Origin: Clostridiales bacterium | GTDB lineage: Bacteria; Bacillota; Clostridia; Peptostreptococcales; Anaerovoracaceae | Direction of reading: 5' to 3' | DNA length: 54,317 nucleotides | NCBI GenBank assembly: GCA_022775805.1 | Contig: JALFKB010000024.1 | Span: 1-54,317, forward strand | Shown: positions 1 through 54,317 of the stretch, piece by piece | Position numbering within the stretch: position 1 is the first letter of the stretch | Layout of the letters: each line of letters begins with the position of its first letter | Program-made: the position numbers and the translations under genes | The notes under the pieces: generated by a model | Databases searched by the model: none | What the model saw: only the letters and a program-made list of their open reading frames with translations | What the model was told of the DNA's origin: nothing

Positions 1-1071
1 TATATTAGAGTGGGAACAAATAAGAAGAAACTTAAAGAATTCCCTGATAAGGAAAGAGAATTGTGGAGAGCATTCGATACAACTCATTTTGAGCTTAAGA
101 TGGCAGCAGAGGATTTGGATGAAGAAACAATGTTCTCTTTATTGGACTATCCTGGGTATTATGACAAGTTGGAGTTGCCGATACCTCGAAATCGAGATAA
201 AGTTCTGGATGATTTTATTAATGAGAAATTTATTAAGAAAAATGATGCCGGTAGATGGAATGTTACGAATATGGGCGCTTTGATGGTAGCAAAAGACTTA
301 AAGAAGTTCGAGCATCTGCAAAGAAAAAGCGTCCGTGTTATTTGGTATAAAGGAGATTCTAGAATTGAAGCTTTTAGAGAAAAAGAATTCGCTGCAGGAT
401 ATGCCTTTTCACATGAGGAAATTGTACAGTATATCATGACCATCATTCCACAAGAGGAAGTTATTGTAGATGCAACAAGAAAATCCATGATAAGTTTTCC
501 GGAGATTGCCATTCGTGAATTACTAGCAAACGCAATGATCCATCAGGATTTGCAGCAGCGTGGCACAAACCCTATGGTTGAAATTTTCTCTAATAGAATA
601 GAATTCTCCAATGCTGGAGGGCCGCTAGTTTCAATTGAGCGTATCGTAGATACTGTTCCGGTATCAAGAAATGAGAATATTGCAGGATTTCTTCACAAAT
701 GTGGTATTTGTGAAGAACGTGGTAGCGGATATGATAAAATCATTGAAGCAACTGGCAAGAACAAGTTGCTCGCACCGAGAATTGAAAACCAGAGCAATCA
801 GTTTACAAAAGCGATTCTATTTGCAAAGATTCCTTTTGAAATGGTTACGAAAGAAGATAGAATTCGAACATGTTATATGCAGGCTTGTTTGGCATATGTA
901 AACTTTAATGCAATAAATAATTCTGATATCCGTGCAGTTTTTGGATTAAGTAGTAAGGAAAGTTATAAAGCATCTAGAGTAATAAAGGATTCATTAGAAG
1001 CGCAGAAAATTAAGCCTTTAGATGAAAACACAGCGCCAAGGTACATGAAATACATACCTTATTGGGCATAA
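1..1071 (+). CDS. ATP-binding protein / putative transcriptional regulator (AlbA_2-HATPase_c_4, RecG-C-like), 5' truncated by window edge
   Basis: Frame is open to base 1 (Y-I-R-V-G-T...). C-terminal motif IRELLANAMIHQDLQQRGTNPMVEIFSNRIEFSNAGGPL...EERGSGYDKI is typical of the HATPase_c_4 family. The GTG at 10 is probably internal. Confidence 0.75.
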   Translation, partial: YIRVGTNKKKLKEFPDKERELWRAFDTTHFELKMAAEDLDEETMFSLLDYPGYYDKLELPIPRNRDKVLDDFINEKFIKKNDAGRWNVTNMGALMVAKDLKKFEHLQRKSVRVIWYKGDSRIEAFREKEFAAGYAFSHEEIVQYIMTIIPQEEVIVDATRKSMISFPEIAIRELLANAMIHQDLQQRGTNPMVEIFSNRIEFSNAGGPLVSIERIVDTVPVSRNENIAGFLHKCGICEERGSGYDKIIEATGKNKLLAPRIENQSNQFTKAILFAKIPFEMVTKEDRIRTCYMQACLAYVNFNAINNSDIRAVFGLSSKESYKASRVIKDSLEAQKIKPLDENTAPRYMKYIPYWA

Positions 1072-1373
1072 ATTTAAGTTGCAGTAACTTGCAACAATCC
1101 TAATAAGTAGTATTGTTTAAATGCATCGTGAGACTCAGAACCCTTGAAAATGCATGGGTCTAGAGCAAAGGTTAACCATCAAATGGTGGCTATATATTGA
1201 AAATTAACTTGCAGTAAGTTGCAGCTGTGCTGATATTTACTGCTTACATGATTGTGAATATAGGATTTGATACTTAAGACTTGCCTTGCCTACTTACCAA
1301 AGTAAGAGGGCAAGGCGCAAGAATTATTCCGTTGAATCGTAAATAAAAGCAAATGCTTTGGAGAGGTGATGAA

Positions 1374-2438
1374 ATGAGTTTCCCACAAAAAGTTGCAGAT
1401 GAGGTCCTTGTTCGCTGTGGAAGGCATTGCTGTCTTTGTGGTAGGTATGCAGGTGGGAAAATAGAACTTCATCATATAAAGCAAGTTGCTGATGGCGGTG
1501 AGGATACTGCAGATAATTGCATTCCCCTATGTCTCGATTGCCATGCAGAAGTTAAAGCATATGATCCACGTCATCCAAAAGGAAGAAAGTTTTCTGAAGC
1601 AGAGCTAAAAGGACATAGAGATAGGTGTTATGCTAAATATGGGGTAAGCGTTGAAATTAATGTGGCTCCTGAAGAAGCCGAAGAGTCTGTTGCAAAATGG
1701 TTTTCTAAATATGAAAATCCTCAAAGACTTCAAATAACATGGGGCTTCTCGGATGTGGATAAAGCTTGCCCTTTGTTTCCGGGGACGATTGCGCTTGTTG
1801 CGGGGTATACTTCTGCTGGAAAAAGCATTTATGTACAGCAAGCGATGTTAAAAAATATGGCAAGAAGAAATAAGGTATTATATTTTCACTTGAAAGATAG
1901 TGCTGATGCAATAATAAATAGTATTATTGCTATAGAATCGTTGACAAACCTTGAAAACATTCAAAGTCAGTTATTAACTGAAAAAGATTGGAGCAGAATA
2001 TCAAATGCATTAAATAGTATCAATTTTGATTGTCTGAAGCTGGTGCCTTTCAATTTGAATTCTTCTGTGAAAGAGGAAATAATAGTAGCTTTAGAGAAAA
2101 GTAATGCAGAATTGATTGTAATAGATGACATCAATGCACTAAATTTACAGGATAACAATAGTGTCGAAGAATTCTTTTACAAATTAAAAAGGTTAGCATC
2201 TCAGACAAATACAACAGTTCTTATCATTACGAATGTTACACAAAACCATAACCGCATAGATCAACGACCTATGATACAGGACATACAATACGAGGCATTA
2301 TACCGTATGTGTGATATAGTACAGTTTATCTATCGAGGTGAATACGATTATTATGATTCTCAAGCGGAAAATCGAATCGAAGTCATCACCGTAAAAAAGC
2401 CGGGTCAAATAATGCTAGAACCGTGGAGCTTAAAATAA
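1374..2438 (+). CDS. HNH endonuclease domain fused to RecA/DnaB_C-like P-loop ATPase
   Basis: N-terminal CGRHCCLCGRYAGGKIELHHIKQVADGGEDTADNCIPLCLDCHAEV (HNH with CxxC pairs); Walker A GYTSAGKSI; Walker B AELIVIDDI; DnaB-like TVLIITNVTQN and VQFIYRGEYD. RBS GGAGAGGTG precedes ATG 1374; the ORF-track start at 1353 lies upstream of that RBS. Confidence 0.8.
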   Translation: MSFPQKVADEVLVRCGRHCCLCGRYAGGKIELHHIKQVADGGEDTADNCIPLCLDCHAEVKAYDPRHPKGRKFSEAELKGHRDRCYAKYGVSVEINVAPEEAEESVAKWFSKYENPQRLQITWGFSDVDKACPLFPGTIALVAGYTSAGKSIYVQQAMLKNMARRNKVLYFHLKDSADAIINSIIAIESLTNLENIQSQLLTEKDWSRISNALNSINFDCLKLVPFNLNSSVKEEIIVALEKSNAELIVIDDINALNLQDNNSVEEFFYKLKRLASQTNTTVLIITNVTQNHNRIDQRPMIQDIQYEALYRMCDIVQFIYRGEYDYYDSQAENRIEVITVKKPGQIMLEPWSLK

Positions 2439-2780
2439 TACCACAGATACCAATTATTTGCTCGTCCGATAATGAAATGGAAGAAAACACAGTAACCTAT
2501 CATAGATGAAATGAAAAAGACAAACTGTATGTTGATTATTATGTTAAACTAATGAATTGTTGTGCTTGAATAGAAATGTGGAATGGAGAGATCGGAGGTA
2601 TTCGATTACAACATCAGCTTCTCCCGACTTTTTCCCGACTTTTTGGTTGAAAGGCGCCTCAAGAAACCTTAAGGCGCCAATAATTGCCAATCGCTACAAC
2701 CATTGCAATTTCAAGCTTTTATAAGAGAAATCAAGTAATTGCAAAGGGCTTCAGCAAGCTCAGTTTTTGAAAGATTAGTT

Positions 2781-2808
2781 CTTGGTTCGATTCCGAGTGG
2801 GGGTGCCA
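2781..2808 (+). tRNA. tRNA 3'-half remnant (T-arm + 3' acceptor strand + CCA), probable att site
   Basis: CTTGG-TTCGATT-CCGAG forms a 5-bp T-stem with canonical 7-nt T-loop, followed by TGGGGGT-G-CCA. No complementary 5' acceptor strand (ACCCCCA) nearby. Confidence 0.55.
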
Positions 2809-2810
2809 AT

Positions 2811-2859
2811 AATCCGCCCAGATTCAGGCATGGTCCGAATCTGCATGGCGGATTTTTTA
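2811..2859 (+). terminator. Rho-independent terminator after tRNA 3' fragment
   Basis: AATCCGCC-CAGATTC ... GAATCTG-cat-GGCGGATT followed by a T-run. Confidence 0.8.
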
Positions 2860-3000
2860 TTGGCGTTATTCTTGTTGGCAGGATTCTCATTGCCAGGCTC
2901 ACGAGCCAGCAAGGCTTCCAGCCGGCAGACATCCTAATCAGCAGACACACTCGCCTGCAGGGATTGTTATGCCTTCTTCCACTGCCCGCCTGCCCAGGAT

Positions 3001-3254
3001 GTTGAAGCAATGGAGGTTTTCAAAGCATCTGCTTCAACAGCTATAGAATTTTAGGCCCTACAAGCGACCTTTTTAGGGGTCGGGTTGAAGCATCCTCAGG
3101 TATCAGCAAAGTTGCTTCAACAAAATCCGGAAAAAGTTGAAGCAATTAAAAGCATGAAGGCAGTGCTTCAAAAACTGGAAAAATTTAGGCGATAAATCGA
3201 CTGTTTTTTTGGGCCGTGTTGAAGCAAATTTGACTATTATCTGATTGCTTCAAC
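3001..3254 (+). repeat. Four-hairpin repeat element, copy 1
   Basis: Units 3001-3038, 3084-3121, 3136-3172, 3218-3254, each GTTGAAGCA(A)-N-(T)TGCTTCAA(C/A), separated by 45, 14 and 45 nt. Confidence 0.85.
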
Positions 3255-3607
3255 ATCAGCTTGAGAATGCATATAGGGCAACTAAGCAAGCGGCTTTATG
3301 GAAGCTATAGCTGCGGCAACAATGGGCTGATGCTACATCAAGATGAGTTTCTCAGACCTACTAATCACGAACTTTTTCCAGCCGGCTCGGGAAATGTTGA
3401 AATTGCAACCTTCCATTTTTTCGTGATTATGGCGATTATTCGCAGCTAAAACTCAGTCGTGAAGTTTCGCAAAACTCCCAAGCACGGCCAGGGCCGCAAA
3501 CCTCGAACAATAACAAATTTGCGGTTTTTGCGCGAAAAAAGAGTGGTTTCATGCTGTAATACAGGGGTTTTCAGGCATAACACAGCAAACTAATATAGAA
3601 AAAGCCC

Positions 3608-3635
3608 TTGCAAACCGCAAACTAAATGATATAAT
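3608..3635 (+). promoter_or_regulatory. Candidate sigma-A promoter upstream of microprotein ORF
   Basis: TTGCAA (3608-3613), 16-nt spacer, TATAAT (3630-3635). Confidence 0.5.
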
Positions 3636-3662
3636 AATATTAGGCAAAGGGAGGTGAGTAAA

Positions 3663-3749
3663 ATGACAAACACAATTAAGAGCCTTAAAAATGAACTTAA
3701 GCAGTACGTTGAGCTTTACTCAGAGTACTCAAAGAGAATGTACTGGTAA
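3663..3749 (+). CDS. 28-aa microprotein MTNTIKSLKNELKQYVELYSEYSKRMYW
   Basis: Strong RBS (GGGAGGTGAGTAAAATG), candidate promoter upstream, terminator downstream. Below the ORF-track length cutoff. Confidence 0.45.
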   Translation: MTNTIKSLKNELKQYVELYSEYSKRMYW

Positions 3750-3802
3750 AGGATACCGGGTACTGTGAACAAAACAATAAATACATAGAGTATTTTTTTC
3801 GT

Positions 3803-3832
3803 CGGTGGGCAATCGCCCGCCGTTTTTTATTG
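3803..3832 (+). terminator. Rho-independent terminator
   Basis: CGGTGGGC-AATC-GCCCGCCG-TTTTTT. Confidence 0.75.
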
Positions 3833-3989
3833 GGGAAGAGTGTTTTTATTGTAGAATCGTGTTCTTTAGTGTAGAAGCGATTCGTGACAGCAAGAGAAAG
3901 CTGTACTATACTTTCCTCAGAAAAAGCAATAAATGGCTGCGTTAAAATGGCAGCATCAAGTAAGCCATTAAAATGGGGTAGGTAATAAC

Positions 3990-4079
3990 ATGAAGAAAAA
4001 ACTCTGCCTGTTTGTATGCATGATGCTGATGGTTTCATCGGTATTTATCATGACAGCCTGCGGAGCTGAGACCGAGTAA
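3990..4079 (+). CDS. 29-aa mini-lipoprotein or lipoprotein-gene remnant (MKKKLCLFVCMMLMVSSVFIMTACGAETE)
   Basis: Complete lipoprotein signal peptide with lipobox-like MTAC, then a stop 5 codons later. Confidence 0.4.
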   Translation: MKKKLCLFVCMMLMVSSVFIMTACGAETE

Positions 4080-4119
4080 CCTGCAAAGGCAGCCGGCCGC
4101 AAACAAGCATCAAAAAAAA

Positions 4120-4166
4120 GGAGCGTATCGCACCGGAAAAGTCAGTGTGAAAGGCTCCTTTTGTCA
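4120..4166. terminator. Bidirectional terminator hairpin
   Basis: AAAAGGAGC ... GCTCCTTTT 9-bp inverted repeat with flanking A/T runs. Confidence 0.6.
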
Positions 4167-4169
4167 TGT

Positions 4170-6785
4170 CTAATTTCTGTCGCCATCCACGTCGGCGTCC
4201 CAGAGACAGCAGCCGCCCTTGTGCTCACGCTTGGCTCGGTAGAGGGCACGGTCTGCCTGTTCAATTAGCTTGTCCGAGATAGTATCATCCCGTCCGCAGA
4301 GAGCAATTCCGCAGGAACATGCAGCCAGACTTCCGTCAGGCAGAACAGTTTTGCCGAACGCCCTGCATATGGTGGCGCCCTTTTCGACAATCACATCGAC
4401 GTTGCTGATGTGAGGAAGCAGGACAACAAACTCATCGCCTCCGTAACGGCAGAGGATGTCGCCGCTGCGGGTGTTTTTCTTTAACAGCTCGCTAAAGGCC
4501 TTAAGCATGGCGTCTCCTGCATCGTGACCGATACGGTCATTAATGCGTTTCAGATTATCCACGTCAAAGATATATAATGCCGCAGGCATATCCGACTGAC
4601 GAAGAGCGTCCATGGCAGCAAACAGGCCTCGACGATTATACAGGCCGGTCATGAAATCCCTGTTTGCTTCATCCTGAAGCTCCTGCTCCCTTTCCCTGGA
4701 TGCCTTCATTGACAGCAGCCTGGCGACTCTGATATGAAGATCCTCCAGAGGATGCTGCTTGCATAGGAAATCATCAGTCCTCACGTGCAGCTCCAGGTTG
4801 CGGCATATATTGTCAGCTGGAATAATTGCCACAACAGGGATACGCCAGTGTTTCGGATCCTGATGAAGAGCATCAAGGAAATTCGTTCCATCTCCATCAG
4901 GAAGCTCTACATTCAGAAGAATCGCAGAAATTGCAGAGCCTCTCTCCCGTACAATCTCCAGAGCATCCCGGGAATTGTCCGCCTCGAGAACGCCGAAGCT
5001 CTCCTTGAAGCTGTCCCTGACGGCAGCTCTGTATTCCAGGTCATCATCAATAATCAGAATGAACCTGGAGAATCCATCATCCGCGCTGACCATAGAAACA
5101 GGGTCACAGATAAGACTGTCTGTCATCAGCTGTTCGAACTCCTGCCTTGGCAGAGGCTTCGAGAAAAAGTATCCCTGAACATAGTCACAGCCCAGCTCCT
5201 GAAGCCGCTCCAGCTGAACGTGGGTTTCCACGCCCTCCGCTACAACGCTGAGATTGAGCCAGCGAGCAAGGGTAATGATAAATCTGAGAATTCCCTTGTC
5301 AGAAGGCTTGGCAGTTTCATTTTGAATAAACTTCATATCAAGCTTCAGGACGTCGAATTTCATCTGGTTAAGCATATTAAGAGAAGAGTAGCCGCTGCCG
5401 AAGTCGTCCATTTCAACTATGAAACCGGCATCACGTATGCTCTTTACCGCCGAAATAATCTGATCCGGATTTTCTGTATAGGCGCTTTCCGTAAGCTCCA
5501 GATGCAGCCTTGAAGGTTCAAGATCATACTTACTGGTAAGATGCAGAAGAGTATCCAGAAGCTTCTCCTGATATATTGTCGCCCTTGACATATTAACGGA
5601 AACAGGGAAGGGGGAATAGCCCTCCTTGTCCCACTCATTCATTATAATGCAGACCTGTTCCCATACGTAACGGTCAAGCCGGGTAATGAATCCGTTCTTT
5701 TCGAATACAGGAATAAATTCTCCGGGAGACAGGAATCCAAGCTGTGGATGAGTCCATCTTACCAGGGCTTCTGCTCCGGCCAGGCCATCGTTTCGAAGAT
5801 TGTATTTCGGCTGAAAGTAGACCTCGAACTGACCTTCATCCAGAGCGGTTTTCATGGAATCGGTAATAGCCTGCTCTCTCAAGAGCGTGTTCCGCATGCT
5901 GGAATCATAAACCGCAAGCGATATGTCATATTGCCCGGAAATGCTGTCAACCGCCATAAATGCCCGGTCACACATATGTTCAATTGGAACAGAAGTATCG
6001 TTAATATTGTAAAGACCCCACTTCATCACAAAATTATCCCGGTATGCGGAGCTTTCAAACCAGGCGGTTTCAAACAGCGCCTCAAGATTGTCGGCATCGT
6101 CAAAACGCTTTCTCAGGAGGAGAAATCTGTCTGCGCTGAAACGTCCGCAGATACAATTGTCTCCAAACTTTTGCCTTATTGCCTTTGCCAGGTCCTGCAA
6201 AAGCAGGTCACCGGCCTTCATTCCATAATTGTCGTTATACACCTTGAAGTTCTCGATGTTTGAACATATGATAGAGTATTTCTCGTCAGGATTCGCCAGA
6301 AGAGCTTCCCGAACCATATGGCAGAAATACTCCTTGCTGTATAGACCGGTTAATCTGTCATATTTAAACTGGTTTGCCAGCGCAGCGTTTTCCCGCAGAC
6401 TTATAATGTTTGCAACCCTGTGGAGGATAATCTGAGGTCTGTAAGGCTTCGGAAGGAAGTCGGCGGCACCTCTTATGAGGGCGTCTACCTCTCCCTCCTC
6501 TGTATCGCTGGAGGTCATAACGATAACCGGAATCAGAGACAGCTCCTCGTCGGATTTTATCGTATCCAGGAAGGTGTATCCGTCCATTACAGGCATCTCG
6601 ATGTCCAGGAGAATAAGGGATATGTCATCAGGGTGATCCTTTAAGATATCAAGTCCTGCGAGGCCGTTTTCGGCAGTCAATACAGTATATTGATTCTCCA
6701 GAATAGATATTAGCATATCCCGGTTAATTTCATTATCTTCTATTACAAGTATCTGTTTTGCTGGTGCCATTAGTACTTTCCTCAT
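4170..6785 (-). CDS. Multidomain c-di-GMP regulator: REC - degenerate GGDEF - EAL - degenerate REC - GGDEF
   Basis: REC (VIEDNEINR...LLLDIEMPVMDG...KPYRP); first GGDEF position reads RFSADRF; EAL motifs AEALVRW and DDFGSGYSSLN; second REC has LLNVELPDG; terminal CRYGGDEFVVLL. Confidence 0.9.
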   Translation of the reverse strand: MRKVLMAPAKQILVIEDNEINRDMLISILENQYTVLTAENGLAGLDILKDHPDDISLILLDIEMPVMDGYTFLDTIKSDEELSLIPVIVMTSSDTEEGEVDALIRGAADFLPKPYRPQIILHRVANIISLRENAALANQFKYDRLTGLYSKEYFCHMVREALLANPDEKYSIICSNIENFKVYNDNYGMKAGDLLLQDLAKAIRQKFGDNCICGRFSADRFLLLRKRFDDADNLEALFETAWFESSAYRDNFVMKWGLYNINDTSVPIEHMCDRAFMAVDSISGQYDISLAVYDSSMRNTLLREQAITDSMKTALDEGQFEVYFQPKYNLRNDGLAGAEALVRWTHPQLGFLSPGEFIPVFEKNGFITRLDRYVWEQVCIIMNEWDKEGYSPFPVSVNMSRATIYQEKLLDTLLHLTSKYDLEPSRLHLELTESAYTENPDQIISAVKSIRDAGFIVEMDDFGSGYSSLNMLNQMKFDVLKLDMKFIQNETAKPSDKGILRFIITLARWLNLSVVAEGVETHVQLERLQELGCDYVQGYFFSKPLPRQEFEQLMTDSLICDPVSMVSADDGFSRFILIIDDDLEYRAAVRDSFKESFGVLEADNSRDALEIVRERGSAISAILLNVELPDGDGTNFLDALHQDPKHWRIPVVAIIPADNICRNLELHVRTDDFLCKQHPLEDLHIRVARLLSMKASREREQELQDEANRDFMTGLYNRRGLFAAMDALRQSDMPAALYIFDVDNLKRINDRIGHDAGDAMLKAFSELLKKNTRSGDILCRYGGDEFVVLLPHISNVDVIVEKGATICRAFGKTVLPDGSLAACSCGIALCGRDDTISDKLIEQADRALYRAKREHKGGCCLWDADVDGDRN

Positions 6786-6926
6786 ATGCTGAAATGCAAA
6801 TATCCATCATCATTGTATATAAAAGCACCGGCAAAAGCAAGAAATACTCTAAAGGCTTAACATTTCAAACCATCGTTTGTATAATAATGATATATCATCA
6901 CCCTAGAAAACAACGAGACCTGAACC

Positions 6927-7277
6927 ATGAAAATACTGATTATCGAAGATGAAATCCGGCAGCTCATGGCGATACTTATTGATAATGCCATAAAAAATAC
7001 CGGCGAAGGGGGCCGCATAAACATCAATACAGTTCAGGAAAAGGGAAATGCGGTTCTGACAGTTACAAACACAGGAGAAGGCATAGCCGAAGAGCACATA
7101 GCCCATATCTTTGAACGGTTTTATACTCAGGATCCGGCCCACAGAGAGGAGTCCTTCGGGCTGGGGCTTTCCATTGCAAAGGCAATAGTGTCCCGTCATG
7201 GAGGAACTATAACCGCCGGCAGCATTCCGGGTGAAGAGACCCGGTTTACAGTCTCCATAAGAAAAATGGAAAAATAA
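6927..7277 (+). pseudogene. Response-regulator N-terminus fused to histidine-kinase HATPase C-terminus (deletion remnant)
   Basis: MKILIIEDEIRQ (REC start) runs directly into LMAILIDNAIKNTGEGGRI...GEGIAEEHIAHIFERFYTQD...GLGLSIAKAIVSRHGGTI (HK ATPase). Confidence 0.7.
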
Positions 7278-7350
7278 CGGTTTTTTCAATGTTAATTTAA
7301 GATAAGAAATGTATATTCCTCCTATCAATTTGAATAGGAGGTGTTATTTT

Positions 7351-8856
7351 ATGGCAGAAAACAAAACTACTGTTGCCAACGAAAATGCCGAACTGAAGCG
7401 AGGCATTAAGGGTTGGCAGGTTGCATTCATCGGCCTGGGAGGTGTAATCGGATCCTGTTACTTCCAGGGTGTCGGGGAATGCATTTCAAAGATGGGCCCT
7501 GCAGTAATTATCGCGTTTCTTGTGGTGGGCGTGATAGTATACGGAACAATGATTGCCTATGCAGAGCTTCTGGTCAACTTCCCGAGAACAGGATCATTCG
7601 TATCCTATTGCAAGGAATTTCTTTCACCGGCAGTGTCCACGAGCTTCGGCTGGGCATTCTGGTTCAACTGGGTATGATATGTACCTTCCGAGGCAATTGC
7701 AGTATCCACGGTAATCACTTCACTGGTGGGAACGAAAAACATTGTTCCTTATATAGCGATTGCTCTAGGTGCGATGCTGGCCATTACCATTATCAATCTG
7801 TGTGCTGTAGATATCTTCGCTAAGATCGAATCCGGTCTGGCAATCTCAAAGGTAATCATTATTATGGTATTCATTATCGCAGCATTCGGAATCTGGTGCG
7901 GACTTTGGGGTTCCAATGATACCTATACGGGTTTCCTGGCAGGACAGGTGAACTTCGGAGGGGAAATGACCTTTACGGCGAAGCTGTTCCCGCTGGGACT
8001 GATGGCTGTGGTTTCAATGATGGTTACAGTCCTGGTAACATTCCAGGGAACTGAAATCGTAGGACTGACAGCTGCAGAATCAGAGAATCCTCAGGTTGCA
8101 GTGCCAAAGGCATGCAAGAGCGTTACATACAGAATTGCACTGCTTTATCTGGTTCCGCTTATTATCGTAATTATGGTGTTCCCATACAATATGGCATCAG
8201 CAGATACTCCTGTCTTTGCAGATATTATGAACTTCTATCACATGGGCCCTCTGGGAACAATTTTCTCGGCAGTAGTTCTTCTGGCTGCGTTCTCGTGTGC
8301 GAATACGGGCTTCTACGGAACAGTAAGAGCAATGTTCGGACTTTCCTTTGAGGGTCTTGCTCCTAAGTTCCTCTGCAAGGTTGACAAGAAAACCGGAAAT
8401 CCGAGAAATGCAGTTTTGTGGACACTGGCGTTCATGTGGTGCGTACTGATTATAGGTCTTATTTCACAGGTAACAGATGCACTCGCAAGCCTGTACACAT
8501 CCCTGCTTTCCCTGTCGGGATTCACAGGTTCAGTGGCGTGGATTGGAATTATTCTTTCAATGCTTTCCATGAGAAGACGTCTTAAAAAGAACGGATATGA
8601 TCCGGAGACCTGTCTCAAGGCAAAGATTTCAAAGGGACAGATGTGGATTCCTTACTTCGCATTCATTGCACAGATAATCTGTCTGATAATGCTTGTATTT
8701 GACAGCGTTCCTATTTTCATGATTGCCTGCTGTGCAATCTTCCTGCCGATGGCTGGATACAAGATTGCTGACAAAACAGGCAGGTTAAGAGAACTCAGGA
8801 AGAATGACGACGAGATACCGTTTGACGAGGTGTTCCCGCCGATCAAAACTGACTGA
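7351..8856 (+). pseudogene. APC-superfamily amino acid permease interrupted by in-frame TGA
   Basis: 7351-7677 and 7726-8856 are in the same frame. Continuous reading ...FGWAFWFNWV-TGA-YVPSEAIAVSTVITSLVGTKNIVPYIAI... restores a full permease. RBS AGGAGGTG before ATG 7351. Confidence 0.8.
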
Positions 8857-8870
8857 TCATAAAAACTATG

Positions 8871-8902
8871 GAAAAAGCCCTCTCACAAGAGGGCTTTTTC
8901 CA
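8871..8902. terminator. Bidirectional terminator
   Basis: GGAAAAAGCCCTCT-CACA-AGAGGGCTTTTTCC perfect hairpin. Confidence 0.85.
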
Positions 8903-8930
8903 TATATTTAAGAGATGAAGTCCGGCTGCC

Positions 8931-10223
8931 TTACATGTCCATAACCAGGACGAAGGTTGTGGAACAGCTGTCGGAGCCGGCAGATATTCTGAAGCCGTTT
9001 TTGTCGGCAAGTGCCTTGGCAATTGAAAGACCAAGACCGAAGTTGTAGTGATTGCCTCTGCTTGCCCGGGATTTGTAGAATCTGTCAAAGATACGGGGAA
9101 GATCCTCCGGGCTTATTACAGAACCTGTATTTCTTACATCCACTCTAAGTTTCGTATCCCTGGCAAAGAAGAAAGTCCCTGAAGAAGGTGTGGCGGTAAT
9201 TGTAATCTGTCCGCCCTTTTCAGTATGACCGATTGCATTGTCAATAAGTACAGACAGGATTTTCTTGAAATCCTCGCCGCTGCCTTTGCATATGTGGGGC
9301 TGTCCGCACTCTGTCGAAAGTGCAATACCCTTCTCGAAGGCAACACTGTCAAATGGAAGGGAAGTCTCCATAATGACCTCGGAGGCGTCAAAGGTGGATG
9401 CAACAGGAGCACAGGAAGTATCCCTGGCTTCAAAATCCATTCTGCATAGACTCAGAAGCTCGTTGACGAGCTTTGTCATTCTGTTGCCCTCGTCCTTGAT
9501 GTACTTCATCCATTTACTTTCGCCGTATTCGCGCTCAAGAACCGAGATGTTGGCGTTAATCACGGAAACAGGTGTCTTGAGTTCATGACTGGCATCGGCC
9601 ATGAAGCGGTTCTGTTTCTCCATAGCCTCCTGAATGGGACGTGTTATTTTCCGGGAAAGGTAACGGGCCATCAGAGCAAGAAGCAGGAAGGTGACAACCA
9701 GTGCCCCGAAGGAGGAGAACAGAATTACCTTTATTTCAAAGTGCCAGTCGGCGGTATTGAGGAAGACCATGTAGCGGCATTCATCGACAGTTATGGACCG
9801 GTATATCATCCTGCGGAGCTTGCCGGAAGTCACTGTTTGTCCGGAGGCAGCAGCGACGATTTCCGGGATTGAAGAATCGTCATCAGCCAGACCTGTATGG
9901 GCCAGAATTTCTCCCTCCGGCGAAAGCTTCACAACGAATATTTCAGAAGAGACTATGGAGTATACGAGATTTGCAAGCTTAGGATTTGCTTCATATCTGA
10001 ACTTGGCGGAGCCGGACAGCTCCTCCAGGGGAATGCTCATGTACTCGTCAAATTCATCTGAATTGTTTTTTAGAGACTTTACACAGTAGTTTATGGTTTT
10101 TGTCTCATCGTATAGGACATATGAAACATATGAGTAGTTGTATATAGTGAGAACAAGGAAGACGATAACAAGAGGCACTATAACCACCGTCCAGAATATT
10201 TTTTTTCGAAGATTGTTAATCAT
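8931..10223 (-). CDS. Two-component sensor histidine kinase
   Basis: HisKA FMADASHELKTPVSVI, N-box LIDNAIGHTEKGG, GLGLSIAKALA. Start MINNLRKKIF at 10223 overlaps the RR end; ORF-track start is longer. Confidence 0.9.
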   Translation of the reverse strand: MINNLRKKIFWTVVIVPLVIVFLVLTIYNYSYVSYVLYDETKTINYCVKSLKNNSDEFDEYMSIPLEELSGSAKFRYEANPKLANLVYSIVSSEIFVVKLSPEGEILAHTGLADDDSSIPEIVAAASGQTVTSGKLRRMIYRSITVDECRYMVFLNTADWHFEIKVILFSSFGALVVTFLLLALMARYLSRKITRPIQEAMEKQNRFMADASHELKTPVSVINANISVLEREYGESKWMKYIKDEGNRMTKLVNELLSLCRMDFEARDTSCAPVASTFDASEVIMETSLPFDSVAFEKGIALSTECGQPHICKGSGEDFKKILSVLIDNAIGHTEKGGQITITATPSSGTFFFARDTKLRVDVRNTGSVISPEDLPRIFDRFYKSRASRGNHYNFGLGLSIAKALADKNGFRISAGSDSCSTTFVLVMDM

Positions 10224-10914
10224 TGCGTGATCCTTCCTCAAGCTTGTATCCGATTCCTCTAACCGCCACAATCTGTGCGTCGGAACGTACAAACATCAGC
10301 TTCTTTCGCAGATATGAAATATACACATCTACATTATTGTATTCCGTTTCCGAATCATATCCCCAGACCCTCAGGGTAATCTGTTCCCGGGAGAGCACCT
10401 GGCCGGGATTTCTCATGAAATACTCCAGCATGTGGAACTCTTTCTTAGACAGCTGCACGTTTCTGCCGCTGCCGGTGCAGGAAATTGTAAAGTCCAGGGT
10501 GTTAAGCTCCAGGGAGCCCATGGTCAGTGTGCTGTTACCTGGATCGAAGCCTGAGGTGTTGCGCCGCATTATCATGCGGATTCTGGCCAGCAGCTCCTTC
10601 ATCTCAAAGGGCTTGGTGATGTAATCATCAGCGCCGCAGTCCATTCCCTGAACCTTGTATTCCAGCTGGGAAAGGGCAGTGAGAAGTATCACAGGAACGG
10701 TAATGTTAAGCTTTCTTATTATTGTAAGCAGATCCATTCCGTTCAGCCCCGGAAGCATGATGTCCAGAATAATCAAATCGTAGGAATTGCCCCTGATCAT
10801 GTCGAGGCCGGACTCCCCGTCTCCCGTGCCGTCAACAAGATAATCCGAAGCCCGCAGCGATTCCATAAGGGCTTCCCTAAGCCCCTGCTCATCTTCTACA
10901 ACAAGTATTTTCAA
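10216..10914 (-). CDS. OmpR/PhoB-family response regulator
   Basis: MKILVVEDEQGLREAL...LIILDIMLPGLNGMD...KPFEMKELLARI plus winged-helix C-terminus (VDVYISYLRKKL...VRGIGYKLE). Confidence 0.93.
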   Translation of the reverse strand: MKILVVEDEQGLREALMESLRASDYLVDGTGDGESGLDMIRGNSYDLIILDIMLPGLNGMDLLTIIRKLNITVPVILLTALSQLEYKVQGMDCGADDYITKPFEMKELLARIRMIMRRNTSGFDPGNSTLTMGSLELNTLDFTISCTGSGRNVQLSKKEFHMLEYFMRNPGQVLSREQITLRVWGYDSETEYNNVDVYISYLRKKLMFVRSDAQIVAVRGIGYKLEEGSRND

Positions 10915-11054
10915 TGAAATTTCCTCCCCTGTGTTTTATTTCAAAAGCATAATTCTACAAAGATATACTACCCTCGGAATCTTGAAAAAAGATTGAAAAA
11001 ACAGTATCCGGGGTCAACTTTGTTTTAATTATTATAAAGTAGTATATCAGTAAC

Positions 11055-12122
11055 ATGAACAGGAAAAAGGTTACATTACAGGCGGGGTTTCTGGTGCTGG
11101 TTATGGGAATGACGCTGTACAGCCTTCTCCGGGAGGGAGGGCTTAAGGTCTTCGCACAAACCCTGAAAACCGCAGAATACAAATTCATAGCTTTGGCCCT
11201 GATTCTGCTGCTTGGGTACATAGTGCTTGAGGCGGTAATTATCAAGATTATCATGCACAGCCTCAGCGAAAGGATATCTATAGGTAAGTGCATGAAGTAC
11301 TCCTTTGCCGGGTTTTTCTTTTACTGTATTTCACCGGCTGGCTCACTGGAGCAGCCGATGCAGCTGGCGCTGATGCACAGAGATGGGGTAAACACGGAAA
11401 AGGCTATGATATCTCTGCTGCTGATAACAATAACCTTCAAGCTGTCGATAGTGCTTCTCGGGGCAGCTGTATACTGCAGCGGAGACTTGGGTCCCAAGCT
11501 TCTTACTGAACCGGTAAAGGGCTTCTGCATTGCCGGTGAGATTTTAAGCGCCGGTGCGGTGGTGCTTTTCGCCGGCCTGCTGCTGTCTCCATCAAGTCTG
11601 GACAGGGCTGCAGATGCAGCAATAGGTGTCCTTAGCTCCCGGGGAATAATAAGAAAACCCTTGCGTTGGGAGAAAAAGAAGGATGAATTTCTCAAGGGCT
11701 ATTCATCCTCCGTACGGGTCTTTAGGAAGCACAGGGCTTTGCCGGCTGCGGTGCTGCTTATTACCATTATCCAACGTCTGTGTTATTTCGCAATAACAGT
11801 CCCTGCCTGCCTTTCCATCGGAGCAGGCGGACTGTCGGCGCAGGATATCACGGCGGCTCAGGGCATGGTTCAGCTCGGCAGCGAAATGCTTCCTCTTCCG
11901 GGAGGAATGGGTGTCAATGAATTGATGTACCTTAAGGTTTTCTCGCCGGTATTTGGAGATCAGACCCTGTCGACACTTATTCTGTCAAGGGGTGTGGGCT
12001 ACTACTGTCAGCTGATAATATGCGGGCTTGTAACAGCGGGAATATGGATTAGCGGCTTGATCGGAAAAAGGCTCAGCCGCGGGGGACTGTCTCCCGAAGA
12101 CAGGAGAAAGAAGGAAAAATGA
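11055..12122 (+). CDS. LPG synthase TM / UPF0104-type flippase-like membrane protein
   Basis: Multi-TM protein with LPG_synthase_TM character (PAGSLEQPMQLALMHRDGV; LPLPGGMGVNELMYLKVF). Confidence 0.75.
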   Translation: MNRKKVTLQAGFLVLVMGMTLYSLLREGGLKVFAQTLKTAEYKFIALALILLLGYIVLEAVIIKIIMHSLSERISIGKCMKYSFAGFFFYCISPAGSLEQPMQLALMHRDGVNTEKAMISLLLITITFKLSIVLLGAAVYCSGDLGPKLLTEPVKGFCIAGEILSAGAVVLFAGLLLSPSSLDRAADAAIGVLSSRGIIRKPLRWEKKKDEFLKGYSSSVRVFRKHRALPAAVLLITIIQRLCYFAITVPACLSIGAGGLSAQDITAAQGMVQLGSEMLPLPGGMGVNELMYLKVFSPVFGDQTLSTLILSRGVGYYCQLIICGLVTAGIWISGLIGKRLSRGGLSPEDRRKKEK

Positions 12123-12748
12123 TAGGAATCTGGAATTATACGGTAATACTTACTTATGTAAGTCTCATTAGCTCCTTTGGCGGGATGATTTTTGCAATAA
12201 AAGGACAAATCATGGGAGCGCTTCTGTGCCTTGCCTTCTCGGGGCTTTGCGATGCCTTTGACGGCAGAGTAGCCCGCTCTAAGAAGAACAGATCGGAATC
12301 CGAAAAGGTTTTCGGGGTGCAGCTCGATTCTCTGTGCGATGTGATATGCTTCGGATTTCTGCCGATTGTAATATGCTATCAGCTTGGTGTAACAGGCAAA
12401 ATCGGAGTGATTCTGATGGCGTTTTATGCTGTTGCTTCCGCTGCGCGGCTGGCTTACTACAACACGCTGGAATACACGAGGGATGAGAACGCGCCTGAAG
12501 CGGAACGCTGTTACAGAGGCCTACCCATCACCAGCATATCAATAATATTTCCGGTGCTGTATTTCGCAGGCTTCTGGGTGCCGGAGGATTTCAAGCCGCT
12601 GGTTTGGGAGCTTATGCTGCTAATAACAGGAGGGTTGTTTCTGGTAAATATTAGAATCGCCAAGCCGAAGACTCGCCATATTCTGATACTGACAATTGTT
12701 GTGGCATCGCTTTTTATCACAATGCCATTCATAAAGATGACGGCATGA
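12119..12748 (+). CDS. pssA: CDP-diacylglycerol--serine O-phosphatidyltransferase
   Basis: CDP-alcohol phosphatidyltransferase motif DAFDGRVARSKKNRSESEKVFGVQLDSLCD. Confidence 0.85.
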   Translation: MIGIWNYTVILTYVSLISSFGGMIFAIKGQIMGALLCLAFSGLCDAFDGRVARSKKNRSESEKVFGVQLDSLCDVICFGFLPIVICYQLGVTGKIGVILMAFYAVASAARLAYYNTLEYTRDENAPEAERCYRGLPITSISIIFPVLYFAGFWVPEDFKPLVWELMLLITGGLFLVNIRIAKPKTRHILILTIVVASLFITMPFIKMTA

Positions 12749-13611
12749 GGGGAAGGCTCATGAAAAAGGATGATCTGCAGACACGTATTGTCAGGGCGCT
12801 GTACGGAAGAAATCCGGGACGGCTTGTACTTAGAGCAATCACGAAACCCTGGTTCTCCAGACTGGCGGGAGGCTTGCTGGAAACACGGATTTCAAAGGCG
12901 GCAATAAAGGGGTTTGTAAATAGATACGGAATAGATATCAACAGATATGAGAATGAAAAGTACAAGTCCTTTAACGACTTTTTTATCAGACGGAAGAAAA
13001 TATGCTTTAATGAGTTTTCAACGAGGCGCAATGAGCTGGCAGCTCCATGCGACGGATGGCTGACGGCATACAGAATCAGTGAAAAGGGCAGGGTGACGGT
13101 GAAGGGAATATCCTACACCATGGAGGAGCTTGTAAGAAACAGAGAGCTCGCAAAGGCCTTCGAAGGGGGGACGATGCTGCTGTTTCGACTGACGGTGTCA
13201 GATTATCACAGGTACCATTATCCGGACAGCGGGGTTAAGTCGGATAATACAAGGATTGACGGTTCTTTGCATACTGTTAATCCCATAGCTGCTGCCAGCC
13301 GGGGTATTTACCGGGAAAATGCACGGGAGTATTTCACAGTGGACACTGACAATTTCGGCAAGGTGCTGATGATGCAGGTGGGGGCGCTGCTTGTGGGGAG
13401 GATTCACAACAGGCATTCCGCGGCAGTGGTTCGCCGGGGTAATGAGGCGGGGTGGTTTGATTATGGAGGCTCAACGGTAATTCTCTGTTTCAGAGAGGGA
13501 ACCGTGAAGTTAAAGGAGGAACATTCCGTAAGAGAAGAGGAAAATGGCGAGATTCATGTGGAGACGGGACAGGTAATCGGAAAGGCGGTGTATGGTGATG
13601 AAATGCAATGA
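12745..13611 (+). CDS. psd: Phosphatidylserine decarboxylase
   Basis: FNDFFIRRKK, DYHRYHYPDSG and C-terminal GGSTVILCF processing-site motif; directly follows pssA. Confidence 0.88.
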   Translation: MRGRLMKKDDLQTRIVRALYGRNPGRLVLRAITKPWFSRLAGGLLETRISKAAIKGFVNRYGIDINRYENEKYKSFNDFFIRRKKICFNEFSTRRNELAAPCDGWLTAYRISEKGRVTVKGISYTMEELVRNRELAKAFEGGTMLLFRLTVSDYHRYHYPDSGVKSDNTRIDGSLHTVNPIAAASRGIYRENAREYFTVDTDNFGKVLMMQVGALLVGRIHNRHSAAVVRRGNEAGWFDYGGSTVILCFREGTVKLKEEHSVREEENGEIHVETGQVIGKAVYGDEMQ

Positions 13612-13948
13612 TTCTATTATGAAGGCCAACGGTCTGGCGAACTGGCTGTTCAGGAACACAAATGCAAACAAGCCGGTGGTTGTCTACGGCAGAGGTGAAC
13701 CCTATGCAGGAATCTGCCTGGATGCCTGCAGCAAGCTTTTACGGAAATGCTATCACATAAGGGAGGATGTGGCGCCGTGCTGCCTTAGAGGGATGCTTGA
13801 GGAGCTGCAAGAAGCTACGGTTCTGGCCACGGTGCCCATCTCAGAGATTGCCTGCCTTTGGGAGGAGGAATCGCTTATTGATGAGAGAATGATTGAGCTC
13901 ATATGCGATAATGAAAGGTGCGGCTGGATTGTTTCTGGCGCACGCTGA
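13592..13948 (+). CDS. Small cysteine-containing hypothetical protein, translationally coupled to psd
   Basis: 118-aa ORF overlapping the psd 3' end by 20 nt; alternative ATG 13619. Confidence 0.5.
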   Translation: MVMKCNDSIMKANGLANWLFRNTNANKPVVVYGRGEPYAGICLDACSKLLRKCYHIREDVAPCCLRGMLEELQEATVLATVPISEIACLWEEESLIDERMIELICDNERCGWIVSGAR

Positions 13949-14044
13949 ACTTGAAGGGTAAATATTGACTTTGAAGCCTCCGGATGCTATAGTTAATGCG
14001 TAAATATTCACAATATTTATAAAATTAACAAAATTGGAGGTGAG

Positions 14045-15550
14045 ATGGCTTTGACAGAAAAACTACAAACTGAAGTGAAAGGCTTCAATCCGATTCGAAC
14101 GCTTATTGCCATGGCACTTGTCATAGCGGCGTCCTACGCGCTGGCATTTACCGTGGTTCCGGTTGAGAATCTGGAGAATGAAGACGGCAACCTGGGAATC
14201 TGGTCCTGTGTACCTGCAATATTCCTGGTTGTGTACATCTTTGCCACTAAACGTGTTCTTGAAGGACTGATTCTTGGTTCGGTGGCCGGACTTATCTTCG
14301 CTGCCCCTACGGCTAATGTGGTTGGATCCCTAAGCGGTACGGCTACAGATGTTATGATGGACGAGGATACAGGCTGGCTTATTCTTGTGTGCGGACTCAT
14401 GGGATCCATCATCAAACTCATCGAGGTGACAGGCGGTGCTCAGGCCTTTGGAGAATGGGCCGGCAGGAGAGCTAAATCAAGGGAAGCGACTCTGATGTGG
14501 ACATACATCCTGGGATGTATCATCTTCATCGATGACTATCTTAATTCCATGACCATAGGATCATGCATGAAGAAACTGACCGACCAGCACAAGGTTTCCC
14601 GTGAGATGCTCAGCTATGTTACTTCTTCAACTGCGGCGCCGTTATGTGCCCTGATTCCGATTTCCACATGGGCAATCTTCGCAGGCCGAATCATGGTAGA
14701 TAACGGCTACGGTGTTGACGGGAAGGAGATTCAGTCGTTTATCACCACAATTCCGTTCAGCTTCTACGCTTGGGCTGCAGCACTGCTGGTACCGCTGGTA
14801 ATATGGCATGTCGTTCCTGTATTCGGACCGATGAAGAAGGCAGAGGAGAGAGCCATGTCAGGGGGACCTCTGGCGCCTCCGGGATCCGAGAAGATTGACC
14901 TGAACGCCGGAGATGTTGAGCTTAAGGCGAAGCCGAGACTCTGGAACCTGATTGTGCCTGTTGTGGGAATGGTTTTCTTCACAATAATCTTTGATCTGGA
15001 CATGCAGTACGGTGTAATTGCCACAATGGCACTTTGCTTCGTTCTCTTCGTGGGACAGAAGCTGGTAACCGCTGAAGAATTCTGGGATTACAGTATAGAA
15101 GGCATAAAGAATATGATTCTGCCGCTGGCCCTGATGGTGCTGGCATATATCTTCGCAGCAGTAAATGATCAGGTGGGATTCACCCGCTTCGTTATTGATG
15201 TTGCTGTTGAACACGCATCACCTCAGATGCTGCCGGTTCTCATCTTCGCACTTCTGGCAGTAACTGAATTCATTACAGGCACAAACTGGGGAATGTACAT
15301 CATCGCTCTGCCGATTGTAATCCCTATCTGCATGGGAGCAGGAATACCTGTTGCCCTGGGCTGCGGAGCAGTAATCTCTGCGGGAGTACTGGGAAGCCAC
15401 TGCTGCTTCTACTCCGACTGCACAGTAATCACTTCATCTGCTACAGGATGCGACAACTTCGCACACGCATGGACTCAGATGCCGTTCGGACTTCTGGCAG
15501 GTGTGGTTGCCGCAATCGGATATCTGATTGCAGGTATTGCAATGGTATAA
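14045..15550 (+). CDS. NhaC-family Na+/H+ antiporter
   Basis: Multi-TM protein with NhaC-like IIFIDDYLNSMTIGSCMKKLTDQHKVSREMLSYVTSSTAAPLCALIPISTWAIF and GSHCCFYSDCTVITSSATGCDN. Confidence 0.85.
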   Translation: MALTEKLQTEVKGFNPIRTLIAMALVIAASYALAFTVVPVENLENEDGNLGIWSCVPAIFLVVYIFATKRVLEGLILGSVAGLIFAAPTANVVGSLSGTATDVMMDEDTGWLILVCGLMGSIIKLIEVTGGAQAFGEWAGRRAKSREATLMWTYILGCIIFIDDYLNSMTIGSCMKKLTDQHKVSREMLSYVTSSTAAPLCALIPISTWAIFAGRIMVDNGYGVDGKEIQSFITTIPFSFYAWAAALLVPLVIWHVVPVFGPMKKAEERAMSGGPLAPPGSEKIDLNAGDVELKAKPRLWNLIVPVVGMVFFTIIFDLDMQYGVIATMALCFVLFVGQKLVTAEEFWDYSIEGIKNMILPLALMVLAYIFAAVNDQVGFTRFVIDVAVEHASPQMLPVLIFALLAVTEFITGTNWGMYIIALPIVIPICMGAGIPVALGCGAVISAGVLGSHCCFYSDCTVITSSATGCDNFAHAWTQMPFGLLAGVVAAIGYLIAGIAMV

Positions 15551-15623
15551 CACAAACAGAAAGCTGATAGACAAACCGGTAGCTTATATTGATATAGGCC
15601 GATAACTTAATACGAAAAAGCGA

Positions 15624-15677
15624 ACAAATACTGTCAGGAATTATTGTTTAATCACAAATAATATTGACAGTATTTGT
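15624..15677. promoter_or_regulatory. 12-bp perfect inverted repeat overlapping leu promoter -35 (operator or terminator hairpin)
   Basis: ACAAATACTGTC (15624-15635) / GACAGTATTTGT (15666-15677). Confidence 0.6.
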
Positions 15678-15692
15678 TGCATCTTATATAAT
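15664..15692 (+). promoter_or_regulatory. Consensus sigma-A promoter for leu operon
   Basis: TTGACA (15664-15669), 17-nt spacer, TATAAT (15687-15692). Confidence 0.8.
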
Positions 15693-15709
15693 ATAATCAC
15701 GAAAAATTC

Positions 15710-15951
15710 GATAAAGATGCGATGAACGGAATAAATCCAGTGAAATCATTTCAGAGAGCAGCCGGCTGGTGTGAGGCTGTATGAGGAAACCGGATGTCTC
15801 ACCCGGGAGCAGAACAACCTTGAGAGAGCGTGTGATTCCGGCTGTGAGCCGGCGGCGTTGACAGCAATACCGAAACAGCATGCTAATAAGAGTGGTACCG
15901 CGGAAGCTTTGAGCCTTCGTCTCTTATTTAATGAGACGGGGCTTTTTTTAG
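15710..15951 (+). promoter_or_regulatory. T-box leader (tRNA-Leu-responsive by context) with terminator
   Basis: T-box AATAAGAGTGGTACCGCGG (15885-15903), then terminator AGCCTTCGTCTC...GAGACGGGGCTTTTTTT; directly upstream of leuA. Confidence 0.9.
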
Positions 15952-15988
15952 AGAACTGTAGGAGAACAAAAAAGGAAGGAAGACAAAA

Positions 15989-17686
15989 ATGAAGAACTAC
16001 GAGAAGTACAAGGTGGGATACTATCCTGTAGGAGAAGAGTACATGAAGTGGTCAAAGAAGGACCACATAACAGAGGCGCCGGCATGGTGCAGCGTTGACC
16101 TTAGAGACGGCAACCAGGCTTTGATAGTACCTATGAGCCTTCAGGAAAAGCTGGAATTCTTCGAATTTCTCGTGAAGGTGGGCTTCAAGGAAATCGAAGT
16201 AGGATTCCCTGCAGCCTCTGATACAGAATACATTTTCCTGAGAACTCTCATAGAGAGCAACCTGATACCTGATGACGTAACAGTTCAGGTTCTGACCCAG
16301 TCAAGGCCTCACATAATAAAGAAGACCTTCCAGGCGCTGGAGGGAGCGAAGAGCGCAGTTGTACATCTTTACAACTCCACATCCTTCGCCCAGAGGCAGC
16401 AGGTGTTCAAGAAATCAAAGGAAGAAATCAAGCAGATAGCAATTGACGGCGCCAAGCTCATCAAGGAGTACGCCGCCAAGTATCCGGAGACAAAATTCAG
16501 CTTCGAGTATTCCCCTGAAAGCTTCACGGGCACGGAGCCGGATTACGCTGCAGAGGTGTGCAATGCGGTAATTGACATCTGGGAGCCTACACCGGACAAC
16601 AAGGTGATAATCAACCTTCCGGCAACTGTGGCAATGTCAATGCCTCATGTATATGCCTCCCAGATTGAATACATGTGCGAGCACATGAACAACAGGGAAA
16701 ACCTCATTGTATCCCTGCACCCTCACAACGACAGAGGAACTGCCGTGGCAGACGCAGAGCTGGGAATGCTGGCAGGAGGAGACAGAGTTGAGGGAACCCT
16801 CTTCGGAAACGGCGAGAGAACAGGAAATGTGGACATTGTAACGCTGGCAATGAACATGTTCTCCCACGGAGTTGACCCTAAGCTGGACTTCTCCAACATG
16901 CCTGAAGTTGTGGAAACCTATGAAAAATACACAGACCTGGAGGTACACCCGAGACAGCCGTACGGCGGCAAGCTTGTTTTTGCAGCATTCTCAGGTTCAC
17001 ACCAGGACGCTATCGCCAAGGGAATGAAGTGGCGTGAGGCCAACGATCCTGAGCACTGGACCACACCTTATCTGCCGATAGATCCGAAGGATGTGGGCAG
17101 AGAGTACGAGGCGGACGTTATCAGAATCAACAGCCAGTCCGGCAAAGGCGGCGTAGCTTACATTCTGGAGCAGAACTTCGGATACTCGATACCAATGCAG
17201 ATGAGAGAAGAGCTTGGTTATATGGTTAAGGGAATATCCGACAGGAAGCACAAGGAGCTGTCTCCTGAGGAGGTATTCTACGAATTTGAGAAGGAATTTG
17301 TTAACGACTTCGACACTCTTGACATAACCACGGCAACCTTCAGCAGATCGGCTTACGCCAAGTCAAACGAAGGTGTTGTTGTAAACATGAAGATGAGAAT
17401 TCACGACGATTTCTTCGAGGTCAGCGCTCCCGGCAACGGACACCTTGACGCGGTGAGCAATGCCCTGAAGCAGACCCCGTACAACTTTGACTACAAATTC
17501 ATCACATATTCGGAGCACGCTCTTTCCTCAGATTCCCACTCCAAGGCGGCAGCCTATGTCTGCATAGAAGGCAAGGACGAGAAGAAATACTGGGGTGTGG
17601 GAACCCACGAGGATATCATCCTGGCATCGGTAAATGCACTGGTAAGTGCTCTCAACAGACAGTACAAAAGCGAACATAACGAGTAA
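15989..17686 (+). CDS. leuA: 2-isopropylmalate synthase
   Basis: Long-form LeuA; WCSVDLRDGNQALIVPM, SLHPHNDRGTAVADAELGMLAGGDRVEGTLFGNGERTGNVD. Confidence 0.95.
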   Translation: MKNYEKYKVGYYPVGEEYMKWSKKDHITEAPAWCSVDLRDGNQALIVPMSLQEKLEFFEFLVKVGFKEIEVGFPAASDTEYIFLRTLIESNLIPDDVTVQVLTQSRPHIIKKTFQALEGAKSAVVHLYNSTSFAQRQQVFKKSKEEIKQIAIDGAKLIKEYAAKYPETKFSFEYSPESFTGTEPDYAAEVCNAVIDIWEPTPDNKVIINLPATVAMSMPHVYASQIEYMCEHMNNRENLIVSLHPHNDRGTAVADAELGMLAGGDRVEGTLFGNGERTGNVDIVTLAMNMFSHGVDPKLDFSNMPEVVETYEKYTDLEVHPRQPYGGKLVFAAFSGSHQDAIAKGMKWREANDPEHWTTPYLPIDPKDVGREYEADVIRINSQSGKGGVAYILEQNFGYSIPMQMREELGYMVKGISDRKHKELSPEEVFYEFEKEFVNDFDTLDITTATFSRSAYAKSNEGVVVNMKMRIHDDFFEVSAPGNGHLDAVSNALKQTPYNFDYKFITYSEHALSSDSHSKAAAYVCIEGKDEKKYWGVGTHEDIILASVNALVSALNRQYKSEHNE

Positions 17687-17708
17687 TAATAAATAGGAGG
17701 ATACGGTT

Positions 17709-18968
17709 ATGGGAATGACAATGACCCAGAAGATACTGGCGGAACACGCCGGACTGGAAAGCGTAGTGGCAGGTCAGCTTATCAAGGCTAAGCTGGACAT
17801 GGTGCTGGGCAACGACATCACAACACCTGTTGCGGTAAACGAATTTGAGAAGGCGGGCTTTAACGGAATCTTCGACAGGGAGAAGATCTCTCTGGTAATG
17901 GACCACTTCACACCAAACAAGGATATCAAAGCGGCAGAGCAGTGCAAGCAGTGCAGAACCTTTGCCAGAAAATTTGATGTGAAGAACTTCTTCGACGTTG
18001 GAAGAATGGGAATCGAACATGCACTTCTGCCTGAACAGGGAATCGTCAAGGCAGGGGATGTTATCATCGGTGCAGACTCCCATACATGCACATACGGTGC
18101 GCTGGGCGCCTTCAGCACAGGCGTGGGCAGCACCGACATGGCAGCCGGAATGGCCACAGGAGAAGCCTGGTTCAAGGTTCCTGAGGCGCTGAAGTTCGAG
18201 CTCAAGGGCCAGCTTCAGGAGAACGTAACAGGAAAGGACGTTATCCTTCATATCATAGGAATGATCGGAGTTGACGGAGCTCTGTACAAGTCAATGGAAT
18301 TCACAGGTGAAGGCGTGGGAAGCCTCAGCATGGATGACAGACTTTGCATAGCAAACATGGCAATTGAAGCCGGCGGCAAGAACGGCATCTTCCCGGTGGA
18401 TGAGATAACCGAGGAATACATGAAGGGAAGAGTCCGGGGTGAATGGAAGAAATACGAAGCGGATCCTGATGCGGAGTACGCTTCCGTATATGAGATAAAT
18501 CTCAGCGAGCTTAAACCGACAGTTTCTTTCCCTCATCTGCCTGAAAACACCAGGACAATTGATGAGGTGGGGGATGTGGCAATCGACCAGGTTGTTATCG
18601 GATCCTGCACAAACGGAAGACTTGAGGACATGGCAATAGCCGCCAAGATTTTTGAGGGAAAGAAAGTTCACGACAATGTCAGAGCCATCATTATTCCTGC
18701 AACACAGCAGATATACAAGGAGTGCATCAGACTGGGTTACATGGATACATTTATCGATGCAGGCTGCGTCGTATCCACACCAACCTGCGGCCCTTGTCTG
18801 GGAGGCCATATGGGAATCCTGGCAGAGGGAGAGAGATGCGTGGCAACCACAAACAGAAATTTCGTGGGAAGAATGGGTCATGTTAAATCGGAAGTATATC
18901 TGGCAAGCCCGGCTGTAGCAGCAGCATCGGCAATCACCGGCAGAATCTCAGGACCGGATGAAGTATAA
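17709..18968 (+). CDS. leuC: 3-isopropylmalate dehydratase large subunit
   Basis: Aconitase-family [50 protein letters not shown]. Confidence 0.95.
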
Positions 18969-19002
18969 GCAAAGGCAGCCAAAACCATCAGGAGGAAAAG
19001 AA

Positions 19003-19488
19003 ATGAAAGCAAACGGAATTGTACATAAATACGGAGACAACATCGATACCGATGTAATAATCCCGGCAAGATACCTGAACACTGCGGACATGAACGAGCT
19101 GGCAAAGCACTGCATGGAGGACATTGATACCGAGTTCGCAGGAAGAGTGAACAAAGGCGACATAATGGTTGGCGGCGAAAACTTCGGATGCGGTTCATCC
19201 AGAGAGCATGCGCCGGCATCCATCAAGGCCAGCGGTATTGACTGCGTTATCGCCAAGACCTTCGCCAGAATTTTTTACAGGAATTCCATCAACATCGGTC
19301 TGCCTATTCTGGAGTGTCCGGAGGCCAGCGACAGAATTGAGAACGGAGACAAGGTTTCCGTAGACTTCGATACGGGAATAATAACAAACGAAACAAAGAA
19401 TGAAACATATCAGGCTCTGCCTTTCCCTGATTTTATTAAGGAGATAATGGCAGCAGGCGGACTCATGAACAGCCTGACCGGAAAGTAA
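19003..19488 (+). CDS. leuD: 3-isopropylmalate dehydratase small subunit
   Basis: [25 protein letters not shown]...[33 protein letters not shown] supports 19003 rather than 18958. Confidence 0.95.
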
Positions 19489-19502
19489 GGGGAGGAGACA
19501 AA

Positions 19503-20594
19503 ATGGATTTCAAAATCGGCGTAATCAGAGGTGACGGAATCGGTCCGGAAATCGTTGGAGAAGCGGTTAAGGTGCTGGATGCGGCAGCAGAGCGCTTCGG
19601 ACATAAATTCAGTTATGACGAGATACTGCTGGGCGGATCATCTATTGATGTTCACGGCGTTCCTGTTACGGATGAAGCCCTGGCAGCTGCTAAGGCCTGC
19701 GATGCCGTTCTCATGGGCTCAATCGGCGGAGACGCAGCAACCTCCCCATGGTACAAGCTGGAACCTTCCAAAAGGCCTGAAGCGGGTCTCCTTAAGATGA
19801 GGAAGGCGCTGAACCTTTTCGCAAACCTGAGACCGGCCTATCTGTACAATGAACTGAAGGCCGCCTGTCCGGTGAAGGAGGAGGTCATCGGCCCTGAGGG
19901 CTTCGACATGATTATTGTCAGAGAGCTGACAGGGGGACTCTATTTCGGAGAACGCCACACAGGCGAGGTTGACGGTGTCATGACTGCCGTTGACACCCTT
20001 ACATATAACGAAGAAGAAATAAGAAGAATCGCGTTGAAGGCCTTCGACATTGCCATGAAGCGCAGGAAGAAGGTTACAAGCGTGGACAAGGCAAACGTTC
20101 TGGACTCTTCGAGACTGTGGAGAAAAGTTGTAGAGGATGTTGCAAAGGCATACCCGGAGGTGACTCTGGAGCACATGCTGGTGGACAACTGCGCAATGCA
20201 GCTGGTAAACAACCCGTCACAGTTCGATGTTATTCTCACAGAGAACATGTTCGGCGACATCCTTTCGGATGAGGCCAGCATGATAACCGGTTCAATAGGA
20301 ATGCTGTCCTCAGCCAGTCTGAACGACACGAAGTTCGGACTCTATGAACCGAGCCACGGTTCAGCGCCGGACATTGCCGGCAAGGGAATTGCCAACCCGC
20401 TGGCAACAATACTGTCCGCCGCAATGATGCTTCGCTACTCACTGGATCTTGACAGGGAAGCAGACGCCATCGAAGGAGCCGTTAAAAGAGCTCTGGAGGA
20501 GGGCTACAGAACCGTTGATATCGCAGGCAAAGGCGAGAAAACCTCCGGCACAACAGAAATCGGCGATATTATTGCGGGATTTGTTAGAGGATAA
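19503..20594 (+). CDS. leuB: 3-isopropylmalate dehydrogenase
   Basis: VIRGDGIGPEIVGEAVKVLD, ENMFGDILSDEASMITGSIGMLSSASL, EPSHGSAPDIAGKGIANP. Confidence 0.95.
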   Translation: MDFKIGVIRGDGIGPEIVGEAVKVLDAAAERFGHKFSYDEILLGGSSIDVHGVPVTDEALAAAKACDAVLMGSIGGDAATSPWYKLEPSKRPEAGLLKMRKALNLFANLRPAYLYNELKAACPVKEEVIGPEGFDMIIVRELTGGLYFGERHTGEVDGVMTAVDTLTYNEEEIRRIALKAFDIAMKRRKKVTSVDKANVLDSSRLWRKVVEDVAKAYPEVTLEHMLVDNCAMQLVNNPSQFDVILTENMFGDILSDEASMITGSIGMLSSASLNDTKFGLYEPSHGSAPDIAGKGIANPLATILSAAMMLRYSLDLDREADAIEGAVKRALEEGYRTVDIAGKGEKTSGTTEIGDIIAGFVRG

Positions 20595-20600
20595 TTGTTT

Positions 20601-20666
20601 AAGGAGCTGCTCCGCAGCTCCTTTGTTCTTATGAACGGGCAGCTCCGCAGCTCCTTTGTTCTTATG
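20601..20666 (+). terminator. Leu-operon terminator hairpin with tandem 33-nt-period duplication
   Basis: AAGGAGCTGC-TCC-GCAGCTCCTTTG; GC[T/A]GCTCCGCAGCTCCTTTGTTCTTATG at 20606-20633 and 20639-20666. Confidence 0.7.
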
Positions 20667-20672
20667 TCAATG

Positions 20673-20855
20673 GGCAGTGCCTGCGGTTGCTGCGTCCTCG
20701 TCGCCGGCAATGATTAGCGCTCATTCGCGGCTTGCGGAGCGTCAGCAAAACTCGCGCCATGCGCTCAGACATTGCTGACGCCTAACCGCTCGCGTCGCTC
20801 ATTTCGCTTATCATTGCAATCGGCTTCTGCGGAAATCGCAACCGCAGGCGCTGCC
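20673..20855. repeat. 183-bp imperfect nested palindrome (structured non-coding element)
   Basis: Three nested arm pairs: 20673-20690/20838-20855, 20707-20719/20805-20817, 20739-20748/20772-20781. Confidence 0.75.
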
Positions 20856-20891
20856 GCCATTTATAAGAAAAGTCTGCCCAGCGGCGCAAAT

Positions 20892-21143
20892 GTTGAAGCA
20901 ATCAAAGAAAATCCCAATTTGCTTCAAACTTGCCCGCTTAAGACCCTGTTATATCGCCTAAAATTTTCCAATTGTTGTAAATATCTTTAGCAAGAAATAA
21001 TTGCTTCAACAATTCTTCGATTTTGTTGAAGCAATTTTTCGGGATGGGCAAATGCTTCAAATTGACCTCTTAAAAGAGCCTGTTTCTGGCCTCAAAATCC
21101 ATGGATGTTGAAGCAAATAAGAAAAAACTGCAATAACTTCAAC
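20892..21143 (-). repeat. Four-hairpin repeat element, copy 2 (inverted relative to copy 1)
   Basis: Units 20892-20928, 20974-21010, 21025-21061, 21107-21143; gaps 45, 14, 45. The reverse complement aligns collinearly with 3001-3254. Confidence 0.85.
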
Positions 21144-21248
21144 ATGCAGCCAGGGGTGCAAACAGTGAAAAAATAAGGAAAAAACATTGGAGGAGGTGTA
21201 TTATACAAGGGAAGGCAAGGATAAGAATGAGAGGAGGGTGATTTGGAC

Positions 21249-21794
21249 ATGGGAGAAGAAATATTCAGATTTGATGTGCTTCTGACACCTGACAAGGAGA
21301 TTGAAATCGGTGTAACAGTGAAGGAGATAGAGGTTGAGGGTTATCCGGAATTTGGAGAGGAATACGGACATCTGGCTCACCTGTATGCAGAGCTCGTGGT
21401 TGAGCATGTTGGGATGAATACGGAAATGTTCATGAACAGCGTCAGTGAGCTGCAGGCTGTCTCCACAAATCTTACGCTGGAGGAAGAGTCAGCGCTTGAA
21501 GAGGAAGGAAATGGAGAAGCGGTGCTTTTGTATTCCTTCCCTGTTATCATCATGGAAGAGGAATTTCCGGAGCTGGAGCTGGGGGATGCCGGCGAACTCA
21601 TGCAGCCGGAGGTAATCGGCGGCAAGCAGATGGGCGTAGGCTTCGAGAGAAGCCGCAAGGCGGAAGTGCTGTCAAAGGTTTACGGAGACAGATACCTTGC
21701 TGAAGAGGAGAAATACGAAGACAGCATCACAGATGAAATTCTGAATCACGGAACGCTTTTTCTTAAGGCGGTTTCATCCATGGGCCTTATATAA
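21249..21794 (+). CDS. Acidic hypothetical protein (~181 aa)
   Basis: Long ORF with RBS (GAGGAGGGTGATTTGGACATG); followed by terminator hairpin. No recognised family. Confidence 0.7.
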   Translation: MGEEIFRFDVLLTPDKEIEIGVTVKEIEVEGYPEFGEEYGHLAHLYAELVVEHVGMNTEMFMNSVSELQAVSTNLTLEEESALEEEGNGEAVLLYSFPVIIMEEEFPELELGDAGELMQPEVIGGKQMGVGFERSRKAEVLSKVYGDRYLAEEEKYEDSITDEILNHGTLFLKAVSSMGLI

Positions 21795-21798
21795 ATAC

Positions 21799-21840
21799 GA
21801 AAAAAGCTTCTGCAGTATCATATGCTGCTGAAGCTTTTTG
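21799..21840. terminator. Terminator hairpin
   Basis: AAAAAAGCTTC...GAAGCTTTTTG inverted repeat. Confidence 0.7.
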
Positions 21841-21872
21841 TTATGTGTCATTTTCACGATACAGATAAGTTG

Positions 21873-22460
21873 TTAAAGAGCTGCCATCTCTTCGTTTACT
21901 GAAGCTTCGCAGGACTTCATTGCATCAAGAGTTCTCTGCTGAAGGTCAGCAAGCTCCCATCCCAGCATCTCGGCACCCCTGCCGATAACTTCTCTGGAGC
22001 AGCCTGCAGCGAAGTTGGCGCTTTTGTACTTCTTCTTGAGGGATTTCAGCTCCATGTCCATAACGGATTTTGATGGACGCATGAGAGCTGCGGCTCCTAT
22101 TATTCCCGTAAGCTCGTCGCAGGCATAGAGAACCTTCTCCATTTCGTGTTCAGGCTGAATGTCCACACCTGTAAGTCCGTAGCCGTGACTGCAGATGGAG
22201 CGAATCATGTCATCACCAACGCCTGCGGCTGCCAGGATTTCAGGAGCTTTGATGCAGTGCTCTTCAGGATACTCCTCGAAATCCACGTCGTGAAGCAGAC
22301 CCACAAGACCCCAGTACTCCTCGTCCTCACCGTAGCCAAGCTCTCTGGCAAACCACCTCATTACACCCTCCACCGTCAGACCGTGCTGAATGTGAAAGGC
22401 TTCCTTGTTATGTTCCTTAAGAAGCTCCAGAGCTTCATTTCTTGAAATCATTTCCGACAT
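21873..22460 (-). CDS. HD-domain phosphohydrolase-like protein
   Basis: LVGLLHDVDFEEYPEEHCIKAPEIL...SICSHG. Start taken at MSEMISRN. Confidence 0.8.
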   Translation of the reverse strand: MSEMISRNEALELLKEHNKEAFHIQHGLTVEGVMRWFARELGYGEDEEYWGLVGLLHDVDFEEYPEEHCIKAPEILAAAGVGDDMIRSICSHGYGLTGVDIQPEHEMEKVLYACDELTGIIGAAALMRPSKSVMDMELKSLKKKYKSANFAAGCSREVIGRGAEMLGWELADLQQRTLDAMKSCEASVNEEMAAL

Positions 22461-22543
22461 TGATGTCACCTCCATATATTGATTGCTTTTGCAATATTAT
22501 ACCACAAATGGTATAATAACGGAGTATTCAGGAGGAAAGATAG

Positions 22544-22996
22544 ATGAGAAAGCAAGCAAAAACAATAGTTATTTTTCTGGTATTTTCACTGGTTCTGACC
22601 TGCCTTTGCGCCTGCGAGAATGGCGGCTCGGATGAGGAGACAGTTGAGATAACAACGGTGGAGGAGACTCAGGCAGAACAGGATGAGGAGATCTCTGTGT
22701 ACGAGAAGCTGTACGATGAGTACAGCGGGAAGCTGGAGACGGCGGGAGAGGAATACCTGAAGGAGCTGAAGGGAAAATCCGGTGAGCTCAGCAAGGATGC
22801 TCTCTACGATGAAACGGTAAAAATGCAGGATAAGCTCAAGGAAATTTACAACGAGGGTACCGGCGCCATGACCGACGCCACTCTGGAAAGCACCGATGAC
22901 GACACGGACACATACGAGAAGTACCTAAAAAAGCTGGAAACGAAGTATTCGGACATCTCAAGAGAGCTGACACAGCCTTACAAGGACAGATTCTAG
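22544..22996 (+). CDS. Putative lipoprotein
   Basis: Signal peptide with lipobox-like LCAC, charged acidic body; RBS AGGAGG. Confidence 0.65.
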   Translation: MRKQAKTIVIFLVFSLVLTCLCACENGGSDEETVEITTVEETQAEQDEEISVYEKLYDEYSGKLETAGEEYLKELKGKSGELSKDALYDETVKMQDKLKEIYNEGTGAMTDATLESTDDDTDTYEKYLKKLETKYSDISRELTQPYKDRF

Positions 22997-23021
22997 CCGA
23001 CAAGAAAACACAGGACAATAA

Positions 23022-23057
23022 GAAAGCCTGCCGCAGATGCGGCAGGCGCTTTTTTTA
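23022..23057. terminator. Terminator hairpin
   Basis: GCCTGCCGCAGATGCGGCAGGC then T-run. Confidence 0.8.
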
Positions 23058-23065
23058 TCAGTCGT

Positions 23066-23743
23066 TTATTTCTCCAGCAGTCGTTTATAGTAGGATTCCG
23101 TCTGGTACAGAGCCGCCACGGGATTGTGGCCCAGAACTCGATCCTTGGTGACAAGGGTTGTGCACAGAGCCTCGGAGTACTTATAAAACAGACTGTCGTG
23201 ACCCACGCAAAGGCCCACAACTATATTGAGATCAGTCTCTTTTTCGTTCAGTATTTTTGCCTGAAGAATCGGGTTGCACATGTTTTTTCCCAGGGCGCTG
23301 TGGGTCATGTCAAGCCCCACGGCAATCTTAGGAACAGCCCCCACCTTGCAGGCGACGCCGTAAACCTCGAAGCCCTTGTTCCGCAGGATTTTTCCCGCCA
23401 CGGCAGCCTCTCTCATAAGGCCGACGCAGGTGGCGATTCCAAGCCGTCTGGCACCGATTTTCCCGGCGAATTCCGCAATTTCCTCAATGCGGGTCATTTT
23501 GCAGTAGTTTTCGCACTCCACCTCTGCCGCCGCGATGGTTACTCTGTTATTCTCTTCGTCATCCAAATACAAATCTATCGCCTCGTCAAAGGAGGCGCCC
23601 TCAAGGGCACCCTCCATCAGTGCAGCTGTTGGACAGAATTCCGGGTAAAGACCCTCATCCGTGTTGCAGCTCTTCAGCCTGCAGTCAATGCAGCTGAAAC
23701 AGTTGTTATCGTTACTCATCCTGTTACCTGTCTCGTTACTCAT
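23066..23743 (-). CDS. DUF1847-family cysteine-rich protein
   Basis: CFSCIDCRLKSCNTDEGLYPEFCPT; conserved GARRLGIATCVGLMREA. Confidence 0.8.
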   Translation of the reverse strand: MSNETGNRMSNDNNCFSCIDCRLKSCNTDEGLYPEFCPTAALMEGALEGASFDEAIDLYLDDEENNRVTIAAAEVECENYCKMTRIEEIAEFAGKIGARRLGIATCVGLMREAAVAGKILRNKGFEVYGVACKVGAVPKIAVGLDMTHSALGKNMCNPILQAKILNEKETDLNIVVGLCVGHDSLFYKYSEALCTTLVTKDRVLGHNPVAALYQTESYYKRLLEK

Positions 23744-23746
23744 GTG

Positions 23747-25162
23747 CTATTGCTTGTTTGTTTTCTCCTGAAGCTTCAGTTTAATGTCACGGCTCTGGCC
23801 GTCCCTCACTATTGTGAAGGTGAGAGTATCGCCGACCTTGTGGGCGGTGACCGCCGCAGAAACATCATTTATTGAAGATACCGTATTGCCGTCAATGGCG
23901 TAGACAATGTCTCCCGCCGAGAAGCCGGCATCCTTGGCGGCGCTTGTATCTACGGAGTAAATGTAGACAGTGCCCGAATCCATGCCGAACCATGAGTCGA
24001 AGCCGCTGCTGCCCTCTGTATAAGTCATGCCTGTCCATGGCTGACCCTTAACGTAGCCGTTTTTCATGAGCTGCTGGGCAACATCTGCCGCCACATTCAC
24101 AGGAATCGCGAAGCCGAGGCCCTCCACATCACTGCCGGAGGATTTGGCAACAACAAGACCTATGAGCTGACCGTCCTCGTTAAACAGACCCCCTCCGGAA
24201 TTGCCCGGGTTGATGGAACTGTCCGTCTGGAGCAGATGCATTGTCTTGCCGTCAAGAACAAGAGCTCTATCCTTGGCGCTGATGATTCCTGCCGTAACAG
24301 TTCCTCCCAACTCGCCCAGTGGATTTCCTATGGCAACTGCCAGATCTCCAACCTGAAGATTGTCGCTGTTTCCGTAGGTTACAGGCTTCAGGTTCGATGC
24401 ATCAATCTTCAGAACAGCCACATCGTTGGCAGAATCCGCCCCCACCACAACGGCATCGTAGGACTTCTCGTCGGTGGTTGTGACGGTAATCTTGCGAGCT
24501 CCTTCAATGACGTGATTGTTTGTCATGATGTAGCCGTCCTTCGTTATTATAACACCGCTGCCGGCACCCTGGGTTACATAGTTGGAGAGCCAGCTGTCGC
24601 CGGAGACGCTCTCCGTTGTGATTTCCACCACGCTGTTCTTTGCTGCCTCGTTGATCTCAGCAACTGACATGTTCGCCCCCGTAGGCTCCTGAAGACTGTA
24701 TCCGTCGCTGCTTACCGACCCTGCGGTATCCGTTGCTGCCGGTGCATTGTCCAGCTTCTGAAGGAGCAGCGAGCCTCCCATACCGCAAAGGCAGGAGAGC
24801 ACCATGCATACTGCAATCAGAAGAGCCAGTCCCTTTCTCGTCAGCACTACAGGGCGGCTTTTCCTGCGACCTCTGCCAGCTCTGCCAGTGAACTCAGCGC
24901 CTGACCCCTGCTGGCAAGAGCCGATGTTATCTGAGAAACCTTCCTCTTCTCCAAGATCACGTCTGGCAGGTCTCGGCCGGCCGCTGCCCCAGGCAGCGGA
25001 GTACTCTTCGTTGTCATTCCGCTTCTGCTGAACCGCTGCTTTCGCAGGAGCTCCTTCATCTGCTGCCTGGAGGTTATCCTGCAGGTTTTCTCCATCTGAA
25101 TCCGGACAATTGCTGTCTCTGAGTATGAAGTTTGGTTCATAGTTGTCATTGTTTCTGTCCAT
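23747..25162 (-). CDS. HtrA/DegP-family trypsin-like serine protease with PDZ domain
   Basis: VMTNNHVIEGA (His), NDVAVLKID (Asp), SSINPGNSGGGLFN (Ser), C-terminal PDZ AGFSAGDIVYAIDGN; single N-terminal TM. Confidence 0.93.
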   Translation of the reverse strand: MDRNNDNYEPNFILRDSNCPDSDGENLQDNLQAADEGAPAKAAVQQKRNDNEEYSAAWGSGRPRPARRDLGEEEGFSDNIGSCQQGSGAEFTGRAGRGRRKSRPVVLTRKGLALLIAVCMVLSCLCGMGGSLLLQKLDNAPAATDTAGSVSSDGYSLQEPTGANMSVAEINEAAKNSVVEITTESVSGDSWLSNYVTQGAGSGVIITKDGYIMTNNHVIEGARKITVTTTDEKSYDAVVVGADSANDVAVLKIDASNLKPVTYGNSDNLQVGDLAVAIGNPLGELGGTVTAGIISAKDRALVLDGKTMHLLQTDSSINPGNSGGGLFNEDGQLIGLVVAKSSGSDVEGLGFAIPVNVAADVAQQLMKNGYVKGQPWTGMTYTEGSSGFDSWFGMDSGTVYIYSVDTSAAKDAGFSAGDIVYAIDGNTVSSINDVSAAVTAHKVGDTLTFTIVRDGQSRDIKLKLQEKTNKQ

Positions 25163-25306
25163 TTTCTCTTTCTTACCTTAAATAATTCCATAATATACTT
25201 ATCCCCTCTTGGCCTTAATATACATCTCCAATATGAAGATTTTGTGTCGAAAAGGAATATGTTTGGTATTTAATAATAGTCGATGCTATGGTAGAATATC
25301 AACGTT

Positions 25307-26233
25307 ATGAGCAAAGCAATAATAGCAATAGACAAAAGCAGATCATTCAGAGTATATCTGACAATAACAACCGATATGGTGCAGACAGCAGCCCGTATTC
25401 ACGACACCACGCCGCTGGGTTCTGCCGGTCTGGGAAGGGTTCTCACGGCAGCAGGCCTTATGGGAATCATGATGAAGAACCCGGAGGACAAGCTCACTGT
25501 GAACTTCAAGGGAGACGGGCCTGCGGGACAGATTCTCGCCACAGCCTACGGAACAGGCAAGGTTAAGGGTTACATTTCCAACCCTTCCGTTAACCTGCCT
25601 TTGACCCCTGAGGGCAAGCTGGATGTGGGCGGCTCCCTGGGCATAGGAGAGCTTTCCGTGATAAGAGATATCGGACTGAAGGAACCCTACATGGGGACAA
25701 TCGCCCTTGTAACCGGTGAGATAGCAGATGATCTGACTGCATATTTTTATATTTCCGAGCAGCAGAACACCTCTGTTGCCCTGGGAGTGAAGGTTGAGAA
25801 GGACTACTCAATCGGTGCGGCAGGAGGAATGATTATTCAGATGCTGCCGGATGCCGAGGAGGGGGCAATAGATGCTCTGGAGAAGATGATTGCCCAGATG
25901 CCGCCACTTACCACTCTTATCGACAGGGTGAAGGAGAAGGGGGCAGGCCTTTCGGAAAACGGCCTTGTGAGCTCTTTGCTTGATGAAATATTCTCGGGTC
26001 TTCCGGCAGATGTGAGGTACACATATGCACCGGAGATTCTTGACGAGAGGGAGATATCCTGGGAGTGCGACTGCAGCAGAGAGAGGATTGAACAGGCTCT
26101 CATGACAATCGGCAGGAAGGATCTTCAGGAGATAATAGAAGAAGACGGCAAGGCTGAGCTGCAGTGTCAGTTCTGCCTTAAGAAATACAATTTCGATAAA
26201 GGGGAATTGGAGGAAATACTGGAAAACATATGA
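25307..26233 (+). CDS. hslO: Redox-regulated chaperone Hsp33
   Basis: Hsp33 fold sequence and C-terminal CDC...CQFC zinc-binding motif. Confidence 0.93.
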   Translation: MSKAIIAIDKSRSFRVYLTITTDMVQTAARIHDTTPLGSAGLGRVLTAAGLMGIMMKNPEDKLTVNFKGDGPAGQILATAYGTGKVKGYISNPSVNLPLTPEGKLDVGGSLGIGELSVIRDIGLKEPYMGTIALVTGEIADDLTAYFYISEQQNTSVALGVKVEKDYSIGAAGGMIIQMLPDAEEGAIDALEKMIAQMPPLTTLIDRVKEKGAGLSENGLVSSLLDEIFSGLPADVRYTYAPEILDEREISWECDCSRERIEQALMTIGRKDLQEIIEEDGKAELQCQFCLKKYNFDKGELEEILENI

Positions 26234-26655
26234 AAGAGGTAATGGTAAGAATCAAGAGCATGCAGGTGAGCAGAGAGGCAGGCAGCGACGAGATGGAGTT
26301 TGTAACCGAGGCGAAGCTGTACAAGCGTAACGGAGCTCTTTACCTGCTGTATGAGGAAAGCGAGTTCAGCGGCATGCCCGGCTGCAGGACAAGGCTGCGC
26401 CTGAGGGACGATGAGGTTCAGATGAAGCGTTTCGGTGAGGGCGCAGGCATCGGAAATGAGCTCAGGTTCAAGAAGGGCTCCAGATATACCGGTCTATATG
26501 AAACTCCATTCGGACCGATTGAAATGGAGGTTCTCACCAACGATGTGGCGAGCACTATTTCCGAAGAGGGCACAGGACAGGTGGATATCGATTACGAGGT
26601 AAGCCTCAAGGGCCTTCTGGAGGGAAGAAACAGAATGAACATAACGCTCATGTAA
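26230..26655 (+). CDS. DUF1934 family protein
   Basis: Small beta-rich protein; YLLYEESEFSGMPGCRTRLRLRDDEV...G...YETPFGPIEMEVLTNDV. Confidence 0.75.
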   Translation: MKEVMVRIKSMQVSREAGSDEMEFVTEAKLYKRNGALYLLYEESEFSGMPGCRTRLRLRDDEVQMKRFGEGAGIGNELRFKKGSRYTGLYETPFGPIEMEVLTNDVASTISEEGTGQVDIDYEVSLKGLLEGRNRMNITLM

Positions 26656-26665
26656 GGAGGCGCAG

Positions 26666-26758
26666 ATGAACAGAAGATTCACAAAGATAGTAGCATTAGT
26701 ATTAGCGGCCATTATGGTTATCACCACCTTTTCAATGGCCGTTGTTTATATACTGTAG
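26666..26758 (+). CDS. 30-aa single-TM microprotein (Prli42/DUF4044-like)
   Basis: MNRRFTKIVALVLAAIMVITTFSMAVVYIL; RBS AAGGAGGCGCAG 5 nt upstream; sits between two CDSs. Not in ORF track. Confidence 0.6.
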   Translation: MNRRFTKIVALVLAAIMVITTFSMAVVYIL

Positions 26759-26787
26759 TTTTTTGACTTGTTGATGATGGAGGAAAG

Positions 26788-28302
26788 ATGAAAACAGGTT
26801 TCAGTGCAGAGAAGTACATTGAAGAACAGTCGAAGTATATCCTGGAGAGGATAAACAGCGGCGGGGGAGAGAGACTGTATCTGGAATTCGGCGGCAAGCT
26901 GGTTCAGGACAAGCATGCCATGAGAGTTCTCCCGGGGTTTGACGAGAACGCCAAGATAAAGCTCCTTGAGAAGATGAAGGATCAGGCGGAAATCATAATA
27001 TGTGTCTACTCCGGGGACATAACAACCAACAAGACCAGGGCCGATTTCGGCATCACATATGACCTGGAGGTTCTCAGGCTCATCGACATGTTCAGAAAGT
27101 ACAACCTGGAAATCAACAGCGTGGTTGTAACCAGATATGAGAAGAACTCTCCTGCAGTGGACAAGTTCATCAACAAGCTGGAGCAGAGGGGCATTAAGAC
27201 CTACAAGCACTTCTACACGAAGGGCTACCCTACAGATGTTGAGACCATCGTAAGCGAGGAAGGCTACGGTGCGAATCCGTACATTCAGGTGACGAAGCCC
27301 CTGGTGGTTGTTACAGCTCCGGGAGGGGGAAGCGGCAAGCTGGCAACATGCCTTTCCCAGCTGTATCACGAAAATCTGAGAGGAAACAAGGTAAGATATG
27401 CCAAGTTTGAAACCTTCCCGATCTGGAACCTGCCTTTGAAGCATCCTGTAAACGTTGCCTATGAGGCGGCAACGGCGGATCTTAAGGATGTGAACATGAT
27501 TGACTCCTTTCATCTGGAGGCCTACGGGGTCAAGGCGGTAAACTACAACAGAGACCTGGAGGTGTTTCCTGTAGTCAAGAGAATCATCGAGAAGATTACA
27601 GGTGCCGAGGCCGAGTATAAGTCCCCGACGGACATGGGGGTAAACAGAGTGGGCTTTGCCATTACCGATGATGAGGTGTGCAGAGAGGCGGCCCTTCAGG
27701 AAATAATAAGAAGATACATTATCGCGGAATGCGATTTCAAAAAAGGCAGAATCGGATCAGATGTGCTGGAGAGAGCCAAGCTGCTGATGGATGAGATGGA
27801 CCTTAAGGTTACAGACAGACCTGTGGTGCTCCCTGCAAGGCAGTATGCTGAAACAAAAAGACAGGAAAACGACAGGTATGCCAATGTAGTTGTGGCGGCA
27901 CTGGAGCTTCCTGACGGAAGAATCATTACAGGCAGAAGCTCCCGCAGAATGGTTGCTGCTGCGGCGGTTATTCTCAATGCGGTTAAAGAGCTTACGGGAA
28001 TGTCGGATGAGCTTCACCTGATTTCACCGAGCATTCTGGAGAGCATTCAGAACCTGAAGGTTGATGTGCTCCAGGCGGAGAAGACCTCTCTTAACTGTGA
28101 GGAGGTTCTCACGGCGCTGACCATGTCCGCAGCCACAAACCCCGCTGCAGAGGTGGCTCTCAGCAAACTGACCTGCCTCAGGGGCTGCTGCGCTCACTGC
28201 ACGGCAATTCTGTCCGACAAGGACGAGAAGACTCTCAAGGCAATGGGAATCGATGTTACAAGCGACCCTGAATACATAACAAACAACTTATATTACAGCT
28301 AA
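26788..28302 (+). CDS. DUF1846 (UPF0371) family protein
   Basis: [18 protein letters not shown]...[23 protein letters not shown] and [23 protein letters not shown]. Confidence 0.9.
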
Positions 28303-28320
28303 TTATCAGGCAAGAGACAG

Positions 28321-29265
28321 ATGTACGGGAAATATTTTGTATTGTTTGCAATCCTCTTTACCGGCTGGTTTCTGAGGAAAATAAATTTCATAGACGATAA
28401 GATGAACCACAGCATGAACAAGCTTATCGTCTATTTCGCGTACCCGTGTCTGATTGTCCATAACATAGGAAATGTAGACATGACAGGCAGGCTGGTGCTG
28501 GACTTTCTCATAGGTTTCGGAATAAGCCTGGCCTGCTTCTTCATATACGGAGCCATATCCTTCGGTTATGCAAAGGCAAGAAAGTTTCCGTCCGACTGCT
28601 CAAATGTGGCGGAGTTTGCAATGGCCACTCCAAACAACGGGTTCATGGGATTCCCTGTGTCGCTTATATTCTTCGGGGAGAAGGGGCTGTTTCTCATGCT
28701 GGCACACAATGCCGCAATGAACTTCTTCATTTTTACCTACGGCACAAATCTTCTGAACAGAAACAACCCGGAGAGGCGCAAGCCTACAATACGGAATGTG
28801 ATAAGGGCTACATTCAAGTTCCTGTTGAATCCGAACATTCTGGCGCTGTTTATTGGTTTTGCATTGAGCCTGCTGGGGGGTATTCTCCCCGAGGCTGTTG
28901 ATGAGTACCTGCTTTATATAGGAAACGTGTCCACGCCGATGGCCATGATTTTCATAGGCTCATCCCTGGCAACTGCAGATCTCAGGAAGGTGCTCACAAC
29001 GAAGCTTGTCATTGAAGCTTCAATCGTGAAGCTGCTGGTGCTTCCCCTTGTGACAATCGGGCTTGTTTATTTCCTGCCGGTGGCTCCCCTTATCAAGAGC
29101 ATTGTGGTGCTGGGAATAGCCTTCCCTACTGCGGCAACGGTATCAATGCTGGCGGAACAGGAGAACCAGTCGGCGCTCACGGCTAGTCAGATTCTGGTGC
29201 TTTCCACCATTGCGTCAATCGTAACGGTGCCTGCATCGGTGAATCTCATAAATCTGCTGTTCTAA
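28321..29265 (+). CDS. AEC-family (auxin efflux carrier) transporter
   Basis: Multi-TM; EFAMATPNNGFMGFPVSLIFFGEKG; C-terminal AFPTAATVSMLAEQ. Confidence 0.85.
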   Translation: MYGKYFVLFAILFTGWFLRKINFIDDKMNHSMNKLIVYFAYPCLIVHNIGNVDMTGRLVLDFLIGFGISLACFFIYGAISFGYAKARKFPSDCSNVAEFAMATPNNGFMGFPVSLIFFGEKGLFLMLAHNAAMNFFIFTYGTNLLNRNNPERRKPTIRNVIRATFKFLLNPNILALFIGFALSLLGGILPEAVDEYLLYIGNVSTPMAMIFIGSSLATADLRKVLTTKLVIEASIVKLLVLPLVTIGLVYFLPVAPLIKSIVVLGIAFPTAATVSMLAEQENQSALTASQILVLSTIASIVTVPASVNLINLLF

Positions 29266-29348
29266 AGCTGTTATAGATGGGAACAGGCCCGGGAGCGGGC
29301 GGGGTATTACGGGAGAAAGTGGCGCGTTACTGCGCCGGAGGATAACAA

Positions 29349-30572
29349 ATGAGAATAAAGGTAATAACAGAGAAAACAGGAATAGAAAAAAGCGAAATAC
29401 TGGCTTTGCGAGGTGAGGCCGGAAGGGCTCTTGACAGGCTCTGGTCGGGAAGTGAGCCAATGACCGGCTGGGTTCAGGCTCCAATGTCCTCCAGGGGAGA
29501 GCTGCTGGAGCGGGTGCTGGCGATTTCCGATATTATCCGGAATGAAGCGGAGCTGCTGGTGGTTCTGGGAATAGGAGGCTCGTATCTCGGTGCAAAGGCA
29601 GCAATAGAGGCTCTGCCGAAATTCGAGAGGGGAATCCCGGTGAGATTTCTGGGCTTTAACCTCTGCAGCGATTACTACCTGGAGACTCTTGAGGAAATAA
29701 AAAACAAGAAAACGATGGTGTGCGTTGTATCCAAGTCGGGAAATACCATGGAGGTTCGCACAGCCCTTGAGATAATAAAGCCCGTGCTTGAAGAGAAGTA
29801 CGGCAGTGCCGAAGCGGCGGCTCAGCGGATTCTGGCAATTACCGATGCCAAGGATGGCTCCCTGAGGGAAGAGGCTGAGGAGATGGGATACACCACTTTG
29901 GAAATTCCCCGGGACATCGGCGGCAGGTACTCGGTGCTGACTGCGGCGGGACTGCTTCCTATGGCTGTCAGCGGCATTGATATCAGGGAGGTGCTGGATG
30001 GTGCGGCAGATTGCGCCAATTCCCCTGAGTGGGACGGGGATGCAGTTGACTATGCCATTTCGAGGTTTCTCCTCCAGGAGAAGGGCAAGGAAGTTGAGCT
30101 TATAGAGCTTTGCCATTCCAGACTTAATTATCTTGGGGAATGGATGAAGCAGCTCTACGGTGAGAGCGAGGGCAAAAACGGAGGAGGGCTGATGCCTTCA
30201 ACCCTTGTGTTCTCCACGGATTTGCATTCCATGGGTCAGTACCTGCAGCAGGGAAGACAGATTTTCATGGAAACGATGGTTATTGTTGATAAGCCGGTGA
30301 GAGATATTCCGATTCCGGCAGGTCCTCAGGCGGGAAAGACTGTAAGGGATCTTTCAGCCGCAATGGTTTCGGGAGTTGTGAAGGCTCACAGAACCATCGG
30401 AATTCCTGTGGTTGAAATACATCTGCCGGTTCTGGACGCCTATGAGTACGGTCAGCTTCTGTATTTTCTGGAAACAACCTGTGCCATAACTGCCATGCTC
30501 AGCGGAGTGAACCCCTTCGATCAGCCGGGGGTGGAAAGCTACAAGGCGGAAATGCACAAGCTGCTGGATTAA
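29349..30572 (+). CDS. pgi: Glucose-6-phosphate isomerase
   Basis: VVLGIGGSYLGAKAAIEAL, VVSKSGNTMEV, GGRYSVLTAAGLLPMAVSG, GVNPFDQPGVESYK. Confidence 0.93.
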   Translation: MRIKVITEKTGIEKSEILALRGEAGRALDRLWSGSEPMTGWVQAPMSSRGELLERVLAISDIIRNEAELLVVLGIGGSYLGAKAAIEALPKFERGIPVRFLGFNLCSDYYLETLEEIKNKKTMVCVVSKSGNTMEVRTALEIIKPVLEEKYGSAEAAAQRILAITDAKDGSLREEAEEMGYTTLEIPRDIGGRYSVLTAAGLLPMAVSGIDIREVLDGAADCANSPEWDGDAVDYAISRFLLQEKGKEVELIELCHSRLNYLGEWMKQLYGESEGKNGGGLMPSTLVFSTDLHSMGQYLQQGRQIFMETMVIVDKPVRDIPIPAGPQAGKTVRDLSAAMVSGVVKAHRTIGIPVVEIHLPVLDAYEYGQLLYFLETTCAITAMLSGVNPFDQPGVESYKAEMHKLLD

Positions 30573-30775
30573 AACCCGCTGCATAGGAGACTGACAAAAA
30601 AACAACAAGGTTTTTGCGGCGATTAACCCCTGGTAAGCCCTGATGTGTTGTTAAAAATTAAACGTTCTCCCCAAAGCCTTTACATTTCAACGGTTTTGGG
30701 TTATAATGAATTGAAATTTTAAAAGTTAATTGTTTAACAATCTCAAAAAAGATTGAATTAAGGAGGATATTTAAC

Positions 30776-31630
30776 ATGGCAATTAAGACAATTGGTGTAC
30801 TCGGTTCAGGTACAATGGGCGCCGGAATCATGCAGGTTTGTGCTCTGGCAGGCTACAATGTAGTTCAGAGATCAAGAAGACAGACATCTGTAGACGGCGG
30901 AAGAGCAACTGTAGAAAAGAAGCTTGCTAAGCTGGTTGCAAAGGAAAAGCTGACTCAGGAAGATATGGATGCTGCAATGGCAAGAATTTCCGGATCAACT
31001 GACCTTGAAATCATGAAGGACGCAGACTTCATCATCGAAGCAGCAACTGAAGACATGGAAGCCAAGAAGGCTCTCTTCAAGGATCTGGACGAGCTCTGCA
31101 AGCCTGAATGCATCATTGCTACAAATACATCAGCCCTTTCAATTACAGAAATCGCTGCAGCAACAGGCAGACCTGACAAGATTATCGGAATGCACTTCTT
31201 CAATCCTGTTCCGGCAATGAAGCTGGTTGAAGTTGTTAAGGGACTGGCTACTTCAGAAGAAACAAGAGAAGTCGTTCTGGGTCTCTGCGCAGATTTCAAG
31301 AAGACTCCTGTTGATGTAGAAGAAGCTCCTGGATTCGTAGTAAACAGAATTCTGATTCCTATGATCAATGAAGCAATCGGCATCCTGGCAGACGGCGTTG
31401 CTGATGCAGAAGGCATCGACACTGCAATGAAGCTTGGTGCCAACCACCCAATGGGACCTCTCGCTCTGGGAGACCTCATCGGACTGGATGTTTGCCTGGC
31501 AATCATGGAAACTCTCTACAGAGAATTCGGCGACACTAAGTACAGACCTCACCCACTTCTCAGAAAGATGGTAAGAGCAAACAAGCTGGGAATGAAGACA
31601 GGCGTAGGCTTCTTCGATTACAGCAAATAA
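30776..31630 (+). CDS. hbd: 3-hydroxybutyryl-CoA dehydrogenase
   Basis: [59 protein letters not shown]. Confidence 0.95.
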
Positions 31631-31654
31631 GAACTGCATGCACAGTTTTGTACA

Positions 31655-31693
31655 GCAGCACGGGGCTTCATATGAAGCCCCGTTTTTTTATTT
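31655..31693. terminator. Terminator hairpin
   Basis: ACGGGGCTTCATATGAAGCCCCGTTTTTTTA. Confidence 0.85.
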
Positions 31694-31887
31694 GATGGAT
31701 AGCCCCTGGCTACGGTTCCGATCTTTCGGGTACGGTTCAGCCTGCCCTTTTTCATTGCAATCCTAAGACCCTGAGAGTATAATTGGAGCGGGGTATTGCA
31801 AATCTAAATAATGAAGAGATCATTTCTACTGACTATCATGGCATTACTGCCGAATTTCCAGACAGATATCGAAAGGATTATTTTAAT

Positions 31888-33339
31888 ATGTGGAAAACAA
31901 TGAATGAGGCCACACTGTCTTCAAAGAAGGTGGGGGAACTCAGAGAAATCGCTAAGACCTTCGGGCTTAAAGGCTATGAGAAAATGAGGAAGGCCGAGCT
32001 TATTGAGGCGCTTAAAACAGAGGGCGAAGCTGAGCAGGATGCACCCGAAAAGAAGGAACAGTCAACAGAGGCGGCAGATACAGAGACCTCCGGAGCAGAG
32101 GAATCAAAGGCGGAGTCATCCGGAACAGAGTCCCGGGAGGAGTCCGAAAAGAAGCGGGGCACCAGAGTGGCCAAGGGGGACAAGGTGCCGGAGCAGGTGG
32201 TACCGGACAGAGATGACAGATACGAGGCAGAGGGCATTCTGGACCTGGCAGAGGATGGATTCGGATTCCTGAGATTCAACAACTTCCTCACCAGTGACAA
32301 GGATATATATGTTGCCCCTGCTCAGATAAGAAGATTCAATCTGAAGACGGGGGACAAGGTAAAAGGAATATGCAGACCGCCGAAGGGCGATGCCAGATTC
32401 GGAGCGCTTCTGTATGTGATAAGCGTAAATGACGAGGAGCCGGGTGCGGCAATCAGAAGGCCGGATTTCAGCACCCTGACACCGATTTTCCCGAATGAGA
32501 AGCTGGTGATGGAGGACGGCAGACAGGAGCTGTCCCTCAGGGTAATAGATCTGATAGCACCAATAGGCAAAGGTCAGAGAGGTCTGATTGTAGCGCCGCC
32601 GAAGGCAGGCAAGACAGTGCTGCTTAAGAAAATAGCCAACAGCATCGAGAAGCATTATCCGGAGGTGGAAATGATTGTGCTGCTGGTGGATGAAAGACCT
32701 GAAGAAGTTACGGATTTCAAGAGAAGTCTGCTGAATGAAAAGAGCGAAGTAATTTATTCCACCTTTGACGAGCTTCCAGCCCACCATGTGAAGGTGGCGG
32801 AAATGGTATACGGAAGGGCCCAGCGCCTTGCGGAACAGGGCAAGGATGTTGTGGTTCTGCTGGACAGTATAACAAGACTTGCCAGAGCATATAACCTGGT
32901 GGTTCCTCCGTCGGGAAAGACTCTGAGCGGAGGTTTTGACCCGGGGGCACTCCACAAGCCAAAAAAATTCTTCGGCGCAGCCAGGAAGCTGGAGGAGGGA
33001 GGCAGCATTACGATTCTGGCAACTGCCCTGGTTGAAACAGGCAGCAGAATGGACGACCTCATATACGAAGAATTCAAGGGAACGGGCAACATGGAACTGT
33101 TCCTGGACAGAAAGCTTTCGGAGAAGAGAATATTCCCTGCAATCGATCTGGCCAAGTCAGGAACGAGAAGGGAAGAGCTGCTCATGAACCAACACGAAAT
33201 GCAAGCGGTATGGGCAATGAGAAGAGCCCTTGGAAACAGAGAAAATGCAGAGGTAACCGAGGCGATTCTCGATAACCTTCAGATGACAAAGGACAACGCG
33301 ACCTTCATAGATGTAATACAGAAAACCAGGCTGAAGTAG
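31888..33339 (+). CDS. rho: Transcription termination factor Rho
   Basis: GQRGLIVAPPKAGKTVLLKKIANSI, LLVDERPEEVTDF, LLDSITRLARAYN, GFDPGALHKPKKFFGAAR. Start chosen at MWKTMNEATLSSKK; ORF-track start 31783. Confidence 0.95.
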   Translation: MWKTMNEATLSSKKVGELREIAKTFGLKGYEKMRKAELIEALKTEGEAEQDAPEKKEQSTEAADTETSGAEESKAESSGTESREESEKKRGTRVAKGDKVPEQVVPDRDDRYEAEGILDLAEDGFGFLRFNNFLTSDKDIYVAPAQIRRFNLKTGDKVKGICRPPKGDARFGALLYVISVNDEEPGAAIRRPDFSTLTPIFPNEKLVMEDGRQELSLRVIDLIAPIGKGQRGLIVAPPKAGKTVLLKKIANSIEKHYPEVEMIVLLVDERPEEVTDFKRSLLNEKSEVIYSTFDELPAHHVKVAEMVYGRAQRLAEQGKDVVVLLDSITRLARAYNLVVPPSGKTLSGGFDPGALHKPKKFFGAARKLEEGGSITILATALVETGSRMDDLIYEEFKGTGNMELFLDRKLSEKRIFPAIDLAKSGTRREELLMNQHEMQAVWAMRRALGNRENAEVTEAILDNLQMTKDNATFIDVIQKTRLK

Positions 33340-33407
33340 GTTGACCGGCAGATTCGCCGAACCGGATGTCCTGGGAATATAGGAAAACAGACAAAAGGAA
33401 TCGTATA

Positions 33408-34511
33408 ATGGATTTAAAGAAAATATTCATCAAGGATGCATGTCCCACCAAGATGGGCGGCCAGGCCGTAATGGAAGGCATCATGATGAAAGGGGACAGG
33501 AAGACCGCCCTGGCGGTTAGAGTTCCCGGAGGAAACATAGAAATAGAAACAAAGAAAACGAAGACCTACGGGAAGTGGATGAAAATTCCCCTTCTCAGAG
33601 GCGTTATTGCCTTTGCGGATTCCCTGGTATACGGGTGCAAAACCCTTATGGACTCCGCGAATGTCCTTGAGGAATACGACGATGAGGAGTACGAAGCATC
33701 AAGATTCGAACAGTGGATTGAGAAAAAATTCGGAAGCCAGGCCCTGTGGCACTTCCTGGTTTACAGCTCCGTGGCAATAGCCCTGGCGTTTTCAATCGGA
33801 GTGTTCATACTGCTGCCAACATGGGTGGCATCTCTGGCGAAGCTTGTGACAGAGAGCGTGATCTGGATCAACCTTGTGGAGGGGATTCTGCGAATAGCCC
33901 TTTTCATACTATATGTATGGGGAATATCCCATATGCCCGATATCAAAAGGGTTTTCATGTATCACGGGGCTGAACACAAGACCATTCACACCTTCGAGAA
34001 TCTGCCGCGCAAAGGCAACGGATCCGACGGGGATGGAGAATCTGAACCGGACCTCTCCCGACTGACGGTGGAGGCCTGCAGGGAATACCCTACCCTGCAC
34101 CCGCGGTGCGGAACCAGCTTCCTCATGTTCGTGTTCATTATTGCCTTTGCATGTCACGTGCTGCTGGGGTGGCCGGTGCTTTGGCTGAGAATAGTAACGC
34201 GACTGCTTCTTCTGCCTGTTATTGCGGGACTTTCCTATGAGCTGCTGAAATGGGCGGGAAGGAGCGATAACTGGCTGGTTAAGATACTGAGCATGCCGGG
34301 GCTGTGGCTGCAGAAGATAACCACATCGGAACCGGATGACGATATGCTTGAGGTGGCAATTGAAGCGGTGAAGGCTGTTTGCGACAGCACTCCGCCGAGG
34401 AAGTATACGGTGAGAAAGACAGAGGGCTGGCCGGAGGATCGTTTTGAGTATCCCCATGTATGGGATCTGCCCGGCAGCAGGCAGGAAAGAAAGAGCAGTA
34501 ATGAAGACTAG
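33408..34511 (+). CDS. DUF1385 family membrane protein
   Basis: GGQAVMEGIMMKGDRKTALAVRVP...YHGAEHKTIHTFE; neighbour of prmC. Confidence 0.9.
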   Translation: MDLKKIFIKDACPTKMGGQAVMEGIMMKGDRKTALAVRVPGGNIEIETKKTKTYGKWMKIPLLRGVIAFADSLVYGCKTLMDSANVLEEYDDEEYEASRFEQWIEKKFGSQALWHFLVYSSVAIALAFSIGVFILLPTWVASLAKLVTESVIWINLVEGILRIALFILYVWGISHMPDIKRVFMYHGAEHKTIHTFENLPRKGNGSDGDGESEPDLSRLTVEACREYPTLHPRCGTSFLMFVFIIAFACHVLLGWPVLWLRIVTRLLLLPVIAGLSYELLKWAGRSDNWLVKILSMPGLWLQKITTSEPDDDMLEVAIEAVKAVCDSTPPRKYTVRKTEGWPEDRFEYPHVWDLPGSRQERKSSNED

Positions 34512-35445
34512 AATAATGGTAAAAGAAGGAGAGTACAGGCTCACTAAGGCGGGGGTGATGGACGCCAGAATAGACGCCGAGGAGCTGTACTGCTTCATGA
34601 ATAAATGCGATAAAGTGATACTCTTCCTGAAGAAGGAGGAGGAAGTGGACAAGGAGACAGAGGAAAGATATTTTGAGCTAATCGCCAGAAGAGCATCGCG
34701 AATTCCTCTGCAGCACATCACCGGCGTACAGGAATTCATGGGATTTCAGTTCAAGGTGGGACCTGATGTTCTTATTCCCAGACAGGATACGGAGACCCTT
34801 GTGGAGGAGGCAGCCTCAACAATCCGTGAAATGGGCAAAGACGTAGAGAAGAAACCTCTGCTGTCCAGGCTGAGAAAGAGCGAGGACATTAAGGTGCTGG
34901 ATCTCTGCTGCGGCAGCGGAGCCATAGGAATATCCCTCAGCAAGATATGCAGCGACATATCGGTTACGGCAGCTGACATAAGCCTGCCGGCGCTGCAGCT
35001 GGCTGCGGAAAACGCCGCAGCTCTGCGGACGGATGTGGAGTTCCTGCAGGGGGATCTGTTTGAAGCCATAGCTCAGGGCAAAAGGATACTGCCCGGAGGC
35101 AGAACCGGCCGGGGCCGGGGTACGAAAACGAGAGATTTCGACATGATAGTCAGCAACCCTCCATACATCAGAACAAATTCAATCGCAGTGCTTCAGGAAG
35201 AGGTAAAGGCCCACGAGCCGCTGACGGCACTGGATGGCGGCAGGGACGGACTCGATTTTTACAGGAGAATAGTGGACCGGGCATGGCACTGGCTCAAAAA
35301 AGACGGATGGCTCCTGATGGAAATTGGGTACGATCAGGGTGAAGATCTGAGAAAGCTCATCAAGGATAACGGCAACTACACCCCGGCGCAGGTAATAAAA
35401 GACCTGCCCGGAAAGGACAGGGTGGTTAAGTGCCGCAAGAAGTAG
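34501..35445 (+). CDS. prmC: Peptide chain release factor N5-glutamine methyltransferase
   Basis: VLIPRQDTETLVEEA, VLDLCCGSGAIGISL, NPPYIRTN, GRDGLDFYRRI. Confidence 0.92.
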   Translation: MKTRIMVKEGEYRLTKAGVMDARIDAEELYCFMNKCDKVILFLKKEEEVDKETEERYFELIARRASRIPLQHITGVQEFMGFQFKVGPDVLIPRQDTETLVEEAASTIREMGKDVEKKPLLSRLRKSEDIKVLDLCCGSGAIGISLSKICSDISVTAADISLPALQLAAENAAALRTDVEFLQGDLFEAIAQGKRILPGGRTGRGRGTKTRDFDMIVSNPPYIRTNSIAVLQEEVKAHEPLTALDGGRDGLDFYRRIVDRAWHWLKKDGWLLMEIGYDQGEDLRKLIKDNGNYTPAQVIKDLPGKDRVVKCRKK

Positions 35446-35465
35446 CCCCGTTCCGGGGGCAGACC

Positions 35466-36833
35466 CTATGGTATGTTGAGTTTGCCGTGCTGACGATGGG
35501 GCTGCTGCTCATGATACAGCCCGCAGGTTCCGGAGAACACGTGGGAAACAACGGCGGTGATGGCGAAGTAGATAACCGACTCGCCGCTGAAGCAGATGGC
35601 TTCACAGCCCAGAACGCCGATGGCAACGGGGGCGTTTGTAACCGAGGCCAGGGCGCCCACGAAGCCGATTGCCGCCGCCAGGGTAGGGTCAAGCCCGATC
35701 AGGCAGCCAAGAGCGAAGCAGGCGGTTGAACCGACAAAAATCGTTGGGGATATTTCGCCGCCTCTGATTCCGCAGCCAAGGGTAAGGCAGGTGAGAATCA
35801 GTTTCCACAGGAAGGCGTTCATGGCGCTTTCCCCGGTGAAGGCAGCATCAACATAGACAAAGCCAATACCATTGTAATCGTAAACTCCAATCATGAGAGT
35901 AAGGCAAATCACAAGTCCGGTGCCCACAAGCACCCGGACTGTTTTGTTTTTTATCAGCTCGAAGCCCTTGACGGAAACAAGGCGGCTGTAGCAAAAAAGC
36001 CTGCCTGCCAGAGTTCCTGCAAAGGCAACGAGAACTACCTTAAGGAGAACTTCCCAGTTCAGACCTGAGGATACCAGGCTGGCCATGGCGGCAGAGTCGG
36101 ACACCATGCCGGGACTGGTGAGCCCTCCTGTCAGATTAAAATGAAAATCAACATATGGAACCTTCGCCAGACTGGCAATGCCCCAGGTGATGAAGCTTGA
36201 CAGGGCGGCAGGAATTATTGTAAACAGCTGTGACCGGCTAAGAACAAGAACCTCGAAACCGAAGATGGCACCGGCAAGGGGCATGTTCAGGGTTGCGGTG
36301 AAGCCGGCTGCCATTCCGCAGGCAAGGGGTACATGACGCAGCTCGGGATTCGTGAAAAGACCTCCGAAGGAGCGGCGGGGCAGGAAGCAGGCGATTGTTC
36401 CCCCAAGCTGCAGAGCGGCTCCCACCCTGCCCACAGAGCCTCCGAAGAGATAAGCCAGGCAGGTGCTGACAAAAATCAGGGGAGCAAGCCACAGTGAGAC
36501 CCTGTCATCGGGACCCTCCCGGTTCAGCACCGGGTCGCCGTGAAGATATCTGAACAGGGCGTCGGTGCACAGATCCTCGCCCCTTCTGAAATAATCATAT
36601 AGAAAAACAACAAAAACTCCGGCAAAGGGTAGCCCGAACAAAAGCATTGTGTGACTGTGGAAGGTGCTGTCTGCCAGAGATGTGGCCCATGCGAAGGCAA
36701 CGCATACGGAGCCGCAGACAAGACCGCAGAGGATGCCGCAGAGGATCATCCTCAGGTGCAGCGGAAACGGCGGCCTGTCTGCCTTTGCAGGAGTATGAGT
36801 GTTTGTGTTACTGGTGTCAATATCGGTTTTCAT
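35466..36833 (-). CDS. ClC-family chloride channel/transporter with altered gating motif
   Basis: ClC topology; GGSVGRVGAALQLGG in place of GREGP; GGEISPTIFVG. Confidence 0.85.
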   Translation of the reverse strand: MKTDIDTSNTNTHTPAKADRPPFPLHLRMILCGILCGLVCGSVCVAFAWATSLADSTFHSHTMLLFGLPFAGVFVVFLYDYFRRGEDLCTDALFRYLHGDPVLNREGPDDRVSLWLAPLIFVSTCLAYLFGGSVGRVGAALQLGGTIACFLPRRSFGGLFTNPELRHVPLACGMAAGFTATLNMPLAGAIFGFEVLVLSRSQLFTIIPAALSSFITWGIASLAKVPYVDFHFNLTGGLTSPGMVSDSAAMASLVSSGLNWEVLLKVVLVAFAGTLAGRLFCYSRLVSVKGFELIKNKTVRVLVGTGLVICLTLMIGVYDYNGIGFVYVDAAFTGESAMNAFLWKLILTCLTLGCGIRGGEISPTIFVGSTACFALGCLIGLDPTLAAAIGFVGALASVTNAPVAIGVLGCEAICFSGESVIYFAITAVVSHVFSGTCGLYHEQQPHRQHGKLNIP

Positions 36834-36872
36834 CGCGAGGACAGTATAACATATTTGTGGTACAATGGAGTC

Positions 36873-37814
36873 ATGAAAAGAGGAATTATTATATTGCTTC
36901 TGACAGCGGCGATCTGGGGCTTCAGTCTCGTTGCCCAGAAAGCGGGGATGGATGTTCTGGGTCCATGGAGCTTCACTGGGATACGATGCACTCTGGCAGG
37001 ATTAAGTCTGCTGCCGCTGGCAGTCTATCTTGACAAAAAAAGAAAGCGGGAAGAGCCGGATTATGATGCAAAGGCAGACACTGTTAAAGTAATCAAACCG
37101 GCATTTTTGTGCTTCATATTTCTTGAGGGAACAACTATGTTTCAGCAGATAGGGCTCCAGTGGACAGGAGTGGGAAAGGGCGCCTTCATTACGGCATTCT
37201 ACATTTTCCTGACGCCCCTCTTCGGTCTTTTCCTGAAGCAGAAGGTTTCGGGAAGGCTTTGGGCTGCCGTTGTTATCTCCATGGCGGGGCTGTTTCTGAT
37301 TACCATGACAGGTCCCGTAAGCAGCGGCGACATGGGAATCAACATGGGGGATTTCCTGATGTTTATGGCGGCCTTTGCATATGCGGGATACATTCACGCG
37401 GTGGACAGAGCGGGAGCCTGGAATCTGGCCAAGCTGTCGGGGATGCAGCTTCTGGCAATTGGTTTAACATCCTTTGTGCCCGCGGCGATTCTGGAGCCGG
37501 GGGACATCACCTGGTCAAACTGCGTGGGAAGTCTGATACCGATTCTCTATTCGGGAATAGTATCCGCGGCAGGGGGCTTCACCCTCCAGATGGTGGGACA
37601 GAAATACGCCAGCCCGGGGGTGGCATCCATTATCCTGAGCTCGGAAACGGTGTTTTCCCTGTTTGCAGGCTGGCTGTTTTTTAATGAGATACTCACACCG
37701 GCTGAATATGCCGGATGTTTCGTAATGGTTATTGCAATTGCGCTGGCGGTGGTGCCGGAGAAAAAGAATGAAAAGAGCAGCAGAGAGAGTGCGGAGAACA
37801 ATCAGAGAACATAA
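36873..37814 (+). CDS. EamA/DMT-family transporter
   Basis: Ten-TM pattern; MKRGIIILLLTAAIWGFSLVAQKAGM start, two EamA repeats. ORF-track start 36651 is too long. Confidence 0.85.
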   Translation: MKRGIIILLLTAAIWGFSLVAQKAGMDVLGPWSFTGIRCTLAGLSLLPLAVYLDKKRKREEPDYDAKADTVKVIKPAFLCFIFLEGTTMFQQIGLQWTGVGKGAFITAFYIFLTPLFGLFLKQKVSGRLWAAVVISMAGLFLITMTGPVSSGDMGINMGDFLMFMAAFAYAGYIHAVDRAGAWNLAKLSGMQLLAIGLTSFVPAAILEPGDITWSNCVGSLIPILYSGIVSAAGGFTLQMVGQKYASPGVASIILSSETVFSLFAGWLFFNEILTPAEYAGCFVMVIAIALAVVPEKKNEKSSRESAENNQRT

Positions 37815-38820
37815 CCTGATACAGAAGGGTGATCACATAGTAATGGGTCTGTCGGGAGGACCTGATTCCGTGTGCCTGTATCATGTGCTCCTGGGTCTTG
37901 CCGGGGAGCTCGAGCTCACCCTTCATCCCGTTCACATCAATCACATGTTCAGACCCGGGGCGGCAGAGCGGGATCAGAAATATGTTGAAGAGCTTTGCGA
38001 GAAAATGGGGACGCCCGCCATCAGCATGACGGTGGACTGCAGCAGGATGGCAAGTGAGCTGGGAATGACAAGCGAAGAGGCGGGACGCAAAGCCCGGTAC
38101 GATGCGTTTTTTGAAGCCGCAGGGAGAATTGAGGAAGAGCCGGGGAGGAGAGTCAGGATTGCCGTGGCACACAACGCGGAGGATCAGGCGGAGACGGTGC
38201 TCTTCAGAATTCTCAGGGGAACGGGAACGGACGGCCTGGCGGGAATGGCCTACGAAAGAGAGGAGCGCCGGGGAGACAGAACATATCCCGTAATAAGGCC
38301 TCTCCTTGACACCTCAAGAAAGGACATAGAGGAATACTGTGAGACCATGGGGCTGGAGCCGGTAACGGATCACACAAACAATGAGCCGCTTTATGCCAGA
38401 AACAGGCTGCGGCTGGAACTCATACCGTATCTCGAAAGGGAATACAACAGCAACATCAAGGACTGTCTCACAAGACTTGGCAGTATCGCGGGGGAGGACA
38501 AGGACTACTTTTGGAATGAAACGATACGGGTGATGGAAGCCCTGAGGGTGGAGGAAGGCAGCTGCCGGGAGCAGGGTGTATCAGCAGGGGTTGTACTGGA
38601 CAGGGCAGGTCTGGCCGCCTGTCATCCTGCCATCAGGCATCGCGTAATGATGAAGGCCTTCGGAGAAACAGGACTCACCAGAGATATTACCGCTGAAAGG
38701 CTTGGGGCAGCCGACGAAATAATCATGAAGAAGCAGGGCCCCAAGGTTGTGGAATTCCCCCATGGGTTCAGAATAACCGTGAAGAAGGGAATGGTCATTT
38801 TTGAAGAAAGTTCTCTGTAG
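37768..38820 (+). CDS. tilS: tRNA(Ile)-lysidine synthase
   Basis: VMGLSGGPDSVCLYHVL (PP-loop), AVAHNAEDQAETVLFRILRGTGTDGLAGM. Confidence 0.92.
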   Translation: MKRAAERVRRTIREHNLIQKGDHIVMGLSGGPDSVCLYHVLLGLAGELELTLHPVHINHMFRPGAAERDQKYVEELCEKMGTPAISMTVDCSRMASELGMTSEEAGRKARYDAFFEAAGRIEEEPGRRVRIAVAHNAEDQAETVLFRILRGTGTDGLAGMAYEREERRGDRTYPVIRPLLDTSRKDIEEYCETMGLEPVTDHTNNEPLYARNRLRLELIPYLEREYNSNIKDCLTRLGSIAGEDKDYFWNETIRVMEALRVEEGSCREQGVSAGVVLDRAGLAACHPAIRHRVMMKAFGETGLTRDITAERLGAADEIIMKKQGPKVVEFPHGFRITVKKGMVIFEESSL

Positions 38821-38925
38821 GTTCTCTGCAGGAACCAAGAGAAAGCATTGAAGAAATATGGTTTTTGTGATAAAATCACATACATATTTTGTTTACATAC
38901 AACAAAAAACAGGGAGGAATAGAGT

Positions 38926-41040
38926 TTGAAAAAAAGCAAGTTCGGCAAAAACATTACAATTTATCTCATCATATTTGTGATTGCCCTGGGCTGCTTCTGG
39001 TTCTTCAGCGGAGAAGAGGATGCCGGAATGAAGCAGATCAAGACTTCCACAATGGTGAGCCATCTGAAACAGAATGAGGTTGAAAGCATTAACGTAACGG
39101 AGACCAAGCTGACAGCACAGCTGACCTCAGGGGAAACCGTGTATTCCTTCGTTAACAGCGTTGTGGACATGACCTTCATATATGAAGAGTACATCATTCC
39201 GCAGGTTGACGCAGGAAACCTGAAGCTGGACAGCGATCCGCCTAAGGAAGAGTCCATATGGCTCTCCCTGCTGCCTACCCTTGTGATGATAGGTATCATG
39301 GTTGCTTTCTTCGTGTTCATCATGAGACAGAACGGCGGAGGCGGCAAGGCCATGGCCTTCGGAAAGTCAAAGGCAAAGCTGCAGAAGGGGGACGGCAAGC
39401 AGGTTACATTCAAGGATGTTGCCGGCCTGAAGGAGGAAAAGGAAGAGCTGGAGGAAATAGTGGATTTCCTGAAGCATCCTGCCAAGTATAACAGTCTCGG
39501 AGCACGGATTCCTAAGGGAATACTCCTGGTGGGCCCTCCGGGAACAGGTAAGACATACATTACCAAGGCAACAGCAGGTGAAGCGGGAGTTCCGTTCTTC
39601 ACCATCAGCGGATCGGAATTCGTGGAAATGTTTGTTGGTGTTGGTGCATCGAGAGTAAGAGACCTCTTCGACCAGGCCAAGAAAAACGCACCGTGCATTA
39701 TATTTATTGACGAAATTGACGCAGTGGGCCGCAAGAGAGGTGCAGGCCTGGGAGGCGGTCATGATGAGAGAGAGCAGACTCTGAACCAGCTGCTTGTTGA
39801 AATGGACGGATTCGCAGAGAACTCCGGCATCATTATAATGGCTGCAACAAACAGACCTGACGTTCTTGACCCTGCACTGCTGAGACCGGGACGCTTCGAC
39901 AGACAGATTGTCATAGGTGTTCCTGACATAGTGGGAAGAGAAGAAATATTCAAGGTTCATTCCAGAAACAAGCCGCTGGATGATGATGTGGATCCGAAGG
40001 TTCTGGCAAGAAGAACACCGGGATTCACCCCTGCGGATATCGAGAACATGCTGAATGAGGCGGCACTTCTGGCTGCACGCCGCAACGGCATGATTATCAG
40101 GATGGAGGAAATTGAGGAGGCCATTACCAAGGTAATTGCCGGCCCTGAAAAGAAGAGCAGAGTAATATCAGAGGACGAGAGAAAGCTTACGGCATTCCAT
40201 GAAGCGGGACATGCCGTGGTTGCCCATGTCCTTCCTAAGACGGATCCTGTTCATCAGATAACAATCATTCCAAGAGGACGCGCCGGCGGATTCACCATGA
40301 TTCTGCCGAAGGAAGACAAGTATTACGGCACCAGGGAGGAAATGCGCGAGCAGATTATCCACCTGCTGGGCGGCCGTGTGGCAGAGAAGCTCACCCTGGA
40401 CGACATATCAACGGGCGCATCAAACGATATTCAGAGAGCAACGGATATTGCCAGGGAAATGGTTACAAAGTACGGCTTCAGCGACAAGCTGGGTCCTGTA
40501 AACTACAGCAACTCAGATGAAGTGTTCCTGGGCAACCAGATAACCTCAACTAAGGCTTACTCTGAAGAAACAGCAAACGAAATTGACGAGGAAGTTAAGA
40601 GAATAGTTGAGGAGGCCTACGATGCAGCCATGACAATTCTCGAGGAGCACAGGGAGCAGCTTACTGCAGTTGCCCAGGGACTTCTGGCCATAGAAACCCT
40701 GGACGGCGACCAGTTCGTGGCACTCTTTGACGGCAGCATGACACCTGAGGAGCTGGCTGAAGAGCAGAGAGTAATGCAGGAAGAACGGAAGGCCAAGGAC
40801 AAACAGGAAGCAAAGGCAGCCATCAGACAGAGAAAGCTTAAGCAAAAGCAGGAGATGGAGGAGGCCGAAAGAAAGAAGCAGGAAGCCCTGGATGAACTCA
40901 CTGAAATGATAGAGGAACAGGGGAAGAATGCCAGGTTCAAGCCAAAAGTCATGACCTATAACGATATGACAAACACGGCTGAGCCGGTGGAAAAAGAAGA
41001 AGTGAAAGCAGAGGACACGGAGGATGAAAGTAACAGTTAA
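38926..41040 (+). CDS. ftsH: ATP-dependent zinc metalloprotease FtsH
   Basis: [35 protein letters not shown] (HEAGH zinc site). Confidence 0.96.
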
Positions 41041-42592
41041 GGATTGTCTGGAGCTTGAGGGTTTTGCAAATGCTCGAGTTCTGGCAGGAGGAAAGAATCT
41101 TGAAGGCGAAGTCAGACAGATTTCTGTTCTCGATGCCTGTCTTCCTGAGGATTATGACCTGATTGATACGGCTGAGACGGAGATTCTGCTGACCGGTTTC
41201 ATGGGCATCAGAGATGATGCGGAGAAACAGTGCAGCCTCATAAGGGAAATAGCCGAGAAGGGCTGTGCGGCACTGGCGGTATTTTACGGAGAGGACTCGA
41301 TTGCCCTTGACAGCATTGTTATCGATACTGCTGAAATGGTGGGGGTGCCCCTGATTTCCATGCCGGCTGAAGCCAGATATTCACGAACAATTTCAGAGGT
41401 AATGGACAGGGTGCTTTACGGAGAAAACTTCAGCAATTCTCTCATTAACAACACGGTGTTCCACCTTCTGAACTTCGAGAAGCACTCAAGCTTTCAGGAT
41501 GCAGTAAGAGAGGCTGCAATAAACAATGATTTCCAGATCTTTCTGCTCAGCGAGGACTTTAACCCGGTATTCGGCGTTGAAACAATGCACAGAGTGCCTT
41601 TGTCCGATGCCCTGAGAATAGGAAGAGAGAAGACCTTCGATAACGAGAAGGGCAAGGTGTACACTCTGATTGATGTTGAGGGCGCCCTGACCTACTGGGG
41701 TCTTGTGAATATAGGAAACGAGAAGTACTACATGCTCATTGTGGACAATGAAGATTCATATACCGCAGGTGAAATCACCAAGCTGGCGGAGATTGTGGAG
41801 CTGGCTATGGGCATGTGGAAATACACCCCGGAAAGGGATGCCAGATCGGAGTTCATCAAGGCTCTTATCAGAGGGAACAAGTCTCTGGCCTATACCCTTC
41901 AGGACGAGATCAGAATTGAGGGAACCGATATAGTAAGCGTATTTTTCACCAAGGGCATTGAACGGGAGAGAGAAACACAGATTTTCGCAGATTTCGAAAA
42001 GAAGACCGACCTGGAGATAATGGACATCAGAGAGGACGACGAAACCTACGGAATGATTCTGAAGACCGGGGACAAGGCGAGAGCCGAGGACTGGCAGACG
42101 GATTGCTCCACTCTCTTCGGGAAGCTGAAGGAGGACAAGACAGCCAGAATCTTCCACGTTACAGGCCTTAACGGTCTGGAGGGCGCCGGGGATGCCTACA
42201 AGCTCATCGGTGAAAGCTGGACCTTCGTTCAGAACGTGTTCCCATACAAGAGGGTGTTTACCAAGTATGAGCTGACCCTTGTGAACAACTGCATCAACAT
42301 ACAGATTCAGGGAGGCTTCGTCAAGAAGAACTACATGGAGCTTCTGGAACCCTTCAAGGCTCTGGGAGAGCACAAGGGCAAGCAGCTTCTGAAGACTCTG
42401 GAAACCTTCGTGCTGGATGCGGGCATGAACAGCGGCAAGACTGCAGAGTTCATGGATATTCACGCCAATACCGTTCAGTACAGGCTCAAGAAAATCAATG
42501 AGATGCTGGGAGTGGAAATCACAGGCAACAGGATAATACCGGGGCTTACCATGGCTCTGGCCCTTAAGAGACTGGACAGGGCAGTAAGCTGA
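41024..42592 (+). CDS. PucR/CdaR-family transcriptional regulator
   Basis: PucR N-terminal domain ([26 protein letters not shown]) and C-terminal HTH_30 ([21 protein letters not shown]). Confidence 0.85.
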
Positions 42593-42752
42593 TTTCTTTG
42601 AAAAGGCCGATGCTTTAGCAGAATAGAGAAACAAATATTTGTATACTTTTTGCTTTTTATCAAATACCCTTAACAAGGGGGGCTGTTTTTCTGTATAATT
42701 AGCTGTGTTAGAATATGAACGCAGTATTATTAGATAAAAAAGGAGAGACATA

Positions 42753-44003
42753 ATGTATTTCAATTACCTAGACAAAGCAGATCCTGAAGTTGCTGCTTCA
42801 ATAAAGAGGGAGATTAACCGTCAGGAAACAAAGATTGAAATGATAGCTTCTGAGAACTTCGTTAACTACGAAATCATGGAAGCTGCAGGAAGCGCACTGA
42901 CAAACAAGTACGCTGAAGGCTATCCGGGCAAGAGATATTACGGCGGATGCGAATTCGTTGACGAGGTTGAACAGCTGGCAATCGACAGAGCCTGCAAGCT
43001 CTTCGGTGCAGATCACGCCAACGTTCAGGCTCATTCGGGAGCCAACGCGAATACGGCAGTTTACCAGGCAGTGCTGGAATACGGCGACACAGTTCTTGGC
43101 ATGGACCTGTCAAACGGCGGACACCTTTCACACGGATCCCCGGTTAACATTTCAGGTAAGTCATATAACTTCGTTGCTTACGGTCTGGGTGAGGACGAAA
43201 GAATCGACTATGACAACGTGAGAGATATGGCCAAGCAGCACAAGCCTAAGCTCATCGTAGCCGGTGCATCTGCATACCCTCGCGCTATCGACTTCAAGAC
43301 CTTCAAGGAAATCGCAGACGAAGTGGGCGCACTCTTCATGGTTGACATGGCTCACATCGCAGGTCTTGTTGCAGCAGGACTCCACGAGAACCCTGTTCCA
43401 TATGCAGACATTGTAACAACAACAACTCACAAGACCCTCAGAGGACCTAGAGGCGGAATGATTCTCTGCAAGGAAGAGCTGAAGAAGGCAATCAACTCAG
43501 CAATCTTCCCGGGACTGCAGGGAGGACCTCTCATGCACATAATCGCTGCTAAGGCAGTATGTCTCCACGAGGCAATGCAGCCTGAATTCAAGGCATATCA
43601 GCAGCAGGTTATCGATAACGCCCAGGCACTTGCAGCAGGCATGAACGCCCACGACTTCGAGCTGGTTTCAGGCGGAACAGACAACCACCTCATTCTGGTT
43701 AAGCTCCTGAACAAGGATATCTCAGGCAAGAAGGCTGAGAGACTGCTTGACGAGGCAAACATCACAACAAACAAGAATGCCATCCCGAACGACCCTCGTA
43801 AGCCTATGGTTACATCAGGTCTGAGAATGGGAACTCCGGCAATGACATCAAGAGGCTTCAAGGAAGAGGATGTGAAGCTGGTAACCGATGCAATCGCACT
43901 GGTAATCGACAATCCTGAAGACGAAGCCAAGATGGGAGAAGCAAGAGAAATCGTCAAGTCACTGACTGACAAGTATCCTCTCCACAAGAACTTCCCATAC
44001 TAA
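42753..44003 (+). CDS. glyA: Serine hydroxymethyltransferase
   Basis: [59 protein letters not shown]. Confidence 0.97.
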
Positions 44004-44051
44004 TCGGAGAAATCGGCGGCAAGCTGCCGATATAATGCAAAGGCAAACATC

Positions 44052-44088
44052 AACAGGCTGTCACCCATAAGGGGACAGCCTGTTTTCA
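44052..44088. terminator. Bidirectional terminator between glyA and glycerate kinase
   Basis: AACAGGCTGTC-ACCCATAAGGG-GACAGCCTGTTTT. Confidence 0.8.
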
Positions 44089-45315
44089 TTGCTGCAGATA
44101 TTCATTCAGCTCCCGGGCTGCTCTTTGCATATTTGCAAAGACAGTCTTTTTTATTTCATCTGCCGGCTGTGAGAAATCCAGGGGGCCTGCTTCGAAGCAC
44201 TTGATAATACCAAGGTCCTTAAGCTCCTGTGGATCAGCCTTGGCTGTTCCGGCCAGAAGGATTACAGGAACTCCGGCCTCACGTGCCCGCTTGCAGATTC
44301 CGGAAACGGCCTTGCCTCCCAGGCTCTGGGAGTCGAAGCGGCCTTCACCTGTAATAACAAGGTCGGCATCCCACAAAAGATCGTCGAAGTTGATTGTGTC
44401 CAAAAGCAGTTCAATGCCTCTTTCAAGCCTGCCTCCAAGAAGGGCCCGAATGCCGAAGCCCATACCTCCAGCGGCGCCGCTTCCCGGAAGCTTTGCAAGC
44501 TTCATTGCGGATCCCCGGCCGGGAACCATGTTCCCTACAGAATTGAGGGTGACTCCTGTAACCGTTCCAATCACTGAATCATCGCCTATTATCGATACTA
44601 AATTGGCAAGGCCGGCTTCAAGTATGTCCACCTCTTCAGGGGAGGCTCCCTTCTGAGGAGCGAACACATGGGCAGCACCCTCAGGGCCAAGAAGGGGATT
44701 GGTGACATCACACATTCCCACGATATCGATTCCGGATCTGAACACATTTGAATTACCTGCAAGAAGTCGGATTGTTTGTGAATTGTCAATAAACGATATC
44801 TCCTGCAGGGTTCCCCCGGTGGGGGTGAAGCGGGCTCCGGAGCTGCTGCTGAAGACCGTGCCCAGAGCTGCAGCCATGCCGCAGCCGCCGTCATTGGTGC
44901 AGCTTCCCCCAAGGCCGACAATAATTTTGCGGGCTCCCCGGGATATGGCATCCCTGATAAGCATTCCCACTCCGAAGGTGGTGGAGGTCATTACGAAACT
45001 GCCCTCCTCGGAGGGGGAGGCATTTACAAAACCTGCCACCTTGGCTGTTTCGATGACAGCCGTGGTTCCTGCCATGAGATATGGCGCGGTGATTTCTTCC
45101 CCGGAACAGTTCAGGGCAGGGGTCGATACAAGCCGGACTGAAAGATGGGGCGCCGCTGCCTTTGCATGATAAAAGGCATCCAGGGTGCCCTCTCCTCCGT
45201 CTGCTGCCGGTATGGTTATTACGTTGTGTCCTGCAAGGTTCTGCCGGATTATTTCGCACACTTCAAGGGAGGTTAGAGTGCCCTTGAAGGAGTCGGGTAT
45301 TACGATGATTTTCAT
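44086..45315 (-). CDS. glxK: Glycerate kinase
   Basis: MKIIVIPDSFKGTLTSLEV, PAADGGEGTLDAF, GLGGSCTNDGGCGMAAALG. Confidence 0.92.
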   Translation of the reverse strand: MKIIVIPDSFKGTLTSLEVCEIIRQNLAGHNVITIPAADGGEGTLDAFYHAKAAAPHLSVRLVSTPALNCSGEEITAPYLMAGTTAVIETAKVAGFVNASPSEEGSFVMTSTTFGVGMLIRDAISRGARKIIVGLGGSCTNDGGCGMAAALGTVFSSSSGARFTPTGGTLQEISFIDNSQTIRLLAGNSNVFRSGIDIVGMCDVTNPLLGPEGAAHVFAPQKGASPEEVDILEAGLANLVSIIGDDSVIGTVTGVTLNSVGNMVPGRGSAMKLAKLPGSGAAGGMGFGIRALLGGRLERGIELLLDTINFDDLLWDADLVITGEGRFDSQSLGGKAVSGICKRAREAGVPVILLAGTAKADPQELKDLGIIKCFEAGPLDFSQPADEIKKTVFANMQRAARELNEYLQQ

Positions 45316-45491
45316 AGGTCAATTATACCCCTAAATATAATGTATACAAGGATAATATGGTTGAATTATCAAACAGTTTGGGATATAGTAATCGTGGTGT
45401 GATGTCAATGTTCCCCGGGCTTTTGGCGGGGGAGTCACATCGGCTCGAAAGAGTAATAATATCCAGAATACTGATTAGGAGGACGTAACTA

Positions 45492-47039
45492 ATGACAAAA
45501 CTTGAACAGCTCCTCGAGAAGAAAGAACATCTCAGATTAGGTGGAGGAGAGAAGAGAATCGAGTCACAGCACGCTAAGGGCAAGCTTACCGCACGTGAGA
45601 GACTTGACATCCTGTTCGATGAAGGCTCCTTCGTAGAAATCGACACATTTGTTAAGAGCAGATGCCCGTTCTACGGAATGCCTGAAAAGGATATGCCTAG
45701 TGACGGCGTAGTAACAGGATACGGCCAGATTGATGGCAGACTGGTATTTGCATTTGCACAGGACTTCACAGTTGGTGGAGGAGCACTGGGTGAATACCAC
45801 GCAGAAAAAATCGTAAAAGTACAGGGAATGGCTCTGAAGATGGGAGCTCCGATTGTTGGTCTGCAGGACTCAGGCGGAGCAAGAATCGAAGAAGGTGTAG
45901 CTGCACTGTCAGGCTTCGGTAAGATTTTCCACAACAACACCATTTCATCAGGAGTAATTCCTCAGATTTCCGTAATCATGGGACCGTGTGCAGGAGGAGC
46001 AGTATACTCACCGGCAATCACTGACTTCATCTTCATGGTTGACCAGACATCACAGATGTTCATTACGGGACCGAATGTAATCAAGACAGTAACAGGCGAA
46101 ATAATCACAGCAGAGGCTCTGGGGGGAGCGAGAGCTCACAACAACATTTCCGGCGTTGCACACTTCATGGGCGCAAACGACCAGGAGACGCTGATGTCAG
46201 TAAGAGAACTGCTCTCGTACCTGCCTTCAAACAACAAGGAAATGGCCCCTGCTTATGCATGCAATGATGACGTTAACAGACTCATCCCTGAGTTTAACGA
46301 AATCATTCCTGAGAACCCTAATAAGGCATATAACATGTATGACATCATCAAGGGAATTGCTGATGAAGGCAAGTACTACGATGTTAATGCAATGTATGCT
46401 AAGAACATTATCACATGCTTCATCAGAATGGGCGGTCAGACAGTAGGCGTTATCGCCAACCAGCCGGCTGTAGGTGCAGGATGTCTCGACATCAACGCAT
46501 CAGACAAGGCAGCAAGATTCGTAAGAAGATGTGATGCATTCAACATTCCTGTTCTTACACTGGAAGACGTACCTGGATTCCTGCCGGGATCAACTCAGGA
46601 ACACGGCGGAATCATCAGACACGGAGCTAAGCTGCTCTACGCTTACTGCGAGGCAACTGTTCCTAAGGTTACAATGATTCTGAGAAAGGCATACGGCGGT
46701 GCTTACATCGCAATGTGCAACAAGGAACTGGGAGCAGATATAGTAATGGCATGGCCGTCGGCACAGATTGCTGTAATGGGCGCTGAAGGTGCTGTAAACA
46801 TCATGTCATCCGTTAAGGCAGAGCTGAAGACTGCAGAGGATCCTGAGGCTCTGAGAAAGCAGAGAATCGACGAGTACGAAGAACTGTTTAACAACCCTTA
46901 CTATGCAGCAAGTTTGGGCTATGTTGATGATGTAATCGAGCCTGCAACAGCAAGACAGAGAATCATCAGCGCCTTTGACATGCTTAAGACAAAGAAGGAA
47001 ACATTGCCGCCTAAGAAGCACGGCAACATTCCGCTCTAG
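45492..47039 (+). CDS. Biotin-dependent acyl-CoA carboxyltransferase / decarboxylase alpha subunit (methylmalonyl-CoA decarboxylase-like)
   Basis: Carboxyltransferase family; LTARERLDILFDEGSFVEID, GGARIEEGVAALSGFGKIF, GPCAGGAVYSPAITDF, 515 aa. Confidence 0.9.
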   Translation: MTKLEQLLEKKEHLRLGGGEKRIESQHAKGKLTARERLDILFDEGSFVEIDTFVKSRCPFYGMPEKDMPSDGVVTGYGQIDGRLVFAFAQDFTVGGGALGEYHAEKIVKVQGMALKMGAPIVGLQDSGGARIEEGVAALSGFGKIFHNNTISSGVIPQISVIMGPCAGGAVYSPAITDFIFMVDQTSQMFITGPNVIKTVTGEIITAEALGGARAHNNISGVAHFMGANDQETLMSVRELLSYLPSNNKEMAPAYACNDDVNRLIPEFNEIIPENPNKAYNMYDIIKGIADEGKYYDVNAMYAKNIITCFIRMGGQTVGVIANQPAVGAGCLDINASDKAARFVRRCDAFNIPVLTLEDVPGFLPGSTQEHGGIIRHGAKLLYAYCEATVPKVTMILRKAYGGAYIAMCNKELGADIVMAWPSAQIAVMGAEGAVNIMSSVKAELKTAEDPEALRKQRIDEYEELFNNPYYAASLGYVDDVIEPATARQRIISAFDMLKTKKETLPPKKHGNIPL

Positions 47040-47050
47040 GAGGTGACAGC

Positions 47051-47464
47051 ATGAGTTTAATGGAACAATTCTCGAATCCTGAGCTTATCATAGGTCTGAC
47101 CTTCGGGCAGAAGATGCTGGCATCAGCAATTACCATGCTTATGGGACTGGGAATCACTTTTACGGTACTGATTCTCATCTGGATATTCATTGTTATCATG
47201 GGTAAGGTTCTGGGTGCAACTAAGCCAAAGGAAAAGGCAGCCCCGGCAGCAGCCCCGGCACCTGCAGCAGCGGCAGCTCCTGCACAGGCCCCGGCAGCAG
47301 CCTCCGATGATACGCTGGTGGCAGTAATCGCAGCAGCGGTTGCGGCATATACAGGAGCCAACGCAAACAACCTGGTGGTGAAGAAAATACAGAGAGTTTC
47401 AGGTGAAAACACTCCTTGGGGTGTATCAGGACTGGAAGACAGACTCGCAACCAGAAAGTTTTAG
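47051..47464 (+). CDS. OadG-family (decarboxylase gamma/delta) subunit
   Basis: Single N-terminal TM, Ala/Pro linker, conserved C-terminus (SGEN-TPWGVSGLEDRL). Confidence 0.8.
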   Translation: MSLMEQFSNPELIIGLTFGQKMLASAITMLMGLGITFTVLILIWIFIVIMGKVLGATKPKEKAAPAAAPAPAAAAAPAQAPAAASDDTLVAVIAAAVAAYTGANANNLVVKKIQRVSGENTPWGVSGLEDRLATRKF

Positions 47465-47482
47465 AGAAAGGAAACGATAGAA

Positions 47483-47890
47483 ATGAAAAAGTACAACATC
47501 ACTGTAAACGGAACAACATATGCAGTTGAAGTAGAAGATTTAGGCGGAGCACCGGCTCCTGCAGCAGCACCTGCACCTGCACCGGCTCCTGCACCGGCTC
47601 CAGCACCGGCAGCAGCTCCGGCTCCAGCACCGGTAGCAGCACCTGCAGCAGCACCTGCAGCAGCACCTGCAGGCGGCGCAGGAAGCATCACGGCTCCAAT
47701 GCCGGGAACAGTTCTGGATGTCAAGGTAACTGAAGGCCAGGCAGTAAATGCAGGCGATACAGTTCTGATTCTTGAAGCAATGAAGATGGAAAACGAAATC
47801 GCAGCACCTGCAGCAGGAACAGTTGACAAGATTGTTGCAGCAAAGGGCGCATCAGTTAACTCAGGAGACGTTCTGATCACACTTAAATAA
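47483..47890 (+). CDS. Biotin carrier protein with Ala-Pro linker
   Basis: Biotinylation motif [11 protein letters not shown]; ~45-aa AP-rich linker. Confidence 0.92.
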
Positions 47891-47918
47891 CAGTAGTATT
47901 TTGGATTTACGGATATAT

Positions 47919-47956
47919 TGGCAGAGGCGGTTAAATGACCGCCTCTGCTGTTTAAC
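47919..47956. terminator. Terminator hairpin
   Basis: GGCAGAGGCGGTTAAATGACCGCCTCTGCTGTTT. Confidence 0.75.
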
Positions 47957-48027
47957 GACACCATAGGCGGGACGACCGGCATGACCAGGATAGAGGCAGA
48001 GCCGGCGGCGAAGCGAAAGGAGACAAC

Positions 48028-48885
48028 ATGTTACTTGCTTTTGATGTAGGAAACACAAACATAGTGCTGGGAGTTTTCAAGGATGGTGAGATGGTCACCA
48101 ACTGGAGACTTGAAACGGATAACCGAAAGAGTGCCGACGAGTACGGAATGGTAATCCACCAGCTTTTTCAGTACGAAAATCTGGATGTAAATGAGGTGGA
48201 GGATGTTATTATTTCAACGGTAGTTCCGTCGATACTGTACACCCTTCAGCATCTCTCTCAGAAGTATTTTGATACGAGAGCGATAGTAATCGGCCCGGGA
48301 ATCAAAACAGGGCTGGTGGTTAAATACGACAATCCCAAGCAGGTGGGCGCGGACCGGATAGTTAATGCGGTTGCAGCCCATGCCAAATACGGCGGCCCGC
48401 TTATAGTAATAGATCTTGGTACAGCAACAACCTTCTGTGCCATTACTGCAAAGGCAGAGTATATCGGCGGAACGATAGCTCCGGGTCTGAAGATTTCATC
48501 AGATGCCCTGTTCGAGAAAACCGCCAAGCTTCCTAAGGTTGAACTGGAGGAGCCGGGAAGCGTAATCTGCAGAAACACCATAAACTCCATGCAGTCCGGA
48601 CTGGTATACGGACACATGGGTCTGGTGGAATTCATAGTGAAAAAGATGAAAAGAGAACTTGCAGAATACTGCAAGGGCGAAATATCGGAGGAAGACATTA
48701 AGGTAATTGCCACCGGAGGTCTTGCCACCCTGGTTAACAGCGGTGTGGACTGTATTGACTACGTGGACAAGCTCCTGACCCTGGAGGGACTGGAGATGAT
48801 TTACAGGAAGAACAAGAAGAGCAAAAGGCACGCCACCCAGGAGCAGATTGATAAGGACGACATGCTTTATGAAGGCAAGCTTTAG
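48028..48885 (+). CDS. coaX: Type III pantothenate kinase
   Basis: MLLAFDVGNTNIVLGVF, GADRIVNAVAAHAKYG, VIDLGTATTFCAI. Confidence 0.95.
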   Translation: MLLAFDVGNTNIVLGVFKDGEMVTNWRLETDNRKSADEYGMVIHQLFQYENLDVNEVEDVIISTVVPSILYTLQHLSQKYFDTRAIVIGPGIKTGLVVKYDNPKQVGADRIVNAVAAHAKYGGPLIVIDLGTATTFCAITAKAEYIGGTIAPGLKISSDALFEKTAKLPKVELEEPGSVICRNTINSMQSGLVYGHMGLVEFIVKKMKRELAEYCKGEISEEDIKVIATGGLATLVNSGVDCIDYVDKLLTLEGLEMIYRKNKKSKRHATQEQIDKDDMLYEGKL

Positions 48886-48936
48886 CAGGCAGGTTCTAAC
48901 AGGGAACATTACTTTCGGAAGAACATCAGACAGAAC

Positions 48937-49941
48937 ATGAAAAAAACTTTGAAAATAGGAAGCATAGAACTTAAGAATCCCTTCCTGCTGGCACCCCTGG
49001 CAGGATATACGGACAAGACAATGAGAGCCCTTTGTGCACAGCAGGGGGCTTCTTTAACGTTCACGGAAATGGTTTCGGCCAAGGGGCTGAAATACGGGGA
49101 CCGCAAAACCCGTAAGCTCCTTGAGCTACTGCCGGGGGAGACTGCAGGCTATCAGATTTTCGGAAGGGAACCGGAAATCCTTGCCTTTGCAGCAGAGGAG
49201 CTGGCAGGCTGTGACAATATGGTTCTCGATCTGAACTGCGGATGTCCCGTTCCTAAAATTGTGAAGAACGGGGAAGGCTCTGCCCTGCTGAAGAATCCGG
49301 AGCTGCTTTATGACTGTGTAGCCGCCATGGTTGCCGGCGCTCAGCGGGGAGCAGGGGCAGATCCTGCGGGGAATCCACAGCCAAAGCCTGTAACAGCCAA
49401 GATAAGGATGGGTTTTGAAATCGGAGAAAATGTGGCGGTGGAGGCTGCCCGAGCCATTGAAGCCGCCGGCGGAGCTGCGGTGACGGTTCACGGCAGAACC
49501 AGGCAGCAGTTCTACGAGGGTCCTGCCGACTGGCAGGTGATTGCCCAGGTAAAAAAGGCCGTGAACATTCCCGTAATAGGTAACGGCGATATACGATGCG
49601 GAGCCGATGCCATACGCATGATGGATCAAACCGGCTGCGACGGAGTTATGATAGCCCGGGGCGCCCTGGGAAACCCATGGATATTCGCCGAGGCCACAGC
49701 CCTGTGGGAGGCCGGATCGGGCAGCCCATCGCCAAACGCCGATGAACGAATTGACATGCTTATCAGGCACATCCGTGAGGTATGCCTTGATAAAGGCGAG
49801 AACATAGGCGTGAAGGAAATGAGAAAGTTCGTTGGGTATTATACAAAAGGCATGAAGGGCGCCACTGCAATAAGGAGGCAGGTTAACAGCATTAATGATG
49901 CCGAAACCATGATATCGCTGCTGGAAGAAATGAAAGGCTAG
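48937..49941 (+). CDS. dusB: tRNA-dihydrouridine synthase
   Basis: APLAGYTDKTMRALC, DLNCGCPVPKIVKNGEGSALL, VHGRTRQQFYEGPADW, GNGDI. Confidence 0.93.
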   Translation: MKKTLKIGSIELKNPFLLAPLAGYTDKTMRALCAQQGASLTFTEMVSAKGLKYGDRKTRKLLELLPGETAGYQIFGREPEILAFAAEELAGCDNMVLDLNCGCPVPKIVKNGEGSALLKNPELLYDCVAAMVAGAQRGAGADPAGNPQPKPVTAKIRMGFEIGENVAVEAARAIEAAGGAAVTVHGRTRQQFYEGPADWQVIAQVKKAVNIPVIGNGDIRCGADAIRMMDQTGCDGVMIARGALGNPWIFAEATALWEAGSGSPSPNADERIDMLIRHIREVCLDKGENIGVKEMRKFVGYYTKGMKGATAIRRQVNSINDAETMISLLEEMKG

Positions 49942-50008
49942 CAGGTTTTGATAGGTTGCTTGGGCTGTACCTGACCCCAGGGCGTGGGAAGAGCAGAGCA
50001 CCATGAAG

Positions 50009-50049
50009 CAAAAAGGCTGCCGCACTGAAAACCAGTGCGGCAGCCTTTA
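50009..50049. terminator. Bidirectional terminator
   Basis: AAAAGGCTGCCGCACTG-AAAAC-CAGTGCGGCAGCCTTT. Confidence 0.9.
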
Positions 50050-50078
50050 GTCATATTAGTATTAATTGAAGCATTTAA

Positions 50079-51437
50079 TCAGTATGTAACTTTGGATGTG
50101 TTCTTCCAGATACCCATCTTCTCAGCTTCCTGAACCAGCTCGTCTCTGAAGTCAGGGTGAGCTATGTTTATGAGAAGCTCAGCTCTTTCCCAGGTGTTTT
50201 TGCCCTTCAGATTTGCTATGCCGTATTCCGTAACCACGAAATTGGTTGCAGTTCTCGGGGTGGTTACGATGCTGCCTTCGGAAAGCATCGGTCTAATCAG
50301 GGACACCTTGGTTCCGTCCTTGAGAGTTCTAGTGGAAGGGGTGCAGAGGAAGCTCTTGCCGCCCTTCGAAGCGTAGGCTCCAAGAACGAAGTCCAGCTGT
50401 CCGCCGGTTCCGGATACCTGCTGAGGTCCTGCTGATTCGGAGCAGACCTGTCCGTAGAGATCCACCTGAATGCAGCTGTTTACAGAAACAAAGTTGTCAA
50501 TCTGGGAGATGGTTCCAATGTTGTTAACATAATCAACCGGGGCACTGCAGCAGATAGGATTGTCATCGATAAAATCATAGAGCCGCTTGGTGCCTCCCGC
50601 AAAGGTGTAAACAGCCTTGCCCTTGTCAACCGGCTTGTTTCCCGTAAGCTTGCCTGCTTCAAATAAGTCAACGTAAGCATCAACGAACATCTCGGTGTGG
50701 GCGTTGATGTTTCTTACATCCGAGTCAGCCAGCATGGAGCCGATGCAGCTCGGCAGTGCTCCGATTCCCAGCTGGAGAGTACTGTGGGAGTCTATTTGAG
50801 ACACTACATATTCCGCAATATATCTGTCTATCTTCGAAGGCTGCTTTGTTTTCAACTCATCCATCGGAGGATTTGAACCCTCAACAACATAATCCACGCC
50901 GTAGAGATTCAGCTGAGTCTGGTGACCGTGGGCGATAGGCATGTTTTCATTAACTTCTACAATTATCCTCTTGGCGCTCTTGATAACGCCCCATATATCA
51001 GCCACCTGAGGACCGATATTGAAGTTGCCGTGCTCATCCATAGGAGCAACCTGGAAGAAGGCAATATCAACTCCGCTGTCATTGTGCTGCCAGTAAACAG
51101 GAAGCTCGTTGAACATCATAGGAATGTACCAGCAGCGGCCGTTTTTGCTCATTTCTCTGTCAAAGGCACTGAAGTGTGCAGAAGCGAAACGCACCTTGCG
51201 GTTGTCATCAGTTGCCAGATATGTTTCAAAAGGAGTGCTCCTTACGCCAACAGTGCTGACAATCTCAACATTCCATAATTCATCGGCTCTCTTTGCTAAA
51301 GCTTTGTCAATGTCCTTGACTGTTCCGAGGCCGAGGCCGAAGTGGATGCGGTTGTTGTTGTGTACCATTTCGGCAGCCTGTTCAGCAGTGATAAGCTTTT
51401 CCTTGTATTTTTTTTCTAATAACGATGTCTTGTACAT
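50079..51437 (-). CDS. Acetyl-CoA hydrolase/transferase family: butyryl-CoA:acetate or 4-hydroxybutyrate CoA-transferase
   Basis: LQLGIGALPSCIGSML, IDLYGQVCSESAGPQQVSGTGGQLDFVLGAYASKGGKS. Confidence 0.9.
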   Translation of the reverse strand: MYKTSLLEKKYKEKLITAEQAAEMVHNNNRIHFGLGLGTVKDIDKALAKRADELWNVEIVSTVGVRSTPFETYLATDDNRKVRFASAHFSAFDREMSKNGRCWYIPMMFNELPVYWQHNDSGVDIAFFQVAPMDEHGNFNIGPQVADIWGVIKSAKRIIVEVNENMPIAHGHQTQLNLYGVDYVVEGSNPPMDELKTKQPSKIDRYIAEYVVSQIDSHSTLQLGIGALPSCIGSMLADSDVRNINAHTEMFVDAYVDLFEAGKLTGNKPVDKGKAVYTFAGGTKRLYDFIDDNPICCSAPVDYVNNIGTISQIDNFVSVNSCIQVDLYGQVCSESAGPQQVSGTGGQLDFVLGAYASKGGKSFLCTPSTRTLKDGTKVSLIRPMLSEGSIVTTPRTATNFVVTEYGIANLKGKNTWERAELLINIAHPDFRDELVQEAEKMGIWKNTSKVTY

Positions 51438-51619
51438 AACACATCCTCCTTATTTTGTAACGTAATCATTGTAACATCTAACCATCAAAAGTAAAGAGAA
51501 ATTCGTTATATTTTTAACAAAAACACCATTTATTTTTCATAGAATATGGGTTGACAGACAATATTATATGTCATATAGTATTATACGAACGAGGGGTCAA
51601 CCCGGAAAGGAGGCGCATC

Positions 51620-51964
51620 ATGGCGTTTAAAATTGAATCAAGTCTGCTCGACGCATGCGCCCTGGCTATTTTGAAACGAGGGGACACATACGGGTATGAG
51701 ATTACGCAGGAGATGAAGAAATCCATAGTGGTTTCAGAGTCCACCCTGTATCCGGTTCTCAGAAGGCTTCAGAAGGAACAGTTCTGCAGAACCTACGATC
51801 AGCCGTATCAGGGCAGAAACAGAAGGTATTACTCAATAACGGAGAAGGGTATCGCCCAGCTGTCGGATTATCTCAGACAGTGGCGCGAATACAGAACAGC
51901 AATAGAGACATTGCTTGAGGGTCCGAATTCAAACGACAAGGGAAGGGATGATGGAAATGAATAG
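51620..51964 (+). CDS. PadR-family transcriptional regulator
   Basis: LDACALAILKRGDTYGYEITQEMKK...SESTLYPVLRRLQKE...GRNRRYYSITEKG. Confidence 0.92.
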   Translation: MAFKIESSLLDACALAILKRGDTYGYEITQEMKKSIVVSESTLYPVLRRLQKEQFCRTYDQPYQGRNRRYYSITEKGIAQLSDYLRQWREYRTAIETLLEGPNSNDKGRDDGNE

Positions 51965-52688
51965 GCAGGAATTTATACTCGCATTAAGAAAAGAGTTAAA
52001 GAAGCTGCCTCCTGAGGAAATCGTGGCAGCAACTGAATTCTTCGAGGAGTTCATCGATGAGAAGCTGGCAAGGGGAGAGAAAACCGAAGAGGAGATAATC
52101 AGGAATCTTGGATCGCCAAAGAGGGTTGCAGCTGAGATTAAGGCGGACTATGCCGCCAGAATTCTTGACGGTGAAGAGAATGTCTCAGGCATCAGGAAGG
52201 AGAGTTCCAGATCGAAGCTTTCTGCGGTATGGTGGGTTGTTCTTGGAATCTGTTCCGCACCTGTATCAATTCCTCTGGCAATCTGCATTGCGCTGGTGGC
52301 ATTTTGCGTTATCTTCAGTCTGCTGGGAGTAATTATCTCGGTATACTCGGTGATTATAGGCTGTGGTGTGGCGGCTCTGGCGGCAATTGTATTCGGATGT
52401 GTTGCCTTTAGCGGAAGTGCTGCCACCGGATGCATGTTCCTGGGAGGAGGCCTGGTGCTGGCGGCTCTCACTGCAGCTGCAGGGGTTGGAGCATTTATCG
52501 GTACCAGAGAGCTTGTTAAGCTCATCGTGAGATTGATAAGGGATGCCCACGACAGGAAAAGAAAAAAGCAGTTTGAGGAAATGTCCGAAGGAATGGGAGA
52601 AGGATGGTCCTTCAGGGAAACACCTGAGGATCCAAGAGACGGATTTATCAACGGGGGTATGATTACGGGAGGTGAAAAACATGAATAA
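51951..52688 (+). CDS. DUF1700 family membrane protein
   Basis: MNRQEFILALRKELKKLPPEEIVAATEFFEEFIDEKLARGEKTEEEIIRNLGSPKRVAAEI; TM-rich C-terminus; coupled to PadR. Confidence 0.88.
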   Translation: MEMNRQEFILALRKELKKLPPEEIVAATEFFEEFIDEKLARGEKTEEEIIRNLGSPKRVAAEIKADYAARILDGEENVSGIRKESSRSKLSAVWWVVLGICSAPVSIPLAICIALVAFCVIFSLLGVIISVYSVIIGCGVAALAAIVFGCVAFSGSAATGCMFLGGGLVLAALTAAAGVGAFIGTRELVKLIVRLIRDAHDRKRKKQFEEMSEGMGEGWSFRETPEDPRDGFINGGMITGGEKHE

Positions 52689-53562
52689 GCTCATGAAATT
52701 CTTCATCATATGCGGCATAACGCTGTTTGTGGGAATGGGTCTGTGTTTCGGGGGCATCATGACCAACGGTGTTTCGGGGATTAATAAGGTTGCCGAGAAG
52801 TATGACTGGCTTGAGGGAACGCCGGGAGAACTTCAGACGAGCTACGGCGAGGATCTTGAGTTTGATTCCATCAGGGTCACAGGTGAAATGGATATTTGCC
52901 TCATAGGTGCAGATTACAACGCAATGCCCGCAAGCTGGACTCTGCCGAGGCAGGTTTCAGAGGCAATCAAAGCGCACGCGCCTGAGGAGGGAATGGTATT
53001 CCTATGCTATGGAGAAAACATTAACCCGCCTCAGTACAAGGTGACAAACGGGGTATTAGAAATAAACAGCAATATATATGACGGAGGCGTCGTATCCATG
53101 AACCTTTCATATGACGATGGAATTCCTAAGGTTGTGGTCTTTTGCGGCAACAGAGATCTGGATGAGATAGATGTGAACCTAACAGCCTGCGATGTGGCTG
53201 TGCTGGGAGTCAGCTGCGGTCAGGTTAATCTGAAGACAACCGACGGTGACGTATACACCCAGTCCATAAGAAGCCGGGGACTGAATGTGGAAACCGGTTA
53301 CGGTGACTGCAGGATTCACGGAGATCTGGAAGGTCTCACGAAGATTAAGAGCTCGGATGGCGATATAAACGTAGAAACCAGCCGGGATGAAAGCAGTTAT
53401 GCCAAAAACATCCACGTTACAGACGGTATACTGGCAATTAACGATATGGAGATGGATGATGATTCATTCGCATCCTATGTACGTGAGGGCGGCCCGAACA
53501 AGATGGAAATTGACAGTATGCTGGGAGATGTAAGCATCTGGTTTGGAATATCATCTTTTTAG
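52681..53562 (+). CDS. DUF4097 family beta-strand-repeat protein
   Basis: N-terminal TM then beta-helical repeats (VNLKTTDGDVYTQSIRSRGLNVETGYGDCRIHGDLEG); follows PadR-DUF1700. Confidence 0.85.
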   Translation: MNKLMKFFIICGITLFVGMGLCFGGIMTNGVSGINKVAEKYDWLEGTPGELQTSYGEDLEFDSIRVTGEMDICLIGADYNAMPASWTLPRQVSEAIKAHAPEEGMVFLCYGENINPPQYKVTNGVLEINSNIYDGGVVSMNLSYDDGIPKVVVFCGNRDLDEIDVNLTACDVAVLGVSCGQVNLKTTDGDVYTQSIRSRGLNVETGYGDCRIHGDLEGLTKIKSSDGDINVETSRDESSYAKNIHVTDGILAINDMEMDDDSFASYVREGGPNKMEIDSMLGDVSIWFGISSF

Positions 53563-53615
53563 GGGCCGGGAGAAACCCGTGCAAAGGCAGTAGATCATAA
53601 AGGGGTAAACAGGAA

Positions 53616-53660
53616 AAAAGAGCTGTTGCACTAGGTAATGTGTAACAGCTCTTTTTTTAA
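53616..53660. terminator. Bidirectional terminator
   Basis: AAAAAAGAGCTGTTGCAC...GTGTAACAGCTCTTTTTTT. Confidence 0.85.
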
Positions 53661-53681
53661 CTATGTGTGATCACGGCGTCG

Positions 53682-54317
53682 TTATCCCCAGAGTTCCTCG
53701 TCTGTAGGAACGTGATTATCAGGCATGAAGCGGGCAATTCTGGAGACATTCATCAGATGATGATAGTTCAGATTTTCTGAAATGGAGTTGTGTCCCCATG
53801 AACCGCAGCCCAGAGTATTCGTAGGGTTCAGGCCGTTGAAGTATGAGCCTCCTGCCGAGTTGGCGCTGCACTGGTTGATGACAAATCTAGATACGCAAAG
53901 GCTTTCACCCACCTTGGCAATATGCTCTTCGCTGTCGGAGTGGAATGAAACGCTGTGGCCCTTGCCGTCCTTCTCCAGATTTTCAGCTGCGATTCTGATT
54001 CCGTCATCAAGATCACTGTACGGATACGCGCTTATTACAGGCGCCATCTTCTCTCCTCCCAGGAGGTCCGTGAGACCGGTGCCCTCTGCAACTGCCACGA
54101 TAGCCCTGGTACCCTCAGGAATCTGAATGCCTGCAAGCTCCGCAACCTTGCCGCAGGATTGTCCTACAGAGTGTCTGTTCGGCTTGCCGTCATCGAAGAG
54201 AGCTCCCCGTACCTTTTCAAGCTCCTCAGGATCCCTTACAACATAGCAGCCGTTGGCTTCGAATTCCTTGAGGATGTCTTCGAAATCCTTCTCAGGACAG
54301 ATTACAGACTGCTCTGC
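53682..54317 (-). CDS. CoA-acylating aldehyde dehydrogenase (EutE/SauS-like), N-terminus beyond window
   Basis: Frame open to base 54317 on the minus strand; SRFVINQCSANSAGGSYFNGLNPTNTLGCGSWGHNSISENLNYHHLMNVSRIA. Confidence 0.85.
   Translation of the reverse strand, partial: AEQSVICPEKDFEDILKEFEANGCYVVRDPEELEKVRGALFDDGKPNRHSVGQSCGKVAELAGIQIPEGTRAIVAVAEGTGLTDLLGGEKMAPVISAYPYSDLDDGIRIAAENLEKDGKGHSVSFHSDSEEHIAKVGESLCVSRFVINQCSANSAGGSYFNGLNPTNTLGCGSWGHNSISENLNYHHLMNVSRIARFMPDNHVPTDEELWG

What the first reader, a model, noticed from the sequence alone, without database searches (positions are those of the whole stretch)
3001..3254. Undescribed four-hairpin non-coding element with fixed 45/14/45 spacing (copy 1)
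Four 37-38 bp units (3001-3038, 3084-3121, 3136-3172, 3218-3254), each bounded by GTTGAAGCA(A) and (T)TGCTTCAA(C/A) with unrelated 17-20 nt centres. Inter-unit gaps are 45, 14 and 45 nt. The 45-nt gaps share an ATTTTAGGC-type core, and one contains a CGACC...GGTCG hairpin. Conserved arms and spacing with variable loops imply selection on structure or protein binding rather than on coding. The architecture does not match CRISPR, REP/BIME or a standard MITE. Candidate roles are a structured ncRNA, a multi-site binding array or a mobile repeat.
Basis: seen in the sequence. Interest (0 to 1): 0.85.

Follow-up and report, generated by a model that had tools for sequence, protein, structure and literature searches.

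The report
Helically phased palindrome arrays between genes
The four-hairpin element is one of about 28 copies of a dispersed intergenic DNA repeat whose mirror-image half-sites sit at fixed distances equal to whole turns of the double helix, and related bacteria carry many families of the same design with different half-site sequences, which points to an undescribed kind of protein-binding DNA array.

Summary
Copy 1 (3001-3254) has eight GTTGAAGCA-type arms forming four 37-38 bp palindromes, with gaps of 45, 14 and 45. Copy 2 is at 20890-21145 on the minus strand. The host MAG (1.49 Mb) holds about 28 copies, nearly all intergenic, with identical geometry. Centres and spacers have drifted to 51-59% pairwise identity, while six arms stay 94% identical. 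The stems do not covary and Rfam gives no match, so an RNA reading is weak. There is no target-site duplication and no RAYT transposase. An unbiased array finder showed that this is a class. Six species of the genus carry 17 or more arm families (GTTGAAGCA, TTTGAGGCA, GTTGCAGAT, TTGTCACG, ATTCCTTA and others), up to nine in one genome. Units are 36-42 bp and geometry is family-specific. Unit-to-unit distances fall on whole helical turns: the best modulus is 10.55 bp (Rayleigh p about 2e-10), and a small partly held-out set agreed (p = 6e-4). Four families show spacing variants, each of 10 bp. Best reading: double-stranded DNA arrays that bind a family-specific protein on one helix face and disperse as non-autonomous elements. 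The protein, the means of dispersal and any host role are unknown.

The parts
2999..3256 (+). Copy 1, whole array including terminal AT...AT
3001..3038 (+). Unit 1, 38 bp palindrome (arms 3001-3009 and 3030-3038)
3039..3083 (.). 45-bp spacer 1; holds a small GC-rich palindrome CGACC..GGTCG
3084..3121 (+). Unit 2, 38 bp palindrome
3122..3135 (.). 14-bp central spacer (AAAATCNNAAAATT type)
3136..3172 (+). Unit 3, 37 bp palindrome; the right arm (arm 6) is degenerate in most other copies
3173..3217 (.). 45-bp spacer 2 with the conserved AATTGGAAAAATTTAGGCGATAA block and a small GC-rich palindrome
3218..3254 (+). Unit 4, 37 bp palindrome; a solo unit 95% identical lies at G000:C106:3323-3359
20890..21145 (-). 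Copy 2, whole array (units at 20892-20928, 20974-21010, 21025-21061, 21107-21143)

Best explanation
The element is a non-coding platform on double-stranded DNA. Each 36-42 bp palindrome is probably bound by one dimer (or higher oligomer) of a sequence-specific protein that reads the 8-12 bp arms. The roughly 20-bp centre serves as a length-fixed bridge. The palindromes are spaced by whole helical turns so that all bound dimers lie on one face and can assemble together. Each family has its own arm code, and so presumably its own protein. Arrays spread to new intergenic sites as non-autonomous elements and are kept intact in arm sequence and geometry. SHOWN: the arrays, copy number, conservation pattern, helical quantisation, many families, gain at a new site (leuD-leuB in one relative). 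INFERRED: protein binding, co-assembly on one face, one protein per family. UNKNOWN: the protein, the mobilising enzyme, and whether the host benefits.
For: About 28 copies with arm starts at 0, 28, 82, 110, 133, 161, 215, 243. Six arms 94% identical pairwise while centres are 51% and 45-bp spacers 59%; 1179 substitutions outside those arms in 20 copies that fit the fixed frame; the only in-frame indels seen in other full copies are three +1 bp changes (copy 1 twice, C80) and one -10 bp (C97). Same geometry with other arms in same-genus species: G031 TTTGAGGCA 28/82/23/28/54; G044 GTTGCAGAT. Unbiased finder: many families, 0 arrays in Markov shuffles. Periods 40, 52, 62, 73, 83, 94, 105, 115, 126, 136, 146; best modulus 10.55 bp in a 6-21 scan, p about 2e-10; partly held-out set p = 6e-4. 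Within-family spacing variants of 10 bp in four families. Two array pairs with unrelated flanks align over 261 and 265 bp with 43 and 21 mismatches and no gap. Arrays are intergenic (7% ORF-covered vs 86% for random placement). G021 has an array filling a 315-bp leuD-leuB gap that is mostly 4-40 bp in 28 relatives.
Against: No binding protein or mobilising enzyme was identified: no transposase-like paralogue family in 400 kb of G044 or 264 kb of G000, and no Y1 transposase in G000, G029 or G031. No positional link to promoters or to any gene type. Families and spacings are partly related by descent, so the phasing p-values overstate independence. The 20 copies used for the substitution count were chosen by fixed frame, which biases against indels. 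The small spacer palindromes show weak covariation, which would also suit an RNA.
Confidence: 0.62

Rival explanations
1. Purely selfish non-autonomous transposons (MITE- or REPIN-like): the arms are recombinase sites, the geometry is that of a transpososome, and the host gains nothing.
For: Dispersed copies with unrelated flanks; near-identical pairs; gain at leuD-leuB in G021; palindromic ends ATGTTGAAG...CTTCAACAT.
Against: No target-site duplication beyond a possible AT; no autonomous partner and no transposase-like paralogues; no Y1/RAYT gene in G000, G029, G031; old, strongly diverged copies keep exact geometry.
Confidence: 0.25
2. Structured non-coding RNA with four hairpins, or RNA hairpins in untranslated regions.
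For: Stems of 9-12 bp; GC-rich mini-hairpins in both spacers fold better than shuffled sequence and show weak covariation.
Against: Alifold finds only two stems and a covariation term of +0.23, i.e. none; arms 6 and 8 diverge without compensation; spacing follows the DNA helical repeat; no consistent orientation to flanking genes; no Rfam match.
Confidence: 0.07
3. Clustered operators: each arm family is the regulon of one transcription factor with several cooperative palindromic sites, as in the lambda operators.
For: Phased palindromes with one arm code per family are typical of cooperative repressor sites (established knowledge); some arrays lie between divergent genes (C94b, C125, C130).
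Against: Many arrays lie between convergent genes (C6, C80, L165) or within tandem gene pairs; neighbouring genes share no function.
Confidence: 0.12

Closest known systems
REP / BIME / REPIN elements with RAYT (TnpA-REP) transposases
   Same: Intergenic, dispersed, species-specific palindromic units in alternating orientation; several families per genome; BIMEs bind proteins (PMC2817692, PMC3733652, PMC3116915)
   Different: No GTAG or CGTC tag; 19-25 nt centres instead of mostly 2-5 nt loops; fixed geometry quantised to helical turns; no Y1 transposase in G000, G029 or G031
MITEs
   Same: Short, non-coding, dispersed, inverted ends, no ORF
   Different: No target-site duplication; internal array of identical palindromes with conserved spacing; no partner transposase found
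Plasmid partition sites, iterons and phage operator arrays (for example sopC, lambda OR; from general knowledge)
   Same: Several palindromic protein sites, often helically phased
   Different: Those are one or a few loci with a cognate gene nearby; these are dozens of chromosomal copies with no cognate gene seen
Serine-recombinase res sites (from general knowledge)
   Same: Several inverted-repeat subsites with arms of about 9-12 bp and phased spacing
   Different: No recombinase gene adjacent; dispersed in dozens of intergenic sites; unit length constant within a family

Membership tests
REP/BIME/REPIN | GTAG or CGTC tag at one end of each palindrome | tested here: not met
   Unit consensus ATGTTGAAGCAATT...AATTGCTTCAACAT has no such tag; definition from PMC3733652
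REP/BIME/REPIN | Short-loop stem-loop unit | tested here: not met
   Centres 19-25 nt in all families, against 2-5 nt in most REPs (GTAG range 2-20)
REP/BIME/REPIN | Cognate RAYT (Y1 transposase, PF01797) in the genome | tested here: not met
   0 matches in G000 (94% complete), G029 and G031; G044 and G008 have distant or broken ones
MITE | Terminal inverted repeats | tested here: met
   Palindromic units at both ends; 2998-3011 and 3244-3257 are 14-nt perfect inverted repeats
MITE | Target-site duplication | tested here: not met
   No excess of flanking direct repeats of 2-10 nt over mismatched pairs; AT at both ends could be part of the element
MITE | Autonomous transposon with the same ends | tested here: inconclusive
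   None seen; no transposase-like paralogues in the stretches held, but only part of each genome was read
Structured ncRNA | Covarying stems | tested here: not met
   Covariation term +0.23; 1 of 19 predicted pairs with a double change; weak covariation only in spacer mini-hairpins
Structured ncRNA | Match to a described family | tested here: not met
   No Rfam hit to any array at gathering threshold; only chance hits below it
CRISPR | Direct repeats separated by unique spacers | tested here: not met
   Arms alternate in orientation and spacer lengths alternate 45/14/45
Protein-binding array on dsDNA | Sites spaced by whole helical turns | tested here: met
   Best modulus 10.55 bp, R = 0.88, p about 2e-10; partly held-out p = 6e-4
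Protein-binding array on dsDNA | A protein that binds the arms | not testable with these tools
   Needs pull-down, EMSA or ChIP

The most novel reading that the evidence does not exclude
These arrays form a dedicated chromosomal scaffold. A rapidly diversifying set of DNA-binding proteins, one per arm code, polymerises on helically phased palindromes at dozens of intergenic sites and bridges or partitions the chromosome, a nucleoprotein system of a kind not described before.
Probability: 0.25. Interest if true: 0.92.

Novelty: categorically new. Interest (0 to 1): 0.78.

Why it matters
A repeat class with a readable code (arm sequence) and a measurable geometry (whole helical turns), present in up to nine families per genome, implies a matching set of unknown DNA-binding or mobilising proteins in uncultured gut Bacillota. 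Each array is a ready bait for finding its protein, and the whole-turn versus half-turn prediction can be tested directly. It also shows that very regular DNA architecture can go unnoticed when repeat searches rely on sequence identity rather than on geometry.

Tried and rejected
Rfam at gathering and relaxed thresholds: no match. Consensus folding: no covariation in the arms. Target-site duplications: none. Coding origin: U2-U3 reads as FEA..LLQQ..VEA..LQQLEKFRR* in some copies, but others have stops and units are not in one frame, so dropped. RAYT/REPIN link: Y1 transposase absent from G000, G029, G031. Viral origin: no match in IMG/VR to three patterns. Conserved gene neighbours: none. Multi-copy transposase-like genes: none. 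A shared spacer motif CAAAGGCTG in G044 proved to be a genome-wide oligomer, not an array part. Downstream of leuB the relatives are not syntenic, so no clean empty site for copy 2. A covariance model of the core found true copies only in G000, G026 and G297; most of the weak hits I looked at were chance, but two led to the other families.

Full report
OBSERVATION. The arms are far beyond chance (37 matches within one mismatch in the window, 16.5 expected, 0 of 100 shuffles). A second copy lies at 20890-21145 on the minus strand. The window is contig C42 of a 1.49-Mb, 139-contig, 94%-complete genome. Named records with the same core are two MAGs titled 'Bacillota bacterium'. Contig C106 carries what looks to me like a six-cysteine (SCIFF) peptide gene next to its radical-SAM maturase, typical of Clostridia (recognised from memory).

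FAMILY IN THIS GENOME. Pattern, BLAST and model searches give about 28 copies. In register, full copies share arm starts 0+, 28-, 82+, 110-, 133+, 161-, 215+, 243-. The element runs from ATGTTGAAG to CTTCAACAT, about 256 bp. Arms 6 and 8 are usually a second type (GTTGTAAAT). The halves U1-45-U2 and U3-45-U4 resemble each other as direct repeats. Among 20 full copies the six strong arms are 94% identical pairwise, centres 51%, 45-bp spacers 59%, against 28% expected from composition; 1179 substitutions lie outside the strong arms. These 20 were chosen because they fit a fixed frame, so they cannot show indels. The copies set aside show three single-base insertions (copy 1 twice, C80 once), one 10-bp deletion (C97), and truncations such as C21, C79 and C19. 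Copies are intergenic (7% covered by ORFs of 100 aa or more, 86% for random placement), with no shared neighbour function and all gene orientations.

WHAT THE STRUCTURE SAYS. RNAalifold on 23 copies finds only two stems and no covariation. Arms 6 and 8 change without their partners. Rfam is silent. The only RNA-like signal is a small GC-rich hairpin in each 45-bp spacer.

A CLASS, NOT ONE FAMILY. Weak model hits in same-genus species led to arrays with other arms. G031 has TTTGAGGCA with the identical 28/82/23/28/54 spacing. G044 has GTTGCAGAT with spacers of 45 or 55 bp. A geometry scan and then an unbiased array finder that assumes neither arm sequence nor period found in G044 alone TTGTCACG (five arrays; the finder reports 52/73/52/52 or 53/73/52 for four, and the fifth has the same arm spacing), ATTCCTTA (94/62, twice), TTTCTGCG (73-74 repeats), TTCGAGAT (95/73), CCTACCAT, CTCTGCCA, TGTGAGAG and TTTGTACA. 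G029 has CTGACAAA, TTGTCCAT and TGTATCTA; G031 also TCTACACA and CGGTGGAC; G008 ACTATACC; G021 TTGACGAA. Markov shuffles of the same sequences gave none. Stretches of 36-100 kb from G003, G036, G017, G004, G022 and G030 gave none, and the sampled genomes outside the genus gave one low-complexity false hit in 180 kb, so the class is patchy. Units are 36-42 bp, almost constant within each family.

HELICAL PHASING. Unit-to-unit distances across families are 40, 51-54, 62-64, 71-74, 82-84, 92-95, 105, 115-116, 126, 136 and 146. Scanning moduli from 6 to 21 bp, the best is 10.55 bp (R = 0.88; Rayleigh p about 2e-10 with related geometries counted once; unique values only, p = 3e-6). Six values collected afterwards agree with the phase (p = 6e-4); some of these come from families already in the first set, so they are only partly independent. 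Four families show within-family spacing variants, and in each the change is 10 bp: G000 82 to 72, GTTGCAGAT 82 to 92, CCTACCAT 146 to 136, CTGACAAA 115 to 105. Such quantisation is expected when proteins bound to double-stranded DNA must face the same side; I know of no RNA explanation.

DISPERSAL. Two near-identical array pairs in G044 have unrelated flanks and align without a gap (261 bp, 43 mismatches; 265 bp, 21 mismatches). In G021 an array fills a 315-bp leuD-leuB junction that is 4-40 bp in most of 28 relatives. So arrays are gained at new sites. No target-site duplication, no RAYT in G000, G029 or G031, and no transposase-like paralogues in the stretches held. Window copy 1 has a partner at C106 where a single unit (95% identical to unit 4) stands next to the same flank, consistent with deletion between unit 1 and unit 4.

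LIMITS. No binding protein or mobilising enzyme is identified. Phasing values are partly related by descent. Only part of each relative was read. The arrays in G026 and G297 sit on short contigs (6.2 and 4.8 kb) and may be mis-binned; G026 LeuB is only 61% identical to that of G000. The literature search was limited to open-access full text and found nothing with this architecture; the closest is REP/BIME, whose defining tag and loop size are not met and whose transposase is absent from G000. I rate the class categorically new on architecture; a reader who counts all interspersed palindromic repeats as one kind would call it a new variant.

Noticed in passing
window 4083, 6180, 7176 and 19 more sites; genus-wide: A 9-mer GCAAAGGCA occurs 22 times in the window (0.8 expected). 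The core GCAAAGGC is strongly over-represented in several species of the genus with species-specific extensions (G044 CAAAGGCTG 225 times in 400 kb, G003 CAAAGGCAACG), resembling DNA-uptake-sequence dialects, which I know only from Neisseriaceae and Pasteurellaceae.
   Followed up: partly
window 3362-3430; L073 2981-3219; L065 4105-4338; L072 246-484; L080 3219-3451; L081 1033-1288: A second dispersed palindromic repeat with ends AATCACGAA...TTCGTGATT, full length about 240 bp, often 50-100 bp from a copy of the main array.
   Followed up: partly
L073 3323-3359 (G000:C106): A solo unit, 95% identical to window unit 4, next to sequence homologous to the right flank of window copy 1: a natural one-unit allele.
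   Followed up: partly
L060 3460-3754 (G000:C21) and L079 4220-4336 (G000:C134): An insertion element that looks like the IS256 family by its transposase N-terminus (recognised from memory) interrupts an array copy in C21; a similar end lies next to a truncated copy in C134.
   Followed up: no
window 1353-2438: A 361-aa ORF combining an N-terminal HNH nuclease match with a DnaB helicase C-terminal domain; possibly a broken intein-bearing dnaB.
   Followed up: no
window 20605-20665: A direct duplication of about 30 bp (CAGCTCCGCAGCTCCTTTGTTCTTATG) beside copy 2.
   Followed up: no
L267 2578-2886 (G029) and L265 2601-2805 (G021): Arrays of two other families lie directly downstream of leuB in G029 and between leuD and leuB in G021.
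   Followed up: yes
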